DNA of 64,000 bases from Halorussus ruber. Lineage in GTDB: Archaea > Halobacteriota > Halobacteria > Halobacteriales > Haladaptataceae. Location: NCBI RefSeq assembly GCF_004765785.1, contig NZ_SBIT01000001.1:1-64000 (forward strand), written 5' to 3'. This document shows, piece by piece, positions 1 through 64,000 of this stretch. The translations under genes were made by a program, and so were the position numbers. Position 1 is the first letter of the stretch. Each line of letters starts with the position of its first letter. The notes beneath the pieces were generated by a model. The model did no database searches. It was not told the DNA's origin and saw only the letters and a list, made by a program, of their open reading frames with translations.

Positions 1-90
1 ATAGGAGTAACGGCTGATTGGCACAGCCAGTAGCTGTCCAACGTGGCGGCTACAAACCGTAACCATCCCAATCCAGCGGTGCGGTGCCGT

Positions 91-126
91 GGGAATCCTC
101 GCCCTTCAGGGCGGGGAGGATGTCAA
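91..126 (+). mobile_element. IS200/IS605-type right-end hairpin (element remnant)
   Basis: GGGAATCC is followed by a hairpin, CCTCGCCC at 97-104, loop TTCA, GGGCGGGG at 109-116, then AGGATGTCAA to 126. This layout resembles the right end of haloarchaeal IS200/IS605 (tnpB, IS1341-type) elements, where the hairpin closes the omega RNA. No TnpB reading frame is visible in the 90 bases to its left, so tnpB lies outside the window or has been lost. Assignment is by pattern recall, not by a search. Confidence 0.55.
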
Positions 127-205
127 TCTCTGCGGCCCGAACTCTCGAAGAAACAACCCGACCCACTCCGTCATAATCAAGTCACCTCGAAAACCACCAC
201 CCACC

Positions 206-721
206 GTGTTCCGAACAGGACATCTCGGCGTGGCGCTCGCGCTCTACGCCCCCGTCGGCGGGTGGCTCCTCGCCCTCCAGCACCCGACCGCCGCGGTCCT
301 CGGCGGCGCGGCCGTCCTCTGGACGACGATGCTCCCCGACTGGGACCACCGGATTCCCTTTCTCACCCACCGGGGCGCGACCCACACCCTCGCCTTCGCA
401 GGACTCCTCGCCGGGAGCGTGTGGGCCGCGGTCGGCGCAGGTGCGAAGGCGGCGAACCTCGACGCGCCAGCAGTCGGCCCCCTCCCGCTTTCCGCGTTCG
501 CCGCCGGAATCGTGGCGCTGGCGCTCCTCGCGCACCTCGTGGCAGACCTGCTGACGCCGATGGGAGTCGCGCTGCTGTGGCCGCTGACCGACCGGCGCTA
601 CTCGCTGTCGGTGACGCCCGCCGACAGCACCGCGTGGAACTACGCGCTGTTCGCGCTCGGCGTCTTCGCCACCGGCGCGGCGGCGTATCTCGCCCTCGAC
701 TTGCTCGTGCAGGGCGGGTGA
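206..721 (+). CDS. YdjM/DUF457-type membrane-bound metal-dependent hydrolase
   Basis: Predicted protein of 171 residues with several hydrophobic segments. It carries GHLG at residues 5-8, LPDWDHR at 43-49 and a THRGATHT block with His55 and His60, the histidine and aspartate pattern of the YdjM/LexA-induced inner membrane family (DUF457). Substrate is unknown for most members. I chose the GTG at 206 because the family begins right at the xxRTGHLG motif; the longer frame from 89 would run through the IS-end hairpin. A poorly conserved extension upstream cannot be excluded. Confidence 0.75.
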   Translation: MFRTGHLGVALALYAPVGGWLLALQHPTAAVLGGAAVLWTTMLPDWDHRIPFLTHRGATHTLAFAGLLAGSVWAAVGAGAKAANLDAPAVGPLPLSAFAAGIVALALLAHLVADLLTPMGVALLWPLTDRRYSLSVTPADSTAWNYALFALGVFATGAAAYLALDLLVQGG

Positions 722-803
722 CGACTCAAGTTCGTATCTCAAACCGAAACCGCCAGCGGGCGGGGCGACAACCCTTTTCCCCGTCCCGGCCCTGCTATCG
801 ACA

Positions 804-1373
804 ATGACGCAGGACTCCGAGGAGTCCCCGTCGCCGCCCACCCCGGACGGAGGACCGTCCTCACTCGCCGACGACTCGCTTCTCAGGCCCTTCCGCGAGG
901 CCGACGACCCGGTGTTGACGACCGAGGAGGTCGGAAACGCGGTTCCGTACCGCCGCGCGCCGACCGTCGAGGGCCTCGAACGGCTCGCCGACGAGGGCGT
1001 CCTCAAGCGCAAGCGGATCGGCGAGGAGACGGTCTGGTGGTTGCCGGGCCACACGGCGACCGACGAGCAGCGCGGCCCGATGCCGGGGACGACCTACGAC
1101 TACGACGGGGGGCTCCCGCGACAGCTCGAAAACGACATCTCGACGCTCTCGGCCCCCAGCGAACCCGAGCGCGCCGCGATTTACGCGGCGTGTCACTATC
1201 TCGCGGAACACGGCCCGGCCTCCTCGGAGACGCTCTGTGCCGAGGTCTACCCCGACAACGAGGCGGGATACGACGACGCCTCGTCGTGGTTGCGAGAGTG
1301 CGTCCGTCCGGCGCTGGCGGCGCTGGCGGGCGTCGAACACGTCGAGGACGGGTGGCGGCTCGACCCCGAGTGA
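804..1373 (+). CDS. Hypothetical protein with winged-helix-like segments
   Basis: Acidic 189-residue protein, typical haloarchaeal composition. Residues about 25-80 read like a small winged helix (VLTTEEVGNAV, then a recognition-helix-like RRAPTVEGLERLADEGVL and a wing RKRIGEETVWWLPG). Residues 115-189 form a second compact helical region (AIYAACHYLAEHGPAS) that also resembles a helix-turn-helix. A DNA-binding regulator is therefore likely, but target and ligand are unknown. Its stop codon lies inside the first unit of a 32-bp tandem repeat. Confidence 0.6.
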   Translation: MTQDSEESPSPPTPDGGPSSLADDSLLRPFREADDPVLTTEEVGNAVPYRRAPTVEGLERLADEGVLKRKRIGEETVWWLPGHTATDEQRGPMPGTTYDYDGGLPRQLENDISTLSAPSEPERAAIYAACHYLAEHGPASSETLCAEVYPDNEAGYDDASSWLRECVRPALAALAGVEHVEDGWRLDPE

Positions 1374-1486
1374 CGCCGGGACGCTGTCCACTCGACTCCG
1401 AGTGACGCGAGGACGCTGTCCACTCGACTCCGAGTGACGCGAGGACGCTGTCCACTCGACTCCGAGTGACGCGAGGACGCTGTCCG
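1362..1486. repeat. 32-bp tandem repeat, about 3.7 units, duplicating a gene's 3' end
   Basis: The hexamer TGACGC recurs at 1371, 1403, 1435 and 1467, exactly 32 bp apart, with near-identical sequence between. Each unit contains GACTCCGAGTGA, a copy of the last codons and stop (Asp-Pro/Ser-Glu-stop) of the upstream gene, so the array looks like slippage or unequal crossing over that copied the gene's end. The array separates two convergent genes. Confidence 0.9.
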
Positions 1487-1492
1487 ACGAAA

Positions 1493-1903
1493 TCAGAACT
1501 CCGAGAGCGTGGCGCTCTCCGAGGCGCGGCGAAGTCGGCGAGACTCGTCTTCTGCGGCGGCTTCCAGAAACGCTCGGAATCGCGCGGACGGCTCCGAGAG
1601 TCCCACGAGACCCTCGTCGGCGTCGTACTCGACGACAGCTTCTTCGGCGAGCTTCGGGACGTGGACGTGGTGGAGACCGGCCGCGACCCGCTCGGTCGGT
1701 GCGTCTTCGAGCGCGGCGACCTCCTCGGCGAGGTCGGCCAGCGCCATCGGCCCTGAGTGGCGATACAGCACGTAGAGAGCGTTTCGGCGGCGCTCAGGTC
1801 CGAGGAGCTCGAAAATCGCGTCGAGCGACCGAACTCGGGGGCCGGGACTGGCGGGATTGTTCGCGGTCGGTTCGCCGTTCGAGCTGTCCGGGGACTGACT
1901 CAT
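1493..1903 (-). CDS. DUF7344-like winged-helix protein
   Basis: 136 residues. After a Ser/Pro/Asn-rich leader, residues 27-110 match the haloarchaeal HTH domain seen in many small regulators: DAIFELLGPERRRNALYVLY, then MALADLAEEVAALE, then HHVHVPKLAEEAVVEYD, a dimer-friendly winged helix with the LxxxHVPKL wing signature. Likely a transcription regulator or signal-output domain. It is convergent with the upstream wHTH gene across the 32-bp repeat array. Family name is from recall of the motif. Confidence 0.75.
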   Translation of the reverse strand: MSQSPDSSNGEPTANNPASPGPRVRSLDAIFELLGPERRRNALYVLYRHSGPMALADLAEEVAALEDAPTERVAAGLHHVHVPKLAEEAVVEYDADEGLVGLSEPSARFRAFLEAAAEDESRRLRRASESATLSEF

Positions 1904-2049
1904 ATCCTTGGTTGTGTCTCACACCCACACTTCATAAATCTAGGTAGATTCCTCGAAATCCATAGATTCGAAACAAACCGACGCGGTTCCGACGTCCGGT
2001 TGTCGCAGACGATAGCGTCGGTGAATCGCTGACGACGGGACCGTCCCAA

Positions 2050-2196
2050 TCACCAGTCTCGATAGGACAACTCGTCTGCCTTGTTGGTGACCGCCTGCAT
2101 CATGCACCCGTGGCAGACCCACATGTCGCCCCCGTTGCGAGCGACGAGTCGCGTCCCGTCGGGCTTGCGGTCCTCGCAGATGTCACAGACGCGCAT
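2050..2196 (-). CDS. Small CxxC...CxxC zinc-ribbon protein (48 aa)
   Basis: A short reading frame of 48 codons, starting MRVCDICEDRKPDGTR and ending SYRDW. It has two knuckles, CDIC at residues 4-7 and CHGC at 28-31, so a single structural zinc site is likely. Haloarchaeal genomes carry many such tiny zinc proteins, several of which are expressed. The codon use and GC at third positions match neighbours. It is divergent from the metal transporter to its right, sharing a 98-bp upstream region. Function unknown. Confidence 0.7.
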   Translation of the reverse strand: MRVCDICEDRKPDGTRLVARNGGDMWVCHGCMMQAVTNKADELSYRDW

Positions 2197-2294
2197 AGCT
2201 CCTGTTGGTCGCGTGGGGGTTTCAATCTCTCGGGCAGTCCAGCGAACTTCTCCTCCCGGCGGACTTTTGCGTCCGACTGTCGAGTGTTCGAACG

Positions 2295-3167
2295 ATGGCC
2301 GGGACGCTGACCGAGTTGTTCGTCCGAATCGTCGGGCACAATCCCGTGATGCAGGGGTTAGCCGGTGGCGTCGTCATCGCCGCGCTCAACACCCTCGGGG
2401 CGGCGCTGGTCGTCGTCTGGCCCGACCCCTCCGAGCGGGCGCTCGACGGGGCGCTGGGCTTCGCCGCGGGCGTGATGCTCTCGGCGAGTTTCACCAGCCT
2501 CATCCTCCCCGGCATCGAAATCGGCGGCATCGGACCGGTGCTGGCCGGGTTCGCACTCGGCGTCCTCCTGCTCGACCGCGCCGACCAGTGGGTGCCTCAC
2601 ATCCACGTCGTGATTACGGGGCGGAACCGGGCGAACGGACTTCGGTCGAGGAGCGACGGTGACCCCCGAATCGAGGAGGACACCGCCACCGGTCGGGCGC
2701 GAATCGACCCCGAGGACGACCGGACTGCCTCGGTGCTGCTCTTTATCGTCGCCATTACGCTCCACAACATGCCCGAGGGACTGGCGGTCGGGGTCGGTTT
2801 CGGGTCGGGCAACCTCGGCGACGCGCTGGCGCTGATGCTCGCAATCGGCATCCAGAACATCCCCGAGGGGCTGGCGGTGTCGGTCGCGGCCGCCAACGCC
2901 GGGTTCGGGTCGCTGTTCTACGCCACGCTCGCTGGCGTCCGGGCCGGACTCGTGGAGATTCCGCTGGCGGTGTTCGGCGCGCTCGCGGTCGGTCTCGCCG
3001 CGCCGATGTTGCCCTACGCGATGGGGTTCGCGGCGGGCGGGATGCTGTTCGTCATCAGCGACGAAATCGTCCCCGAGACTCACGCTCGGGGTCACGAGCG
3101 AGTGGCGACCCTCGGGACGATGGTCGGCGTGGCGGTGATGCTGTATCTGGACATCGTGCTCGGCTAA
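2295..3167 (+). CDS. ZIP family divalent metal transporter
   Basis: Membrane protein of 290 residues with about eight hydrophobic spans. The two metal-binding ZIP signatures are present: HNMPEG at residues 157-162 and QNIPEG at 187-192. A charged cytoplasmic loop lies at about 108-145 and, unlike the second ZIP protein in this window, is not histidine-rich. ZIP proteins move zinc or other divalent metals into the cytoplasm; the metal here is not predictable. The ATG at 2295 is preferred over the upstream 2205 start, which would add a non-hydrophobic leader. Confidence 0.85.
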   Translation: MAGTLTELFVRIVGHNPVMQGLAGGVVIAALNTLGAALVVVWPDPSERALDGALGFAAGVMLSASFTSLILPGIEIGGIGPVLAGFALGVLLLDRADQWVPHIHVVITGRNRANGLRSRSDGDPRIEEDTATGRARIDPEDDRTASVLLFIVAITLHNMPEGLAVGVGFGSGNLGDALALMLAIGIQNIPEGLAVSVAAANAGFGSLFYATLAGVRAGLVEIPLAVFGALAVGLAAPMLPYAMGFAAGGMLFVISDEIVPETHARGHERVATLGTMVGVAVMLYLDIVLG

Positions 3168-3224
3168 CCGGGAGTCGGGGCGACCGTCGGAAGCGGTTAT
3201 CAGGGTGGGCGTCGTTGGTCCGGT

Positions 3225-3650
3225 ATGGAACACGTCGAGTACGTCTACACTTTCGGCATGACCGACGAGGAGTTAGACGAGTACCTCCGCGAGAACGACA
3301 TCGGCGTCCTCTCGCTGGCGGACGACGGCGACGCCTACGCGATTCCGGTGGGGTACCACTACGACGGCGAGCGCCTCGTCGTCCGACTGGGCGAGCGCGA
3401 CGACAGCACGAAGATGGACTACCTCGAAACCACCGAGCGAGCCACGCTGGTTCTCTACGAGAAAGAGAGCGAGCGGTCCTCGTGGAGCGTCATGGTTCGC
3501 GGGTCGCTCCGCGAACTCCCGCCGGAGTCGGACCGGGAAATCAACGAGCAGTTCGAGCCGTTCCGGCTGTTCAACGAGTCCATCGAGGACGTGGACGCCG
3601 CCGTCTACGAGATGGAGATGGCCGAGGTGACCGGGCGACGGACCGATTGA
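3225..3650 (+). CDS. Pyridoxamine 5'-phosphate oxidase-fold (PPOX) protein
   Basis: 141 residues forming one split-barrel flavin-binding domain: MTDEELDEYLRENDIGVLSL followed by YAIPVGYHYDGERLVV, TKMDYLETTERATLVLYE and WSVMVRGSLREL. The arrangement is that of the PPOX superfamily members that bind FMN, F420 or heme and are abundant in haloarchaea. True pyridoxine oxidase activity is unlikely because the family in haloarchaea is diverse. It sits 61 bp upstream of msrB on the same strand. Confidence 0.8.
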   Translation: MEHVEYVYTFGMTDEELDEYLRENDIGVLSLADDGDAYAIPVGYHYDGERLVVRLGERDDSTKMDYLETTERATLVLYEKESERSSWSVMVRGSLRELPPESDREINEQFEPFRLFNESIEDVDAAVYEMEMAEVTGRRTD

Positions 3651-3711
3651 CTTCTGACGAACTGCTCTCGTCCGCGCAACCTCTAACCCTCCCGAGACCC
3701 AATCCGGAGCC

Positions 3712-4134
3712 ATGAGCGAGAAGACCGAGAGGACCGACGATCTGCCCGAGACCGAGGCCGAGTGGCGCGAGAAACTGTCCGACGAGGAGTATCGAATCCT
3801 CCGCGAGGCCGGGACCGAGCGGCCGTTCTCGGGAGAACACGTCGACCGCAAGGACGACGGCACCTACGCCTGTGCGGGGTGCGGCGCGGAACTGTTCGAG
3901 TCCGACACCAAGTACGAGTCGGGGTGCGGATGGCCGAGTTTCTACGACACCGACGACGACCGCATCGAGACCCGCCGGGACACCAGCAAGGGGATGGACC
4001 GAATCGAAGTGCTGTGCGCGAACTGCGAGGGACACCTCGGGCACGTCTTCGAGGACGGCCCGGAACCGACCGGCAAGCGCTACTGCATCAATTCGGCCGC
4101 GTTGGAATTCGAGGACGAAGAAAGCGAGGGATAG
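3712..4134 (+). CDS. msrB: Peptide-methionine (R)-S-oxide reductase
   Basis: 140-residue MsrB, full length. It repairs R-methionine sulfoxide in proteins using thioredoxin-like reductants. The structural zinc cysteines are at 54/57 and 102/105, the signature GCGWPSFY at 71-78, and the catalytic cysteine is Cys125 in RYCINSAAL. The neighbouring PPOX-fold gene upstream also suggests redox or flavin work, but no shared promoter is proven. Confidence 0.95.
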   Translation: MSEKTERTDDLPETEAEWREKLSDEEYRILREAGTERPFSGEHVDRKDDGTYACAGCGAELFESDTKYESGCGWPSFYDTDDDRIETRRDTSKGMDRIEVLCANCEGHLGHVFEDGPEPTGKRYCINSAALEFEDEESEG

Positions 4135-4188
4135 CGCGGCGAGCGAAACTGGTCGCGTTTCTCTCAGCGGACGGGGGGCGGCCACAAG

Positions 4189-4216
4189 GCTTATATCTAA
4201 AAACCCGAAGTTTTAT
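4189..4216 (+). promoter_or_regulatory. TATA-like elements upstream of the PKD-domain gene
   Basis: Two AT-rich TATA-like stretches, TTATAT at 4191-4196 and TTTTAT at 4211-4216, stand out from GC-rich surroundings. The second lies 26-31 nt before the ATG at 4242, the spacing of a leaderless haloarchaeal transcript. Confidence 0.45.
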
Positions 4217-4241
4217 TCCCCTTTCATCTCTCTGGAACCAT

Positions 4242-4850
4242 ATGACCAACACAGCGGCATACCTTGACAAGTCAAGTAGCGACACGGACGAGACGCTCGA
4301 CCGACCGACGGTGAACGTGAAATACGCCCCGAGCGCCCCCGTCGTGGACAGTCCGATTCTGGTGGAGGCCGACCACGACGAGTCTGGCGTGGAGTACGAG
4401 TGGGAGTTCAGCGACGGTTCGACCGCGACCGGTCGGAAGGCGAGCAACATCTTCGACTCCGCTGGCGAGCAGTCGATTACGCTGACCGCCACCGACGGCG
4501 ACGGCCGGACCGAGACGGTCCGCCAGACGCTGACGGTCTACCGCGAGGCGAACGTCGAAATCTGCGAGCGCGACTGCGGGGACGAGTACGTCACGGTCGT
4601 CATCCGCGGCGACTCGGACTTCGACCCGGCCGGGTCGGTCGCGGTAGACTCCCTGCGATTCGGCGCGCCGACCGCGCTGGCGATGGGAAGCGGGTCGGCC
4701 CCGGTCGAGACCGACGCCCGCGACGGCGACCTGCGCGTCCAGTTCCCCCGCCCGCCCGGCGACTCGGCCGGACGCCTCGCCGGACGCACCGCCGACGGCG
4801 TGCCGCTGGCTGGCACTGCCAGCACCGTCGACGCCGCCGACGCCGCCTGA
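4242..4850 (+). CDS. PKD-domain-like protein
   Basis: 202 residues. Residues about 22-102 form a PKD/immunoglobulin-like beta sandwich: PSAPVVDSPILVEAD, YEWEFSDGSTATG (the WxFGDG-type signature), then AGEQSITLTATDGDGRTETV. The rest is a second beta-rich, cysteine-containing part (VEICERDCGDEYVTVV) and an alanine-rich tail. There is no signal peptide or membrane span at the ATG chosen, so secretion is not evident. Role unknown; PKD domains usually mediate protein or sugar contacts on surface proteins. Confidence 0.7.
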   Translation: MTNTAAYLDKSSSDTDETLDRPTVNVKYAPSAPVVDSPILVEADHDESGVEYEWEFSDGSTATGRKASNIFDSAGEQSITLTATDGDGRTETVRQTLTVYREANVEICERDCGDEYVTVVIRGDSDFDPAGSVAVDSLRFGAPTALAMGSGSAPVETDARDGDLRVQFPRPPGDSAGRLAGRTADGVPLAGTASTVDAADAA

Positions 4851-4927
4851 CCGAGGTCTGCCGCTTCGGAAATGAATACATTGGCTAGGGAAATCTATAC
4901 AATTTCAAAATAATCGTAATTCTGTCT

Positions 4928-5441
4928 CTACGGCTGCTGCTCGTGTGTGGTGAACGGCGTAATCGCGGCGGTCCGCTGGGCCACGGTGGCGATGCGGAGG
5001 ACGAACGCGAACAGCACCGCCAGCGGGGCGAACCCGACCGCGACCGTCGCCGCGAGGAGCAAGGGCGGGACGCCGCCGTAGAACGTCTGGGCCGACGGTC
5101 CCGCCGCCGCGACCAGCATCATCGTCGAGACGATTTCCGCCGGGACGCCGACGGAGAGCAGGATTCTCGACAGCGAGGCCAACTCGCTCTGCATGAACAG
5201 CGTCTTGAAGTACTGGCGCGCCACGTCGATTTGCCGGAGGCGACTCACAGAGTAGCGGCACCGACCACCGGACCGCTCGCAGGACGACGAGTTCGACTGC
5301 CACGAGGAGCGCGAACACCACCACGAGCAGGAGTCCGGCGACCACCAACCTGTCGCCGTTCAGCACCAACCAGTCGAGCGCTCGCTAGTCGTCGCCCAGT
5401 TCCGGCAGGCCGATGCGAAGTTCCGTCTTCGGCCAGTTCAT
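4928..5441 (-). pseudogene. Broken haloarchaeal membrane protein (in-frame stop plus frameshift)
   Basis: Reading leftward from the ATG at 5441 gives MNWPKTELRIGLPELGDD, then TAG at 5387-5385, then the same frame continues as RALDWLVLNGDRLVVAG and a strong membrane span. Near 5250 the frame shifts by one base into a second frame (SRLRQIDVARQYFKTLFMQSE) that runs to 4928 with two more membrane spans. Both halves look like one conserved membrane protein: the arrangement of one span followed by a RQYFKTLF-type loop fits an intact three-span relative. Two independent lesions argue for a pseudogene. The downstream part alone could start at GTG 5248 and encode 106 residues. Confidence 0.6.
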
Positions 5442-5523
5442 CCGAACCGTGGTAGGGCAGTCGGACACGAAAGTTCGTCGGCCCCCGGAAGACACTTTCC
5501 GCTGCCCCGAGTTCTTTTGCTCG

Positions 5524-5757
5524 TCACACTCGCAGTCGCACCGTACTCTCGGTCACGTTCGAGACGTACTCGTCGGGCAGTCGATGCACGTCCTGATTGA
5601 CCATCTCGTCCCACCCGAGTTGGGACACCGCGTCGTCGTCGGTCGCCTCGACCGCGACGTACATGTCGCCGTCGCGGATGTCTTGGACCGAACCGATTGC
5701 GACGCCGCTCTGGGCGACGACCCGCTTGCCGATTTGGTCGTTCTTGTAGTCGGCCAT
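5524..5757 (-). CDS. Small PRC-barrel-like protein
   Basis: 77 residues with the beta pattern of a PRC barrel: IGKRVVAQSGVAIGSVQDI, then DMYVAVEATDDD, ending with the basic strand STVRLRV. PRC-barrel domains bind RNA (RimM, Rpp29-like) or act in photosynthetic centres and, in haloarchaea, one such protein is linked to cell division, but that subfamily is not shown here. The ATG at 5757 is the only reasonable start. Confidence 0.65.
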   Translation of the reverse strand: MADYKNDQIGKRVVAQSGVAIGSVQDIRDGDMYVAVEATDDDAVSQLGWDEMVNQDVHRLPDEYVSNVTESTVRLRV

Positions 5758-5857
5758 GGAGACCGGTTCGGTTTCTCGGCCTGAATGCGTTCGGGCCGCG
5801 TACGAGAGTCTTCGGATACGCAGGAGAAGTTCCGATTTCGAGCAGATGGAATTAGGT

Positions 5858-5935
5858 CTCGAAAGCCCTCGCGCGGTTCGCGGTCGCCCTTTCAGTCCGC
5901 CAGGGATGCGGTTGGAACACCGAGCGTAGTGCAGC
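5858..5935 (+). repeat. Foldback repeat family, minimal copy
   Basis: CGAAAGCCCTCGCGCGGTTCGCGGTCG is split here into recognisable left-end bases (GAAAGCCCTCG) fused directly to right-end bases (CCCTTTCAGTCC) followed by the family's tail CACCGAGCG at about 5918. The inner stems are missing. It appears to be a collapsed relic of the element that is complete at 24858-25019. Confidence 0.65.
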
Positions 5936-6026
5936 GGTTGGTCACGCTTGCCTAAACACCGCCCTCGGGCATGCCACTTCGGGTCACACTTATGATGGCT
6001 CGGCGACTACTTCCGGACGAGAACCG

Positions 6027-6596
6027 ATGAGTCGAACCGCCAGCGACGGGACCGCGAGCGGGGACGCATCGAGTCCGACGACCGACGAATCGGCGTCCCC
6101 GACCGAGTACGAGCGCCTCCGGACGAAGAAGAAAGAGCGGCAGGGCAACGCCGAGCGGGCCGAGGTCCGGGACGTGTTCGTCGGCGAGCGCCGGGTCGTC
6201 CTCACGGTCGGGTTCGACTGGACCACCGACACCGAGCGGTTGGTCTACGACCTCGACAGCGACCGCGAAGTGCTGAAACTCGAAGCCCTCGCCGAATCCA
6301 AGGGGTTCGACTTCGAGCAGGTGTCGTTTCTGGAGGCCGAGGAGATTCCGGTCGTCTACACCGGGAGCGAGTGGGTGCCCGAGGCCCACGTCGAGTACGT
6401 CGAGGGCGAGGGGTCGGCGGGCCAGACCTTCGTGACGGAGCTTCGCCTCCTCGTGCGGGAGTTGGCCCGGTCGCCGAAGGTTCTCCGGCGACTCGTCCGG
6501 GTCTCGCGCACCATGACGACCAAGCAGTTGGTCATCGCGGTCATCATCGTCAAGAAGCTGATTATCGTGGCCCTGCTGGCGTGGCTGTTGCTCTGA
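6027..6596 (+). CDS. Hypothetical protein with C-terminal membrane anchor
   Basis: 189 residues. A low-complexity Ser/Thr/Asp leader (1-27) is followed by a basic stretch (RLRTKKKERQGNAER), a soluble alpha-beta region of about 90 residues (FVGERRVVLTVGFDWTT) and a single C-terminal membrane span preceded by KK (IAVIIVKKLIIVALLAWLLL). The tail-anchor topology puts the domain in the cytoplasm. No known family recognised. Confidence 0.65.
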   Translation: MSRTASDGTASGDASSPTTDESASPTEYERLRTKKKERQGNAERAEVRDVFVGERRVVLTVGFDWTTDTERLVYDLDSDREVLKLEALAESKGFDFEQVSFLEAEEIPVVYTGSEWVPEAHVEYVEGEGSAGQTFVTELRLLVRELARSPKVLRRLVRVSRTMTTKQLVIAVIIVKKLIIVALLAWLLL

Positions 6597-6647
6597 CTGT
6601 CTCCTCGCTCGGGAACGCTTTTTCTCGCTTCGGACCGAACGAGACTC

Positions 6648-7037
6648 ATGGCCAACCCAGTCCCGGCCGCGGCCGAGGAGCTACTGACCAGCCAACCCCT
6701 GATGGCCCACTTCGCCACTTGCACCGACGAGCGACCCCACGTCGCGCCGGTCTGGTACCACTACGACGAGGGGACGGTCGAGGTCTTGACCACCGGCCGA
6801 AAACTGGCGAACGTCCGCGAGAACCCCCGTGTCGCCATCTCGGTCCAGCAGGACGACGAGGGGCAGGCCCGGTGGCGGGTGACGCTCCGCGGGACCGCGA
6901 CCGTCGTCGAGGACGAGGAGGAACGGCGGGAGGCCGCCGCGCGAATCAACCCGAAGTACGGCGCGGAGGCCGACGAGTACCCCGAGAACGTGCTAGTCCG
7001 GGTCGATGTCGGGTCGGCGAGCTACAAGACGTACTGA
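6648..7037 (+). CDS. PPOX-fold, F420- or FMN-dependent oxidoreductase-like protein
   Basis: 129 residues forming one split barrel: QPLMAHFATCTDERPHVAPV, WYHYDEGTVEVLTTGRKLAN and NPRVAISVQQDDE, then RWRVTLRGTATVVED. The PHVAPVWYHY motif is typical of PPOX-class F420-dependent enzymes. Substrate is not predictable. Its stop is one base from the end of the convergent release-factor-like gene, so the two share a 3' boundary. Confidence 0.8.
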   Translation: MANPVPAAAEELLTSQPLMAHFATCTDERPHVAPVWYHYDEGTVEVLTTGRKLANVRENPRVAISVQQDDEGQARWRVTLRGTATVVEDEEERREAAARINPKYGAEADEYPENVLVRVDVGSASYKTY

Positions 7038-7038
7038 C

Positions 7039-8184
7039 TCACTCGATGGCGAACCGCAGAATCGCGGCCACGCCGTCGAACCCCTCGCGGAACTGCTCGC
7101 CGCGGGCGAAGTCGGTCGGGACGACGAGGCACTCTCCGCCCTCGCTGTCGGCGCGCTCCTGAATCTCCTCGACCGCCTCGGGCGAGAGGTCCTCCGAGAC
7201 CAGCACCGTCTCGACCGCGTCGTAGTCCAGGGCCTCCTCGACTTTCTCGCGGCCGTAGACCACCTCGGTGTCGTCGGCGTCGCTGTCGGCAGCGGATTCG
7301 GCCTCGCTATCGACGTGGAGCGCCTCGAAAAAGTGGTCGAGCGCCTCGCGCATCTCCTCGCGCTCGGCGTCTCGAAGCTGCTCGCTGGCCTTCTCCACGA
7401 GTTGGCGGAGTCCCTGCTCGGTGGCGTACTCGACCGAGAACGTCCCCTCGACGATGGCGTCTTCGAGGCGGTAGTCGAGGTGGTCGCCCTCGCTGAAGTC
7501 CTCGACCGTAATCTCGGTGCCGCCCAGAAGCAGGCCGTCGATGCCCTCCGCCGCGCCGTCGGACTCCTCGCCGTGGTGGCCCAGAAACGCCCGCTCGGCC
7601 TCGTCGGCCACCGTCTCGAAGAACTCCTCTTTTTGTCGTTCGCGCTCGCGCGCGAACCGCTGAGCCGACTGGCCGCCCGCCTTGGTCTTGCCCATCACGT
7701 CGCTGTCGAACGTCTCGATTTTCTCCACGTCGTCGCCCTCCGAGAGGCCGAGGACCGCCCCGCCGCGTTCCACGACCAGCAGGCCGAAGGTCTGGGACGA
7801 CCCGTGGGTGGCCTCCAGCAGGTCGGTGTCGAACTCGTTGTCGCGCTCGTAGGTGAACTCCGAGACGGGCGTCGAGAGGTCGTCGAAGACGTACTCGACC
7901 ACGTCGCCGTCCACCACTCCGGCGTAGACGATGAGGCCGTTCTCGGGCGTCGAGTCGCGGCGCTGGAACACCTTCCGGAGGGCTTCGAGCGCGTCGAGAT
8001 ACGCGGCGTCCTCGCCCTTCTCGCTGATGTACTCGGCCTCGGCGCGGTCCTCCTCGACGCGCTCCAAGGCCTCGCCGACCGACGCGTCTGGCGGAATCGC
8101 CACGGTCAGGAGGTCGTTCTCGGTCGCCTCGGCGGCTTCGACGCGCTCGATTCGCTCGCGGAGTTCGTAGTCTTGGATGTCCAT
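7039..8184 (-). CDS. VLRF1/Vms1-like peptidyl-tRNA hydrolase (eRF1-related, GGQ)
   Basis: 381-residue relative of archaeal/eukaryal release factor 1. The catalytic GGQ is at residues 170-172 inside KTKAGGQSAQRFARER, and residues about 240-380 look like the L7Ae-like domain 3 (VYGREKVEEALDYDAVETVL). The N-terminal stop-codon-reading features of aRF1 (NIKS) are missing. Vms1/ANKZF1 releases nascent chains from stalled 60S subunits; haloarchaeal members are annotated by homology, so release of stalled peptidyl-tRNA is an inference. Confidence 0.8.
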   Translation of the reverse strand: MDIQDYELRERIERVEAAEATENDLLTVAIPPDASVGEALERVEEDRAEAEYISEKGEDAAYLDALEALRKVFQRRDSTPENGLIVYAGVVDGDVVEYVFDDLSTPVSEFTYERDNEFDTDLLEATHGSSQTFGLLVVERGGAVLGLSEGDDVEKIETFDSDVMGKTKAGGQSAQRFARERERQKEEFFETVADEAERAFLGHHGEESDGAAEGIDGLLLGGTEITVEDFSEGDHLDYRLEDAIVEGTFSVEYATEQGLRQLVEKASEQLRDAEREEMREALDHFFEALHVDSEAESAADSDADDTEVVYGREKVEEALDYDAVETVLVSEDLSPEAVEEIQERADSEGGECLVVPTDFARGEQFREGFDGVAAILRFAIE

Positions 8185-8273
8185 GTGGGGAAAAATACGA
8201 AACGTAGTAGGGCGCGGTCGAAATTGAGGGTTTGGGCCGAGACTTATCCGCCTCGCGGTGGTACGCCGGAGGT

Positions 8274-8531
8274 ATGCCCATCATTCACTTCGAGGAGGCC
8301 GACGCCCCCGAGCGGACCCAAATCGGCGAGGCCATCGTGAAGTTCGCCAGACAGGCCGACCGACTCGAAACCGGTCGAAGCGAGGGCAAGTACTTCCTGA
8401 CCCACGAGGACGGCTGCGGCGTCTGCGGCGAGCGAATCGAGACGGGCGACGAGTTCTTCTTCGACACCGAGACGGGCGATATTCTCTGCACCGACCACGG
8501 GCGGGCGAGGCGGGAAGAAACCGAAGAATAG
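8274..8531 (+). CDS. Small zinc-site hypothetical protein
   Basis: 85 residues, beginning MPIIHFEEADAPERTQIGEA. The C-terminal half has CGVCGERIETGDEFF and an LCTDHGR end, a zinc-binding C-x2-C plus C/H pattern. It shares an 89-bp upstream gap with the divergent VLRF1-like gene. The ATG at 8274 is supported by the protein-like N-terminus and lack of support for a longer upstream frame. Function unknown. Confidence 0.7.
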   Translation: MPIIHFEEADAPERTQIGEAIVKFARQADRLETGRSEGKYFLTHEDGCGVCGERIETGDEFFFDTETGDILCTDHGRARREETEE

Positions 8532-8936
8532 CTACTCGCTCTCGCCGACCACGTCCTCGACCTGCCACTCCGGAAGCACCAGCATCTGTTCGTCCTCGGC
8601 CATCTCGTCGGTCGTCACGAATTCGAGTCGGTCGCCGCCGACGACGCCCGACCCGCTCTCCACGATGTCGTCCCAGTGGTCGAACACCGCGTCGGGAACC
8701 CGTAGCTGTCGGCTGTCGTCGCGGATGACCGTGCTGGTCAGGAATCGAATGCCGGGGTCGTCCTCTACCGGGTCGTAGAGTTGGGAGGCGACCACCGCCC
8801 CGTCCTCCTCGCGGACGCCCCAGTAGACCTCGCCGCCCTGCTTGACCAGTTCCATGTTGACGGCCTGCTGGGGGACCGGTAGCTCTTGGGAGTTGCCGCT
8901 GACCGACGCGCCGCCGAGTCGCTCGTACTCTGGCAT
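8532..8936 (-). CDS. Conserved acidic hypothetical protein
   Basis: 134 residues with beta-rich segments (VYWGVREEDGAVVAS, QLRVPDAVFDHW, DRLEFVTTDEMAED). The pattern IPDAVFDHWDDI followed by DRLEFVTT looks like a SpoVT/AbrB-type or related swapped-hairpin barrel, but I would not assign it. It abuts the preceding zinc-site gene (convergent, no gap). Confidence 0.65.
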   Translation of the reverse strand: MPEYERLGGASVSGNSQELPVPQQAVNMELVKQGGEVYWGVREEDGAVVASQLYDPVEDDPGIRFLTSTVIRDDSRQLRVPDAVFDHWDDIVESGSGVVGGDRLEFVTTDEMAEDEQMLVLPEWQVEDVVGESE

Positions 8937-9016
8937 GGGTGTTTGGTCGGCGGCCACGCTGTTAGGTCGTGTGGCCGCCCGAGCGACTGCTCCGCAGAGC
9001 GCCCATCCGCTCCATC

Positions 9017-9067
9017 CGACCGACAGACCGATTCGACCGACAGACCGGTTCGACCGACAGACCGATT
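9017..9067. repeat. Three exact 17-bp direct repeats between divergent genes
   Basis: CGACCGACAGACCGATT at 9017-9033, CGACCGACAGACCGGTT at 9034-9050 and CGACCGACAGACCGATT at 9051-9067 are directly abutting, with one mismatch. They lie in the intergenic region between the genes starting at 8936 (minus) and 9092 (plus), so they could be regulator-binding iterons or simple slippage. Confidence 0.85.
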
Positions 9068-9091
9068 TGCCTCCGGGGCGACACGACACCT

Positions 9092-9439
9092 ATGTCGTCC
9101 GTCTCGAACTCCGAGTCCTCGACCGAGGAGCAGTCGTCGCCCGACGTCGGCACCTCCTCGCCCGAACCGGCGGTCTCGTCCGAGGTGCGGGCAGACGAGA
9201 GTGGCGACGACGAGGGCGGCGAGGGGTCGTCGCTGTTCGACAAACTCGACACCGCGGCGACCGTCCTCCGGGTCTCCGTCCTCGCGTTCGTCGTCGTCTT
9301 CACGCTGATTCCCGTCGTCGGCCTCCTCGTCGGGTGGGCACCCTTCGACCCGCCGCCGAAACTGCCCTACTTCGCGCTGGTCGGGTTCGCGCTGGTCGGC
9401 ACCGTCGCGCTCGTCGGGGCCGAGTTGTGGGACGTGTAG
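9092..9439 (+). CDS. Small two-span membrane protein
   Basis: 115 residues. The first 45 are acidic and Ser-rich (NSESSTEEQSSPDVG), then two hydrophobic spans (VLRVSVLAFVVVFTLIPVVG and a second ending VALVGAELWDV) around a Pro-rich loop. Topology predicts a cytoplasmic acidic tail. No family recognised. Its upstream region carries the 17-bp iterons. Confidence 0.6.
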   Translation: MSSVSNSESSTEEQSSPDVGTSSPEPAVSSEVRADESGDDEGGEGSSLFDKLDTAATVLRVSVLAFVVVFTLIPVVGLLVGWAPFDPPPKLPYFALVGFALVGTVALVGAELWDV

Positions 9440-9513
9440 CTGCGTGGAAGATGTCTTCGTCGGAGCGCGAGGAAAATCAGTAATCGGGACGCGGAGCCGT
9501 TCCCGCCTGTCCG

Positions 9514-10050
9514 CTATTCGGCGCGCTGGAGGTCGAACGACAGCGACACGTCGTTGGTCAGGTTGTCCACGAGCGGCGAGTTCTCCCGCGCAACCGTCTT
9601 CAACTCCTCGAGTTCCTCGTCTGTCGCGTCGGTCTCGATGTGGGCGGTACACTCGATTTCGTCGTAACCCGGTCGAACGTCGGCGATGCCGAGGAGTCCG
9701 CGCATGTCCACCTCGCCCTCGAACTCGAAGCGCAGTCGGTCGATGTCGATGCCCAGTTTCGCGCCGTGGGCCGCGTAGCTGACGGTCAGACAGGTGCCGA
9801 GCGCGCCCAGAAGCTGTTCGGTCGCGGTCGGTGCCTCGCGGTGGCCCATCAGCGCACCTTCCATCGTGAACTCGGGGGATTCGGCGACCTTGCCGCCCTT
9901 CACGATGTCGCTGACGGTCGTCTCGCAAGTCGGTTCGCCTGCCCACTCGGTTTCGGCGCTGAACGAGAAGACGGCGTTCTCGGGGTCGGCCTCGGCCGCT
10001 TCGGTGAGCTTCTCTAACTTCTCCATCTCGATTCCGTTTCGCGTAGTCAT
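9514..10050 (-). CDS. OsmC/Ohr-family peroxide-response protein
   Basis: 178 residues from the ATG at 10050. The family core is present: SPEFTMEGALMGHREAPTATEQLLGALGTC with the conserved Cys in GTCLTV, then FEFEGEVDMRG and the C-terminal helix. OsmC/Ohr proteins reduce organic hydroperoxides through two cysteines, but only the first is evident here (GTC), so peroxidase activity is not secured. The ATG at 10071 would add seven residues, MILYNTH. Confidence 0.85.
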   Translation of the reverse strand: MTTRNGIEMEKLEKLTEAAEADPENAVFSFSAETEWAGEPTCETTVSDIVKGGKVAESPEFTMEGALMGHREAPTATEQLLGALGTCLTVSYAAHGAKLGIDIDRLRFEFEGEVDMRGLLGIADVRPGYDEIECTAHIETDATDEELEELKTVARENSPLVDNLTNDVSLSFDLQRAE

Positions 10051-10340
10051 GTGAGTATTGTACAATATCATGTTGGTGTCTATCCGTCTAAACGGCGTCG
10101 GAACCGCGCGTCGTTACCGGTTTTTCGCCATCGGTAGCGTGTCACAATTAGCCGCTGTGGCGCCCCAGCGTCCCGAAACACGACATTATATCCGGGGTTA
10201 CTACTCTCCCGGCGACCGGAGGCGACTACTTCCGCTTCCGGCAGAGGTCGATGCGAAACACTCAAACAGTCTTGCGGTAAGAATACAATATTGCCCGGTG
10301 TCTGTCGGCAGGGTTGCCGACCGACCGGGCGTGACCACCA

Positions 10341-10811
10341 ATGAGACGGAGAACATTCCTCGGCGGACTCGGGACAGTAGCACTCGGCGGCGTCGCCGCG
10401 ACCGGAACTGCGAGCGCGGCGACCGACGGGTACGAGATAGAACTCTACTCGGGCGACGCCTTCTCGTTCGCTCAGACCAGCCTCGGCGAGTCGTTCATCT
10501 ACGCGCCCCTACAGGACGGGAGTACCTACTACCTGATTCAGGTTCCCAACGGATGCTGTCGCGTGGACGAGGTCGTCGTGGTTCTCAGCGAGACGGGCGA
10601 GGTGCTGTATCTGGAGAGCCTCGACGGCGTCGAGTACACGCAAGACCAAATCGGGGAGATGGCCGACCGCATCGGGGAGATGGCAGACCGCATCGTCTAC
10701 ACCGAGGAACTCATCGTGCAGACCGAGTACCTCGTCGTGGACGTGATTCGCTTCTCGCAGGAGAACCTCCTCACGTTCGTGAGCATGCTGAACCCGCTCA
10801 GCCTGTTCTGA
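10341..10811 (+). CDS. Tat-exported protein with repeated coiled-coil tail
   Basis: 156 residues. The N-terminus MRRRTFLGGLGTVALGGV ends in an AASA cleavage region (TASAATDG), a Tat signal typical of haloarchaeal exported proteins. The mature part contains a Cys pair (NGCC) and, at about residues 105-125, heptad units IGEMADR repeated before VYTEELIVQTEYLV, so a coiled coil is expected. No catalytic motif is seen. Function unknown. Confidence 0.7.
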   Translation: MRRRTFLGGLGTVALGGVAATGTASAATDGYEIELYSGDAFSFAQTSLGESFIYAPLQDGSTYYLIQVPNGCCRVDEVVVVLSETGEVLYLESLDGVEYTQDQIGEMADRIGEMADRIVYTEELIVQTEYLVVDVIRFSQENLLTFVSMLNPLSLF

Positions 10812-10904
10812 AGCGCCGAGAAGCGTCGGACCCCCGAAACCGGACTCTTTTCGACCGTTGCCGAAAACGCGGTACCTATACGACTCGAAACAGTATTGAG
10901 AGAC

Positions 10905-11273
10905 ATGAGCAAGATTCGACCCTCGGAACTCGACGAGCGACTGTCGAGCGACGACGTGTTCGTCCTCGACGTTCGACCGCGGGAGAACTACCAGAGCGAC
11001 CACATCGACGGAAGCTACAACGCCCCGGTCTACCACGACCTGCGGGGCGGCGACCACGGGGCGCTCGACGAGCATCTCGACCGGATTCCGAAAGACGCCG
11101 AGGTCGTGACCGTCTGCAAGGCCGGAGTCGTCGCCAAGAAGGCGTCGAGCCACCTGCGAGAGGAGGGCTACGACGCGACGACGCTCTCGGGCGGCTATAC
11201 CGGGTGGCGTCACTACGACCAGAACACGCTGGTGTATCGAATCTCGTCCGCGATTCGGAAACTGCTTCCCTGA
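10905..11273 (+). CDS. Single-domain rhodanese
   Basis: 122 residues forming one rhodanese domain: LDERLSSDDVFVLDVRPREN, HIDGSYNAPVYHDL and the active loop with Cys71 (VVTVCKAGVVAKKA). Sulfur transfer is plausible, but the loop CKAGVVA is not the canonical CxxGxR, which reduces confidence in thiosulfate use. The ATG at 10905 is preferred to the TTG at 10896. Convergent with the next rhodanese. Confidence 0.85.
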   Translation: MSKIRPSELDERLSSDDVFVLDVRPRENYQSDHIDGSYNAPVYHDLRGGDHGALDEHLDRIPKDAEVVTVCKAGVVAKKASSHLREEGYDATTLSGGYTGWRHYDQNTLVYRISSAIRKLLP

Positions 11274-11304
11274 GCGAAAATCGGCGGTCGACTCGGCGGC
11301 GTGG

Positions 11305-11634
11305 TTACGAGATACGTCGTGTCCAACTCCGCATTCCGCCCTGCAGGTTCCGGGCGTCGATTCCGGCCTGATTGAACAGTTGGGTCGCCATCCTGCTTCG
11401 ACTGCCGGAGGTACAGACGGTGACGACTTCGTCGGTCGGGACGTCCGAGAGGACTCGCTCGGGAGAGAGCGTCTGGAGTTGTTGAAGGGGGACGTTGATA
11501 GTCTCGGCAGCGGGTGACTCGATGTGGTCGCGCTCGAATTCGTGGGGTTGGCGCACGTCGACGATAGTAATCTGTGCGCCGTCTTCGAGTTCTGCTTCGA
11601 GCGCGGCGGGCGTCGTACTGGGAACTTGGCTCAT
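11305..11634 (-). CDS. Single-domain rhodanese with canonical active loop
   Basis: 109 residues, one rhodanese domain. DVRQPHEFERDHI marks the CH2A-type region and Cys74 in CTSGSRSRMA forms the active loop CxxGxRS. Function is sulfurtransfer, possibly in thiolation or detoxification. It is convergent with the neighbouring rhodanese, separated by 31 bp. Confidence 0.85.
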   Translation of the reverse strand: MSQVPSTTPAALEAELEDGAQITIVDVRQPHEFERDHIESPAAETINVPLQQLQTLSPERVLSDVPTDEVVTVCTSGSRSRMATQLFNQAGIDARNLQGGMRSWTRRIS

Positions 11635-11729
11635 CGATTGTATCCGTCCCTAAGCTACTGGGTTGTATTAGTGTTGTGTTCGTATTGTGCAATTTTTGCA
11701 ATATACTCATTAGCAGACCGACCGACTGG

Positions 11730-12572
11730 TCAGCTCTCCTCGTCGTACTCCTGATAGATGACGTGCCCGCAGGCCTTGCAGTGGGAGGCGTCGGCGTCGT
11801 GTTTCGAGAGGCCGCAGTTCGGACACGTCACGTCCACCTTCTCGCCGCTCGACCACGCTTTGACGATACGACTCGCCTGCCACGGGATGAGGATGATGCC
11901 CGCCAGAATCGCCGCCACGGTCACCCAGCGACCGAGGCGAGTCGCCGGGACGATGTCGCCGAAGCCGACCGTCGAGAGCGCGACGACCGTGTAATAAAAG
12001 GAGTCGCCGAAGGTTTCTATCGCGGGGTTGGCGCGATGTTCGGCCGTGTAGAACAGCCCCGCGGCGGTGAAGAGGACGACCAGAACCGTCAACAGGAGTT
12101 TGACCGCGCGCAGGGTCCCGACCTCGATGGTGCCGAAGAAGAACTCCTCGTCCTTGGTGAACCGGTAGAACCGCAGGACGCGGACGACCCGGACCACGCG
12201 GAGGAAGCCGATGTTGGCCGCGAGCGCCGGAACGGGCGAGACCAGCAGGACCAGCGTGGGCAGAATCGAGAGCAAATCCACGATGGTGTAGGGGTCGAGG
12301 GCCTCGTCGGTCCGGTCCTGTGCGCCGTAGAGTCGGAGGACGTACTCGACCAGAAACACGCCGGTGATGGCGATTTCGGTCTGCCAGAGGAGGCTCCTCG
12401 TTCGCTGGGAAATCGGGTAGGTCTCGGCCACGAAGATGCCGACGAACGCGAGGTTGAGCACCAACAGCGAGATGTCGATAGTCTTGCCCAGCTCGGTCTC
12501 GTGGTCGAGGAGGTAGAACCGCACCGACTCCCGAAACCCGCGGTCGTCGGTCGACGTCGCGCGACCGGCCAT
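11730..12572 (-). CDS. Voltage-sensor K+ channel with C-terminal zinc ribbon
   Basis: 280 residues, six membrane spans. The S4 helix at residues 125-138 repeats arginines every third position (LRVVRVVRVLRFYR) and the filter TVGFGD is at 201-206, giving a tetrameric voltage-gated-type K+ channel. The extra tail has four cysteines, Cys250, 253, 265 and 268 (CPNC, CKAC), a zinc ribbon that is unusual on a channel and may sense zinc or redox state or tether the tail. Located between two rhodaneses. Confidence 0.85.
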   Translation of the reverse strand: MAGRATSTDDRGFRESVRFYLLDHETELGKTIDISLLVLNLAFVGIFVAETYPISQRTRSLLWQTEIAITGVFLVEYVLRLYGAQDRTDEALDPYTIVDLLSILPTLVLLVSPVPALAANIGFLRVVRVVRVLRFYRFTKDEEFFFGTIEVGTLRAVKLLLTVLVVLFTAAGLFYTAEHRANPAIETFGDSFYYTVVALSTVGFGDIVPATRLGRWVTVAAILAGIILIPWQASRIVKAWSSGEKVDVTCPNCGLSKHDADASHCKACGHVIYQEYDEES

Positions 12573-12719
12573 ACCGCACCTAACGGGCGGATGAAATAAG
12601 GATTTCTCGGACGGCGGCGTGTCCTCCCCTAACCTAGTTATAGCATTACTTAGAAAATATCCTTATTTCCTAAAGAAGTGCTTAGATTGCTTTCGCGCGT
12701 CGGTCGGCGGTCCGCTCGG

Positions 12720-13610
12720 TCACTCGGAACCTTTCTCGATGGGCGCGCGGACGAGGTTGCCCCACTCGGTCCACGACCCGTCGTAGTTGCGCACGTCGTC
12801 GAAGCCCAGCAGTTCGTGGAGCGCGAACCACTCGATCGAGGAGCGTTCGCCGACGCGACAGTAGGTGATGACCGACTCCTCGCCGTCCACGTCGTGATCC
12901 GCGTAGAGTTGCCGGAGCTCGTCGGCGCTCTTGAACGTCCCGTCGTCGTTGAGGACCTGCGCGACCGGGACGTTCGAGGCCCCGGGGATGTGGCCGCCGC
13001 GCTGGGCGGTCTCTCGCATCCCCTCGGGCGCGATTTTCTCGCCGGAGAACTCCTCGGGCGAGCGAACGTCCACCATCGGCAGGCCGCTGTCGATGGCCTT
13101 GTCCACGTCGTCTTTGTACGCCCGGATGCTCTCGAAGGGGCCGCGGGCGTGGTACTCTTGGGACGGGAAGTCGGGGACCTCGTCGGTCATCGGGTACTCC
13201 TCGTTCACCCAGTACTTCTTCCCGCCGTCGAGGACCCGACAGTCCTCGTGGCCGTAGTACTTGAACTCCCAGTAGGCGAACAGCGCGAACCAATTGGCTA
13301 TCCACCCGTTCCCGTAGAAGACGACCGTCGAGTCCGCGGCGATGCCGCGATTTCCGACCAACTCCTCGAAGTCCTCCTTCTTCAGGATGTCGCGCTCGTC
13401 CTGGTCCGAGAGGTCCTCGTCCCACTGGAGGCCGATAGCCCCCGGAATGTGCCCTTGGTCGTAGCGCGACGGGAAGTCCTCGTCGGGACTCTCGGGGCTG
13501 TTTACCTCCACGATTCGGTACTCCGGGTCGTCGCTCTGGAACTCCTCTAAGTGGTCTTCGACCCAGTCGGCGCTGACGAGTACGTCGGTTTCGGATTCTC
13601 CCCCACTCAT
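12720..13610 (-). CDS. Two-domain thiosulfate/3-mercaptopyruvate-type sulfurtransferase
   Basis: 296 residues with two rhodanese domains. The first has DVLVSADWVEDHLEEFQ and a GQ/GAIGLQWDED region without a catalytic cysteine; the second carries the active loop CRVGERSS near residue 263. This is the TST/MST layout, TssA-like. The pair of single rhodaneses upstream and this protein make a local cluster of three sulfurtransferases, interrupted by the K+ channel gene. Confidence 0.9.
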   Translation of the reverse strand: MSGGESETDVLVSADWVEDHLEEFQSDDPEYRIVEVNSPESPDEDFPSRYDQGHIPGAIGLQWDEDLSDQDERDILKKEDFEELVGNRGIAADSTVVFYGNGWIANWFALFAYWEFKYYGHEDCRVLDGGKKYWVNEEYPMTDEVPDFPSQEYHARGPFESIRAYKDDVDKAIDSGLPMVDVRSPEEFSGEKIAPEGMRETAQRGGHIPGASNVPVAQVLNDDGTFKSADELRQLYADHDVDGEESVITYCRVGERSSIEWFALHELLGFDDVRNYDGSWTEWGNLVRAPIEKGSE

Positions 13611-13694
13611 GCGAGACGGGATGACGACGCCGAAGCTAATAGTCGGGTGGGTTGGTCAGAAACGTTACACCGGCCGAAACCGAGCGGCGAGGAG

Positions 13695-13886
13695 TCAGTC
13701 CTCGCCGGAGGCCGCGACGATTTTGTCCACGTCGAGGTCCGCGGCCTGCGAGACGCCCACGACGACCTCGCGGAGGAGTTCGGGTTCGAGCATCGGGACC
13801 CCGTTGCTGATGGGGTGAACGAGGTACTGGTAGCCGTCCTTGTCGATAATCGGCGCGTCGTGCAGGGACTCGTGAAGCCGGTCCAT
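13695..13886 (-). pseudogene. hpt: N-terminal fragment of haloarchaeal HGPRTase-like phosphoribosyltransferase
   Basis: 63 residues that match the start of haloarchaeal hypoxanthine/guanine-type phosphoribosyltransferases ([19 protein letters not shown], then [18 protein letters not shown] and [17 protein letters not shown]). The full enzymes, about 185 residues, continue with the PRPP loop; here the frame ends five residues after VDKIV, without the catalytic domain. A TATA-like TTTT lies about 25 nt upstream of the ATG. It may be a truncated paralogue or a retained N-terminal module; the full enzyme is probably elsewhere. Confidence 0.65.
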
Positions 13887-13954
13887 GAAGTGTGTTGGGG
13901 AGATGGGTGGGAAAAGCGGTCCGTTCTTCGGGCGGAGGTCGAGCCTCGGGAGTG

Positions 13955-15322
13955 TCACCGCGCGGCGGGCGACTCCTCCCATTTCCTCGTCTCGACCCGC
14001 CGCTTGATGCCCAACAGCATCTTGCGCTCCATGACGAAGTGGGCCGGTTCCCAGAAGAGGTAGTCGAGTGCCCCGCCGAGAATCGACACCTTCGCCAGCG
14101 GGCCAACCGAGGGCCGGGACGGATCCGAGCGCATCCGGGCCAACAGGCGTGTCGTCCCCCTCTCGGTCGGCTTCAGGACGAACGCCCACGTCCAGCGCGG
14201 CGAGTCTTCCGGTGACTGGCCCTCCAGTGGCCGGAGGACCAGCGTGCGTTCCGGTTCCAGTAGGGCAACCTCGGGTGCCGACTCGGTCGAGGAGACCGCG
14301 TAGTCCTCGGGAGCCAGTCGGACGGTGTCGCCCTCTGCGAGGTCCTGCTGGTCGGGCAGAATCCAGTCGGCGTTGTGGATGTCGGCACCGACGAGGTTCT
14401 CCAGCCAGTCGTAGCTGTAGAATCCGCCGCGGCTCTGCCCGATTTGGACGAGCCACGGCCAGACTTCTTGGACGGGCGCGTCGATTTCGACCGCGTGGGT
14501 AACTTGGTCTGTGGCGTTCGGGAGCAGGTCGTCGCCCGGCAGGAGCGCGTGGGCCTCGTCGTCGGTCGTCCCCCAGCGGCGGTGCCACGGCCGGACCGCG
14601 AAGTGGTACGCACCGGCGAGGGTCGCGGCCCCGGCAATCGCGGCGAGTCGCCCGACTGCTCTTCGACCGCCGTCTCCCGCTTTCTCCTCGGCCAGCGCCT
14701 CGGCGTCGGCCTCGATGCGGTCGAGCGCCCGGGCCATCAGGTACCCCGCGAAGGGGCCGATGACCCGCCAGTAGCGCCGGAAGCTCCGGCGGGCCTCCTC
14801 GCTCGTCGTCGCGGTGCGGGCCTCGTAGGACAGCAGGGTCCGACCGTCGCCGTCGGGCCGGACCGACAGGCCGACCGCGAGTTTCGCGTACCCCGGGTCG
14901 TCGAACCCCGCGAACTCGTCGGGGGCGACCCGCCGCCACTCGATGTCGGGTTGCCAGAACTTCCCGACCGCGCCGAAGACGAACTCCTCGCCCGGCGCTT
15001 CGGCGAGTTTGGCCCACTCCGCAGAATTGGAGATGTCGGCGAAGCGTAGCTCCTCTGGCGGCGGGTCGCGGGTCGTCCCGCTGAGTCGGTTGGCCAGCGC
15101 GGTCGGCAGGTCGCAGAGTCGTCCGAGAGCGCGCACCACCGGACCGGTATCGAGGAGATTCGCGTCGAGCATCGCTCGATAGGTGGTCTCGGAGTCGGCG
15201 TCAACGACGGTCCGGCGGACCACCGTCTCGTCGTACTCGGGCAGGAGACGGTCGATGAGCATGGCGTCGGTATCGTCTCGGTCTGATTCGGTTGCCTCGT
15301 CGCTGGTGAACGGGTTTCGCAC
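13955..15322 (-). CDS. SRPBCC (START-like) double-domain protein
   Basis: 455 residues. The N-terminal half (about 30-225) and C-terminal half (about 270-430) each look like a ligand-binding SRPBCC domain: [14 protein letters not shown] with [16 protein letters not shown], and the second [20 protein letters not shown] with [20 protein letters not shown]. The second is the clear match; a hydrophobic link (about 225-250) joins them. Two tandem SRPBCC domains in one chain are uncommon and could be two ligand pockets. Substrate unknown. Confidence 0.7.
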
Positions 15323-15419
15323 GGTTCCGGAGTAGGACGACGCGGAGGCTGATAAATCGTCGGAGCAGTAGCTGTCCGGTCGTTTCGAGGTCCTCGCTGC
15401 TTTTTAGGAGAAGTTCGAT

Positions 15420-15725
15420 TTACTCAGTTTTGCCGAGTTCGGCGGAAATTGGCTCGACGGAAAGCTCTCGAAGGTCGACTACGAGTTGCTCGTTGGCTAA
15501 ATGATAAACTAGCCCACTCTCTTTTTGGTATTCTTTCGTCAAAATCTGGACCTCTACTAATTTTTCCAGCGCACGATAGATGCTCTCGCGGTGCTTTCGG
15601 TCATCGTATTCATTTACGTACCGCTCATGCACTCCACTTGCAGAGTCTGATTTATCAGCGAGTAACTGGAGGAGTCTCAACCGAGTTTCGTTCGAAAGCG
15701 CTTTCCCGACTTCCATTAGGTCCAT
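15420..15725 (-). CDS. ArsR-like winged-helix regulator of the restriction-modification island
   Basis: 101 residues starting MDLMEVGKALSNETRLRLLQ, the classic ArsR-type recognition-helix lead, then a Cys-free winged helix (HRESIYRALEKLVEVQIL) with YHLANEQLVVDL. No metal-binding motif is visible, so induction is not metal-based on present evidence. It is divergent from an HNH nuclease gene and the gap between them carries four GTAACA elements, so it is a good candidate to control this island, similar to control proteins of restriction systems. Confidence 0.8.
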   Translation of the reverse strand: MDLMEVGKALSNETRLRLLQLLADKSDSASGVHERYVNEYDDRKHRESIYRALEKLVEVQILTKEYQKESGLVYHLANEQLVVDLRELSVEPISAELGKTE

Positions 15726-15734
15726 CGTATTTAG

Positions 15735-15800
15735 GTAACACGTGTTGTTTTTTGCCTGTTTGTTACATAGATGCGTAACACAATACGTTTCATAGTAACA
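15735..15800. promoter_or_regulatory. Four GTAACA hexamers in a divergent intergenic region (candidate operators)
   Basis: GTAACA occurs at 15735-15740, inverted as TGTTAC at 15761-15766, and again at 15775-15780 and 15795-15800. The pair 15761/15775 forms an inverted repeat with eight bases between, and AACACGTGTT at 15737-15746 is a perfect palindrome overlapping the first copy. They sit between the ArsR-like gene (start 15725) and the HNH gene (start 15835). Binding by the ArsR-like protein is inferred. Confidence 0.6.
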
Positions 15801-15834
15801 AAAATTTGTGACAGGTTGGGTTTTGCCGGACTGT

Positions 15835-16501
15835 ATGCCGAAAGAATTCGAGGCGGCGTACGACGACGTGTTGGAAAAGGCACGAACTGTCGTAGCTGAG
15901 TTAGAGGAAATAGACCCCGAGAATATCAGCAGGGAGAACTGGGAACATCAGTTCACAGACTACATGGACTATCGACGATCTCAACGACCATCAGTCAGAT
16001 TTGTATGCCGCAATCTTTCAGGAGACGAGCGGAAAAGGCCGAATCCGCGAATATCTTCGAGATAAGGTGGGCGAACCAGTCCGTTCCGAACGACTAGCCC
16101 AGATTAGTGGCATTAGTCAGCACGCCCGCCGAGTTCGTGAACTCCGCAACGAGGAAGGCTTCGTAATCGACAGTACACGCACTCGGAGCGAATTAGGACA
16201 GAACGACTATTTTGTCGTGGAAATTCAGGACGTGGAAGAGAGGTCACGTATCTCCGCGAAGGCACGATTCGAGCAACTGGAACGTCAGGGACGCTGTGAA
16301 ATCTGTAGACGGGATGCTGACCATCCCGACGTCCGATATATGGAGGTCGACCACATCGAGTCGTTCGTTGACTACGAGGACCCGGACGCCGTGAACGACC
16401 CAGCGAATCTCCGAACCCTGTGTAACGAATGCCACCACGGAAAGAGCGCATCGGACAACATCGCAAACCGGAGACGCGGTGGTCAAATCGAAGACGAGTA
16501 A
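15835..16501 (+). pseudogene. HNH endonuclease with a +1 frameshift (candidate restriction enzyme)
   Basis: The first frame from 15835 reads MPKEFEAAYDDVLEKARTVV to DPENISRENWEHQFTDYMD and then becomes non-protein-like and stops at 16065. The second frame starts coding-like text at the same place, TIDDLNDHQSDLYAA, then an internal TTG at 16001, and runs to 16501. A +1 shift at about 15960-15975 joins them into one protein of about 220 residues. The second half has a typical HNH core: CEICRRDADHPD, MEVDHIESF, NLRTLCNECHHGK. It faces a m5C methyltransferase, so a restriction partner is likely. Frame break may be a real lesion, a sequencing error, or programmed shift. Confidence 0.65.
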
Positions 16502-16559
16502 AGTTTCGTCCCGGCAGCGCACATGCGATGGCGGTATGCGGTGACGGCGAGACGGCCAG

Positions 16560-17714
16560 TCAGTCGAAGGCGGCGAGTTGGGACTGTTTCTCCTCACCGA
16601 TGGGGAACGATTTTTTGAATATCTCGTGTTCGGTGTCTGCGTCCGGAATAATCTGACTGTCCTCGCCTTCAAGGTGGGCCTTGAGTGCTTGACCGAGGTG
16701 GTAAGCGAGTTTTGGTGGGACGGCGTTCCCGATTTGTGGCGCTACGCGGGTTCGGGCACCGACGAACTCGAAATCGTCGGGGAAGGTCTGAAGTCGCGCC
16801 CCTTCACGGATAGTGATGGAGCGATTGGCTTCCGGATGCAGGTATCGACCCTTTTCGGGCTTGTAGAACTCAGTTCGGATAGTGACGGACGGTCGGTCCC
16901 ACCAGAGTCGTCCGAACAAATCTGTACCGCCTCGCTTGTCTATCCAGCAATCCGGCAAGAGTTCCTTCGGGATGTCTGTCCGATTCCCGCCGGGCGGCAC
17001 GTGTTCCATTCGCTTCTTACTGAGTTCCGTGACGTGCTGTCGGGGAACGTGCCAGTTCTCTCCCGACGGTTCGTCCGGGAGATCCCCGATTGCATCCTCG
17101 ACAGTACGCGTTCGGGTATCCGACGGTTCGGGGAAGAAGGGAACGCCGAGTTTACTCCCGACAACGAAGGCGCGCTTGCGCTTTTGAGGCACGCCGTAGT
17201 CGTGCGCCCACAGCGTGTCTACCACCGTCGTGTATCCCATATCTTCCGCGATTTCTACGGCGCGCGCTCCTTGCGCCGACTTCAGGAACCGGGGTACGTT
17301 CTCGATGAGAAACACGTCGGGGTCGATTTCGTCTACGGCCCGCATAAAGTGTCGCCAGAGCGTGTTTCGCTCGTCTTCCAACTCCTCGGTCTTCGTCTTG
17401 TTGAGGTTCGAAAACCCCTGACAGGGTGGCCCACCGACTACGACGTCGGCGTCGTCCCACTCGCCGAAAGAAGGTATTTCTCGGATGTCCTTCTCGATGA
17501 CTTCGCTATCGAAGTTCCGCCGAAAGGTTTCGGCCGTGTCGTCGTCGTTTTCGACTGCGAGAACCGACTCGAAGGCTTTCTCCTCGAACGAGATATCCCG
17601 GTAAGCGAGATTTGCAAGCCCGTTGAGGCGCGCTGGTTCCTCTAGACCGAGAGAAAGTCCGCCTGCACCGCTAAATAAATCGACCACTTTGTATGGCGGC
17701 TTGCTCATCGGCAT
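16560..17714 (-). CDS. DNA cytosine-5 methyltransferase
   Basis: 384 residues with the ordered m5C motifs: DLFSGAGGLSLG (motif I, from residue 12), GGPPCQGFSN (IV, catalytic Cys98), IENV (VI), QKRKRAFVVG (VIII) and APQIGNAVPPKLA (X) near the end. Residues in the target recognition region (about 245-290) are unfamiliar, so specificity is not predicted. The second ATG at 17708 overlaps the stop of a short upstream frame. Together with the convergent HNH gene it makes a restriction-modification pair. Confidence 0.95.
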   Translation of the reverse strand: MPMSKPPYKVVDLFSGAGGLSLGLEEPARLNGLANLAYRDISFEEKAFESVLAVENDDDTAETFRRNFDSEVIEKDIREIPSFGEWDDADVVVGGPPCQGFSNLNKTKTEELEDERNTLWRHFMRAVDEIDPDVFLIENVPRFLKSAQGARAVEIAEDMGYTTVVDTLWAHDYGVPQKRKRAFVVGSKLGVPFFPEPSDTRTRTVEDAIGDLPDEPSGENWHVPRQHVTELSKKRMEHVPPGGNRTDIPKELLPDCWIDKRGGTDLFGRLWWDRPSVTIRTEFYKPEKGRYLHPEANRSITIREGARLQTFPDDFEFVGARTRVAPQIGNAVPPKLAYHLGQALKAHLEGEDSQIIPDADTEHEIFKKSFPIGEEKQSQLAAFD

Positions 17715-17935
17715 GATAATAAAACTAGGACCTTAATTGGGTTTGTGATCGAGTCCGTCGTCGATTCGGGTAATCGGTTCGTCTGCTCTCTTAGCAGGTC
17801 TACGTCCGGTACCACGCCGCGATTTAAAAGAGTTGGCGAACCTGAGTGAAAGTAATTTACGGCCTCGGCACTCATAGGGCTCGTCACGACTGGTTGCCGA
17901 GACCAGTTCGGAGCGCGTGCCTCGTCATCGGCCAC
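17705..17935 (-). CDS. Short hypothetical frame overlapping the methyltransferase start
   Basis: 76 residues beginning MADDEARAPNWSRQPVVTSP. Its stop overlaps the second ATG of the methyltransferase as ATGA (17708-17705), a form often seen in coupled genes. No family is recognised and the C-terminal part is rich in small hydrophobics. It could be a leader peptide of the island or a chance frame; confidence is low. Confidence 0.3.
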   Translation of the reverse strand: MADDEARAPNWSRQPVVTSPMSAEAVNYFHSGSPTLLNRGVVPDVDLLREQTNRLPESTTDSITNPIKVLVLLSCR

Positions 17936-18008
17936 GTCGTCCTACTCGCTCGGGTGAAAAGACACCTTCCCTTCCGGACGACCACTTCACTTCCGGACGG
18001 CCGACTCC

Positions 18009-18653
18009 GTGACGTTTAGGACAGTTCCCGGCGAAACCTCGTTCGTGGGAGTCTACGACCGCTACCTCGCCGCCCGCCTCCGGAGACACGACGCCGACCC
18101 GCCCCGACACGTCGCGGTCATCATCACCGAGCGCGACCTCCTCGAACAGGGAGCGTACGGGACGCTGGAGGCCTTCTTCGAGTGGGCCTTCGAGTACGAC
18201 GCCGAGCGGGTGACCGTCTACGTCAGCGTCCTCGACCCCGAGGCGGCCCCGACGCTCCGGCGCGAACTGGACCAGGTGTCGGCCCCCGAGCAACTCGCGG
18301 TCCGCGGGCCGGACGACACCCAGCGCGCCGACGCGCCGATTCAGGTCTCCATCGGACTGGGCGGCAAGCACGAGTTCGCCGGCGCAGTCCAGAAAATCGC
18401 CGAGGACGTGCAGGACGGCGAGTTGGCCGCCGAGCAGGTAGACGAGAGCGAAGTCGAGGAGCATCTGGTCTTCCCCGAAAATCCCGATTTGGTCCTCAAG
18501 ACCGGCGCGGAACGGCTCTCTGACTTCATGATTTGGCAGTCGGTCTACTCGGAACTCTACTTCACCGACGTGAACTGGCGGGACTTCCGCAAGCGGGAGT
18601 ACCTCCGGGCGCTGCTGGACTACAAGAATCGCCAGCGGCGATTCGGAAGATAG
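18009..18653 (+). CDS. cis-Prenyltransferase-fold paralogue lacking the catalytic aspartate
   Basis: 214 residues. The C-terminal half is clearly UppS-like: NPDLVLKTGAERLSDFMIW, YSELYFTDVNWRDFRKREYL and a final RQRRFGR. The N-terminal catalytic loop, DGNRRYA in the second copy, is replaced by ITERDLLEQGAYG, so the catalytic aspartate is missing. This resembles the NgBR/Nus1 subunit of eukaryotic heteromeric cis-prenyltransferase, which also keeps the C-terminal tail but lacks the active site. Activity as a partner of the UppS at 19543-20484 is inferred. Confidence 0.75.
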   Translation: MTFRTVPGETSFVGVYDRYLAARLRRHDADPPRHVAVIITERDLLEQGAYGTLEAFFEWAFEYDAERVTVYVSVLDPEAAPTLRRELDQVSAPEQLAVRGPDDTQRADAPIQVSIGLGGKHEFAGAVQKIAEDVQDGELAAEQVDESEVEEHLVFPENPDLVLKTGAERLSDFMIWQSVYSELYFTDVNWRDFRKREYLRALLDYKNRQRRFGR

Positions 18654-18776
18654 GTTTTGGAAATAATATTGTTTCTTAAGGATACATATATGTTTCTTTA
18701 GAGCAAGTATTTCGTTCCATCTGCCGAGGAGAACGCTATCACCCACGTTTAATTGATTTCTACGCGGCAGTCCGAT

Positions 18777-18989
18777 ATGGACGAAACATCTGGCTCCGAG
18801 CGACTCCGGAAAGCGGGCGCGACGGCGTGGCGAACGACGGTGTTGGTTCTGGCGACGCTTCTCGTCGCGCTCCTGTTCGTCGGCATGGGGTATCTCGTCT
18901 ATCGGGGCGAGATTTCCGAGGGACCGCTGGTGTTAATGACCGGCGTCATCCTCGGGTATCTCCTGCGGGCGGTCCACGGGTATCTCTGA
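18777..18989 (+). CDS. Small two-span membrane protein
   Basis: 70 residues: a charged N-terminus, two hydrophobic spans (TVLVLATLLVALLFVGMGYL and PLVLMTGVILGYLLRAV) linked by a short acidic loop. Small membrane proteins of this shape are common in haloarchaea. It starts in an AT-rich upstream (TTTCTTTAG, ATTGATTTC). Function unknown. Confidence 0.55.
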   Translation: MDETSGSERLRKAGATAWRTTVLVLATLLVALLFVGMGYLVYRGEISEGPLVLMTGVILGYLLRAVHGYL

Positions 18990-19087
18990 GGACCCAGTCG
19001 ATGACACGTGAAAGCGAGTACACGTATTTCAGTGTGGGACGATAGCCTCCCGAATTATTCGGCGATTCAAACAGGAGGTCCGAAACC

Positions 19088-19528
19088 ATGGCGAAAACTG
19101 GCCCTGACACACCCGACGACGACCGACCCGACGACGACCGAGTCCTGCACATCTATTTCCGAGCGGGCGACTCGGAGCGTATCGAGGAGACCCTCGACGC
19201 ACTCGATAGCGGCGAGACGCCCGACGCCTACGTCGAGCGCGTCTATCACGACCCCGACGAACTCCACCGAATCACGCGGCCGAAGAACCTCGAACTGCTC
19301 CGGACGGTCGTCCGCGAGCGCCCCGCCAGCATCCGTGAGACTGCCCGACTGGTCGAGCGCGACGTGCGGCAGGTCCACCGGAATCTGGAGGAACTCGAAG
19401 CCCTGGGACTCCTCGATTTCGAGGAGACCGACCGAGCGAAGCGTCCGAGGGTCTGGTACGACGAAATCAACGTCGAGTTACCGCTCGGAGAGGATCGCGC
19501 CGAAGACTCCGAGACGGCGGAAGTCTGA
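19088..19528 (+). CDS. HVO_A0114-like DNA-binding regulator
   Basis: 146 residues. An acidic N-terminus with LHIYFRAGDSERIEETLDAL, then a winged helix PKNLELLRTVVRERPASIRE, RDVRQVHRNLEELEALGLLDF and a basic wing (DRAKRPRVWYDEI). The HrdV-type wHTH matches the haloarchaeal HVO_A0114 family of putative regulators. It is not next to a recognisable toxin, so an antitoxin role is not supported. Confidence 0.75.
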   Translation: MAKTGPDTPDDDRPDDDRVLHIYFRAGDSERIEETLDALDSGETPDAYVERVYHDPDELHRITRPKNLELLRTVVRERPASIRETARLVERDVRQVHRNLEELEALGLLDFEETDRAKRPRVWYDEINVELPLGEDRAEDSETAEV

Positions 19529-19542
19529 CGAATCGGGCAAGC

Positions 19543-20484
19543 TCACTCAACCGACGACGACCCTTCGCTCTCGACGTCCAACTCATCGACGCCTAACTCC
19601 TCGATTGCCGACTCGTCTGGCAGGTTTCCGCGGAAGCGACTGACGATTCTGCGGGCCTCCGCGAGTTCCACACCGCCGAGTTCCCGGACCAGCGCCAGCG
19701 CGCGCTTGGCCTTCGCGCGCCGCCAGGACTCCTCGCGGGACTCGTAGGTCCGGATGCCCCGGAGGAAGTCCACCTTCGAGAACTCGGGCCAGTAGGGCGT
19801 GCAGAAGAAGACGGCAGCCTCGTTGCCGTTGGCGTGCCACGGCAGGAAGTTCGAGGTGCGCTCGTCGCCGCCGGTCCGGATGATGAGGTCCACGTCGCGG
19901 ACCGGCCGGTCGTAGATGCGCTCTTCGATTTCGGCCACGTCGATGTCCTCCGGGTCGAGGTCGCCCTCCTCGACGGCCTCGGCCACGTCGCGGGCCGCGC
20001 CGAGGAGTTCGTTCCGGCCGCCGTAGGCCAGCGCGACGTTGAGCGTGAACGAGTCGTAGTGTTCCGTCCGGTCCTCGGCGTAGTCGATGGCCTCTCGAAC
20101 GCGCTCGGGCAGTCGTTCGAGGTCGCCGATGGCGCGGATGCAGACCTCGCCGTCGTGGACGCGCTCGTCGTCGCCGAACTCGTAGAGTTTCTCCTCCAGC
20201 AGGTCGAAGAGGGCGTCGCGCTCGTGGTCGGGGCGGTCGAAGTTCTCGGTCGAGAAGGCGTACAGCGTCAACTCCTCGACCCCCATGTCCTGACACCAGT
20301 TCAGGACGCGCTCGGTCGTCTGGGCGCCTGCTCGGTGGCCGTCGGGAGCCTCTCCGCCCTGCTTGCTGGCGTAGCGTCGATTCCCATCCTGAATGACGGC
20401 GACGTGGGTCGGCGCACCCGATATCTCGCGTCTCAGGAGTCGCTCGTAGGCGGCCCGTACTCGCCGCTGTGCCCACTGGAACAT
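19543..20484 (-). CDS. uppS: Polyprenyl diphosphate synthase (cis-prenyltransferase)
   Basis: 313 residues. Catalytic Asp33 sits in VIQDGNRRYAS, followed by HRAGAQTTERVL, YAFSTENFDRP and IRTGGDERTSNFLPWH. The long Asp/Glu-rich C-terminal tail (about 265-313) is haloarchaeal. The enzyme makes the long-chain polyprenyl diphosphate used as the lipid carrier for N-glycosylation. The start at 20484 begins with MFQWAQRR; longer frames add non-conserved residues. A catalytically dead paralogue lies 0.9 kb away on the other strand. Confidence 0.9.
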   Translation of the reverse strand: MFQWAQRRVRAAYERLLRREISGAPTHVAVIQDGNRRYASKQGGEAPDGHRAGAQTTERVLNWCQDMGVEELTLYAFSTENFDRPDHERDALFDLLEEKLYEFGDDERVHDGEVCIRAIGDLERLPERVREAIDYAEDRTEHYDSFTLNVALAYGGRNELLGAARDVAEAVEEGDLDPEDIDVAEIEERIYDRPVRDVDLIIRTGGDERTSNFLPWHANGNEAAVFFCTPYWPEFSKVDFLRGIRTYESREESWRRAKAKRALALVRELGGVELAEARRIVSRFRGNLPDESAIEELGVDELDVESEGSSSVE

Positions 20485-20582
20485 CCGTTGGTGGCACCGA
20501 CACCTCGGAGGGCAATTAGCCTTTTGACCCCGGACGCACCGGTCGAGTGACCTGTCGGCCCAATAACTCCAGCTAGTTGCAT

Positions 20583-20593
20583 ACCTTTTTAAG
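20583..20593 (+). promoter_or_regulatory. TATA element of the cold shock gene
   Basis: ACCTTTTTAAG in an otherwise GC-rich region lies about 30 nt before the ATG at 20620, consistent with a leaderless transcript. Confidence 0.6.
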
Positions 20594-20619
20594 CGTGGAG
20601 CGACTTGAGACAGAATGCA

Positions 20620-20814
20620 ATGGCGAAAGGTACGGTTGATTTCTTCAACGACACTGGCGGTTACGGTTTCATCGACACTGAGGATTCCGACGAAGACGTG
20701 TTCTTCCACATGGAAGACATCGGCGGTCCCGACCTCGAAGAGGGGCAGGAAGTCGAGTTCGAGATAGAGCAGGCGGACAAGGGTCCGCGCGCGAAGAACC
20801 TCGAACGTCTGTAA
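20620..20814 (+). CDS. cspA: Cold shock domain protein
   Basis: 64 residues, a complete OB-fold: [19 protein letters not shown] with RNP1 GYGFI and RNP2-like VFFHMEDI, ending AKNLERL. Binds single-stranded RNA/DNA as an RNA chaperone. The ATG at 20620 gives the conserved N-terminus; a longer start at 20605 adds five residues. Followed by a T-rich stretch (GAGTTTTTATT at about 20833) that could terminate it. Confidence 0.95.
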
Positions 20815-20868
20815 AGCGTAACAGTCGAACTGAGTTTTTATTGGCGCTACTCCGATAGCGACTGCGTT

Positions 20869-20964
20869 ACACGATACCGACCCGCAAGCGGCATACGATA
20901 TCGACCCGCAAGCGCCACACGATACCTACTCACAAATGACACACGATACCGACCCACAAGTGCC
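20869..20964. repeat. Four 24-bp direct repeats upstream of the DUF5778-like gene
   Basis: ACACGATACCGACCCGCAAG-type units start at 20869, 20893, 20917 and 20941, exactly 24 bp apart. In one frame the units read HDTDPQ(A/V)x as an octapeptide, and the frame continues into the gene starting at 21026, so a longer start at 20936 is possible. The third and fourth units diverge most. I think the repeats are non-coding because the gene's TATA-like GTTTAA lies at about 20997-21002, 24 nt before its ATG. Confidence 0.85.
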
Positions 20965-21025
20965 CAGCGACCGCGCTGCCGGGCGAACCGCAGGGCGTTT
21001 AACAGGCGGTCGGCTACCACCACGT

Positions 21026-21430
21026 ATGGAAGACGTGCTCGACGAGGACCTCTATCGCAGGACGAAGCAACTGCTCGAACCCGGCGAAATCCAACTCAAC
21101 GGCGCGGTCGTCCACACCGACCTCGGGAGCGACGAGGAGACCGAGATGCATCAGGCGACCGTGGACGTCGGCGAAATCATCGCCGAACACGGCGACTTCG
21201 ACCCGACCAACACCTTCGTCTACTCGGGCACCGACGACACCGACTTCGCCTCGAACCAGCATCAGGGCCTGACGCTGGACGACGAGGAGTTCGTCTGGGA
21301 GTGCCAACAGCTCCTGCGCGAGGGCACCTTCGACGTGGTGTTCTACTACGAGGCCAGCGCAGACCAGCAAGCTATCCTCGAAGACATCCGCGACCTCGGC
21401 TTCGACGTGACCGGGGTCGAAGGGGAATAG
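21026..21430 (+). CDS. DUF5778-like protein
   Basis: 134 residues starting MEDVLDEDLYRRTKQLLEPG, which matches the conserved haloarchaeal family I know as DUF5778. It is acidic with a compact alpha-beta pattern (NGAVVHTDLGSDEETEM, TFVYSGTDDTDFASNQH, DVVFYYEASADQQ). It is next to hemA, a conserved neighbourhood in related genomes, but no activity is known. Confidence 0.75.
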   Translation: MEDVLDEDLYRRTKQLLEPGEIQLNGAVVHTDLGSDEETEMHQATVDVGEIIAEHGDFDPTNTFVYSGTDDTDFASNQHQGLTLDDEEFVWECQQLLREGTFDVVFYYEASADQQAILEDIRDLGFDVTGVEGE

Positions 21431-21611
21431 TGGATTCAGGGGGTGGTCAAGTGCGTCAAATCCGTGGCTCTGACACGAGGTGTCGCGTTTGGAAGGGTTT
21501 ACGTAGGGTCCGGTCTAAGCTCCCGATAAGACGGTTCGGAAAGCTCTCAAAGGGTGTATCCATGACTTTCGTAACCTCTCTCTCTGGCACGCGAGTTGGG
21601 GGGCGATTCCC

Positions 21612-22982
21612 GTGACGGTGGCGACGGGCGTCGTCTCCGGCGTTCGGGTTAGCCACGACCGCGCGAGTTTAGACGACGTCGAGGCGGCCTGTCACGCCGA
21701 CGAACAGGCCGTACTGGAGCGACTCGTCGACGTACCGGGCGTCGACGAGGCGTTCGTCATCCAGACGTGCAACCGCTTCGAGGCCTACGTCGTCACCGAC
21801 GCGGCGGCGACCGGCCGGGCGGTACTGGCCGACTTCGCCCCCGACGTGGGCGACCACTCGGTCGTGGAGATGGGCCACGAGGAGAGCCTTCGCCACCTCC
21901 TGCGGGTGGCCGCCGGACTCGAATCGCTCGTCCTCGGCGAGGACCAGATTATCGGGCAGGTTCGTGACGCCTACGAGTCGGCCCGCGAGGTCGGCGCGCT
22001 CGGCCCGATGCTCGACGACGCGGTGACCAAAGCCATCCACGTCGGCGAACGCGCCCGGACCGAGACCGCCATCAACGACGGCGCGGTCTCGGTCGGGAGC
22101 GCGGCGGTCACGCTGCTGGGCGAACACGCCGACCTCGGCGAGGCCACCGGACTCGTCGTCGGCGCGGGCGAGATGGGTGCCATCGCGGCTCACGCCCTCG
22201 CCGACGCCGACGTCGAGGCGCTCTACGTCGCCAATCGCTCGCTCGACAGCGCGGCCGAACTCACCGAGGACGTGGACCACGACGACACCTCCGCAATCAC
22301 ACTCGACGGTCTCGCGTCGGCGCTCGACGCCGCGGACGTGGTGGTCACGGCCACCGGGAGCGAAGACCACGTCCTCGACGCTGGCGACTTCCACGACGCT
22401 GGCGAGGTGCTGGCCGTGGACATCGCCCGACCCCGAGACGTCTCGCCCGCCGCCGACGCGGTCGAGGGCGTCACCCTCTACGGGATGGAGGCGCTGGAGT
22501 CGGTCACCGACGAGACCGAGCGCCGACGCCAGCGCGCCGCCGAGTCGGTGGCGACGATGATAGACCGCGAGTTCGAACACCTGTTGGAGGGCTACAAGCG
22601 AAAGCGCGCCGACGAAGTCATCTCGGCGATGTACGAGAGCGCCGAGCGCGTCAAGGAGCGAGAGGTTTCGGAGGCGCTCTCGAAGCTGGACGCTCACGGC
22701 GACCTGACCGACGACCAGCGCGACATCGTGACCTCGATGGCCGACGCGCTGGTTTCGCAACTCCTCGCGCCGCCGACCAAGAGCCTGCGGGACGCCGCGG
22801 CCGAGGACGACTGGGGGACGATCAACACGGCGCTCCAACTGTTCGACCCGGACTTCGGCGAGGACGGGTCGCCGCCAGCGTTCGTCCGCGAACAACTCGG
22901 CGGCGAAGTACCCGACGAGATTCCGGACGAGATGGCCGAGCAGATGCCCGAGGGAGTTGCGGCGGTCGAAGAAGACGACTAA
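21612..22982 (+). CDS. hemA: Glutamyl-tRNA reductase
   Basis: 456 residues. Catalytic Cys53 lies in QTCNRFEAYV, then the characteristic GLESLVLGEDQIIGQVRDAY and an NADPH-binding domain (TGLVVGAGEMGAIAAHALAD), ending with an acidic dimer tail. It reduces glutamyl-tRNA to glutamate-1-semialdehyde, the first step of tetrapyrrole synthesis. The GTG at 21612 is the likely start (VTVATGVVSG). Confidence 0.95.
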   Translation: MTVATGVVSGVRVSHDRASLDDVEAACHADEQAVLERLVDVPGVDEAFVIQTCNRFEAYVVTDAAATGRAVLADFAPDVGDHSVVEMGHEESLRHLLRVAAGLESLVLGEDQIIGQVRDAYESAREVGALGPMLDDAVTKAIHVGERARTETAINDGAVSVGSAAVTLLGEHADLGEATGLVVGAGEMGAIAAHALADADVEALYVANRSLDSAAELTEDVDHDDTSAITLDGLASALDAADVVVTATGSEDHVLDAGDFHDAGEVLAVDIARPRDVSPAADAVEGVTLYGMEALESVTDETERRRQRAAESVATMIDREFEHLLEGYKRKRADEVISAMYESAERVKEREVSEALSKLDAHGDLTDDQRDIVTSMADALVSQLLAPPTKSLRDAAAEDDWGTINTALQLFDPDFGEDGSPPAFVREQLGGEVPDEIPDEMAEQMPEGVAAVEEDD

Positions 22983-23026
22983 TCGTTTCTACTGTCTTCG
23001 ATCAAGCAGTAACCGCGGAGTCGCCG

Positions 23027-23245
23027 TCAATTTCGCACGAGGGAGCTAGCGACTACGATAAACGCCACGAGAGTGAGTACCGCAAACAGGAACGCGCCTC
23101 CGGCGAGCAAACTGACGATTCCAGCCGGGTTCACGACGCCTGCTGTCAAATCGAGAACGACCCACGCGACTGCGAGTGCCGTGAACGCTCCGAGGGACTT
23201 CATCAGCAAATCGATAGTCTCTCGTTTGGATTTCGTGGACATCAT
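23027..23245 (-). CDS. Small two-span membrane protein
   Basis: 72 residues with two hydrophobic spans (LGAFTALAVAWVVLDLTAGV and AFLFAVLTLVAFIVVASSLV) and a basic N-terminus. It faces the end of hemA and lies next to another low-GC membrane gene. No family recognised. Confidence 0.55.
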   Translation of the reverse strand: MMSTKSKRETIDLLMKSLGAFTALAVAWVVLDLTAGVVNPAGIVSLLAGGAFLFAVLTLVAFIVVASSLVRN

Positions 23246-23307
23246 CTGTTCGACCTCTCGGTAACGTTCGGACTCGAACCTTGGATTTCCATAGTCATAA
23301 CTGTTGG

Positions 23308-23961
23308 TTACTCCATATCTCCGTCTGTTCCGTCCGTCTCCGTTTCGGTTCCGGTTGCTTCTTCTTCATCCGCTGGTTCGTCGGTCGCCTCCGAAGCATG
23401 GTCTGTTTGGTTCTCTTCTTCCGCTTGTTCTTTTGTAGCTATCGGGTCGTCTTGTGTCTCCTCCGATTGTTCAGTTGAAGTTGTCATCTCCCTCAGCATC
23501 ACCATCGCCGCGAAACCAATTAACGTGAAAGCAAATGCTACAGCGATGAGTGATACTTTCAACACCACCGCTGTATCTGCAGCTACGCCGCCGACAGAGG
23601 CGAATACTCCTGCAAGAACGAGACCAAGGATACCAAGTAGCAAGTAGTCGCTCACGTCTTCATCCACGGCCGACTGGTCGTCCGTAGTGAATCGCAGTAG
23701 ACCGGTAAACAGCGGCAGTAGAATTCCGATTGCTTGAATGAGACGAAGAGAGTACTCCGGTTTTGCATCGAGAACATTCGTCGTAGAGTTAGTCGCTGTA
23801 TCTGCAGTCGAATTAAAGGGTACCCCGACAACGCCGGACGAAGTAGTTCCGGACGAAAGAACGAAAATGCCGACCCCGAGACCAATAGCGATGCCGAATA
23901 GACAGCCGAAAACGAGAGTTCTCCTCCGCCGATACCAATTACGTATCTTTTCTCCAAACAT
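23308..23961 (-). CDS. Four-span membrane protein with acidic Thr/Glu tail
   Basis: 217 residues. A basic N-terminus (EKIRNWYRRRRTL), a first span (VFGCLFGIAIGLGVGIFVLS) and three more (about residues 70-160), then an extended acidic Thr/Glu-rich tail (EETQDDPIATKEQAEEENQT). GC content is lower than in flanking genes, hinting at recent acquisition. Function unknown. Confidence 0.6.
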   Translation of the reverse strand: MFGEKIRNWYRRRRTLVFGCLFGIAIGLGVGIFVLSSGTTSSGVVGVPFNSTADTATNSTTNVLDAKPEYSLRLIQAIGILLPLFTGLLRFTTDDQSAVDEDVSDYLLLGILGLVLAGVFASVGGVAADTAVVLKVSLIAVAFAFTLIGFAAMVMLREMTTSTEQSEETQDDPIATKEQAEEENQTDHASEATDEPADEEEATGTETETDGTDGDME

Positions 23962-24134
23962 GGATGTTCGCTGTTTCTCAGACGATAGTGACTATTTATC
24001 CTATCGGCGAAAGTTTTACTATTCGATATGTAGCGGGTAATTTGACTACTCGTCCCGTACGAACTACCAATCACGGTTCTGTCTTCCTCTCATCGCCACC
24101 GGACTTTATCAGCCAGAACGTCGAACCGTCACGC

Positions 24135-24410
24135 ATGGCAGAGCTACTCTCCGACGACGAGATTCGAAACCGACTCCCAGACGGCTGGGAGCGCGAGGGT
24201 GACGAAATCGTCCGGACGTTCGAGTTCGACGACTATCTCGAAGGCGTGGCGTTCGCCAGCGAGGTCGGCGAACTCGCCGAGGAGGAGTTCCACCACCCGA
24301 CGATGGAAATCGGCTATAAGGAAGTCGAGATTCGGTTCACCAGCCACGAGGAGGGCGGCATCACCGACGCCGACGTGGAGATGGCCGAGTTGACCAACGA
24401 CCTGCGCTGA
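24135..24410 (+). CDS. Pterin-4a-carbinolamine dehydratase
   Basis: 91 residues. The family signature EFHHPTMEIGYKEVEIRF and THEEGGITDADVEMAELT-type C-terminus are present, giving the DCoH/PCD fold. In haloarchaea it recycles tetrahydropterin for aromatic amino acid hydroxylases or works in pterin synthesis. The start MAELLSDDEIRNRLPDGW fits family length. Confidence 0.9.
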   Translation: MAELLSDDEIRNRLPDGWEREGDEIVRTFEFDDYLEGVAFASEVGELAEEEFHHPTMEIGYKEVEIRFTSHEEGGITDADVEMAELTNDLR

Positions 24411-24419
24411 CCGCGACCG

Positions 24420-24794
24420 ATGGAAGCAAGATACGTCTTCGCGGTCCGGTTCCGACTCGAACCATCGGTCGGCGGCGTCTCGGTCGAACCCGACGAGTTC
24501 GACACGCGCCTCTACCGGGAGGCCGACCCGCCGGGCGAGGAGGGCTGGCTGTTCTTCCGCGACAACCTCTGGCGCGGCGAAATCAACGACGAGCGCCACT
24601 TCCGGCGACTCACCGAGGAGGCGCTGGGCGAGACCGTCCTCTCGGTCGAGTACCGCGCGCTGGAGACCGACGAGGAGTATCTCGACACCCTGAAAGACGA
24701 GATTCGGAGCGACTTGGAGACGTTCAATGCCGATTCGGTCTCGGAGGTGCTGAACAAGTATCTCGGGAGTTCGCTGGAGGTCGAGAAGGGGTGA
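24420..24794 (+). CDS. LWR-salt protein
   Basis: 124 residues with FFRDNLWRGEINDERHFRRL, the Leu-Trp-Arg signature that names the haloarchaeal LWR-salt family. It lies 9 bp after the pterin dehydratase and probably shares its transcript. Function unknown. Confidence 0.85.
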   Translation: MEARYVFAVRFRLEPSVGGVSVEPDEFDTRLYREADPPGEEGWLFFRDNLWRGEINDERHFRRLTEEALGETVLSVEYRALETDEEYLDTLKDEIRSDLETFNADSVSEVLNKYLGSSLEVEKG

Positions 24795-24857
24795 TAGGGG
24801 TTTCTGGCGGTGAAGTAGCTGGATACGTGACTGACAACCTTGGAGTCGTGTTGTTCT

Positions 24858-25019
24858 CGAAAGCCCCCGCCCGGTCGCGGTCGCGTGAGCGGAGCGAACG
24901 TGACCTCGTAAGACGCGGTTTGTCTTCCGGCGGTCGCTCCTCGACATATCCGACGGACGTCGTTGCGACGGATAGGGGTCGAGGAGCGACCACGCAAGCG
25001 CGACCGGGCGGCCCCTTTC
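24858..25019 (+). repeat. Nested foldback repeat, complete copy (type member)
   Basis: Outer stem CCGCCCGGTCGCG at 24867-24879 pairs with CGCGACCGGGCGG at 24999-25011. Inside it, GGTCGCTCCTCGAC at 24932-24945 pairs with GTCGAGGAGCGACC at 24978-24991, and TATCCG/CGGATA at 24947 and 24969 forms the tip. A third module, AGACGCGGTTTGTCTTCC, lies between outer and middle stems. Borders are GAAAGCCCCCG on the left and GGCCCCTTTCAGTCC on the right; a tail with ACCGAGCGCATCC follows at about 25051. No reading frame is carried. Confidence 0.85.
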
Positions 25020-25181
25020 AGTCCACCCAGACGAGTGGATTGTTACACCGAGCGCATCCTGTCGGCTGGTTAGTCGTCCCGTTTTCGGTGGAAAGTCCCA
25101 CCGAGCACGTCCTCGGCAGTTGGTCGGCAGACTCACAATCCGAAAAAGCTTAGACTTACCGAGCGCCTACACGTTGTCCCT

Positions 25182-25832
25182 ATGGTCGCCCGCGAGTACG
25201 ATTACTGGTTGCTCGACTTAGACGGCACGCTCATCGACGTGGACTGGTCGTATCCGCGGTCGGTGTTCGACAGGGTCGGCGACCGCCTCGGTCGGCAGTT
25301 TACCGACCGCGAGGCCGAAATCCTCTGGCACGGCCTCGGCGGGAATCGCAACGACCAGTTGCGCGAGTGGGGAATCGACCCCGAGGAGTTCTGGCCCGTC
25401 TTCCACGACATCGAGGACCCACAGCGCCGGGCCGAGGAGACCTACCTCTACGAGGACGCCGAGTTCGTCGGCGAGTTGGACTGTCCGGTCGGTTTGGTGA
25501 CCCACTGCCAGCCCTTCCTCGCCAACCCCGTGCTGGACGAACTCGACATCCGCGACTGGTTCGACACCGTCCTCTGCTGTGACGAGGAGTTAGGGTGGAA
25601 GCCCGACCCAGCGCCGCTCCACCACGCCCGCGAGCAAATCGGCGTCCACGAAGGTGGCTATCGGGGCGTCTACGCCGGAGACGGCGCGAGCGACGTTGGG
25701 GCGGCGTGGAACGCCGGACTCGACGCGATTCACGTCGAGCGCCACGGCCACCACCGCCGCGAGCAGTGCGTGCTGGGCGACTACCGCGTCGAGACGTTCG
25801 ACGAACTGCTGGCGACCGCCGACGCCGACTGA
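25182..25832 (+). CDS. HAD-superfamily phosphatase
   Basis: 216 residues. Motif I is WLLDLDGTLIDVDW (nucleophile Asp), motif II the Thr in VGLVTHCQPF, motif III Lys in WKPDPAPLHHA and motif IV VYAGDGASDVGAAWNAG. The cap is of the C1 type (residues about 20-95). Phosphatase activity on a small phosphorylated metabolite is likely; the substrate is not predictable. Confidence 0.9.
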   Translation: MVAREYDYWLLDLDGTLIDVDWSYPRSVFDRVGDRLGRQFTDREAEILWHGLGGNRNDQLREWGIDPEEFWPVFHDIEDPQRRAEETYLYEDAEFVGELDCPVGLVTHCQPFLANPVLDELDIRDWFDTVLCCDEELGWKPDPAPLHHAREQIGVHEGGYRGVYAGDGASDVGAAWNAGLDAIHVERHGHHRREQCVLGDYRVETFDELLATADAD

Positions 25833-25962
25833 GCGCGGAGCGGTAGTGTGGGAGAACGGACTGTATTCGGGAATCAGAAACTCCCTTTTATATTTGCGAC
25901 CGATTCCCGGACCCAGTTCATACCGCTATCTTTTCATCCCTATCGTGAATACTCTCTCGAAA

Positions 25963-26658
25963 ATGTACATCGTGATCGTCGGCGCTGGCAATATCGGTAG
26001 CCCTCTCATCGAAATTGCGACCGCGGGCGGGAACGAGGTCGTCGTCATCGAACGCGACGAGCAGAAGGCCGAACACGCCGCCTCTACGTACGACTGCCTC
26101 GTTCTCAACGACGACGCGACCACGAAGGACACACTACTGGACGCGGGTATCGACCGCGCGGACGCGCTCATCTCCACGACCGATCAGGACGCGACCAACG
26201 TCATGGTCAGCCTGCTCGGCAAGGAGTTGGAGGTCCCCAACATCGTCTCGGTCGTCCACGACGCCGAACACATGGACCTGTTCCGCCGAATCGGCGTGAA
26301 CACCATGCAGAACCCCCAGCGACTCATCGCCGAGTACCTCTATCGGGCGGTCAAGCGCCCCTCCATCATCGACTACATGCGCGTCGGCGACGAGGCCGAG
26401 GTCTTCGAGACCAGCGTCACCGAAGGGGCCGCCATCGCGGGGAAGACGATTCAAGCGGCCGCCACCGAGGGTCTCCTCCCCGAAGATACGCTCGTCGTCG
26501 CCATCGAGCGCGACGGGGCCGACCAACCCATCACTCCCCGAGGAGATACCGAAATCCGAGTCGGCGACGTGGTGACGGTCTACTCCGAGCGCGGCGCGAC
26601 GCCCGAAGTGACCGACGTGTTCGGCCACTTCGAGGACCACCCGATTGGCGAGGCCTGA
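25963..26658 (+). CDS. trkA: Trk-type potassium uptake regulator TrkA
   Basis: 231 residues: Rossmann RCK-N domain YIVIVGAGNIGSPLIEIA followed by RCK-C (EVFETSVTEGAAIAG and VVTVYSERG). Binds NAD(H) and gates TrkH. The stop TGA at 26656-26658 is one base before the trkH GTG at 26660, so the two are co-transcribed. Confidence 0.95.
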   Translation: MYIVIVGAGNIGSPLIEIATAGGNEVVVIERDEQKAEHAASTYDCLVLNDDATTKDTLLDAGIDRADALISTTDQDATNVMVSLLGKELEVPNIVSVVHDAEHMDLFRRIGVNTMQNPQRLIAEYLYRAVKRPSIIDYMRVGDEAEVFETSVTEGAAIAGKTIQAAATEGLLPEDTLVVAIERDGADQPITPRGDTEIRVGDVVTVYSERGATPEVTDVFGHFEDHPIGEA

Positions 26659-26659
26659 C

Positions 26660-28342
26660 GTGGCCCGGAATCGGACGGTTCGTCGGGTACCGACGGACCT
26701 CGCTATCATCGCACGAGACGTGGGGTCGCTGCTCGCCATGGAGGCCGGACTGATGACCATCACGGTCGTCGTCGCGCTGGTCTTCGCCGAGTGGTACCCC
26801 GCGCTCGCCTTCCTGCTGTCGGGCGGACTTACAGCGAGCGTGGGTCTCGGAGCCAAGCGGTACTTCGCCGAGGCCCCCGAACCGCGGATGAAACACGGGA
26901 TGATTATCGCCGCCTCCGGGTGGTTCTGCGTCGCGCTGTTCGGCGCGATTCCCTTCCTCCTGACGGCGTACCTGACTCCTCCAGCGGTCATGGCGACCTA
27001 CGTCGAGTCGGCCCCCGCTGGGACCTACGAGACGGTGACGATGTTCGGCGTCGAGTCCCGGTCGAGTCTGGTCTACTTCCGCGACCCGCTCCACGCCTTC
27101 TTCGAGAGCATGAGCGGGTGGACCGGGTCGGGACTCACGATGGCGGTCCACGAACCCACGCTTCCCCGCGCCGTACAGTGGTGGCGGTCGTTCATCCAGT
27201 GGGTCGGCGGCGTGGGCGTCATCGTCCTCACCACCGCGATTCTGGCCCGTCCCGGAAGCGGAAGCTACGCCCTCTACCGGAGCGAAGCCCGCGAGGAGAA
27301 GATTCATCCGAGCATCATCTCGACGGTCCGGACCGTCTGGAAGATTTTCGTCCTCTACACCGTGCTGGCCGTCCTCGCCATGTTCGTCGCCATCTCGCTG
27401 TCGGACTACGGCTCTCGACTCCCGGCGTGGCGGGCGTTCTGGCAGGCGCTCAACCACGCCATGACCGGCCTCTCGACTGGCGGGTTCTCGGTCACGGACA
27501 ACTCCATCGCAACCTACGACTCGCCGCTCATCGAGACCGTACTGTTGCCCATCATGGCGCTGGGGGCCATCGCCTTCCCGATTCACTACGGAATCCTCTC
27601 GAATCGGGACGCGGAACCGCTCTGGGAGGACCTCCAGACCCGCTGGCTGTTCGTCCTGTTCGCGGCCGGAATCGTCGTCCTCTCGCTCCAGAACGCGGTC
27701 GCCGTCACCGCGGCGTTCGAGGCCGCCAACTACGCCGGACTCCAGACGGTCGGCCTCTCGGCGGCCCAGACCACAGCGGTCCGCGACTCGGCGTTCCAGT
27801 GGGTCAGCGCCCTCTCGTGTACCGGGTTCCAGTCGTCGGGCATCGGCGACTGGACGGCGGGCGGGAAACTGCTGGTCTCGGTTGCGATGGTACTGGGCGG
27901 GGCCGCGGGTTCGACGGTCGGCGGCATCAAAATCATCCGGGCCTACACCATCGGCCGGGGCATCGTCTGGCAGTTCTCCAGAGTCTTCCTGCCCGAGAGC
28001 GCGGTCGTCACCGCCAACATCAACGGCCGAAGCCTCTCGCGCAACGAGATGGAACGTGAGTTCAGCGAGGCCGCCATCGTCAGTCTCCTCTGGGTCGTCC
28101 TGCTGGTGGCGAGTTCCATCGTGCTGGTGAACGTCGCCGGACCGGAGTTCGGCTACGCCGACGCCCTCTTCGAGGTCGCCAGCGCGCAGGGCAACGTCGG
28201 CCTCTCGACGGGCATCACCGGGCCGAGCATGAGTCCCCTCGCAGAAGCGATGTTCCTGTTCAACATGTGGGTCGGCCGCCTCGAAATCATCCCGATTCTG
28301 GTGTTCGGACGCTCGCTCATCTACGGCCTGAACCCGCGCTGA
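26660..28342 (+). CDS. trkH: Trk-type potassium uptake membrane protein TrkH
   Basis: 560 residues with about ten hydrophobic spans in the TrkH/KtrB arrangement; pore loops include AFFESMSGWTGSGLTMAV and AMTGLSTGGFSVTD and LSCTGFQSSG. It imports K+, used by haloarchaea to balance salt. GTG at 26660 overlaps the trkA end by translational coupling; an in-frame TTG at 26645 would add five residues. Confidence 0.95.
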   Translation: MARNRTVRRVPTDLAIIARDVGSLLAMEAGLMTITVVVALVFAEWYPALAFLLSGGLTASVGLGAKRYFAEAPEPRMKHGMIIAASGWFCVALFGAIPFLLTAYLTPPAVMATYVESAPAGTYETVTMFGVESRSSLVYFRDPLHAFFESMSGWTGSGLTMAVHEPTLPRAVQWWRSFIQWVGGVGVIVLTTAILARPGSGSYALYRSEAREEKIHPSIISTVRTVWKIFVLYTVLAVLAMFVAISLSDYGSRLPAWRAFWQALNHAMTGLSTGGFSVTDNSIATYDSPLIETVLLPIMALGAIAFPIHYGILSNRDAEPLWEDLQTRWLFVLFAAGIVVLSLQNAVAVTAAFEAANYAGLQTVGLSAAQTTAVRDSAFQWVSALSCTGFQSSGIGDWTAGGKLLVSVAMVLGGAAGSTVGGIKIIRAYTIGRGIVWQFSRVFLPESAVVTANINGRSLSRNEMEREFSEAAIVSLLWVVLLVASSIVLVNVAGPEFGYADALFEVASAQGNVGLSTGITGPSMSPLAEAMFLFNMWVGRLEIIPILVFGRSLIYGLNPR

Positions 28343-28406
28343 ATCGATTCTCGCCGATTAGGAGTCACCCCGTCCGCTTATTCCGGTCGGTGTGTTACTC
28401 TTGGGC

Positions 28407-28691
28407 ATGGGGGAACTCGAAACAGAAGCCGAGAAGTCCAGAGCGGAGATTGCGACTCAACTTCGGGAGCTGGCCGACCAACTCGATACCGGCGGCGACG
28501 TGACGCTCGACCTCGGCGGGAAGCAGGTGACGCTGAACCCGACCGAACCGGTGACGTTCAAGATGGAGGGCGAATCGGACTGGACCGAGGGCGACTCGGA
28601 AGCGAAACAGAGCATCGAGTTCGAGATGGTGTGGCGGCGCGAGGCCCAGACCGCCGAGGAGGGGACCCTCGACGTGTCCGACTCGCAGTAG
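28407..28691 (+). CDS. amphi-Trp domain protein
   Basis: 94 residues: helix AEKSRAEIATQLRELADQLD followed by strands VTLDLGGKQVTLNPTEPVTF and a final FEMVWRREA with the family's Trp. This is the haloarchaeal amphi-Trp domain. No enzymatic role known. Confidence 0.85.
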   Translation: MGELETEAEKSRAEIATQLRELADQLDTGGDVTLDLGGKQVTLNPTEPVTFKMEGESDWTEGDSEAKQSIEFEMVWRREAQTAEEGTLDVSDSQ

Positions 28692-28731
28692 GCGCGCCGG
28701 GCGGGGAACCGACCGCGACGGGTCTCCGGGC

Positions 28732-30669
28732 CTACCGCTCGAACCCCGGCAAGTCGCCGAGGAGGGCGTCTAGCTCCTCGTCCAGCACCTGCCGGAGTTC
28801 GCGGACGCCGGATTTGCCTTCGCGGTCGGGATTCGCCAGCACCCGGACCGTCTCGGCCCCGACAGCCACGAAGTCCAGTCCCAGTTTCTCGGCGGTCGCG
28901 CGCAGGCCGACTCCGGCGTCGGCCTGCCCGCTGGCCACCTTTCTGGCGGGACTCTCGTGAGCTTTCGCGGCCAACTCGAAGCCGTCGATGGACTCGACGA
29001 GGTCGTGGCGCGAGGAGCCACGCTCGTCGGCGAGGTCGGCGAGCGCGTTGCCGAGACTGGTCCGAAGCCCGGAGTCGCTCCCCCGGTTGACGAACCGCAG
29101 GTCGCGGTCCACGAGGTCGGCGAGGTCCGAAATCTCCTCGGGGTTCCCGGCGGGCACGACCAGTCCCCACTCGCGCTGGTAGGAAGCCAGTTCGTCGGCG
29201 TCGATGTCCCTGTCGGCCGACTCGGCGGCCGACGCGACCGCGAAGTCCGGCACGCCGTCGCGGAGTCGCCGCAGCCCCTCGCGGGACCCGACCGAGAGGT
29301 AGCGCGGTCGTTCGAGGCTGTCGAGCAGTCGGGCCAGCGCGGGGTCGTCCTCGCCGACGCCGAGGAGGGTCGGCGGGCGCACGTCCGGCGAGAAGAGTTG
29401 GACCTCGACCGTCTCGCCCTCGGCGACGTAGGCGGTGTCGGGCGGGACCTCGACCACGCCGTCGGCCTCCACGAGGCTGGTGGTCGCGCCGCTGCCCTTG
29501 TCCACGACGTAGGCCAGCAGGTCGCCGCTCGCGGTTCCACCGCTCGCATTCGAGGCACCGGGTGCCTCGCCGATTTCGGTCAGGCCGACCGGCATCATCC
29601 GCATCCGACCCTCGCCGTATCGCTCCTCGGTCGCCATCCGGGCCTCGACGATTGCGGTGGCTGGTTCGGGGACTCCGGCGGCCTCGCGGATGGCGGGCGC
29701 GACGAACGTCCGGAAGATGGTGAGCGCCGAGACGGGGTAGCCGGGGAGTCCAACGTAGGCGGAGTCTGCGACTCTGCCGACCAGCATCGGCTTGCCGGGC
29801 TTGACCGCGACGCCGTGGAGCAGGAGTTCGCCGCGCTCCTCGATGACGCGGTAGATGACGTCCACCGCGCTGGCGCTCGTGGAGCCAGACGAGAGGACGA
29901 GGTCGCACTCGTCGGCGGCCTCGCGGAGGATGCGCTCCATCTCGTCGTAGTCGTCGCCAGCGTGCGGGTAGAGTGCTGGCTCGCCGCCCGCTTCTTCCAC
30001 GGCGGCGGCGATGGTGTAGCTGTTCACGTCGTAAATCTGGCCCGCCGCGCTGGTTAGCTCCTCGCCGGGCCGGACCAACTCGTCGCCGGTCGAGACGATG
30101 CCGACGGTGGGCGTCCCGCGGACCGGGACCTCCTCGACGCCGAGCGCCGAGAGGAGGCCGATTTCGCGCGCCGTGAGCCGGGTTCCGGGGCCGAGCGCCC
30201 GTTCTCCCGCCGCCACGTCGGCCCCGGCGAGCATCACGTGGTCGCCGGGTGCGACCGCGGTCCGGATTTCGACCTTTGCGGCCTCTTCTCTCTCGTCCGT
30301 CCGCTCGACCATCACCACGGCGTCCGCGCCGTCGGGCATGACCGCGCCGGTCGAGATTTCGGCGGCTTGGCCCTCCGCGACTTCTACGTCGGGTTCCGCT
30401 CCGGCGTGGACCGTCCCGACGAGGTCGAGGAGGGCGGGGTCCGACTCGTCCGCGCCGAAGGTGTCCCGCGCCTGGACCGCGTAGCCGTCCATGCTCGCCC
30501 GGTCGAACCCCGGCACGTCGAGGCCGGCGTCGATTCGCTCGGCGAGGACTCGGCCTCTGGCTTCTTCGAGCGGGACGCGCTCGGGGTCGGGGGTCAAATC
30601 GAGGCTGGCGATTGCTTCGCGGGCGTCCTCGGGGTCCGAGAGGTCTCTGAACTCTTTTCGGTCAGTCAT
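28732..30669 (-). CDS. moeA: Molybdopterin molybdenumtransferase fused to a substrate-binding domain
   Basis: 645 residues. The N-terminal 400 form MoeA (EARGRVLAERIDAGLDVPGF, GAVMPDGADAVVMVERTDE, STGDELVRPGE, SSGSTSASAVDVIYRV, GKPMLVGRV). The C-terminal 210 (LARLLDSLERPRYLSVGSRE, GSDSGLRTSLGNALADLADE) looks like a PBP/LysR-type ligand domain, a known archaeal fusion that may sense molybdate or Moco. It inserts molybdate into molybdopterin. Confidence 0.9.
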   Translation of the reverse strand: MTDRKEFRDLSDPEDAREAIASLDLTPDPERVPLEEARGRVLAERIDAGLDVPGFDRASMDGYAVQARDTFGADESDPALLDLVGTVHAGAEPDVEVAEGQAAEISTGAVMPDGADAVVMVERTDEREEAAKVEIRTAVAPGDHVMLAGADVAAGERALGPGTRLTAREIGLLSALGVEEVPVRGTPTVGIVSTGDELVRPGEELTSAAGQIYDVNSYTIAAAVEEAGGEPALYPHAGDDYDEMERILREAADECDLVLSSGSTSASAVDVIYRVIEERGELLLHGVAVKPGKPMLVGRVADSAYVGLPGYPVSALTIFRTFVAPAIREAAGVPEPATAIVEARMATEERYGEGRMRMMPVGLTEIGEAPGASNASGGTASGDLLAYVVDKGSGATTSLVEADGVVEVPPDTAYVAEGETVEVQLFSPDVRPPTLLGVGEDDPALARLLDSLERPRYLSVGSREGLRRLRDGVPDFAVASAAESADRDIDADELASYQREWGLVVPAGNPEEISDLADLVDRDLRFVNRGSDSGLRTSLGNALADLADERGSSRHDLVESIDGFELAAKAHESPARKVASGQADAGVGLRATAEKLGLDFVAVGAETVRVLANPDREGKSGVRELRQVLDEELDALLGDLPGFER

Positions 30670-30776
30670 TGTTTGTTGGTTCCTTGTGGGGTTTGGTGGT
30701 TGGCTGGTGTTTTCGGGGTTCTACGCGGGTGAAGTGAGTCCGAAGTGACAGCAGAAGAAGCGGAGATGAACGCCTC

Positions 30777-30970
30777 TGAAGCCCCCGCCCGGTCGCTACA
30801 CAAGAGGAATAGGTCAAGACCGACAGCAGAAGATTCGGAGATGAACGCCTCTGAATCCCCCGCCCGCTCGCGGTCGCTCAGCGACATATCCGCGGCTCTC
30901 CGCACCGCCCGCCGCGGATAGCGGTCGCTGAGGCGACCACGTAAACGCGACCGGGCGGCCCCTTCATCCT
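30777..30970 (+). repeat. Nested foldback repeat with duplicated left end
   Basis: A solo left end at 30778-30796 is followed 75 bp later, with the same GACAGCAGAAG lead-in at 30747 and 30822, by a full copy. Outer stem 30860-30872 with 30946-30958; middle stem GGTCGCTCAGCGAC (30872-30885) with GTCGCTGAGGCGACC (30924-30938); tip TATCCGCGG (30887-30895) with CCGCGGATA (30912-30920), perfect. It lies between the two moeA genes. Confidence 0.85.
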
Positions 30971-30998
30971 CCCGAACCGCACCGCGACCGCGGGCCAC

Positions 30999-31107
30999 GG
31001 GCCTCCCCAACCGATTGCGGTCCTCGGCTTCGCCTGCGGTCCTCATCCCTCGCGCGGAGAGGGCGCGGCGCACGAGAGCGCCGCGCCAGCGCGCGCCAAC
31101 CGCAGAC
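30999..31107 (+). repeat. Second hairpin module, copy 1
   Basis: GCCTCCCCAACC at 31001-31012 and TCCCTCGCGCGG at 31046-31057 frame a hairpin GGCGCGGCG (31062-31070), loop of eight, CGCCGCGCC (31079-31087), then GCGCCAACCGCA. The same arrangement follows the foldback copy at 54.6 kb, with a compensatory change in the stem. Confidence 0.8.
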
Positions 31108-31195
31108 AATTGTTTCTGTTTGCTTAGACAATACCTGGGTTTCCTAAATATTGGAAGATACGTGTCTGAACGCCGGGCGTGATTTTCGTCCCACT

Positions 31196-32422
31196 TCACG
31201 CCGACCACTCCCAGTCCTGCACGGAGACCGTCTCGCCCTCCGGAATCCCCTCGCGGCCCTCGGGCACCTCGACCCAGCCGTCGGCGAGCGCGACGCTGGA
31301 GAGGACGCCCGAACCGGAGGCTCTGGTCGGCGTGGCGGTCGTTTCGCCGTCCTCGCCCGCGCCGAGTTGCACCCGAGCGAAGGTCCGGATGCCGGGTTCG
31401 CTCCGAATCTTGCGGTCGAGTCGCGCCTCCGTGGTGGGGAAGGAGTCTCGCGGGAGTCCGCCGACCGCCTTCATCGCGGGCCGGAGGAACTGGACCGCGT
31501 TGATGATGCAGGCGACGGGGTAGCCCGGAAGCATGACGACGGGGGTGTCCTCCACGACGCCCACCGCGACCGGGTGGCCGGGCTTGAGCGCGACGCCGTG
31601 GAATAGGATTTCGCCGAGGTCGGCCACGACTTCGGGAAGCAGGTCGCGCTCGCCGACCGAGGAGCCACCGGTGGTGACCACCACGTCCTTCGTCAGGTCG
31701 CGCTGGACGGCCGCCCGGAGCGCGTCGGGGTCGTCGGTCACCACGTCGCGGTAGGTGGCCTTGCCGCCCCACCGCTTGACGTAGCGCGAGACCGTCAGCC
31801 CGTTGGTCTCGACCACTTCGCCGGGATTCGGGTCCGACTGGACCAGTTCTTCGCCCGTCGGAATCACCCCGACCGTGGGGCGCTCGCGGACTTCGACGGT
31901 ATCGACGCCCACGGACTTGAGCAGGCCCAAGTCGGACGGTCGGAGTCGATGGCCGGGGTCGTAGAGATGCTGGCCCTCCGCCACGTCCTCGCCGACCGGC
32001 GCGACGTTCTCGCCCTCCGCCACGGCGTCGAAAATCTCTACTTCGTCGCCGAACTCGTCTACCTGCTCTATCATCACCACCGCGTTCGCCCGGTCAGGGA
32101 GTTCGCTTCCGGTGTGGACCCGGACCGCCGAGTCGGGGGTCAGCTTTTCGCTCTGACGAAGCACCTCTGGCGACCGGTCGCTCGCGCCGAAGGTGTCCTC
32201 GGCCCGGACCGCGTAGCCGTCCATCGCGGCCCGCGGGTAGTGGGGGACGTTTCGCGCCGCGACGACCTCCTCGGCGAGGACTCGGCCGTCTGCGGAGGTA
32301 AGGGGGACCTCCTCGGTCCGGTCGTGGGGAGCCACCGCGTCGAGGAGGCGCTTTCGGGCCTCGCCGATGCGGGTCTTGTCCTTGAACCCGGACTGCTTGC
32401 GGTCCGGTTGGTCTTCGCTCAT
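31196..32422 (-). CDS. moeA: Molybdopterin molybdenumtransferase (second MoeA)
   Basis: 408 residues, single MoeA: EARKRLLDAVAPHDRTEEVPL, GSELPDRANAVVMIEQVDE, PTGEELVQSDPNPGEVVETN, TGGSSVGERDLLPEVVADLG, GHPVAVGVVEDTPVVML. No fused domain. The two MoeA proteins differ enough to suggest separate metal or substrate roles in cofactor synthesis. The ATG at 32422 gives a natural family start; 32482 adds 20 poorly conserved residues. Confidence 0.9.
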   Translation of the reverse strand: MSEDQPDRKQSGFKDKTRIGEARKRLLDAVAPHDRTEEVPLTSADGRVLAEEVVAARNVPHYPRAAMDGYAVRAEDTFGASDRSPEVLRQSEKLTPDSAVRVHTGSELPDRANAVVMIEQVDEFGDEVEIFDAVAEGENVAPVGEDVAEGQHLYDPGHRLRPSDLGLLKSVGVDTVEVRERPTVGVIPTGEELVQSDPNPGEVVETNGLTVSRYVKRWGGKATYRDVVTDDPDALRAAVQRDLTKDVVVTTGGSSVGERDLLPEVVADLGEILFHGVALKPGHPVAVGVVEDTPVVMLPGYPVACIINAVQFLRPAMKAVGGLPRDSFPTTEARLDRKIRSEPGIRTFARVQLGAGEDGETTATPTRASGSGVLSSVALADGWVEVPEGREGIPEGETVSVQDWEWSA

Positions 32423-32516
32423 GGGTTGAAATCGGCCCGCTGTGGGCAAAAACGTGTGGGACTGGCCCGCAGACCGGACCACACCCTTTTTCGCCCCTCC
32501 GTCCTAAAATGATGGT

Positions 32517-32873
32517 ATGTCAGCGCTTCGTGAGGCCATGCGGGAGTTGCCGGACGCGGTGTTCGCCGACTTGCTGGAGAGCGACGACGCCTACCTGTTG
32601 GTCATTGACTTGCCGGGAGCCAACGAGGAGACGGTGGACGTCGGCATCACCGACGGGAGACTCGAAATCGAGGCGCGCCGCGAGAAGGACGTGCCGATGG
32701 ACTTCTCCTACTTGCAGGAGGAGCGGTCGCTGTTCCTCGACGCCGACCTGCCCCTGCCGCCGGACGCCACCGGGGCCGACGCGGAGGCGACCATCGACCG
32801 GGGCGTGCTGGAACTCCGCCTGCCCAAGCGCGAGGCCACCCCGGAGCAGGAAATCCACGTCGAGAGCCGGTGA
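32517..32873 (+). CDS. Hsp20/alpha-crystallin small heat shock protein
   Basis: 118 residues with the crystallin core: YLLVIDLPGANEETVDVGI, RLEIEARREKDV, LFLDADLPLPPDATG and the closing LELRLPKRE (Leu-x-Leu-x-Leu). Short N-terminal arm. Prevents aggregation of unfolding proteins. Ten bases upstream of the AarF gene, so the two may share a transcript. Confidence 0.85.
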   Translation: MSALREAMRELPDAVFADLLESDDAYLLVIDLPGANEETVDVGITDGRLEIEARREKDVPMDFSYLQEERSLFLDADLPLPPDATGADAEATIDRGVLELRLPKREATPEQEIHVESR

Positions 32874-32882
32874 CGCCGCGGG

Positions 32883-34556
32883 GTGGTCACACTGGCTAAC
32901 CTCCGTGCGTACCGGCGGTTCTTCGTCGTCGCGTACCACTTCCTGCCGCTGCTGTTGAGCTACGCCCGCGACCGCCACCGGTTCCTGGTGTTCGGCAGTT
33001 CCCGGCGCGTCGATAGCCAGACGCGCGTCGAACGCGCAAACACCCTGCTTGAGTCGCTACTCACGCTCGGCCCGACGTTCATCAAACTCGGGCAACTCCT
33101 CTCGACGCGGCCCGACATCCTGCCGCCCGAGTACGTCGACGTCCTCTCGAAGCTACAGGACGAGGTGCCGCCAGCGCCGTGGCCCGAAGCCAGAGCGGTC
33201 CTCGAAGACGAAATCGGACCCATCGAGACCGAGTTCGACGAGTTCGACACCGACGCCATCTCGGGCGCGAGTCTCGGACAGGTCTACACCGCCGAAATCG
33301 ACGGCAAGGAAGTCGCAGTCAAGATTCGCCGCCCCAACATCGAGGAGTTGGTCAACGCCGACCTGCGCGTCATCCGGTGGTCGCTCCCCGTCCTGCTGCG
33401 GTTCCTCGGGCAGGCCAGAGCCTTCTCGCTGGAGAATCTGGCCGACGAGTTCGCCCGCACGATTCGCCAGGAGATGGACTACGACCGGGAGGCCGCCATG
33501 CTCACCGAGATTCGCTCGAACTTCGAGGGCAACGACGACGTGGCGATTCCGGCAGTCATCGATTCGCATTCCGGGCCGCGCGTGCTGACGATGGAGTACA
33601 TCACCGGCACGAAAATCAACGACGTGGAGGAACTCGACGCGATGGGGCTGGACCGCCACGAACTCGCGGTCAACTTGCAGGAGGCCTACCTCCAGATGTT
33701 GCTCGAAGACGGGGTGTTCCACGCCGACCCGCACCCCGGCAACCTCGCGGTACAGGACGACGGGACCATCGTCTTCTACGACTTCGGCATGTCGGGCCGG
33801 GTGGACGAGTTCATCCAGAACAAAATCGTGGACTTCTACATCGCAGTGGCGAACCAGGACATCGACGGGATTCTCGACGCCCTCGTCGAGATGGGCACCC
33901 TCAGTCCCGAGGCCGACCGGGCGACGATGGGGAAGGTGATGGAACTCGCCATCGAGGACGCCCGCGGCGAGGACATCGAGACCTACCGCGTCCAGCAAAT
34001 CGTCGAGCAGGTCGAGGACACCATCTACGAGTTCCCGCTCCGCCTGCCCTCGAACCTCGCGCTCGTCCTGCGGGTCGCCACCGTGGTCGAGGGCGTCTGC
34101 GTCACCCTCGACCCGGACTTCGACTTCATCTCGGTCGCTACCGACTACCTGACCGAACAGGGCTACCGCGAGGAGTCCATCAAGCAGTTCGCCGAGGAGG
34201 CGGGCGACCAGATTCAGCGGTCGGTCCAGTCGTCGGTCCGAGTCCCGCCGAAACTCGAAAACACGCTCGACCGAATCGAGCGCGACGACTTCTACGTCCG
34301 GGCCGACGTGGAGGACGGCAACAACGTCTTCGAGAAACTCGCCAAGCGCCTCGTCTACGGGATGTTGCTGGCCTCGGGGGCGTTCTCGACCGCCTTCCTC
34401 TACGCGCTGGCCGACGTGCAGTCCGCCGCGGTCGCGGGGGTCTTCTCGCTCGCCGTCGCGGCCCTCCTCTACCGGACTTTCCGGAGCAAGAAGGGCACCC
34501 GAGTCACTCCGCAGTTCACCCGCCACGAGATGCGCCAGCGTCGGGGCGGCGAGTGA
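32883..34556 (+). CDS. ABC1/AarF (UbiB) family atypical kinase
   Basis: 557 residues. N-terminal KLGQLLSTRPDILPPEYVDV, then ASLGQVYTAEIDGKEVAVKI (nucleotide loop), FHADPHPGNLAV and VFYDFGMSGR (catalytic HxDxxxxN and DFG-like). Two C-terminal hydrophobic spans at about 490-535 anchor it. UbiB-type proteins support isoprenoid quinone synthesis or lipid homeostasis; haloarchaea use menaquinone, so a link there is only inferred. Confidence 0.9.
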   Translation: MVTLANLRAYRRFFVVAYHFLPLLLSYARDRHRFLVFGSSRRVDSQTRVERANTLLESLLTLGPTFIKLGQLLSTRPDILPPEYVDVLSKLQDEVPPAPWPEARAVLEDEIGPIETEFDEFDTDAISGASLGQVYTAEIDGKEVAVKIRRPNIEELVNADLRVIRWSLPVLLRFLGQARAFSLENLADEFARTIRQEMDYDREAAMLTEIRSNFEGNDDVAIPAVIDSHSGPRVLTMEYITGTKINDVEELDAMGLDRHELAVNLQEAYLQMLLEDGVFHADPHPGNLAVQDDGTIVFYDFGMSGRVDEFIQNKIVDFYIAVANQDIDGILDALVEMGTLSPEADRATMGKVMELAIEDARGEDIETYRVQQIVEQVEDTIYEFPLRLPSNLALVLRVATVVEGVCVTLDPDFDFISVATDYLTEQGYREESIKQFAEEAGDQIQRSVQSSVRVPPKLENTLDRIERDDFYVRADVEDGNNVFEKLAKRLVYGMLLASGAFSTAFLYALADVQSAAVAGVFSLAVAALLYRTFRSKKGTRVTPQFTRHEMRQRRGGE

Positions 34557-34747
34557 GGCCGACTCCCGAGACAGTCGCGCTCTTGTTTCTGGGAGATTGA
34601 CAGGCAATTCGTTACTGGCGACTGACAGGACGCCGACCGGTTAGTGGATTCTGTCTCGGCGCAGCGCGGGAAACGCTGTTTTAGGATGGCCAAAAACAAG
34701 TTCGTATTTTGGAAAGTCTTTTTGGCCAGTAGTGGGTACGTGTGGGT

Positions 34748-35698
34748 ATGGGATTAGTTCAGAACCTCGTGCTGGTGTTCGTCGCGGGTCTCGTGACGGC
34801 ACTCGCCACGGGACTCGGCGCGATTCCGTTCTTCGTGGTCGACGACTTCGACGACCGCTGGAACGTCGGCCTCTGGGGCCTCGCGTCGGGTATCATGGTG
34901 TCTGCGTCGCTGTTCGGACTGATAAACGAGGGACTGGCCTACGCCTCGGGTGGCCTCCCGGTGCTGATGATAGGCGGCCTCCTCGCGGGCGTCGCGCTGG
35001 TCGAGGCCGCCGACTGGGCGCTCGACGCCATCGACATTGAGGGTGGTGAGGAAGAAGAACACGACCACGAGGAAGGAGAGGGCCACGACCACGGCGAGAG
35101 TGGGGACCACGCCCACGACCGCAGCGAGGGCGAGGAGGTCCACGCCGACGGCGGCGGCCACAGTCACGACGAACACGCCATGGAGGCCGAGGCGTTCGCC
35201 GAGGGCGACCTCCGGAAGCTCGTCCTCATCCTCGGCATCCTGACGGTCCACAGTTTCCCCGAGGGCGTGGCTGTCGGCGTCTCGTTCGCCGAGTTGGGCT
35301 TCGAGGGCGGCATCCCGATTCTCGGGTTCACGGTGCCCCTGCTCGCGGTGTTCATGACCATCGCAATCTCCATCCACAACGTCCCCGAGGGACTCGCCAT
35401 CTCCATCCCGATGCGGGCGATGGACGTGAGCAAGTGGCGGATGGTCGGCGCGGCGGTGTTCTCCAGTCTCCCCCAGCCTATCGGCGCGGTCATCGCCTTC
35501 GCGTTCGTCCGGTGGGCCGAGTCCTTCCTCCCGTTCGGATTCGGGTTCGCCGCGGGCGCGATGATTTATCTGGTCGCCACCGAGTTCATCCCCGAGGCGC
35601 TCGAAACCGGCGAGGACCTGCCGGGAAGCGGTCACAAGGAACTCCTCGCGGGCCTCGGCGTGGGAGTCGCCGCGATGATTCCGCTGATGTACGTCTGA
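34748..35698 (+). CDS. ZIP-family metal transporter with histidine-rich loop
   Basis: 316 residues from the ATG at 34748 (a second at 34742 adds two). Signatures HSFPEG at residues 168-173 and HNVPEG at 210-215, between spans. The cytoplasmic loop at about 100-145 is rich in His, Glu and Asp (EHDHEEGEGHDHGESGDHAH), a metal-collecting loop. This histidine loop distinguishes it from the other ZIP gene at 2.3 kb. Confidence 0.9.
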   Translation: MGLVQNLVLVFVAGLVTALATGLGAIPFFVVDDFDDRWNVGLWGLASGIMVSASLFGLINEGLAYASGGLPVLMIGGLLAGVALVEAADWALDAIDIEGGEEEEHDHEEGEGHDHGESGDHAHDRSEGEEVHADGGGHSHDEHAMEAEAFAEGDLRKLVLILGILTVHSFPEGVAVGVSFAELGFEGGIPILGFTVPLLAVFMTIAISIHNVPEGLAISIPMRAMDVSKWRMVGAAVFSSLPQPIGAVIAFAFVRWAESFLPFGFGFAAGAMIYLVATEFIPEALETGEDLPGSGHKELLAGLGVGVAAMIPLMYV

Positions 35699-35738
35699 TT
35701 CGGTAGACATACTTTCTCCGAGCTAGTCCGGTTGCGAC

Positions 35739-36023
35739 GTGAACACGTCTCTCCGGAGAGACGAACTCGCCGTGGCGCTCCTCTCGTCGGTGTTCGTCGG
35801 CTTCGCGGTCGTTCTCGCCACGCGGCGATTGGCGATTTGGAAGTGCCTGCCGTCGGTTCCGCCCGACACCTACGGACTCCGTGACCTCGACGTCTGGCAC
35901 GTCACCTTCGACTGGGCCGGATGTCAGGTACTCGCACCGCTCGAACCGGTGTATCTCGGCGGTCTCCTCCTGCTCGGTGTCGCGGCGTGGACGTGTCGTC
36001 GGCGCTGGACCGGGCGCTGGTGA
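35739..36023 (+). CDS. Small two-span membrane protein with cysteines
   Basis: 94 residues from a GTG: a first span (AVALLSSVFVGFAVVLATRR), a loop with a pair of cysteines (IWKCLPSVPP and DWAGCQVLAP) and a second span (YLGGLLLLGVAAWTCRRRW). Topology places the loop outside. Unknown function. Confidence 0.6.
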   Translation: MNTSLRRDELAVALLSSVFVGFAVVLATRRLAIWKCLPSVPPDTYGLRDLDVWHVTFDWAGCQVLAPLEPVYLGGLLLLGVAAWTCRRRWTGRW

Positions 36024-36081
36024 CGGCGGGTCAGATTTCCGGCTTCCCTCGGCTTTACCTCGCTGGCGTCGTAGGGCCTGC

Positions 36082-37152
36082 ATGGACATCGCGCCTTTCG
36101 AACTCGAACGCTGGTTCGCCGAGTACGAACACGAGGCCGACATCATGCTGGCCGAGAGCGGGATTCGCAGTCTCCGGGCCGACCGGTTCGACTTGAACCC
36201 CGGAAAACTGGGCTACGTCATCCCGACGAACGGCGACCCCGAGTTCCGGGCCGAGGTCGGCGAGCGTTACGACCGAGGAGCAGACGAAGTGCTGTTCACC
36301 TGCGGGACGCAGGAGGCCAACCTGCTGGCGTTCCTCTCGCTGATGGACCGAGAGAGCCACGCGGTCGTGGTCACGCCGACTTACCAAGCACTCCACGCAG
36401 TTCCGGAATCCATCGGCGACGTAAGTCGGGTCTGGCTCGAACCCCCGGAGTGGGAACTCGACGTTGACGCGGTGGCCGACGCGATTCGGCCCGAAACCTC
36501 GGTCGTGGTCCTCAACAACCCGAACAACCCGACCGGGCGCTACCACCCCGAGGAGAAAGTCCGGGCGCTCTACGACCTCGCAGCGGACCACGACGCCTAC
36601 CTGCTCTGTGACGAGGTCTACCGACTCCTCGCCGACGACCCCCTGCCGACCGTGGCGAGCATGGGCGAGTACGGCGTCAGCACGACCAGTCTGACGAAGG
36701 CCTACGGTCTCGCTGGCCTGCGGTTCGGCTGGATTGCAGGCCCCGAGGAGGTCGTCGAGGAGGCGTGGGAGTGGAAGGACTACACCACCATCTCGCCGTC
36801 CATCTTCGGCCAGCACGTCGCTCGGCAGGCCCTCGGCGAGCGCGAGGAGGCGATTCTGGCCGAGAACCGCGAGCTGGCGGCGCACAACCACGAAATCGTT
36901 CGGGAGTTCGTCGCCGAGTACGACCTGTCGTGGTACGACCCGGTGGGTGTCAACGGCTTCGTATCGGTGCCGGACGGATTCGCGGGGAGCAAGGAGTTCT
37001 GCCGAGCGGTCGTGGAGGAGGAGGGCGTCGTCCTCGCCCCCGGCGAACTGTTCGGCTACGACGACTACTTCCGAATCGGGTTCGGCCTGCCGACCGACGA
37101 ACTCGAGGAAGGTCTCTCGCGGGTGGCCGACTGCATCGAGCGCCGCGCCTGA
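36082..37152 (+). CDS. PLP-dependent class I/II aminotransferase
   Basis: 356 residues. PLP-fold features: TCGTQEANLLAFLSLM, VVVLNNPNNPTGRYHPEE, YLLCDEVYRLL and the internal-aldimine Lys in TSLTKAYGLAGLRFGWIAG. This is the haloarchaeal aspartate/aromatic-type aminotransferase shape. Substrate not assigned. Confidence 0.9.
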   Translation: MDIAPFELERWFAEYEHEADIMLAESGIRSLRADRFDLNPGKLGYVIPTNGDPEFRAEVGERYDRGADEVLFTCGTQEANLLAFLSLMDRESHAVVVTPTYQALHAVPESIGDVSRVWLEPPEWELDVDAVADAIRPETSVVVLNNPNNPTGRYHPEEKVRALYDLAADHDAYLLCDEVYRLLADDPLPTVASMGEYGVSTTSLTKAYGLAGLRFGWIAGPEEVVEEAWEWKDYTTISPSIFGQHVARQALGEREEAILAENRELAAHNHEIVREFVAEYDLSWYDPVGVNGFVSVPDGFAGSKEFCRAVVEEEGVVLAPGELFGYDDYFRIGFGLPTDELEEGLSRVADCIERRA

Positions 37153-37437
37153 ATCGGTCTCGGTGGTCGGACTCGACGGTCGCGCTCGACGGTCGGACGG
37201 TGCGCCAGTTGCGAACGGGAATCGCGGGTCGAGTTACCACGAGTCTCGAATCCGGAGATACTTCCTCAGATTCGGTTTTAAAATTTCTAGAGTCCTCTCG
37301 ACTCGTTGTAAAACGTCGCCACCGCCGCGTAAAACGACGGGAAACCAACGAGTCGGGCCGAAAAGACGCGAATTTCCGCTAAGGCTCTCCCCTTTATATG
37401 ATGGTGGGGGTCCAACGAAGAGATAGGTGACCCCCTG

Positions 37438-37710
37438 ATGTCGAACGCTCCCTCCACTCTCGACACGCCCCTCGCTGACGAACGGCCCGACGAACGACTC
37501 GCCGACGCGCTTGCGTTCGCCCGGTCCGCGCTCGACACCGCGGCCAAGCCCTTCGAGTTCGCCGGGTTCTGGTCGGCGGTCCTCCTCCCGATGGCCTACG
37601 TGCCGATGCTGGTCGGCGGATTCGCTGGCGAGCAACGCGCCGTCTTCGGCCTCCTGCTGGCGGCCCACGCCGTCTCGCTCGTCGCTGGACACGGCTACCG
37701 CAACGACTGA
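37438..37710 (+). CDS. Small membrane protein, two spans
   Basis: 90 residues: acidic leader, then spans [20 protein letters not shown] and [20 protein letters not shown]. The upstream TTTATATGA at about 37394 is a TATA-like element about 40 nt before the ATG. No known family. Confidence 0.55.
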
Positions 37711-37844
37711 GGCTCCCGTCCGCCGCTCCCCGCAGTTTCGGTCACCCCCGACTTCCCTACTCGTCTCGACTCGCCCCATTCTTCCCGACGCTCTCAGACT
37801 GTCCGCTGGTCGCTCCTGCGCCCGAACCGACGGAAACCCATTCC

Positions 37845-37857
37845 AAACCGTTTATAC
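37845..37857 (+). promoter_or_regulatory. BRE/TATA promoter of eIF5A
   Basis: AAACCGTTTATAC gives a BRE plus TATA box whose TATA core lies about 28 nt before the eIF5A ATG at 37881, the spacing of a strong leaderless haloarchaeal gene. Confidence 0.65.
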
Positions 37858-37880
37858 TACCCCGGACGCTATCCCGGCGT

Positions 37881-38261
37881 ATGGCAAAAGAGCAGAAGGA
37901 AGTACGGGACCTGCAGGAAGGCAACTACGTGATGATCGACGACGCCGCATGTGAAATTAACTCCTACAGCACGGCCAAGCCGGGCAAGCACGGCAGCGCG
38001 AAGGCCCGCATCGAGGCCGAGGGCGTCTTCGACGGCAAGAAGCGCAGTCTCTCCCAGCCCGTCGACGCCAAGATTTGGGTCCCCATCATCAACCGCAAAC
38101 AGGGTCAGGTCGTCTCCGTCGAGAGCGACGACGTGGCACAGGTCATGGACCTCGAAACCTACGAGACCATCACCATCAAGACGCCCGGCGACATCTCCCT
38201 GTCGCCCGACGACGAGATCGAGTACCTCGAGATGGACGAGCAGCGCAAGATTCTCGAATAG
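37881..38261 (+). CDS. eif5A: Translation factor IF-5A
   Basis: 126 residues. Lys36 in [14 protein letters not shown] is the residue converted to deoxyhypusine by deoxyhypusine synthase, whose gene lies at 45329-46414. The factor helps ribosomes through polyproline and other difficult stretches. It ends exactly where the agmatinase gene starts (stop 38259-38261, ATG 38262). Confidence 0.97.
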
Positions 38262-39098
38262 ATGTTCCCCGGCGCGTCCGCCGACCGCGAGGCGGCCGAC
38301 TACGTGGTCGTCGGCGCGCCCCTCGACGTTTCCACGACGTTTCAACCCGGCGCGCGATTCGGCCCGGAGCGAATCCGCCGGTTCGCGCGCACCTACGACG
38401 ACTACGACGCCAGAACCGACCAGCACTTCTCGAATCTCTCCGTCCACGACCACGGCGACGTGAGGGCGTGGGACGCCGCCGACGAGTATCTGGAGTATCT
38501 CGAAGGGGTGGCGACCGACGTTCGGTGGGACGACGCGGTGCCGCTCCTGCTCGGGGGCGAACACACGATTACGCTCGCTGGCGTCCGAGCGGTCGAACCC
38601 GACGTGTTCGTCTGTCTCGACGCCCACCTCGATTTGCGAGCAGAGTACGACGGCAACGAACTCAGCCACGCGACCGTGACCCGCCACGCCCTCGACGTGG
38701 CCGACGAGGCGATTCTCCTCGGTGCGCGAACCGGGAGCGACGACGAGTGGGACCGGGCCAGCGAGTCCGACGTGACCGTCGTTCCGCCCGAGGAGGTCGC
38801 CGACTGGTCGCCGGAGTTCGGCGATTCGACCGACGGCGACTCGGAGTCGCCGTCGGTCTACCTCAGCGTGGACATCGACGGCGCGGACCCCGGATTCGCG
38901 CCCGGCACGGGCACGATGGAACCGTTCGGCATGACGCCCCGCGAGATGCGCGACGTGGTGCGCGAGGTCGCCGAGGACGCGACCGTCGAGGGCTTCGACG
39001 TGGTCGAGGTCAACGACCGCGACGACGGCCAATCCGCGGCGCTCGGCGGGAAACTGCTTCGGGAGTTCGTCTTCGCGGATGCCGATTTGTCGGAATAA
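38262..39098 (+). CDS. speB: Agmatinase/arginase-family ureohydrolase
   Basis: 278 residues with the dimetal motifs GGEHTITLAG, DAHLDLRAEYDGNELSHA and SVDIDGADPGFAPGTG, so a Mn2+-dependent ureohydrolase. In haloarchaea agmatinase feeds the hypusine pathway through agmatine-derived deoxyhypusination, and this gene directly follows eIF5A, a conserved pairing. Arginase activity cannot be excluded from sequence. Confidence 0.93.
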   Translation: MFPGASADREAADYVVVGAPLDVSTTFQPGARFGPERIRRFARTYDDYDARTDQHFSNLSVHDHGDVRAWDAADEYLEYLEGVATDVRWDDAVPLLLGGEHTITLAGVRAVEPDVFVCLDAHLDLRAEYDGNELSHATVTRHALDVADEAILLGARTGSDDEWDRASESDVTVVPPEEVADWSPEFGDSTDGDSESPSVYLSVDIDGADPGFAPGTGTMEPFGMTPREMRDVVREVAEDATVEGFDVVEVNDRDDGQSAALGGKLLREFVFADADLSE

Positions 39099-39129
39099 GA
39101 AGTCGAAGTGTGAATTACTACTCGGTTCG

Positions 39130-39729
39130 TTACTGCTGTTTCCGACTCGAAGTTTTCACATGTATCTCGTAGCTTTCTTTATGCTCTTTGCCAGATAGCC
39201 CGATAGTTGAAATAACCACCTTTGGCGTTGCTTCCACTACTTTTTCGAAGGGTATACTTGGTTCTTTAATTACTTCTCCCTCTGGATTTAGAGTCGTGCT
39301 ATAATCTACGTATACTTCTTTCTCTTTAGAAGTATGGTTAATCCCGACCGAAATTGCTGATAGTTCCTCATCAATGCGTTCGTGTAGCAATTTGTTTATT
39401 TTACTAGTTGCTAATTCTGCACATTGTGCCTTTGCCCACTGCGAAAACGGGATTACATCATACGTCGGTACCATCCTCGTCTTGTTTTGAGTGTTCGAGG
39501 TAGGCTTTTTATAACCGCTTTTATATCTCACCGAATTATTTCCCTCGATGTACTCCACGTCCTTCTTTTGGATTTCCTTTCGGACGGAGACTTTTGGGGC
39601 TTGGCCTTGTTTGCTCATATCCGGAATTGCGGTCTCTCTTGTCTCGGAACTATTGCTCTGTTCGCTCAAGCAACCAGTTACGAGCGTAAGAACACTTACT
39701 GAAACAAATCCACGGCGCGTCTTCTTCAT
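39130..39729 (-). CDS. Lipoprotein sharing the N-terminal domain of the neighbouring protease
   Basis: 199 residues. Twin-Arg start KKTRRGFVSVSVL and lipobox VTGC with Cys20. The mature part has KKDVEYIEGNN, VIPFSQWAKAQCAELATSKI, VYVDYSTTLNPEG and EPSIPFEKVVEATP, which line up with the protease's residues 45-170 (EVPYVKGYEY, STIPRGRWVRIQAAYDAAERV, EPSITFEEVENNTP). The gene is AT-rich relative to its surroundings. Likely membrane-anchored partner of the protease: inhibitor, chaperone or receptor is inferred. Confidence 0.7.
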   Translation of the reverse strand: MKKTRRGFVSVSVLTLVTGCLSEQSNSSETRETAIPDMSKQGQAPKVSVRKEIQKKDVEYIEGNNSVRYKSGYKKPTSNTQNKTRMVPTYDVIPFSQWAKAQCAELATSKINKLLHERIDEELSAISVGINHTSKEKEVYVDYSTTLNPEGEVIKEPSIPFEKVVEATPKVVISTIGLSGKEHKESYEIHVKTSSRKQQ

Positions 39730-39769
39730 ATTTTTAGTACTCCGTAAAAGAGAATAAGACTTCTCCCAC

Positions 39770-40948
39770 CTACAGTGCGAGGTTGTACTCGTCGTTCATG
39801 ATCTTGTCTAACGCAATGGCTCCGGAATCAGTACCGTCGTTAGTCCAGCAATGCAAACCGACGAGCCAGTAGTAACCATCACCCGAGTCAAACCGATAGT
39901 GTGGACCTCCGGAGTCACCTCTAGCTTGGTCAGCAGTAGTCCAGAAGTTTCGCTTTCCATTCTTAGCTACCGTTTCCTTAATTGTACCCGAGTTCCTTCC
40001 TGCAGATTTCCCTTGATGAGTGATTTCGTATTGGTACCCATCGTTCGCAATCCAATCCCAGCCATGTACTTTGTTGACTGTATCCGTATACCCTCCCCCA
40101 TCCTCTGCGAGCTTGTTTGTATAATCGACGTCGCTGTACTTGTATTCTATCAGACCTGCATCCATTTGACCGCCGTCAACCCTGATAGAACTGTCAAGTG
40201 GGTAACCGAGGTTCTTATCCCACTCCGGTTGGTGAACCTGACCGGGTACCGAGCCATCGTCGTTCTGTAATACGTGTCCTGCTGTCAAGAACCGGCGACG
40301 TGAAACACTATAGTCCCAGAACGAAAAGCAGAGCGTCCCACCCAAGTCAATTTTACAACCGCCAGGGCATGGCCGATACGCCGTATCGTAGTATTCCTGT
40401 TGAATTTTCTCCTTCTTTTCGAAGACAACAGGTATTTTCTCGATAACTTCTGTATTCTCTGAGCCGCCAGCGGTTCCACTCACGTAGGAGGGGGTGTTAT
40501 TTTCTACTTCTTCAAATGTGATACTTGGCTCAGAGATCACCTTGCCGTTAGATTTCTTTAGTGTGTCGTAGGACACGACTACGTAGGGTTCAACCTGTTC
40601 TGGGGACGTCGAATCATACCTTACACCAGTGTTGATGGAGTTAGACGGACCTATTTTTTCGATTGCTTTCGAAACTCTCTCCGCGGCGTCATACGCGGCC
40701 TGGATTCGGACCCAACGTCCGCGGGGAATTGTCGAATGAATAGTCTCAACCTCAGGCGGACTATTCAGCCCATCTGGATGCTTGTATTCGTATCCTTTCA
40801 CGTATGGAACCTCTTTTTTTGGATCGGAGGTGACCTGCGCAATACTCTCCTGCGAGAGGGTATTAATCGTAGCCGCTGAAAGGCCTAAATTTGCGAGGGT
40901 GTTCATGAATCGACGCCGCCCCATCAGTTCGTACTTATCTGATGACAT
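39770..40948 (-). CDS. Tat-exported chymotrypsin-fold serine protease
   Basis: 392 residues from the ATG at 40948, about 27 nt downstream of a TATA-like ATAAATTATA. Twin-Arg signal GRRRFMNTLANLGLSAAT. The catalytic triad is clear: His225 in LTAGHVL, Asp263 in QMDAGLIEY, Ser346 in RGDSGGPHY. A CPGGC pair (about 194-198) and LHCW suggest disulfides. Residues about 45-170 form a domain that is also present in the adjacent lipoprotein. Substrate unknown; a propeptide or substrate-recognition role of the N-terminal domain is likely. Confidence 0.8.
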   Translation of the reverse strand: MSSDKYELMGRRRFMNTLANLGLSAATINTLSQESIAQVTSDPKKEVPYVKGYEYKHPDGLNSPPEVETIHSTIPRGRWVRIQAAYDAAERVSKAIEKIGPSNSINTGVRYDSTSPEQVEPYVVVSYDTLKKSNGKVISEPSITFEEVENNTPSYVSGTAGGSENTEVIEKIPVVFEKKEKIQQEYYDTAYRPCPGGCKIDLGGTLCFSFWDYSVSRRRFLTAGHVLQNDDGSVPGQVHQPEWDKNLGYPLDSSIRVDGGQMDAGLIEYKYSDVDYTNKLAEDGGGYTDTVNKVHGWDWIANDGYQYEITHQGKSAGRNSGTIKETVAKNGKRNFWTTADQARGDSGGPHYRFDSGDGYYWLVGLHCWTNDGTDSGAIALDKIMNDEYNLAL

Positions 40949-41199
40949 CCACAAATTAAGTCGTATAGATATAATTTATATCTTTCTAACCATAGAAAAC
41001 ATAATCGGAATTGATGTATGATATGTGTTGAGGACTACCGTAGAGATAGTACTTTAGTTCGGAAAGGAGGGCGGTTCAGAGGTGTATCGAGTGTTCAATC
41101 GACATCTGACTACTATTGTATCTTCTTCAATAGTACCAACTGAGTAGGAGCGCGGAGATACAGATACAAGCCCCTCCCGCGAGAACACCAGCGTAGAAC

Positions 41200-41967
41200 A
41201 TGGACCTCGCCGAACTCGCCTCCCGATACGACGACCGCCTCCGAACCGACGACTTCGCCGACGTGGACGCCAGCGAGAACGGGTTGCAGGTCGGCCCCGA
41301 CCACCGCGAGGTCGAATCGGTCGCGTTCGCGGTGGACGCAGCCGAGCAGACCGTCGAGGCCGCGGCCGACCGAGGAGCGGACGCCCTCGTGACCCACCAC
41401 GGCCTCTCGTGGGGCGGCATCGACCGCGTTACCGGCCGTCAGTACGACCGCATCGCGCCCCTCATCGAGAACGACGTGGCGCTCTACGTCTCCCACCTGC
41501 CGCTGGACTCCCACCCGGAACTGGGCAACGCCGCCGGAATCGCGGACCTCCTCGGCTTGGAGGAGCGCGAACCCTTCGGCGAGGTTGGGCCGGAACACGT
41601 CGGCCAGCGCGGACGCGCCCCGGACCCGATTCCGACCGACCGCCTGCGCGAGACGCTCGAAGCCGAACTCGACCACTTCGGGCAGGGCGTCCGCGTCCTC
41701 GACTTCGGCCCCGAAGAAATCGAGGAGGTTGCCGTCCTGACCGGGAGCGGCGTCGATTGGCTCGACGAAGCGGTCGAGTCGGGCGCTGACGCCCTGATTA
41801 CGGGCGAGGGCAAGCAGAAGGTCTACCACGAGGCGCGCGAGGCCGGACTCACCGTCTTCCTCGCTGGCCACTACGCCACCGAGACCTTCGGCGTCCGGTC
41901 CCTGCAGGCGCTGGCCGACGACTGGGGCCTCGAAACGACGTTCATCGACGCGCCGACCGGACTCTGA
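41200..41967 (+). CDS. Nif3-like dinuclear metal centre protein
   Basis: 255 residues. GLQVGPDHREVESVAFAVDA and DALVTHHGLSWGG (metal-binding HH), LYVSHLPLDSHPELGN and a C-terminal TGSGVDWLDEAVESGADALI with GEGKQKVYHEAREAG. Nif3/YbgI family, hexameric, function not established (GTP cyclohydrolase-like in some members). Two genes follow closely. Confidence 0.85.
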   Translation: MDLAELASRYDDRLRTDDFADVDASENGLQVGPDHREVESVAFAVDAAEQTVEAAADRGADALVTHHGLSWGGIDRVTGRQYDRIAPLIENDVALYVSHLPLDSHPELGNAAGIADLLGLEEREPFGEVGPEHVGQRGRAPDPIPTDRLRETLEAELDHFGQGVRVLDFGPEEIEEVAVLTGSGVDWLDEAVESGADALITGEGKQKVYHEAREAGLTVFLAGHYATETFGVRSLQALADDWGLETTFIDAPTGL

Positions 41968-41970
41968 GCG

Positions 41971-42165
41971 ATGGCCGTCGATTCGCTCCGCGCGGTCGTT
42001 CGCGGACGCCGGGTCCAGTGGGCGCTCGCCCTCCTCCTGTTCGCGGTCGGTGCAGTCGTCGCGTCGGCCCAAGGCGGCGTCCTCCCGGCGGCGTTCGGCG
42101 CTGTCGTCGGACTGGTGGCCGCCGGAGCGGTCTCCGTCCGCCTCTTCTTCGGGGGCGACGAGTAG
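41971..42165 (+). CDS. Small two-span membrane protein
   Basis: 64 residues: basic N-terminus (RAVVRGRRVQ), then spans ALALLLFAVGAVVASAQGG and AAFGAVVGLVAAGAVSVRLF. Starts three bases after the Nif3-like stop, so likely co-transcribed. No family recognised. Confidence 0.5.
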   Translation: MAVDSLRAVVRGRRVQWALALLLFAVGAVVASAQGGVLPAAFGAVVGLVAAGAVSVRLFFGGDE

Positions 42166-42167
42166 CC

Positions 42168-42584
42168 GTGAGCCAGATTCGAGACACCTATCACGCCGCG
42201 CTCCGGCACGACCACGTCGAACCCGCCGAGGAGGACCTCGTGGTCGGCGTCGTCCGCCACCCGGTCTACGGCATCGAGACCCTCCTCGACCGAAACGTCC
42301 CGGCGCTGGCCCCGCCGGAGGCCCTCCTCGGCGATTTCGAGGCGGTCGAGGAGCGCGACGACCGGACCCACGACGAGGCGTGGGACGAGGTGAACTTCGC
42401 CGAGCGCTATCGGGAGTACCTCCAGCACGCGGCGGTCCAGCAGGTGATGGACGACTTACTCGGGGAACTCGACTCGGGGAAGGGGGACCTCTGGCTGGTC
42501 TGCTACGAGAACACCGACGACAAGCGGTGTCACCGGACGATTCTGCAGGAGGTCCTGCGGGAGCGTGCTGGTCGGAGCGACTAA
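42168..42584 (+). CDS. DUF488-like protein
   Basis: 138 residues from GTG 42168. LVVGVVRHPVYGIETLLDR and LWLVCYENTDDKRCHRTIL match the DUF488 pattern of conserved beta strand, Tyr-Glu and Cys-His. Some DUF488 members are suspected nucleases or DNA repair proteins, but activity is not established. Starts two bases after the upstream membrane gene's stop. Confidence 0.75.
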   Translation: MSQIRDTYHAALRHDHVEPAEEDLVVGVVRHPVYGIETLLDRNVPALAPPEALLGDFEAVEERDDRTHDEAWDEVNFAERYREYLQHAAVQQVMDDLLGELDSGKGDLWLVCYENTDDKRCHRTILQEVLRERAGRSD

Positions 42585-42908
42585 TCACTTCTCGCCCCGC
42601 ACTCGGACCTCGTAGTGTCGCGCCCGGTCGTCGTACCGCGAGAGGACCGATTCGGCCTCCGGCGGGACGTGGGCCTGCTCGTGGTCCTCGCCCGCGAACT
42701 CCTTGACCGCGTCGAGGGAGTCGAAGCGCATCACGGTGACGAACTCGACCTCCTCGTCGTTCCTGTTCGCGCGCCGCAAGACTCGAAACCCGCGATACCC
42801 CTCGATTCCCTCGTCGGCGAAGCTCGGGAAAATCTCGTCGTGGAGGAGGCGCTCGTACTCGTCGGCCGCCTCGGGCGTCGTCCACCCGTGCCAGATACGC
42901 TCTATCAC
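42585..42908 (-). CDS. Antibiotic biosynthesis monooxygenase-like (ABM) protein
   Basis: 107 residues: a ferredoxin-like alpha-beta fold with MIERIWHGWTTPEAADEYER, YRGFRVLRRANRNDEEVEFV and RFDSLDAVKEFAGEDHEQA. ABM-domain proteins degrade heme or act on small substrates; the substrate here is unknown. Convergent with the DUF488-like gene without a gap. Confidence 0.75.
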   Translation of the reverse strand: MIERIWHGWTTPEAADEYERLLHDEIFPSFADEGIEGYRGFRVLRRANRNDEEVEFVTVMRFDSLDAVKEFAGEDHEQAHVPPEAESVLSRYDDRARHYEVRVRGEK

Positions 42909-42986
42909 GGAGGCTATTCGTCGTGCGACGAGTTAACTCCTCTCACCGAGCCGTATCCATTTGTAGCGGGGCGTTGGGAAAGCAGT

Positions 42987-44303
42987 ATGGACTCGAAGAA
43001 CTTCCTGTTCTGCTCGCTGGACGAACCCCTCCTCGGTGATTTGGCGTGGCAGGTCCACCGGGAGGGCCACGGCGTGAACTACTACGTCGAGTCCGACACC
43101 GAGGGCGACGTCGCCGACGGGTTCGTGCCCAAGACCGACGACTGGCGGGCGGAACTCGACTGGGCCGACGTGATAATCTTCGACGACATCTGGGTGGACG
43201 GCGAGTTGGGGACCGGCGAAATCGCCGAGGAGTTGCGCGCTGACGGCCACGCGGTCGTCGGCGGCACGCCCGCGACCGACCGCCTCGAAGACGACCGGGG
43301 CTACGCGATGGAGGTACTGGAGGACCACGGCGTCGAGACCCTACCTCATCGGGAGTTCACCGATTTCGAGTCGGGCATCGACCACGTCCGAGAGAACCCT
43401 GGTCCCTACGTCGTCAAGCCCCTCGGCGAGGTCCAGAACGTCAAGCGCCTGCTGTACGTCGGCCGGGAGCGCGACGGCGGCGACGTAATCGACGTACTTC
43501 GGGCCTACCAGAAGTCGTGGGGCGAGCGCATGAAGGGGTTCCAACTCCAGCGCCGGGTCGAGGGCGTCGAAGTCGCGGTCTGCGGCTTTTTCGACGGGAA
43601 TCAGTTCGTGGAACCCGTCAACGTCAACTTCGAACACAAGAAGCTCTTTCCGGGGAACATCGGTCCCTCGACCGGCGAGATGGGGACCTCGATGTTCTGG
43701 ACGCAGCGGAATCGGCTGTTCGAGGAGACCCTCGGGAGACTGGAGGGGTGGCTCGCCGACGAGGGCTACGTCGGGTCCATCGACGTGAACTGCATCGTGG
43801 ACGACCGAGGAGTCTATCCCCTCGAATTCACTCCTCGGTTCGGCTACCCGACCATCGTCCTGCAGGAGGAGGGCATGGAGTCGCCGACCGGCGAGTTCTT
43901 CGCGGCCCTCGCACGCGGCGAAAATCCCGACCTCTCGGTCCACCGCGGGTATCAGGTCGCGGTCCGCGTCTGCGTCCCGCCCTTCCCCTTCGACGACGAG
44001 AAAACCTTCGACGAGAACTCCCGAAACGCCGCCGTCGTCTTCGAGAACCCCGAGGAGACGGCGGGCGTCCACATCGAGGACACGAAGAACGTCGAGGGCC
44101 AGTGGCGGGTCGCGGGCACTTCCGGCATCGTCCTCGTCGTCACCGGGAAGGGCCAGACCGTGCGCGAGGCTCAGTCGCAGGCCTATCGGCGCGTCGAGAA
44201 CGTCGTGATTCCGAATTGCTACTACCGGGACGACATCGGCGACCGGTGGGTCGAGGCGGACGGCGACAAACTGCAAGCGTGGGGATACCTCGGCGGTGCG
44301 TAA
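42987..44303 (+). CDS. ATP-grasp enzyme, PurD-like paralogue
   Basis: 438 residues. PurD-type order: N-terminal Rossmann-like half, ATP-grasp core (GPYVVKPLGEVQNVKRLLYV, VEGVEVAVCGFFDG, EHKKLFPGNIGPSTGEMG), and DVNCIVDDRGVYPLEFTPRF. GNIGPSTGEMGT resembles the phosphoribosylamine-glycine ligase loop, and annotation pipelines would call it PurD, but the N-terminus lacks a typical PurD start, so a related carboxylate-amine ligase is likely. Confidence 0.75.
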   Translation: MDSKNFLFCSLDEPLLGDLAWQVHREGHGVNYYVESDTEGDVADGFVPKTDDWRAELDWADVIIFDDIWVDGELGTGEIAEELRADGHAVVGGTPATDRLEDDRGYAMEVLEDHGVETLPHREFTDFESGIDHVRENPGPYVVKPLGEVQNVKRLLYVGRERDGGDVIDVLRAYQKSWGERMKGFQLQRRVEGVEVAVCGFFDGNQFVEPVNVNFEHKKLFPGNIGPSTGEMGTSMFWTQRNRLFEETLGRLEGWLADEGYVGSIDVNCIVDDRGVYPLEFTPRFGYPTIVLQEEGMESPTGEFFAALARGENPDLSVHRGYQVAVRVCVPPFPFDDEKTFDENSRNAAVVFENPEETAGVHIEDTKNVEGQWRVAGTSGIVLVVTGKGQTVREAQSQAYRRVENVVIPNCYYRDDIGDRWVEADGDKLQAWGYLGGA

Positions 44304-44425
44304 GTCGCCGCCGCGCGCTCGACCGGTCGAAACCACCGAAGTTGGCCACACAGAACGAGACGGATTGGCGACGTATCGCTCACCGCCGAAAAGACTGAAG
44401 CACTCGACTCCTGTCGGTGGTGGCG

Positions 44426-44989
44426 ATGGTACACTCGAACGACGAAGCGACTCTTTCCCGGCGAAGCATCCTGAAACGGACCACTGGCGCGGTAGCGGTC
44501 GCGGTCGGCGGCGGTAGTCTCGCGGGTGCCGAAGTCGGTGCCGCCCGCCGCGGCGCGGACTCTCGCGCTGACTCCGGCGTTGACTCTCGCGCTGACTCCG
44601 GCGTTGACTCTCGCGCTGACTCCGGCGTTGACTCTCGCGCTGATTCTCGCGGTGGCTCCGGTACTGACTCCCGCGAGGTCTACGAGGCCGTCACCTGCGG
44701 CGACGACCACTCGGAGGGGAGTCGTCTCACGGTCGGGAGGTACTGCGAAGGCGATGGCGACTGCGACGTGATACAGTTGGCCGGACTCTCGCCCGACTGT
44801 CACACCGAGGAGAAGCGCCTCTACGTCGTCCTCCCCGACACCGACCCGACCGTCTGGATGAACCCCCAGAAGGGCGAGATTCCGCCGGGGACCTACCGCG
44901 TGGACCGGGCCGAGCGATGCGAGGGGAGCGCGGGCGAGTGCGACGGCGAGGACCTCTATCACCTGTCGCTCCGGCCGGTCGAGAGCTAA
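44426..44989 (+). CDS. Tat-exported Cys-rich protein with DSRADSGV repeats
   Basis: 188 residues from the ATG at 44426. Twin-Arg signal SRRSILKRTTGAVAVAVGG then ALA-rich region. The mature N-terminus has three to four copies of Asp-Ser-Arg-Ala-Asp-Ser-Gly-Val encoded by a 24-bp tandem repeat. The C-terminal half contains eight or so cysteines (VTCGDD, YCEGDGDCDV, SPDCHTEEKR, RCEGSAGECDG) that may form disulfides outside the cell. Function unknown. Confidence 0.65.
   Translation: MVHSNDEATLSRRSILKRTTGAVAVAVGGGSLAGAEVGAARRGADSRADSGVDSRADSGVDSRADSGVDSRADSRGGSGTDSREVYEAVTCGDDHSEGSRLTVGRYCEGDGDCDVIQLAGLSPDCHTEEKRLYVVLPDTDPTVWMNPQKGEIPPGTYRVDRAERCEGSAGECDGEDLYHLSLRPVES
44558..44653 (+). repeat. 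24-bp tandem repeat inside a Tat-exported protein gene
   Basis: GACTCTCGCGCTGACTCCGG-type units start at 44558, 44582 and 44606, with a decayed fourth at 44630. The period is 24 bp, so copy-number changes keep the reading frame and vary the length of an acidic linker. Confidence 0.9.
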
Positions 44990-45328
44990 GTGGTCGCCCT
45001 CGGAATGTTTTCGAGTTGGCGGATTCTCGAATAGATACTATTAAAACCCCGGAGTTCACGTTGAATAACGTGTCCGCCGGGTTTCAACAACCTTCGCGGT
45101 TGCCGGAGCTATGGTCACGCGACGGTTCTCGGCGGGTACGGGCCGCGGCCAACCGGCCCCGATAGCCGACCCTCGGGTACGGCTAATTGAACCGCCGCTG
45201 GCGTCCGACCCCCGCCACGTGGGCCCTCGCGGCAGTTGGCACTACCGCTTTTGCGACCGAGTCGAGTATCCCGAGAGCTTTCTCTCGCAATCGGGGCGTT
45301 CAAGCGTCTGGACCGACCAGCAACCCAC
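44990..45328 (+). other. Gap with TATA box and hairpins upstream of deoxyhypusine synthase (possible small RNA)
   Basis: CTATTAAAA at 45038-45046 is a TATA-like element whose expected start is about 45071, 258 nt before the next ATG. Downstream are hairpins: CAACC/GGTTG (45088, 45098), the palindrome GGCCGCGGCC (45141) and GCCGACC/GGTACGGC (45165-45183). No protein-like frame of note: the one at 45111-45332 has no recognisable family. The region could be a long leader or a small RNA. Confidence 0.4.
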
Positions 45329-46414
45329 ATGACTGACGACCACGACGAGTCCCACGACGACGCTCCTGAGTCCGGAGAGGACGCTGGCGAATCCCACGAC
45401 GAAGGCCACCACGAACCCCACCGCGAGGAGTTCCACCACGACCCCATCGCCCACGCCGAGGTCAGGGCGGGGATGACCGTCGGCGAGTTGGCAGACTCCT
45501 ACGGCGACGCGGGCATCGGCGCGGCAGACCTCCACGAGGCGGTGGACATCTACGCCGAGATGCTCGGCGACGACGACGTGACCAACTTCTTCGGACTGGC
45601 TGGCGCGATGGTCCCGACCGGGATGCGCCGCATCGTGGCGAACCTGATTCGGGACGGCCACATCGACGCGCTGGTCACGACCGGCGCGAACCTGACCCAC
45701 GACGCCATCGAGGCCATCGGCGGCAAGCACCATCACGGCACCGAGGACCCCGGCGAGGACCGGACCCTGCGCGACCACGACGAGCAACTGCGCGACGAGC
45801 AGGTCGATAGGATTTACAACGTCTACCTCCCGCAGGAGCACTTCGCGCTGTTCGAGAACCACCTGCGCTCGGAGGTCTTTCCGGAAGTCGAAGGTGAGGG
45901 GGCAGTGAGTATTCAGGAGTTGACGAACGCCCTCGGCAAAGCCAACAGCGAGGTCAACGAGCGCGAAAGCGTCGAGGAGAGCGCGGGAGTCGCCGCCGCG
46001 GCCTACGAGAACGACGTGCCCATCTACTGCCCGGCGATTCAGGACTCGGTCCTCGGATTGCAGGCGTGGATGTACTCCCAGACCGCTGATTTCACGCTCG
46101 ACGCGCTGGCCGACATGACGACCATCACCGACCAAGCCTTCGAGGCCGAGAAGTCGGGCGCGATGGTGGTCGGCGGCGGCGTCCCGAAGAACTACGTCCT
46201 CCAGACGATGCTGGTCTCGCCCGAGGCCTACGACTACGCGGTCCAGTTGACGATGGACCCGCCCCAAACCGGCGGCCTCTCCGGGGCGACGCTGGACGAG
46301 GCGCGCTCGTGGGGCAAGTTGGAGAAGGCCGCGCGCAACGCTTCAGTCTACGCCGACGCGACGATTACGCTCCCGCTGGTCACGGCGGCGGCGCGAGAAC
46401 GAATCGGGGAGTAG
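45329..46414 (+). CDS. dhs: Deoxyhypusine synthase
   Basis: 361 residues. The N-terminal 40 are His/Asp/Glu-rich (ESHDDAPESGEDAG, EGHHEPHREEFHH), a haloarchaeal add-on. Core: NAD-binding LVTTGANLTHDAIEAIGG, VPIYCPAIQDSVLGLQAW, MVVGGGVPKNYVLQT and the catalytic Lys in ARSWGKLEKAARNASVYAD. Transfers the aminobutyl group of spermidine, or works with an agmatine-derived intermediate in haloarchaea, onto eIF5A Lys36. Confidence 0.95.
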   Translation: MTDDHDESHDDAPESGEDAGESHDEGHHEPHREEFHHDPIAHAEVRAGMTVGELADSYGDAGIGAADLHEAVDIYAEMLGDDDVTNFFGLAGAMVPTGMRRIVANLIRDGHIDALVTTGANLTHDAIEAIGGKHHHGTEDPGEDRTLRDHDEQLRDEQVDRIYNVYLPQEHFALFENHLRSEVFPEVEGEGAVSIQELTNALGKANSEVNERESVEESAGVAAAAYENDVPIYCPAIQDSVLGLQAWMYSQTADFTLDALADMTTITDQAFEAEKSGAMVVGGGVPKNYVLQTMLVSPEAYDYAVQLTMDPPQTGGLSGATLDEARSWGKLEKAARNASVYADATITLPLVTAAARERIGE

Positions 46415-46460
46415 GAACGAGTCACATAACTGTTAACAGGCGCGACAGCGGCCACTCCGT

Positions 46461-47162
46461 ATGGACTCCGGAGACGCCCCGACGCCGGAAGACGCCTACG
46501 ACGAGCTGGCCGACACCTACGAGCAAGAGACCGAGGAGAACCTCTACAACGCCGAAATCGAGTTCCCCGGAACGACTGACCTCGTGCCCGACGTGACCGG
46601 CGACCGGATTCTCGACGCCGGATGTGGAGCGGGCCGATACACCGAGTGGTTGCTCGACCGGGGCGCGGACGTGGTCGGCGCGGACGTGAGCGAGGAGATG
46701 CTCGACAGGGCGCGCGACCGAGTCGGAGACCGGGCGGAGTTGCACCGGGCCGACCTCGGGGAGTCGCTCGACTTCGCGGACGACGAGTTCGACGGCGTCG
46801 TGAGTTCGCTCGCGCTCGACTACGTCGAGGAGTGGCGACCGACGTTCTCGGAGTTCGCGCGGGTCCTGAAATCGGACGGGTTTCTCGTGTTCTCGGTCAA
46901 GCATCCCCTCGACGCCCACGACCCCGACGAGGGCACGGACTACTTCGCGGTCGAGCGCCGAATCGCCGACTGGGAGGTTGACGTTCCCTACTACCGCCGC
47001 CCGCTCTCGGCGGTCCTGAACCCCTTGCTCGAAACCGGGTTCCGCATCGACCATGTGGCCGAACCCGAACCCACGGACGCCTTCGCGGAGGAGTGGCCCG
47101 AACGCTACGAAACCGAGTCGAGAAATCCGGTGTTCCTCTGCGTTCGAGCGGTGAAGAGATAG
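46461..47162 (+). CDS. SAM-dependent methyltransferase
   Basis: 233 residues, class I Rossmann fold: RILDAGCGAGRYTEWLLDRG (motif I), VVGADVSEEML, VVSSLALDYVEEW and VFSVKHPLDAHDP. Methyl acceptor not predictable. A 46-bp gap separates it from deoxyhypusine synthase. Confidence 0.85.
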   Translation: MDSGDAPTPEDAYDELADTYEQETEENLYNAEIEFPGTTDLVPDVTGDRILDAGCGAGRYTEWLLDRGADVVGADVSEEMLDRARDRVGDRAELHRADLGESLDFADDEFDGVVSSLALDYVEEWRPTFSEFARVLKSDGFLVFSVKHPLDAHDPDEGTDYFAVERRIADWEVDVPYYRRPLSAVLNPLLETGFRIDHVAEPEPTDAFAEEWPERYETESRNPVFLCVRAVKR

Positions 47163-47188
47163 ATTCGCACTCTCGACTGACCAACCAC

Positions 47189-47422
47189 CGGGTGGGATGA
47201 AGGGGTCGGCCGGTCGCGTTCATCTTGGTCGTCTGAGCGACCCCTATCGTAGGCCGGGCGGTGTCTCACCGAACGGAGTGAGGTCGTTCGAAAGGCGAAG
47301 CCTTTCGTGATCACGAAAATCTCCGATTTTCGGACGATGATGGCTCGGAAGACGCGGTTTGTCTTCCGGCGCGGAGAGTCGCGGATATGTCACTCAGCGA
47401 CCGCGACCGGGCGAGGGCTTCA
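47189..47422 (-). repeat. Nested foldback repeat, longest copy with inserted hairpins
   Basis: Reverse orientation. Left-end bases GAAGCCCTCGCCCGGTCGCG are at 47421-47402, and right-end bases GGTCGGCCGGTCG on the complementary side at about 47201-47214. Between the middle stems there is a chain of perfect small hairpins: CGGAAGAC/GTCTTCCG, CGAAAATC/GATTTTCG, CGAAAGGC/GCCTTTCG and CTCAC/GTGAG. The AGACGCGGTTTGTCTTCC module of this copy is also in the type copy at 24.9 kb. No reading frame is carried. Confidence 0.8.
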
Positions 47423-47555
47423 ATAAACCACCATAATACTGGTTTTGCTGTCGGGGGTTCTGTTGTTGACAGTTCTGCTGTCGGCGTTTTGCTGTTCACG
47501 CTCTAAATCCAGAAACTCTCTTGAGGCAGGCGTCCGACCGACCGCCAACGACCGA

Positions 47556-48200
47556 ATGTCCGACTCCCACCGCTCGCCCGATACCCGTCTCTCGCCCGAC
47601 ACCGACCCCGAGGAGTCCCCGACGGTCCGGGCGCTGGCACACGCCGAGACCGACGAGGAGCTACTCCTCGGCTCCAGAGCCTACTGCCGCGAGGCCGCCC
47701 GCGAGTACGACCTCGACGTGGACTTGTCGCTGGTCGAGTGGGAGGTCTCGACCCGCGCGAAGCGCCGCGCCGCCGCGGTCAAGCGCCCCAAGATTCCCGA
47801 GACGGAGGTGGGCGACCTCCTCGACTGGGACGCCGCGGCCGAGCGAGTGGGGACCCCGCCAGCGGACCTCCGGACCTGTACGCTCTCGCTGACCCGGGCG
47901 GCATTCGACTCGTTCGACGTGGGCGAGTGGACCGCGACCCTCCGCCACGAACTCGTCCACGTCGAGCAGTTCCAGCGGTTCGGCACGACCGACCACGGCC
48001 CGGCCTTCCGCGAGCGCGCCGAGGAGGTGGACTCGACGGTGCGGTGCCCGCCCTTCGCGGACCCGAAGTACGTGCTGCGGTGTGAGGAGTGTGCGGCCGT
48101 GGTGGGACGCCGGTACCGCGAATGTAAGTTGGTTCGGAACCACGACGAGTATCGGTCGTCGTGCTGTGACTCTGATATTGTTTGTTTAGAACAGGAATAG
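47556..48200 (+). CDS. SprT-like zinc metallopeptidase
   Basis: 214 residues. HELVH in LRHELVHVEQFQRF, third ligand His in DHGPAFRERAEE and a C-terminal zinc ribbon (LRCEECAAVV, SSCCDSDIV). SprT/Spartan-type proteases cut DNA-protein crosslinks. The ATG at 47556 removes a spurious hydrophobic leader that runs from the foldback repeat at 47445. Confidence 0.85.
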   Translation: MSDSHRSPDTRLSPDTDPEESPTVRALAHAETDEELLLGSRAYCREAAREYDLDVDLSLVEWEVSTRAKRRAAAVKRPKIPETEVGDLLDWDAAAERVGTPPADLRTCTLSLTRAAFDSFDVGEWTATLRHELVHVEQFQRFGTTDHGPAFRERAEEVDSTVRCPPFADPKYVLRCEECAAVVGRRYRECKLVRNHDEYRSSCCDSDIVCLEQE

Positions 48201-48317
48201 TTAGTCTTAAGATTTAAAATCAGTTGTTTAAGTAAGGTGGGGTTTGTTTTCGTCTGCTTACCTCGCCTCGACCTGACGGCGAGCGCGAACCGCAGAATTA
48301 GTGTCGTGTTATCTTCT

Positions 48318-48392
48318 TGAAGCCCCCGCCCGCTCGCGGTCACGCTCGGTTCCCTCGCGTGACCGCGACCGGGCGGCCCCTTCATCCCACCC
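48318..48392 (+). repeat. Nested foldback repeat, short copy
   Basis: Left arm 48326-48345 pairs with right arm 48357-48376 over 20 bp with one mismatch; only eleven bases lie between. The middle stem is absent. Right border CCCCTTCATCCCACCC is as in the other copies, followed by the 27-bp tail repeats. Confidence 0.85.
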
Positions 48393-48407
48393 ATGGTTGA
48401 TAGTGAC

Positions 48408-48497
48408 ACCGAGCGCATCCTGATGGCCTGTCCCACCGAGCGCATCCTGATGGCCTGTCCCACCGAGCGCATCCCGGTGGTTTACTCCACCGAGCGC
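48408..48497 (+). repeat. 27-bp tandem repeat of the ACCGAGCGC tail
   Basis: ACCGAGCGC occurs at 48408, 48435, 48462 and 48489, exactly 27 bp apart; units read ACCGAGCGCATCCTGATGGC. The same tail, ACCGAGCGCATCC, follows the foldback copy at about 25051, so it belongs with that family. The period of 27 keeps a peptide frame (TERILMACP) open into the DUF92 gene. Confidence 0.9.
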
Positions 48498-48632
48498 GCC
48501 TCGACAGAGCGGTCAGCCCCGCTCGCGGCCGTCAGGGTCAGACGCTCGTCTGACGAGAACCGCCGAAACGCGGCCGTGTTTCCGTCCGCTTCGGGAGGAT
48601 TAAGTAGGCGTCGGGGGAAACGACGGACTAAC

Positions 48633-49943
48633 GTGACCACGAGAGTTCGGCGCGCGGCAGCCTACGCCGCAGTCTCCACGCTGGCGCTCGCGGCCCCGGT
48701 TCTGGGGTGGGCGACCGCCGCCGCGTTCGGAGCCCTCGCTGTGGGGGCGCTCGCCGTGACCGACGGGCCGCTGTTCGAGTGGTTCGCCCGGCCCGCCGAC
48801 CGACAGGAAGGCCGACTTCACGGCCTCGCGGCCTTCAGTTTCGCCGCGACTGGCATCGCTCTACTGTCGGCGTTCGCTGGCCTGCCGACACACGTCCTCG
48901 TCGCCAGCGTCGTCGTCGTCGGCTACGGCAACCTCGCCCAGCAAATCGCGTGGGAGTTCGACGCCGAGGCCATCCTCCGGACCGGCGCGTTCGTCGGCGG
49001 CGGGTTGCTGGCGGGCGTCGCCGGGCAGGTCGTGGCGCTCGTCGCCGACGGCACCCCCGTCTCGCCCGCGCTCCCCAAAATCGTCTTCCTCGCGGCCAGC
49101 GGCGCGCTTCTGGCGGGACTCCTCCGGTCGGTGCTGTTCGCCCGCGACGACCCGCTGGTGATGCTCTCGGTGGCCTTCCTGCTGTGGCTGTTCGCCGACC
49201 TGACGGTGGTCGTGACCGTCGAGGCCGTCGCTGTCGCCATCGCCGTGACCGCGCTGTTCGGCTACATCTCGTGGCGTCTGGACACCGCCTCGATTCCGGG
49301 GATGATGACCGGCGCGCTGTTGGCGATGCTGACCATCGTCCTCGGGGGCTACGGCTGGTTCGCGGTCCTCATCTCCTTCTTCGGCATCGGGAGCCTCTCG
49401 ACCAAGTTCCGCTACGAGGAGAAGGCCGAGCGCGGCGTCGCCGAGGACAACGAGGGCGCGAGAGGCAGCGGCAACGTCCTCGGGAACGCCGCCGTCGCGC
49501 TCGTCGCCGTCTTGGCCTACGCGGCCCGCGGTCGGCTCCCCATCCCGGGCGAAATCTTCCTGTTCGCGTTCGCCGGGTCCATCGCCACCGCGATGAGCGA
49601 CACCCTCTCGTCGGAAATCGGCGGCGTCTTCGACAAGCCGCGGCTCATCACCACCCTCGAACGCGTCGAACCCGGCACCGACGGCGGGGTGACGTGGCAG
49701 GGCGAGGTCGCGGGCATCGCTGGCGCGGCGGTCGTCGCGGGCATCGCGGCCCTCCTGTTCGACCCCGTCGGCACGACCGGCGCAATCGTCATCGTCCTCG
49801 CTGGCGCTGGCGGCATGACGGCCGACAGCCTGCTGGGCGCGACCCTCGAAGGCGACCGACTCGGCAACCAGAGCGTCAACTTCCTCGCCACCCTTACCGG
49901 CGCGCTGGTCGGCGCGGGTCTGGCGGTGGTCGCTCTGCCGTGA
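48633..49943 (+). CDS. DUF92 membrane protein
   Basis: 436 residues with about twelve hydrophobic spans. The C-terminal half carries the DUF92/TMEM19 signature region (GIGSLSTKFRYEEKAERGV, GSIATAMSDTLSSEIGGVF, ADSLLGATLEGDRLGNQSVN). Plant members (VTE6) act as phytyl-phosphate kinases; a CTP-dependent isoprenoid phosphate kinase role in archaea is an inference. GTG 48633 is the expected start; an ATG at 48393 in the same frame would read through 27-bp repeats. Confidence 0.8.
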   Translation: MTTRVRRAAAYAAVSTLALAAPVLGWATAAAFGALAVGALAVTDGPLFEWFARPADRQEGRLHGLAAFSFAATGIALLSAFAGLPTHVLVASVVVVGYGNLAQQIAWEFDAEAILRTGAFVGGGLLAGVAGQVVALVADGTPVSPALPKIVFLAASGALLAGLLRSVLFARDDPLVMLSVAFLLWLFADLTVVVTVEAVAVAIAVTALFGYISWRLDTASIPGMMTGALLAMLTIVLGGYGWFAVLISFFGIGSLSTKFRYEEKAERGVAEDNEGARGSGNVLGNAAVALVAVLAYAARGRLPIPGEIFLFAFAGSIATAMSDTLSSEIGGVFDKPRLITTLERVEPGTDGGVTWQGEVAGIAGAAVVAGIAALLFDPVGTTGAIVIVLAGAGGMTADSLLGATLEGDRLGNQSVNFLATLTGALVGAGLAVVALP

Positions 49944-49980
49944 CGGGGAGTCGTCTCGCCACGACGGGGGTCGCCCTGCC

Positions 49981-50454
49981 GTGATTCGCTCCGCTCGCCC
50001 CGACGACCGAGAGATTCTGCGCGAGGTCCAAACCCACCTCCGAGAGCCGAATCCGTCCCTGCTAGACTACGCCGTCGACGGGCCGCCGCTGACCCTCGTT
50101 TCTACAGCGAGGCGCTTCGCGCCTCGAAATAGGAGCGGGGAGGAACGACCCGCGACCGCACCAGACGACACCCCCGTCGGCTACCTCGTCGCCTTCCACG
50201 ACGAGGAGGCGGGCTACGTCGCCGAAATCGTCGTCGCGCCCGACCATCGCCGGGAGGGTCGCGCCCGGCGACTCCTCGCCGCGACCTTCGACCGTCTCCG
50301 AGACAGAGGGTGTTCGAGAATCAGGCTCGCGGTCCATCCCGACAACGACGCCGCCAGAACCCTCTACGAGTCGCTGGGATTCGAGGAAGTCGGTCGAGAG
50401 GAAGGTCACTACGAGGACGGGAGCGACGGGATTGTGATGGGTCGAGACCTCTGA
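49981..50454 (+). CDS. GNAT N-acetyltransferase with an insert hairpin
   Basis: 157 residues from a GTG. RimI-like fold: PDDREILREVQTHLREPNP, VGYLVAFHDEEAGYVAEIVV, VAPDHRREGRARRLLAATFD (acetyl-CoA loop R/QxxGxG/A), AVHPDNDAARTLYESLGFEE. Residues about 41-54 (TARRFAPRNRSGE) interrupt the fold and are encoded by DNA with a perfect stem-loop, CGAGGCGC/GCGCCTCG at 50108-50126, so an inserted module is likely. Ribosomal-protein acetylation is one possible role. Confidence 0.75.
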   Translation: MIRSARPDDREILREVQTHLREPNPSLLDYAVDGPPLTLVSTARRFAPRNRSGEERPATAPDDTPVGYLVAFHDEEAGYVAEIVVAPDHRREGRARRLLAATFDRLRDRGCSRIRLAVHPDNDAARTLYESLGFEEVGREEGHYEDGSDGIVMGRDL

Positions 50455-50494
50455 GAGAGTCGATGTCGGAAAAGAAAACGCCGGTCAGAATTGC

Positions 50495-52042
50495 TCAGAA
50501 CCTATCCGCGGTCCGGACCCGCACGTCGGCGGGTTGCTTGACGAACTCGCCGGTCTCGGCGGCGACGACCTGCCCGACGCCGCGCTGGGCCGACACGTCC
50601 AGCACGCGCTGGTCGCACGTCCCGTCGAGGACCACGGCGTAGGGTACCTCGTCTGACCCCTCCACCGCGTCGAAGGCGTTCTCCGCCGCGACTTCTGCGA
50701 TGACGCCGAACGCCTCGTCCAGCAGTCGGGCGGTGCCGGTCTCGGCGTCGATGACCGCCTCGACGTGGCCCCGCATCGTCGCAGGTCCGGTCGCCGCGGC
50801 GTCGTCGGCCCCGGTGGTGTCGGGGCTGGCGGTGTCGGCCTCGGCGGCGTCCCCGTCGGTCTCGGCCTCCGCGCCGGTCGCATCCGCCTCGGCGACTGCT
50901 TCGCCCGCATCGCCCGTGTCGGCGTCAGCCTCGACAGTTTCGTCTCCTGCGAGGGCCTCGGGGTCGTCTATCGTTTCGGGGCTGATTTCGGCGTCGCCGC
51001 CTATCAGGTCCGGCCCGTCCGTCGTCTCCGGACTCTCCGTCGGCGTTTCCGGGGCGTCCGTCCCGGTCTCCTCGGTTTCGGGTGCCGGACGGGCGCTCCC
51101 GTCGGTCGCCGCGGTGCCGGGTCCGGTCCCGGCGTCCGCGGGCGTCGGTTCCGCGTCGGCAGTCGCGTCGGCGGACGCGGCGTCTGCGGACGCCTCGGCC
51201 TCGTCGGCCTCCTCGCCGTCTTCGCCGCCGTCCTCGCCGACCATCGACTTCTCGAAGGGCCGCTTGCTCCGGAGCGCCGACATGACCTCGTGGCGCGCGA
51301 GGTCCTCGACCGACTTGTTGGCGGGCGAGAACGCCACGTAGTCGATGTCGCCGACCTGCGCGAGTTCCTTCCGGATGAGGTCGCCACCCCGGTCACCGTC
51401 GAGGAAGGCCGTGACGGTCCGGTCTTGGGTCAACTCGGCCACCGCGTCGGGGACGTTGGTGCCCTCGACTGCGACGGCGTTCTTGACGCCGTATCGCAGG
51501 AGGTTCAGCACGTCAGAGCGCCCCTCGACCACGATGATGGCGTCGCTGTCCCCGACGCGAGGCCCGGCGGGCAGGCCCTCGAACTCCACGATGTCCTCGA
51601 CGCGGACGCTCTGGCGGACCTCCTCGAGAATCTCCCGAGAGGTCATCACGTCCTCGTCGAACGAGTCGCTGAGGAGTTCCTTGGCGCGCTCGACCACTTT
51701 CCGGCGCTTGGCGGCCCGCACGTCCTCGATGCCCGCGATGGAGACGGTGGCCCGGCAGGGGCCGACCCGACTGATGGTTTCGAGCGCGGCGGCGAGGATA
51801 GAGGTCTCTACCTTGTCGAGACTCGACGCGATGGTGATGGTACCGAACGACTGTCCGTTTTCGCTGTCTATGTTGACGTCGATTCGACCGAGTTTCGAAG
51901 ACTGCTGGAGGTCGCGGAGGTCCAAGTCGTCGCCGAGCAGGCCTTCGGTCTGACCGAAGACCGCGCCGACGACGTCACTCCGCTCTACCACCCCGTCTGC
52001 GGTGATATCGGCGTGAATGACGTATTTTGCTGTATCGTCCAT
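50495..52042 (-). CDS. dnaG: Archaeal DnaG primase
   Basis: 515 residues. N-terminal region with [20 protein letters not shown], then the TOPRIM domain ([19 protein letters not shown] with Glu173, and [15 protein letters not shown] with Asp215/Asp217). A long acidic Ala/Asp/Thr/Pro linker at about 270-430 precedes a conserved C-terminal domain. Archaeal DnaG acts in RNA degradation with the exosome and perhaps priming. Confidence 0.95.
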
Positions 52043-52237
52043 GAGTGATGAACTGCCCCCGAGCGGGGCGTGATGATGGTGATGTGTCCATGAGCGTCGC
52101 GGCCATGGATGTTTTAAAATCGCACGCCCTGACTGAAATACCTGTCGTCAGCGGAACTGTTTGGGGAAAGAGTGTTACTCGCTGCTGATGCTTCCGGCCG
52201 TCACGGTAAAGGCCGTCTCCGCCGTCTCTGCGTGGCG

Positions 52238-53653
52238 ATGCGCCTCCTCGTCGTTCCGGAACTCTACCGCCCAGACGACGCGACCGCCAACGGCACGCTC
52301 AACGACGCGGTGCAGTTGGTCGCCGAGTGGCTCGACCGAGACGACTCGCTCCACGTCTACTGGCTCCTCGCTCCTCCCGAAGTCGCCGACTACGACCCCG
52401 AATACGTCCTCGCAGACCGCGAGCGAGTGACGCTCATCGAAGCCGAGCCGTTTCTGCACGGTCACGAACACGAGGACCTCTTCTCCGAGACGGGGTACAC
52501 CGAGGCCCAGTTTCGGGCCATCGAGGAGGCAATCTTCGACCGGTCGGGCTACGTGGACGTGGCAATCGACCAGCAGGTGACGGGCCGGTTCGACCTCTAC
52601 AAGTGGCTCCACCGACTCGGCGGGGGCCGAGAAGCGAGCGTCCAACCAACCGAGCTAATCGGGTACGTCCACGACCTCAGGCTCCCGTTCAAGCGCCACG
52701 GGCGGGGAGTGCCCAACGACGCGCCGACCAAGGCCGAACTGTCCGCCGCGACCTACACCGACGGCCTCTGGTTCAAGGCGGGCGTGGACGCCGAGCGAAT
52801 GGCCGAGTACGGGGACGATATCTTCGACTCCGCGTTTCTTGACGACCTGCTGGACGACGCGCTCGAAACCGGGAGTCCCCTCGACTTCTCCGACTTTTCC
52901 GAATCCTACGCCGAGGCCCCCGAGCGCCTCCACGTCGCGGGGTCGGGATGGGGCAAGAAGAACTTGGACGTGGTTCTGGACGCCGCGGAGACCCTCTACG
53001 AGGAGTTCGGCATCCGGACGCTGATGACCAACATGGACCCGATTCCGGAGGGGATGGCCGACCGCGAGTTCGTGGACGCCTACCCCGAATGCTCCCGGGA
53101 GCGCTACGAGGAGACACTCGACCGGGGCGACCTCGCGGTCTGCGCCTCGGACCACGAGACGATGCCCCGGACGCCCTTCGAGCAGGCCGCCAGCGGGCAG
53201 GTGCTAGTGATTCGGGACGAACCGTGGGCCTACGACTGCGTGCCCGAGGAGTACGGGCTGGCGGGGGATTTGGACGAACTGGAACTCCTCGCGGTCCGAG
53301 CCGTCGAGAACTGGGACGAGGCGGTCGCCGAGAACCGCCGGATGGTCGAGCGCGTTCGGGAGGTCCGCGGTCCGGAGGAGTGCGGCAGACGAACCTACCG
53401 GGATTTAGCCGAGCGCGTGGAGGACCGGATTTCGGCGTTCGAGAACGCCCAAATCCGGCGAAACGTGGCGTCGGCCGTCTCGGAGTTCGACGGGAGCGAG
53501 ATTCCGCTCGACGACCTTCGGGAGCGCGTCGGTGGGGACGACTCAATCGACGAGGATGCTCCACTTGCGGACCTCGTGTACGCTCTGCGGTCGCTGGGCT
53601 ACGAGGACGCCGGGAATCCGGGGACGCCGGTGTTCGTGCGGTCAGGAGAGTAG
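52238..53653 (+). CDS. Haloarchaeal glycosyltransferase-like protein
   Basis: 471 residues. The start MRLLVVPELYRPDDATANGT is shared almost letter for letter with the broken paralogue at 56022. The middle has LHVAGSGWGKKNLDVVLDAA and MPRTPFEQAASGQVLVIRDE, resembling a GT-B fold glycosyltransferase (GT4-like EX7E region). The C-terminal 120 residues (AVENWDEAVAENRRMVERV and NPGTPVFVRS) are also shared with the paralogue. Donor and acceptor are unknown. Confidence 0.65.
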   Translation: MRLLVVPELYRPDDATANGTLNDAVQLVAEWLDRDDSLHVYWLLAPPEVADYDPEYVLADRERVTLIEAEPFLHGHEHEDLFSETGYTEAQFRAIEEAIFDRSGYVDVAIDQQVTGRFDLYKWLHRLGGGREASVQPTELIGYVHDLRLPFKRHGRGVPNDAPTKAELSAATYTDGLWFKAGVDAERMAEYGDDIFDSAFLDDLLDDALETGSPLDFSDFSESYAEAPERLHVAGSGWGKKNLDVVLDAAETLYEEFGIRTLMTNMDPIPEGMADREFVDAYPECSRERYEETLDRGDLAVCASDHETMPRTPFEQAASGQVLVIRDEPWAYDCVPEEYGLAGDLDELELLAVRAVENWDEAVAENRRMVERVREVRGPEECGRRTYRDLAERVEDRISAFENAQIRRNVASAVSEFDGSEIPLDDLRERVGGDDSIDEDAPLADLVYALRSLGYEDAGNPGTPVFVRSGE

Positions 53654-54394
53654 CTCCGCCAGCGTCTCCGCGCCGTGACGCAACGATTCCTCGGCGTCGG
53701 TCGGTTCGTCGTGTTCGTAGACCAGCCACTCGGTTCCGGCCTCGCTCGCGGCTCGGACGCACTCCTCGATTTCGAGGTCGCCCTCGCCGAGTTCGACCGG
53801 CGTGGTGCCCGCCACGTCCTTGAGGTGGACCAGCGGGACGCGCCCGCGGAGGTGGTCCAGCAGTTCGACCGGGTTCCGGCCCGCCGCGGTCGCCCATCCA
53901 ACGTCGAGTTCGAGGTCGATGTCGGTCTCGTCGGCCAACTGGTCGAAGGCAGATTCGCCACCGGAATTCGCCTGCCCGCCGTCCTCGCCGCCGAGGTCGG
54001 TGAACTCGTGGTCGTGGTTGTGGTAGCCGAAACGAACGCCGTGGTCGCCCAGTCGCGCGTCGAGTTCCGCCAGCCTGCGACCGGTGTCGGCGACGGCCTG
54101 CCGACTGGCGAAGTGGGTCTCGTCCAGATACGGGACGACGATGCGGTCGCAACCGAGCGTTCGGTAGGCCTCGACCACGCCGTCGAGGTCGGCTTCGAGG
54201 TCCTCGATGCCGACGTGTGCCGCCGCGGCGTCGAGGCCGGTGTCGTCGAGGGTGCCGCGGATTTCGTCGGGGTTCGAGTCGCCGAGACCGGCGAACTCGA
54301 CGCCCTCGAACTCGGTTTCGCCGACTCGTTCGAGGAGTTCGGGGAGCGTGTCGTCGAGGTCGCGGAGCGTGTAGAGTTGGATGGCCGAGCGCAT
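53642..54394 (-). CDS. Xylose isomerase-like TIM barrel protein
   Basis: 250 residues: MRSAIQLYTLRDLDDTLPEL, GVEFAGLGDSNPDEIRGTLD, HVGIEDLEADLDGVVEAY, RIVVPYLDETHF, GYHNHDHEF and LVHLKDVAGTTPVELGEGDL, an AP-endonuclease-2/sugar isomerase fold with metal-binding His, Glu and Asp. Sugar phosphate isomerase or epimerase is likely. Convergent overlap of 12 bp with the glycosyltransferase gene. Confidence 0.85.
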   Translation of the reverse strand: MRSAIQLYTLRDLDDTLPELLERVGETEFEGVEFAGLGDSNPDEIRGTLDDTGLDAAAAHVGIEDLEADLDGVVEAYRTLGCDRIVVPYLDETHFASRQAVADTGRRLAELDARLGDHGVRFGYHNHDHEFTDLGGEDGGQANSGGESAFDQLADETDIDLELDVGWATAAGRNPVELLDHLRGRVPLVHLKDVAGTTPVELGEGDLEIEECVRAASEAGTEWLVYEHDEPTDAEESLRHGAETLAELLS

Positions 54395-54528
54395 GGCGGT
54401 GGTTCGACGCGACGGGGTAAATCGGTTGTTGCGAAAGGGGAGTTGTTGGCGTGGGTTGTCGTGAAGTTCTCTTGAACCTCCTCGGTTGCTTTGCTTTATT
54501 CCGGATTCGAAGAGAATCGTAGCCGTGA

Positions 54529-54647
54529 ACGCCTCTTGAAGCCCCGCCCGGTCGCGGTCGCTCTGCGGCATATCCGACGGACGTGGTTGCGACGGATAGG
54601 GGCCGCAGAGCGACCAAGCGTTGCGCGACCGGGCGGCCCCTTCATCC
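54529..54647 (+). repeat. Nested foldback repeat, complete copy with a covaried middle stem
   Basis: Outer stem CCGCCCGGTCGCG (54544-54556) with CGCGACCGGGCGG (54624-54636). Middle stem GGTCGCTCTGCGGC (54556-54569) with GCCGCAGAGCGACC (54602-54615), perfect over 14 bp but different from the stem at 24.9 kb. Left lead-in GAACGCCTCTTGAAGCC matches that at 30.8 kb; right border GGCCCCTTCATCC. Confidence 0.85.
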
Positions 54648-54750
54648 GCCGGAGGACAAACAGCGTCCTCCGAGTCCTCGTTCGCTCACGGGGACACCCG
54701 ACGGTGGTTGTTGGGTCGGGCGTCTGCCGGTGGAAAGAGCCACCGAGCGC

Positions 54751-54860
54751 GGGCCTCACGCCTCCCCAACCTCCTCACTCCCTCACTTCGTTCGGTCGTT
54801 CGTCCCTCGCGCGGTTCGGCGCGGCCATAAACGGCCGCGCCAGCACGCGCCGACTGCAAC
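54751..54860 (+). repeat. Second hairpin module, copy 2
   Basis: GCCTCCCCAACC at 54760-54771 and TCCCTCGCGCGG at 54803-54814, as in the 31.0 kb copy. The hairpin is GGCGCGGCC (54818-54826), loop of six, GGCCGCGCC (54833-54841), with the last base pair changed from G-C to C-G relative to copy 1. Then GCGCCGACTGCA. Confidence 0.8.
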
Positions 54861-54996
54861 GGGGGGAGAGATAATTAAAATTAAATGTTTAAAATATAAT
54901 AATATTGCTTTAGGAATTGTCGAGTTACTTCTCGTCCGAAACCCACCGACTTCTCACCGGCACCAGTTATTAGCCGCTCACGCCCGATTCGCAGGC

Positions 54997-55959
54997 ATGA
55001 GCCAGAGCGAGCACCCCGAACTCCTGATTCCTCACTACGTCGCCGACAGCGCGCGGGCAGCCCTCCGCGAGGCCCTCGCGGACCTGCTGGCCGACCCGAA
55101 CCTCTCGGTCGCCGCCACGCCCGAGGAGACCGACGAGAAGCTGGCGACCGCCGAGGTCCTCCTCTCGGCCCGGTTCCCCGCGGAGAAACTCGATTCCGCG
55201 CCCGACCTCCGGTGGATTCAGTCGCTCAGCGCGGGCGTGGACCACTTCGACCGGGACGCGCTCGCCGAGGACGACGTGGCGCTGACCTCCGCGTCGGGCG
55301 TCCACGCCGAACCCATCGGCGAGCAGGTGCTGGCCTACCTGCTGGCGTTCGAGCGCAACCTCCAGAAGGGCTTTCGCCAGCAGGAGCGGCGGGTCTGGGA
55401 GAACTACGGCGGCAAGGAACTCCGCGACGAGACCGTTGGGATTCTGGGCCTCGGCGCAATCGGCGGGCGCGTGGCCGAACTCGCCTCGGCGTTCGGCTGT
55501 GAGGTCGTCGGCACCAAGCGCAACCCCGAGAGCGCGCCCGACGCCGCGGACGAGGCCTTCGGTCCCGACGGCCTCTACGAAGTCTGCTCGCGGTCGGACT
55601 ACGTGGTCCTCGCGGTCCCGCTGACCGACGAGACCCGCGGGCTGATTGGGAAGGAGGAGATTCGGACCATGCCCTCCTCGGCGGTGCTGGTCAACGTCGC
55701 CCGCGGCGAGGTCGTCGAGGAGGATGCGCTCACCACCGCGCTCCAGCAGGGCCACCTCCGCGGCGCGGCCCTCGACGTGTTCGAGGAGGAACCCCTGCCC
55801 CAAGATTCGCCTCTCTGGGACCTCTCGAACGTCCTCGTCACGCCCCACATGGCCGGTTCGACGCCCCACTACTACGAGCGGTGTGCCAGCCTGTTCGCCC
55901 GGAACTACGAGAACTTCGTCGCCGACGACCTCGGAGCGATGGAGAATCGGGTCGCGTGA
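54997..55959 (+). CDS. D-2-hydroxyacid dehydrogenase
   Basis: 320 residues. NAD-binding GILGLGAIGGRVAELASAFG, substrate motif SADARFP-type replaced by LLSARFPAEKLDSAP, catalytic Arg in NVARGEVVEEDAL and the His/Glu pair DVFEEEPLP and HMAGSTP. Likely reduces a 2-oxoacid. The ATG at 54997 begins MSQSEHPELLIPHYV. Confidence 0.9.
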   Translation: MSQSEHPELLIPHYVADSARAALREALADLLADPNLSVAATPEETDEKLATAEVLLSARFPAEKLDSAPDLRWIQSLSAGVDHFDRDALAEDDVALTSASGVHAEPIGEQVLAYLLAFERNLQKGFRQQERRVWENYGGKELRDETVGILGLGAIGGRVAELASAFGCEVVGTKRNPESAPDAADEAFGPDGLYEVCSRSDYVVLAVPLTDETRGLIGKEEIRTMPSSAVLVNVARGEVVEEDALTTALQQGHLRGAALDVFEEEPLPQDSPLWDLSNVLVTPHMAGSTPHYYERCASLFARNYENFVADDLGAMENRVA

Positions 55960-56021
55960 ACTGACCCCGTTCCGTACCTAGATTCAAGGCGGAGTCTGCC
56001 GTTTTTCGACTACCTGATTCC

Positions 56022-56675
56022 ATGCGCGTACTCGTCGTTCCGGAACTCTACCGGCCCGACGACGCGACCGCCAACGGCACGCTCAACGACGCGGTCGTCT
56101 GGGTCGAGAACTGGGACGAGGCGGTCGACGAGAGCAAGCGCATGCTGGAGTACGCCAAGGAGATTCGGGACCCCGAGCGGTCGGGCCAGCGAACCTACGA
56201 CGACATGGCCGAACGAGTGGTCTCGAACGTCGAAGCCTACGCTTCCAACCTGAACGACGGGAGCGACCGGAACGACGAGGTCGTCGGCGAGGCCCTCGGG
56301 GAAGTCGGCGACGAGTTCGCGCTGGACGAGTTAAACAGGAAAACCGCCGAGTTCACCGAGACCGGCGAGCCGATTTTAGCGGGCAAGTGCGCCCTGAGCG
56401 AGGTGCTTTTCGCCCTGCGGCGTCGAGGGGACGAGGACATCGGGAATCCGGGGACGCCCGTCTTCGAGAAGCGCGAGGAGGTCAGCGTTCGTCCGACCCG
56501 CCGTCGGGCGTCCGCTCCGTCCCGTCCGGACGCTGACGCGGGTCGAGTGCCCGGACCGGAGCGCGGAAGACGGCGCGGCGGTGCGTCGGCGGCGACTCGG
56601 CGACCCCGGTCTCGTGTTCGACTTTCCCGCCCTCGACCTCGAACTCGTCGCGTTCGACCAGTTCGGGCACGATGA
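56022..56675 (+). pseudogene. Internally deleted paralogue of the 52.2 kb glycosyltransferase-like gene
   Basis: The first 25 residues (VLVVPELYRPDDATANGT) match the gene at 52238 nearly base for base. The frame then jumps in phase to residues equivalent to about 348 onward (VENWDEAVDESKRMLEYAKE, PERSGQRTYDDMAERV, GNPGTPVF), with about 320 residues missing. It loses the normal stop and runs into the opposite-strand transporter gene, ending at 56675. The C-terminal half is only moderately similar, so the near-identity of the 5' end suggests recent recombination. Confidence 0.7.
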
Positions 56676-57741
56676 TTCGCACGAAGTGGACGACCAGCAC
56701 GAGCAGGAGCGGGCCGAGAAACAGGCCGTACCAGCCGAACAGCACCGGACCGAGGACGTACGCCAGCATGACGAGACCGGTGTGGAGGTCCCGGCCCGAG
56801 ACGTAGGGTCGCAGGACGAGTTCCGGAACCGTATCGACTACCACGAACGTTACGAGCAGAAAGACCACCGGGAACCACAGCAGGGCGGGGTCGGTCACGC
56901 CCGCCACGACTGCCAGCACGATGCCCAGCGGGACGTAGACCAACTTCATACCGACCACCGGAATCAGGCTCGCAAGTCCCGTCAGCAACCCCAGCAGGGT
57001 CGGCGACGGAACAGAGACGACTGCCGGAGCGATTAGGTCGAGGAGGTTGTAGACGACGGCAGACAGGATGCCGATGACGAACGCGGTCAGAATGTTACCG
57101 AAGTAGACGGTTTCGAGGTCGTCGTCCACCTCTCGGGCGAACGCGACGGTGGGACTGTCCTCGCCAGCGACCTCGTCGCGGAACCACGCCGCGAGTCGGT
57201 GGTCGTCCCGCAGGAGGTAGAACGCGACGACGAGGGTAATGACGATACCGAGTGCGGTGCTGGCGAGAACGCCGAGAACTGCGACGACCGAGGCAAAGAG
57301 GTCGCTGACGGCCTCTGCTCCGCGGTCAGAGACGAGTTGTTGCAACTGTTGGGGATTCGCCTGCGCGAGACCGACGAGTTTCTGGGGGTCGAGCAGCAGC
57401 GACGTGTCCACGTAGGGGCCGAGGAGCCCCTCGAATTCGGCGAAGCCGACGCCCGCCAGCGAACTCAACTCGCGGACGCTGACGACCACGGTGTAGCCCA
57501 GCAGAACCAGTCCGGGGAAAGCCAATCCCAGCAGCGCCGTGGCGGCGGTCAGCGTCGGTTGGCGCAGTCGGCCGAGCAAGCGCCGGTACATCGGCCGCGT
57601 CGCGTAGTAGACGAACAGGCCGAGCAGAAACGTCCCGAGGAAGGCGGCGACGACGTAGCCGACCGCGACGGCCAGCGCGACGGCGACCAGCCACCACGCC
57701 AACCGTTCCCGGTCGAAAGAGACCTCTCGTATCCAGCCCAT
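56482..57741 (-). CDS. AI-2E family transporter
   Basis: 419 residues, about eight spans. Typical motifs of the AI-2E/TqsA permease family: VVAFYLLRDDHRLAAWFRDE, DDDLETVYFGNILTAFVIGI, LLTGLASLIPVVGMKLVYVP and VLRPYVSGRDLHTGLVMLAY. The acidic/basic tail after residue 360 is non-conserved. The ATG at 57741 gives MGWIREVSFDRERLAWWL. Substrate not assigned; the family is diverse. Confidence 0.9.
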   Translation of the reverse strand: MGWIREVSFDRERLAWWLVAVALAVAVGYVVAAFLGTFLLGLFVYYATRPMYRRLLGRLRQPTLTAATALLGLAFPGLVLLGYTVVVSVRELSSLAGVGFAEFEGLLGPYVDTSLLLDPQKLVGLAQANPQQLQQLVSDRGAEAVSDLFASVVAVLGVLASTALGIVITLVVAFYLLRDDHRLAAWFRDEVAGEDSPTVAFAREVDDDLETVYFGNILTAFVIGILSAVVYNLLDLIAPAVVSVPSPTLLGLLTGLASLIPVVGMKLVYVPLGIVLAVVAGVTDPALLWFPVVFLLVTFVVVDTVPELVLRPYVSGRDLHTGLVMLAYVLGPVLFGWYGLFLGPLLLVLVVHFVRIIVPELVERDEFEVEGGKVEHETGVAESPPTHRRAVFRAPVRALDPRQRPDGTERTPDGGSDER

Positions 57742-57808
57742 GCTCGTTCGTTCGGTGCGGAGACGTAAGTTCCTCCGGGATTGAGGGATGGGCGTCCCCG
57801 AAACACCC

Positions 57809-59245
57809 TCAGAACAGCGGTTCGCCCATCGTCTCGCGGCCGAACGCAAGCACCACGAGGCCGCCGAGGACGAACGCGACCGCGAGGGGCGCGAGCGCCG
57901 CCAGATACCCCGTCTCGACCAGCGCGCCAGCCAAAATCGGGCCGAGGACCGCGCCGACCTTGCCGACGCCGCCAGCGAACCCGTTGCCGGTGGCCCGGAC
58001 CTCGGTCGGGAACAGTTCCGGCGTGTAGGCGTAGATGGCACCCCACGCGCCGAGGGTGAAGAAACTCGCCGCGAGCAGGCCGCCGAAGAACGGCCAGAAG
58101 CCCGACAGGCCCGCGCCGAACAGCGAGACGTTGGGCATCGAGGCCGCGAAGACGAAGGTGAACAGCCCCGAGAGGGCGAGATAGCTCCCGAGCGTGGGCC
58201 TGCGACCGATCTTCTCCACGAGGTAGGCCGCGCTGAAGTAGCCGGGGAACTGGACCAAAGCGATGAGCAAGAAGTAGACGTAGATGCCTTCGAGCGTGAC
58301 GCTCCCGACGGAGATGCTCTCGACCACGCCCGCCGCGCCGACCGTCTGGGGGAGCCAGATGAACACGCCGTAGTAGCCGAAGTTGATGGCGAACCACGCG
58401 GTCGCTATCATCGCGGTTCGGGCGCGGAGGTCACCCTCGAAGAGCCGCGAGTATCCGGCCGACTCGGTGGTCTCGACCGACTCGGCGCTGATGGGCGTGA
58501 ACTCCTCGCCGTTCTCCTCGGCGATGGCCCGGATGCGCTCGTTGGCCCCGTCGATGTCTCCTCGGCGAGCGAGGTAGTATGGCGTCTCCCGGAGCTGGGA
58601 GCGAATCACGAACACCAGCAGGGCCGGGAAGGCCGCGCTTGCGAACAGGAGTCGCCACCCCGCGACCTCGCCGACGACCGGGAGCGCCACGGTACCGGCA
58701 GTACCGGGGAGCGCCGAGAGGAACAGCCACGCCAGCACGACCGCCAGCACGTTGCCCAGCGGCCAGAAGGCGTCGAGGTAGACCAGATAGCGCCCCCGCC
58801 GGTCGGTCGGCAGGTGTTCCGAGAGGTAGGAGGTGTCCACCGCGAGCGCGCCGCCCAGCCCGACGCCGGTCAGGAACCGGAGCGCGAACCCGGAGTAGAA
58901 TCCGGTGGCGAAGGCCGTGAGTCCCGCGAACACCGAGTAAGTCAGCACGGTCCACTGGAAGGCGTCGATTCGGCCGTGCTTGTCGGCGTACCAGCCCCAC
59001 ACCCAGTTTCCGGCTATCATGCCGACGAGGCTCGCGCTCCCGAGGAGTCCGGCAGAGAGGCCCGACAGCCCCCACGCCGAGATGAGAACCGGGAGCGTGA
59101 AGCTGATGATGATGACCTCCATGCCGTCGAACGCCCACGCGCTTCCGCAAATCGCCAGCAGGCGGCGGTGGAAAGCGCCGACGGGGATTCGGTCCATCAC
59201 CTGCGAGACGGTGACGCGCTCGTCGGTGGTAACTCCGTCTGCCAT
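57809..59245 (-). CDS. MFS transporter, sugar/aromatic acid-porter-like
   Basis: 478 residues, twelve spans. GFSSRFLTGVGLG-type motif is FLTGVGLGGALAVDTSYLSE, with PTDRRGRYLVYLDAFWPLG and a large acidic loop in the middle (IRAIAEENGEEFTPISAESV). Long N-terminal soluble lead TTDERVTVSQVMDRIPVG. Resembles the AAHS/sugar porter branch. Substrate not assigned. Confidence 0.85.
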   Translation of the reverse strand: MADGVTTDERVTVSQVMDRIPVGAFHRRLLAICGSAWAFDGMEVIIISFTLPVLISAWGLSGLSAGLLGSASLVGMIAGNWVWGWYADKHGRIDAFQWTVLTYSVFAGLTAFATGFYSGFALRFLTGVGLGGALAVDTSYLSEHLPTDRRGRYLVYLDAFWPLGNVLAVVLAWLFLSALPGTAGTVALPVVGEVAGWRLLFASAAFPALLVFVIRSQLRETPYYLARRGDIDGANERIRAIAEENGEEFTPISAESVETTESAGYSRLFEGDLRARTAMIATAWFAINFGYYGVFIWLPQTVGAAGVVESISVGSVTLEGIYVYFLLIALVQFPGYFSAAYLVEKIGRRPTLGSYLALSGLFTFVFAASMPNVSLFGAGLSGFWPFFGGLLAASFFTLGAWGAIYAYTPELFPTEVRATGNGFAGGVGKVGAVLGPILAGALVETGYLAALAPLAVAFVLGGLVVLAFGRETMGEPLF

Positions 59246-59428
59246 GATTATCTATTCGGGACTCGGTATCGGACGTACTTAAGGACGAGGAATTCGGAGA
59301 ACGATTCGGCGTTTTGAAGAAGATTAGTCTTCAAAGAGGGGCAGGGACCGAGTCGGACTCCTCCGGGTTCGAGTCGGCCCGACCTCCCTTGTCCCCGCCC
59401 TGACCTCACCCTGACTCGCGCCGACGCG

Positions 59429-59444
59429 AAAGGTTGGATATAAG
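59429..59444 (+). promoter_or_regulatory. Promoter of the S8e gene
   Basis: AAAGGTTGGATATAAG contains a TATA core at 59436-59443, about 28 nt before the ATG at 59470, as expected for a leaderless ribosomal protein gene. Confidence 0.6.
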
Positions 59445-59469
59445 TACGCCCGTGGCGGATTTTCCGGGT

Positions 59470-59841
59470 ATGAAAGACCAAGGACGTTCCACGCGCTCCC
59501 GAACCGGCGGTCGACTCCGCCCGCACGACAAGAAGAAAAAGCACCAGTTGGGCCGTGAACCCACCGAGACCACGGTCGGCGAGACCCGCCTCCGGACCAT
59601 CGACGCCCGCGGCAACACCGAGAAGGTCCGCGCGCTCTCGACCGACGTGGCGAGCGTCGCCAAGGGCGGCGAGACCGTCGAGGCCGAAATCGAGGACGTC
59701 GTCGAGAACGACGCCAACCCCAACTACGTCCGACGGAACATCGTCACCAAGGGCGCAGTCATCGACACCAGCGAAGGCAAGGCCCGCGTCACGTCCCGAC
59801 CCGGCCAGTCCGGCAACGTGAACGCGGTCCTCGTCGAGTAA
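59470..59841 (+). CDS. rps8e: 30S ribosomal protein S8e
   Basis: 123 residues, basic: KDQGRSTRSRTGGRLRPHDK, KKKKHQLGREPTETTVGET, RNIVTKGAVIDTSEGKARV. Complete archaeal S8e. Monocistronic as judged by opposite-strand neighbours. Confidence 0.97.
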   Translation: MKDQGRSTRSRTGGRLRPHDKKKKHQLGREPTETTVGETRLRTIDARGNTEKVRALSTDVASVAKGGETVEAEIEDVVENDANPNYVRRNIVTKGAVIDTSEGKARVTSRPGQSGNVNAVLVE

Positions 59842-59844
59842 TTT

Positions 59845-60456
59845 TCACTCGCACCCGACGGATTCGGCGACCTCGCGGAGTTCGCGCTCGCCGACCTCGT
59901 CGGTGAACGTTTCGACGCTCACTCGGTAGACGTAGCTGTCGCACTCCCAGACGAACTTCCCGCCGCCGTCCTCCTCGGCGTAGCGCGCGTCGCGGTCGCC
60001 GACTGTCGTCGCGTTCCCCGCGGTCAGGTCGTAGGCCGACTCGTTCTCGGCCTTCCGGACCGAGACGACGTTCTGGAGGGTTCCGTTCCGGACGTGGTGG
60101 TACGCCATGGCGACGTACTCGCTATCGGGGAGTTCCATCAGAACGGCGCTCTCGAACGCGAACGGTTCGGAGACGTTCGGTTCGGGCACTGAGAACGGCG
60201 CGTCGTCCGCGAGCGCCTCCCGGGTGTCGTAGGTTCGGGGCCGGGGCGATGCGGCGGTCGTCGCGGTCGTGTCTGCTGTGGTTGTTGCGGTTGTGTCTGC
60301 TGTGGTCGCGTCTGCCGTAGTTGAGTCCGCTGTGGTCGTTGCAGGCGCGTCTGGCGTAGTCGTCGCGGTCGCGTCCGGCCCGCTCCCGGCCCCGCCGAGG
60401 CAACCGGACAGGACGAGCGAACAGGCCAGCGCGAGGAGCAGCAGGCGGCGATTCAT
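59845..60456 (-). CDS. Thr-rich lipoprotein
   Basis: 203 residues. Lipobox LVLSGCLGG with Cys19. A Thr/Ala-rich linker (about 25-75) as in O-glycosylated surface proteins, then a C-terminal domain with FESAVLMELPDSEYVAMAYH and FVWECDSYVYRVSVETFTD. Cell-surface. Role unknown. It is convergent with S8e, three bases apart. Confidence 0.75.
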   Translation of the reverse strand: MNRRLLLLALACSLVLSGCLGGAGSGPDATATTTPDAPATTTADSTTADATTADTTATTTADTTATTAASPRPRTYDTREALADDAPFSVPEPNVSEPFAFESAVLMELPDSEYVAMAYHHVRNGTLQNVVSVRKAENESAYDLTAGNATTVGDRDARYAEEDGGGKFVWECDSYVYRVSVETFTDEVGERELREVAESVGCE

Positions 60457-60641
60457 CTCGCAACCTCCCTCGGGGGCGTCGGTTCGGAGCGGCGATGCGG
60501 TCGCGGGAAAGCGGGAACCTTCATTGTCGAACCTCGCCGAAACTTCGGGTCGGTCACACGTGGGCGGTCCGACAGTTCCCCGAGCGCGAAAATCGCACCC
60601 GACGTTTATTTGTTAGAACGTTGTTGTTTCAGAGTTCGGCC

Positions 60642-61358
60642 TCAGACGCCCACGCCGTCCTCGACGGCTTCGAGTCCCGCGTCGGTAATCCGGAACTGGA
60701 CCTTTTCGCCCGCGGCCTTTGCGCGGTGCTTTTCGAGGGTCGCGCGCCGGTTGCCCCCGCGGAATCGCTCGATGCGGACGACCGTGCCGGTCCAGTGTTC
60801 GAGGGTGTGCCCCCCGAGCGGTCGAGTGCGGTCGCTGTCGGGGTCGGTGTAGACCTGATTCGTCAGGACGACCGCCAAATCGTGTTTGCGCGCCAGCGAG
60901 AGGAGGTGCGTGACCTGACTGGCGACCTCGCGGAGGGCCTCGCCGCCCTCCTCGTCTTCGGCCCGCTGGAGGCGGTAGAACCCGGTCGCGCTGTCGAGGA
61001 CCACGAGGTCGGCGCGCTCGGCGAGTTCGGCGGTGTCGCGGACCGCCTCCTCCTGTTCGGCGAAGTCGTAGGCCTCCTTGACGATGATTCGGGAGGTCAG
61101 GTCTTCGATGTCGTCCGCGCCGACCTCCTCGGCGCGGGCCTCGGCAACCTGCTCGAACCGGGAGAGCGACAGCCCCTCGGTGTCGATGTAGACCGCGGTG
61201 CCGCCGTCGGCGGCGACTTCGACCGCCGCGCCCAGCGCGACGTTGGTCTTGCCGGCGGCGGGCGGACCGTAGACCTGCGTGACGGTGCCGACCTCGAACC
61301 CGCCACCGAGGAGGTCGTCGAGGGGACCGCATCCGGTCGGGATGGACTCGTGGTTCAC
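60642..61358 (-). CDS. radB: DNA repair protein RadB
   Basis: 238 residues, single RecA core without the RadA N-terminal domain. MNHESIPTGCGPLDDLLGGG, Walker A GPPAAGKTN (31-39), Walker B LVVLDSATGF and NQVYTDPDSDRTRPLGGHTL. RadB aids homologous recombination with RadA. The ATG at 61358 matches the family start. Confidence 0.93.
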   Translation of the reverse strand: MNHESIPTGCGPLDDLLGGGFEVGTVTQVYGPPAAGKTNVALGAAVEVAADGGTAVYIDTEGLSLSRFEQVAEARAEEVGADDIEDLTSRIIVKEAYDFAEQEEAVRDTAELAERADLVVLDSATGFYRLQRAEDEEGGEALREVASQVTHLLSLARKHDLAVVLTNQVYTDPDSDRTRPLGGHTLEHWTGTVVRIERFRGGNRRATLEKHRAKAAGEKVQFRITDAGLEAVEDGVGV

Positions 61359-61579
61359 GACCGAGGGTTGGTCCTACCCGGCCTAAAGCCTCCGGATTCG
61401 CGGTCAGCGTTCGGATTCGTGGGGGTTGGTGGCACAGTCGCTCTGTGTGACCCCTATCGACGCGACGACCCTTGTCGGCGCGCGCAGAACTGCGCACGCC
61501 GACGGTTCCCATGGAAACGTCATCCCGCAGAAAAAGTCACTCGGGACTGGTAACTCAGATACGAAGTATCGAATCGCTT

Positions 61580-61756
61580 ATGTCCATGAGTGATGTTATC
61601 ACATCTAGTATGATGGTCGCAACCGTCTTGGAGTGCCCTCAATGCGTCGAGGAGAACCAGGCGGAGTTCACGGGTGAACTCGTAGACGGCGATGGCGTCT
61701 GGCGGATGCGGTGTTGCGGGACGCTTGCCGACGGCCCGCACCCGGAAGGGGCGTGA
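61580..61756 (+). CDS. Small zinc-knuckle protein
   Basis: 58 residues if the ATG at 61580 is used (46 from the ATG at 61616-61618 region, MVATVLECPQ). ECPQCVEENQAEFTG with a CxxC and later RCCGTLADGP give a zinc knuckle plus CC. Common small zinc protein shape in haloarchaea; function unknown. Confidence 0.45.
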   Translation: MSMSDVITSSMMVATVLECPQCVEENQAEFTGELVDGDGVWRMRCCGTLADGPHPEGA

Positions 61757-61789
61757 TTCCGGGGTGAAGGTGGTGAGGGTGGGGCCTCA

Positions 61790-61915
61790 CGTCGGGGATG
61801 CGCTCGGTGAGTCGTTCCACCGGGACGCGCTCGACTGACCAACCGCTAGTCCGGGTGGACTGAAGGGGTCGGCCGGTCGTGCCCTGAAGGGACTTGGTCG
61901 CTTCAGCGTGTTGAA
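61790..61915 (-). repeat. Foldback repeat family, right-end fragment with tail
   Basis: Reverse orientation. The tail ACCGAGCGCATCC (reverse complement GGATGCGCTCGGT) is near 61797, then right-border GAAGGGGTCGGCCGG at about 61863-61880 and the right half of a middle stem. The left half is missing. Confidence 0.6.
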
Positions 61916-62018
61916 TCTCCGGTAGAGAGACTCTGATAAGCAGATATGTTATAAATCACCTCACACACACAATTAAATAACATAATGATTTATTATCTAT
62001 GGTGTTGGTTTCTCGTCT

Positions 62019-62294
62019 ATGGGATTCTGTGAGCTTTGTTCAGAAGAAATACAAAACCGGGCAGAATATTGCCTTGTGGATACAGAGACGGAAAAGAAAT
62101 TAGATATTTGCGATGAGGATGGAGGAAAACTTATTGAAGATTCGACGACCGATGGAAAATGCACCTATTGTGGCGAATTCGCACGATACCAAATAGCAGA
62201 TATTGATTGGAATGACGATACAATTAGCTCATCTGGTCGTCAAGAAGTCCTAGGAAATTTGGTTTTATGTGAAGACTGCAAGAATTCTTGGTGA
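62019..62294 (+). CDS. AT-rich double zinc-knuckle protein
   Basis: 91 residues with CELC (4-7), Cys18, Cys31, CTYC (48-51) and a C-terminal CEDCKNSW. The gene is AT-rich unlike its neighbours and sits 130 bp before the RuvC-fold gene; low GC suggests acquisition. No catalytic motif. Could be a nucleic-acid-binding or regulatory protein. Confidence 0.55.
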   Translation: MGFCELCSEEIQNRAEYCLVDTETEKKLDICDEDGGKLIEDSTTDGKCTYCGEFARYQIADIDWNDDTISSSGRQEVLGNLVLCEDCKNSW

Positions 62295-62427
62295 TAGAAC
62301 ACTAGTTAAGGCAATTTCTGAGAAGCAAGTTCAACGTCTACTCTTTATATTCTCGATTTTGAACCTATCACTACTCTCTCACCCGAGCCAGTTGAACTTT
62401 TGACCCCCGAAACCGAACCCTCGACTC

Positions 62428-63177
62428 GTGACAGTCGTCGTCGCTACCGAGAACTTCGAGGTGTACCACGGCGTGGTCAACGAGTTGCGCGACCGGGGCG
62501 TGACCTTCACCACGGTCGAACCCGGCGACTCGCTCCCGGACGGCGCGACGGTTCTCATCCGCGCCGAAGGCGACGACACTATCGACACCGACGAAATCGA
62601 GGTCCAAAACGTCGAGACCGTCGTGGCGGTCCCTGACAACCCACGGCGCGCGGTGGACGAAGCGCTCGCCAGACTGCGCGGCGGCGAGGGCCGGACCATC
62701 GTCGGCATCGACCCCGGCACGCGGCCCGGCATCGCCGTCCTGTCGGGCGACATGGTGGTCGCGGCCTTCCACGTCCCGCTCTCCGACGTGGCCGAGACGG
62801 TGCGCCGCGAGGTCGAGGACGCCGTGGACCCCGTGGTCCGCATCGGCGACGGCGCGCGCTTGCAGGGCGGGCAACTCATCCGCGAACTGGAGGAGGTCCC
62901 GGTCGAACTCGTAGACGAGACCGGCACGACGCCCTATCTCGGGACCGGCGCGCGGGGCATGGGCGACGTGCTGGCCGCCGTCAACATCGCCCGATTGGAG
63001 GGCGAGCGCGTCGAGGGCCGCGACGTGGAACCGACCGCCGGGGAGTTGCAGGTCATCCAGAACAAGTCACGCGAGCGGGCCGACGACAACCGGGAAATCG
63101 ACGAGGAGTTGGCGAGGCGAGTCGCGGCGGGGGACCTCACTTTAGAGGAGGCGATGGACGAGCATCGTCAGGAGTGA
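62428..63177 (+). CDS. RuvC/RNase H-fold-like protein
   Basis: 249 residues from a GTG. IVGIDPGTRPGIAVLSGDMV resembles the DxG-type start of a RuvC/RNase H core, followed by strands DVAETVRREVEDAVDPVV and an Asp-rich VELVDETGTTPYLG. The C-terminal helix (QVIQNKSRERADDNREIDEE) is charged. The motif also occurs in nucleases and some kinases; nuclease activity is not proven. Confidence 0.65.
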   Translation: MTVVVATENFEVYHGVVNELRDRGVTFTTVEPGDSLPDGATVLIRAEGDDTIDTDEIEVQNVETVVAVPDNPRRAVDEALARLRGGEGRTIVGIDPGTRPGIAVLSGDMVVAAFHVPLSDVAETVRREVEDAVDPVVRIGDGARLQGGQLIRELEEVPVELVDETGTTPYLGTGARGMGDVLAAVNIARLEGERVEGRDVEPTAGELQVIQNKSRERADDNREIDEELARRVAAGDLTLEEAMDEHRQE

Positions 63178-63180
63178 CTG

Positions 63181-64000
63181 TTACTCTGCTACTTCAGCTA
63201 CGCACTCCCACAGGAAATCTTCTACTTCGGCTATCTGCTCACCGTTCTCATACATGTGTTTAACAATTTTCTTACCATCTTCTATTTTATTAAATCCGTA
63301 ACCATCATCCATACATCGGTTGATCTTCTCTTCCATATCGTCGTATTTCCCGACAAACGATTCATCCACGTTGAGGTAACAAATCTCGTTTATTGACTCG
63401 TGAGAGTAGTAATTTTCAATTTCTCGCCGTTCTAATACCTTACACCGTGTGTCGTGGTCGTGAAATCGGTCCTGAATTTCACGTACCTCTGCTTTTGGCC
63501 GTCCGTCCGCCGATTTCTGATCGCTGTCAAGCAGAATTGCGAAGTTCCGATTAATCCGTGCTAGACGTTCTGGTTCGCAGTGAATCATATTCCCAGTCCC
63601 ACCGAGATGTTGAACCGTGATGTTGTGTTCTGTCCAGTCGTCGATAGCACACCGTGCGATTTCTTCGACAACCTTGACTTCAGTAGGTCCTTCGACGTAG
63701 ATAACGAAGTCACTCTGGAGGATGTCGCTATTTCGCGCCCCGATTTCGTTAATGGCTGCGAAAGCATCGTCTCCAACGTGTGTAACACCCGTCTTACCAT
63801 CGGTTCGACGGACGACGTAGAGGTTCGCATCGCTCTTTTGATCTATCATCACCTGCGAGTGCGTCGAAATGTAGGCTTGTCCTTTCTCGGCAATGCTCCG
63901 AAGGGCGTTTAGCATTTTTCGCTCCGCGGCCGGATGGAGGAAGTTCCCCGGTTCCTCAAACAAGAGACAGTATCCTTCGCCGACTTCTTGGTCCACATAT
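63181..64000 (-). CDS. OLD-family ATP-dependent nuclease (AAA plus TOPRIM), 5' end cut by the window
   Basis: At least 271 residues, running past the right edge. Late ABC-type ATPase motifs LLFEEPGNFLHPAAERKML (Walker B region) and YISTHSQVMIDQ, then a TOPRIM with VIYVEGPTEVKVVEE and FAILLDSDQKSADG. This is the OLD/GajA architecture, known in defence (Gabija, PARIS, retron-linked) and repair. GC is lower than in flanking genes. N-terminal Walker A lies outside the window. A partner gene such as UvrD-like GajB, if any, would be beyond the right edge. Confidence 0.8.
   Translation of the reverse strand, partial: YVDQEVGEGYCLLFEEPGNFLHPAAERKMLNALRSIAEKGQAYISTHSQVMIDQKSDANLYVVRRTDGKTGVTHVGDDAFAAINEIGARNSDILQSDFVIYVEGPTEVKVVEEIARCAIDDWTEHNITVQHLGGTGNMIHCEPERLARINRNFAILLDSDQKSADGRPKAEVREIQDRFHDHDTRCKVLERREIENYYSHESINEICYLNVDESFVGKYDDMEEKINRCMDDGYGFNKIEDGKKIVKHMYENGEQIAEVEDFLWECVAEVAE

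What the first reader, a model, noticed from the sequence alone, without database searches (positions are those of the whole stretch)
24858..25019. Dispersed nested foldback element with compensatory changes in its middle stem
Seen directly: complete or partial copies lie at about 24.9, 30.9, 47.3, 48.3 and 54.6 kb, relics at 5.9 and 61.9 kb. The outer inverted repeat CCGCCCGGTCGCG/CGCGACCGGGCGG is kept, but the middle stem differs: GGTCGCTCCTCGAC with GTCGAGGAGCGACC here, GGTCGCTCTGCGGC with GCCGCAGAGCGACC at 54.6 kb, and GGTCGCTCAGCGAC with GTCGCTGAGGCGACC at 30.9 kb. Both arms change together, so pairing is what is conserved. That points to a structured RNA, a cruciform or a foldback mobile element recognised by shape.
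Basis: partly seen in the sequence, partly recalled or inferred. Interest (0 to 1): 0.8.

Follow-up and report, generated by a model that had tools for sequence, protein, structure and literature searches.

The report
Haloarchaeal nested-hairpin DNA repeat family
About a hundred copies of a short non-coding DNA element that folds back into a nested hairpin lie between the genes of this salt-loving archaeon; relatives occur across the haloarchaea, keep their folded shape while the stem letters change freely, and look like mobile DNA maintained by its shape rather than a conventional RNA gene.

Summary
The copy at 24860-25020 is one of about 100 near-identical-ended copies in this Halorussus genome (84 exact 19-mer ends). 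A covariance model finds the element in 17 of 18 same-genus genomes and in 37 of 194 haloarchaeal genomes (18 genera); of 393 genomes across the phylum, all 13 with a match lie in this order. It is absent from Rfam. Across genera the stem sequences differ almost wholly yet pair (outer stem 97% with its own partner, 73% with another copy's). Three features stay: a CCC/CCC notch, an A/GNG internal loop and a CAGTCCCRCCC tail. Base-pair changes carry no RNA signature: G.T and A.C mismatches are about equal (19:24, 11:16) against 56:14 in RNase P RNA of the same class. Two copies have the inner part inverted, a sign of hairpin template switching. One 164-nt core is 98% identical at two sites with unrelated flanks; sites differ between species. 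Best reading: a non-autonomous foldback DNA element, spread and kept matched at DNA level, probably recognised by shape. Its enzyme, boundaries and target-site duplication were not found. Closest known kinds: Haloquadratum small mobile repeats and PATEs, REPINs, BOX, nested mitochondrial hairpins. New variant of a known kind.

The parts
24860..25020 (+). Core foldback element, 24.9 kb copy (161 nt), AAAG/CTTT foot to foot, with a double-hairpin module in the left arm
   Evidence: R1 hit E 9.1e-11; BLAST relatives genome-wide
24867..24879 (+). Outer stem P1 left arm CCGCCCGGTCGCG; pairs with 24999-25011
   Evidence: exact matches; pairing across genera
24999..25011 (+). Outer stem P1 right arm CGCGACCGGGCGG
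24880..24931 (-). Double-hairpin module inserted at the P1/P2 junction (GGAAGACAAACCGCGTCTTAC at 24908-24928); limits approximate
   Evidence: 95 copies genome-wide; read
24932..24945 (+). Middle stem P2 left arm GGTCGCTCCTCGAC; pairs with 24978-24991
   Evidence: covariation
24978..24991 (+). Middle stem P2 right arm GTCGAGGAGCGACC
30853..30967 (+). Core element, 30.9 kb copy, without inserted module, between two moeA-like genes
   Evidence: R1 hit E 3.7e-22; genes
30760..30852 (+). Left units: tandem repeat carrying only the left half of the hairpin (CCGCCCGGTCGCT at 30785-30797)
   Evidence: same arrangement in L061, L036, L058, L222
47189..47424 (-). Divergent copy containing a double-hairpin module with a further hairpin nested in it; limits by eye
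   Evidence: partial R1 hit 47197-47268 E 0.007; module at 47347-47367
48319..48385 (+). Minimal copy: outer stem plus one GGTCACGC hairpin
   Evidence: R1 hit E 2.9e-8
48407..48474 (+). Right-hand 27-nt tandem repeat array following the 48.3 kb core
   Evidence: TRF 100% match; same repeat after most copies
54538..54645 (+). Core element, 54.6 kb copy; a double-hairpin module follows in its tail (about 54649-54700)
   Evidence: R1 hit E 5.3e-19
5858..5897 (+). Collapsed relic: left foot, short stem, right foot
   Evidence: read by eye
61853..61905 (-). Relic of a right end (GGACTGAAGGGGTCGGCCGGTCG)
   Evidence: read by eye

Best explanation
A family of short non-coding, non-autonomous foldback DNA elements found across haloarchaea. 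Shown here: about 100 intergenic copies, a conserved nested-hairpin shape with freely changing stems, conserved unpaired notches, site differences between species, dispersal of whole cores, module insertion and reassortment of modules. Inferred: (1) the folded DNA (cruciform or hairpin) is what a trans-acting DNA enzyme recognises, the CCC/CCC notch, A/GNG loop and CAGTCCCRCCC tail being its contacts; (2) stem arms are kept complementary largely by copying one arm from the other during replication (hairpin template switching) and by conversion between copies, not by slow paired point mutations under RNA selection; (3) the smaller double-hairpin module spreads in the same way and often lands in loops and junctions of the larger element.
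For: 84 exact and about 100 total copies, none inside a called gene. 17/18 genus genomes, sister genus, 37/194 class genomes; all 13 matching genomes of 393 from the phylum are in this order. Both-side changes: 210 cells against 62 shuffled and at most 41 slid. P1 pairs 97% with its own arm and 73% with others, 22 distinct arms in 36 copies, while the CCC/CCC loop stays in 34-36 of 36: matched arms with a kept mismatch mean a shape is selected, since copying alone would erase the notch. G.T:A.C is 19:24 in the genome and 11:16 class-wide against 56:14 for RNase P RNA, Fisher 2e-4 and 4e-4: symmetric between strands, as for DNA. Inner-part inversion in L066 and L095 (2 of 132), a by-product of template switching between inverted arms (PMC8604942). 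L058/L101 cores 98.2% identical over 164 nt with background-level flanks. 28 P2 alleles and 29 P3 alleles in 55 combinations among 68 copies. Orthologous secE-ftsZ and L37e-purF gaps: present in some species, absent in others, collapsed in G393.
Against: No transposase was linked: Y1 transposases do not track copy number (G147 and G393 have none but about 100 hits each), and genes beside low-copy elements in other genera look like housekeeping genes (read by eye). Intergenic DNA is too diverged between species to show a clean empty site or target-site duplication. Most loci share homologous left units and 27-nt right repeats, so core dispersal could be conversion between old loci rather than transposition. 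Haloarcula species keep one copy at the same locus, so some copies are long-resident. Inversions are rare (2/132).
Confidence: 0.55

Rival explanations
1. A structured non-coding RNA (small RNA or UTR element) whose helices are kept by selection on the transcript.
For: Very stable fold (z -5 to -8); strong covariation; conserved internal loops and a 3' single-stranded tail; inner part keeps one orientation in 130 of 132 copies.
Against: G.U is not favoured over A.C on either strand, unlike RNase P RNA of the same clade; paired transversions with no intermediates (for example C-G 26, G-C 26, 0 other); up to about 100 copies, species-specific sites, no preferred gene arrangement; no Rfam family; internal insertions of 50 to 180 nt tolerated.
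Confidence: 0.15
2. Purely mutational, selfish or neutral repeat: template switching and ectopic conversion alone spread and perfect the palindromes; no enzyme recognises them.
For: Arm homogenisation and inner inversions match known template switching (PMC8604942); allele reassortment; tandem left and right units; nested palindromes of Volvox organelles behave similarly (PMC2670323).
Against: Repeated copying of one arm from the other would erase the CCC/CCC and A/GNG mismatches, yet these are kept class-wide; the conserved tail CAGTCCCRCCC is unpaired; the inner part keeps one orientation in 130/132 copies.
Confidence: 0.22
3. A host chromosomal element (like REP/BIME sites for gyrase or a nucleoid protein) kept for organisation or DNA repair.
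For: Intergenic only, about 100 copies, neighbours biased to be read against the element (42 vs 17 tandem cases, p 0.0016).
Against: Zero to about 100 copies between sister species, sites not shared, present in only 37 of 194 genomes.
Confidence: 0.08

Closest known systems
Small mobile repeats (SMR-A) of Haloquadratum walsbyi (PMC3119063)
   Same: About 110 bp, prominent inverted terminal repeats, no coding capacity, tens of copies, ends unlike any known transposon there, tendency to sit in palindromes of other elements, mode of movement unknown.
   Different: SMR-A are described as highly conserved within a type; here stems vary freely while pairing, the fold is shared across genera, and tandem left and right units flank it. 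No SMR-A sequences were available to compare.
PATEs and IS605-type transposons (PMC3119063)
   Same: Palindromes and many non-coding copies in haloarchaea; IS200/IS605 hairpins are recognised as folded single strands (established knowledge).
   Different: One long nested hairpin with paired ends instead of two short subterminal palindromes and unpaired ends; copy number does not follow Y1 transposase genes.
REPINs and REP elements with RAYT transposases (PMC3116915, PMC3733652)
   Same: Short intergenic palindromes in about 100 copies, non-autonomous.
   Different: REP units are 20-40 bp, most with GTAG or CGTC tags; here 100-280 nt nested hairpins with a CAGTCCC tail and no linked Y1 gene.
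BOX elements of Streptococcus pneumoniae (PMC3049150)
   Same: Composite modular repeat with fixed outer parts, optional and repeated inner modules and a strong predicted fold.
   Different: No sequence relation looked for; here modules nest inside each other's loops and stems covary class-wide.
Nested palindromic elements of organelle DNA (Volvox PMC2670323; sponge hairpin elements PMC2800124; double-hairpin elements of Allomyces)
   Same: Short hairpin repeats inserted into one another, double hairpins, stems differing by complementary substitutions, intergenic spread.
   Different: Organelle genomes, mostly shorter and lineage-specific; this one is an archaeal chromosomal family conserved across a class with invariant unpaired notches.

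Membership tests
MITE (miniature inverted-repeat transposable element) | Terminal inverted repeats | tested here: met
   TGAA(A)G/CTT(T)CA plus P1 pair in about 97-98% of cells
MITE (miniature inverted-repeat transposable element) | Terminal repeats match a transposase-bearing element | not tested
   No autonomous partner noticed near low-copy elements (by eye); no systematic scan for one was made
MITE (miniature inverted-repeat transposable element) | Target-site duplication | tested here: inconclusive
   Flanks belong to left and right repeat units and orthologous gaps are too diverged
SMR (small mobile repeat) | Short, non-coding, inverted terminal repeats unrelated to known transposons, no target duplication | tested here: inconclusive
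   Short, non-coding and inverted ends met; duplication and transposon relation unresolved; HqIRS sequences not at hand
PATE / IS605-type | No terminal inverted repeats, palindromes near both ends | tested here: not met
   Single hairpin whose two ends pair with each other
REP/REPIN with RAYT | 20-40 bp palindrome with a GTAG or CGTC tag (most REPs) and a Y1 transposase in the genome | tested here: not met
   Different ends and size; genomes G147 and G393 have about 100 hits and no Y1_Tnp
Structured RNA family | Covariation with G.U tolerated over A.C, as expected of RNA | tested here: not met
   19:24 and 11:16 against 56:14 in RNase P RNA
Structured RNA family | Match to a described Rfam family | tested here: not met
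   None at gathering score at any copy in the window, none relevant at E<=1 at the 30.9 kb copy
Structured RNA family | Transcribed | not testable with these tools
   no expression data

The most novel reading that the evidence does not exclude
A class-wide archaeal mobile DNA system whose substrate is a folded duplex or hairpin recognised by shape (matched arms of any sequence, a fixed CCC/CCC notch, an A/GNG loop and a CAGTCCC tail) and moved by an enzyme unlike known Y1/HUH or DDE transposases, with a second, smaller double-hairpin element parasitising its loops.
Probability: 0.25. Interest if true: 0.85.

Novelty: new variant of a known kind. Interest (0 to 1): 0.62.

Why it matters
It gives a clear chromosomal case in which strong covariation, normally read as proof of a functional RNA, carries no RNA signature and points to DNA-level folding and copying; RNA-discovery pipelines would call this family a structured RNA. 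It also offers a natural data set (several hundred copies, many species) for studying hairpin template switching in archaea, and points to an unidentified factor that handles folded DNA in haloarchaea.

Tried and rejected
Terminator or promoter role: copies lie in divergent (20), convergent (18) and tandem (59) gaps with no rule. Y1 transposase/RAYT link: no tracking with copy number. Defining ends by empty sites: secE-ftsZ, L37e-purF and HAD-gene gaps compared over the genus; presence and absence clear, exact junctions not alignable. An exact 24-mer search of the class missed nearly all relatives because arm sequences differ by species; the covariance model was needed. Phage collection: no match. 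Literature searches for an earlier description in haloarchaea found only the Haloquadratum elements. One script for inner inversions had a faulty filter and was rerun.

Full report
WHAT IS THERE. The window lies on contig C1 of a 4.32 Mb haloarchaeal genome. BLAST places the nearest named plasmid relatives in Halorussus (family Haladaptataceae), and another relative on Haloarcula marismortui pNG500. The right-end 19-mer CGCGACCGGGCGGCCCCTT occurs 84 times exactly in the genome, and 104+98 times with up to 3 mismatches against 13 for the reversed control; many of the 3-mismatch hits should be left ends. I extracted 100 distinct copies.

ANATOMY. Core: foot P0 GAA(A)G/CTT(T)C, a symmetric CCC/CCC unpaired notch, outer stem P1 (13 bp), then a three-way junction with P2 (often with one bulged A), an A/GNG(G) internal loop, P3, an apical loop often CTCTCCGCACCGCCCG, and a short variable hairpin P4. 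RNA folding gives this structure with z-scores from -5.1 to -7.8. The core is 41 to 284 nt because of inserted modules. The commonest is a double hairpin (GGAAGACAAACCGCGTCTTCC plus a GTCAC/GTGAC-type hairpin), which occurs about 95 times in the genome, 45 of them within 330 bp of an extracted right end. It sits at the P1/P2 junction, in the P3 loop, beside P4, in the tail, or inside another copy of itself (read). To the left lie units that carry only the left half of the hairpin, sometimes in tandem (30760-30852; L061; L222 with 54-nt units). To the right lies a tandem 27-nt repeat.

DISTRIBUTION. A covariance model R1 built from 46 copies finds the element in 17 of 18 same-genus genomes with 1 to 146 hits (some hits are reverse-strand echoes of the self-complementary core), 6 of 9 sister-genus genomes, 37 of 194 genomes of the class in 18 genera, and 13 of 393 from the phylum, all 13 in this order. 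The MAG Halobacteriales archaeon SW_6_65_15 carries copies.

COVARIATION. On the cross-species alignment A2, 263 cells change on both sides against 96 for shuffles and at most 44 for slid registers. On the class-wide alignment A4 the figures are 210, 62 and 41 (two of its 38 rows are reverse-strand echoes). These alignments are fitted to the model and related copies are not independent, so the slid control and the cross-genus test matter more. In the cross-genus test, P1 has 22 different left arms in 36 copies, pairs 97% with its own right arm and 73% with those of other copies, while the CCC/CCC notch is kept in 34-36 of 36.

RNA OR DNA. If the helices were kept in an RNA, G.U should be tolerated far better than A.C. 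RNase P RNA from 30 haloarchaea gives 56:14; the element gives 19:24 in this genome and 11:16 class-wide under the same filter (pairs where either mismatch type exceeds 20% left out; Fisher 2e-4 and 4e-4). One exception is the junction pair at the base of P2, where G.T is common and goes with P4 type. Many changes are paired transversions with no intermediates, for example C-G 26, G-C 26, nothing else. This symmetry fits a cruciform, or arms copied from each other. Template switching between inverted arms homogenises arms and can invert the spacer (PMC8604942); two of 132 oriented copies, L066 and L095, have exactly such an inverted inner part. Copying alone would however also erase the mismatched notch and the A/GNG loop. 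Their conservation is the main reason to infer selection on a folded shape.

MOBILITY. None of the 100 copies lies inside a called gene (a simple codon-based caller). Orthologous gaps differ: L37e-purF holds the element in G000, G398 and G274 and not in G392, G400 or G147; secE-ftsZ holds it in G000, a collapsed form in G393, and no intact hairpin in the other genomes read. The cores of L058 and L101 are 98.2% identical over 164 nt while left and right flanks are at background similarity. P2 and P3 alleles are freely combined (28 and 29 alleles, 55 combinations in 68 copies). So cores and modules move between sites, by transposition, ectopic conversion or both. I could not separate these: flanks at most loci belong to the same left and right repeat families, and species are too diverged for exact empty sites. 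Y1 transposases do not track the element.

INTERPRETATION AND PLACE. Best reading: a non-autonomous foldback DNA element family, recognised by shape, with arms kept matched by hairpin-templated copying (confidence 0.55 for the whole; about 0.85 that it is DNA-level and not an RNA gene, my estimate). It works like small mobile repeats of Haloquadratum, REPINs, BOX and nested organelle hairpins, but membership in none of these was shown. Literature coverage is limited to open-licence papers, so an earlier description elsewhere cannot be excluded.

Noticed in passing
window 17861-17933 (-): C/D box small RNA sR-tMet, above the Rfam gathering score (62.5 bits); the only Rfam hit of the window.
   Followed up: no
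G000 genome-wide; window 47347-47367 and 24908-24928: Double-hairpin module GGNAGACAAACCGCGTCTNCC, 95 copies, about half not near an extracted core; its end pairs also vary together (GGA/TCC, GGG/CCC, GGC/GCC).
   Followed up: partly
L237, L238, L249, just after the core: In other genera a double-hairpin module sits in the tail between two CAGTCC copies, which could be a target duplication or part of the module.
   Followed up: partly
L240, L241, just after the core: A second right end (GGGACTGAAAGGGGC) follows in opposite orientation, so right ends stand tail to tail about 40 nt apart.
   Followed up: no
L244, L245, L246, L248, L255, L256: Several genomes of one other genus share one copy at the same site with the same flanks as Haloarcula marismortui pNG500 (there upstream of a SOSS-B-like protein gene), with P3 loops of two types.
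   Followed up: partly
window 28732-32422: Two moeA-like genes (one with an added PBP-like domain) flank the 30.9 kb copy in tandem.
   Followed up: no
window 44551-44675 and 1359-1485: Tandem repeats with 12/24/48-nt and 32-nt units.
   Followed up: no
L137 (G328, another family of the order), about 1330-1530: A diverged relative with the same feet and outer stem but a different inner part.
   Followed up: no
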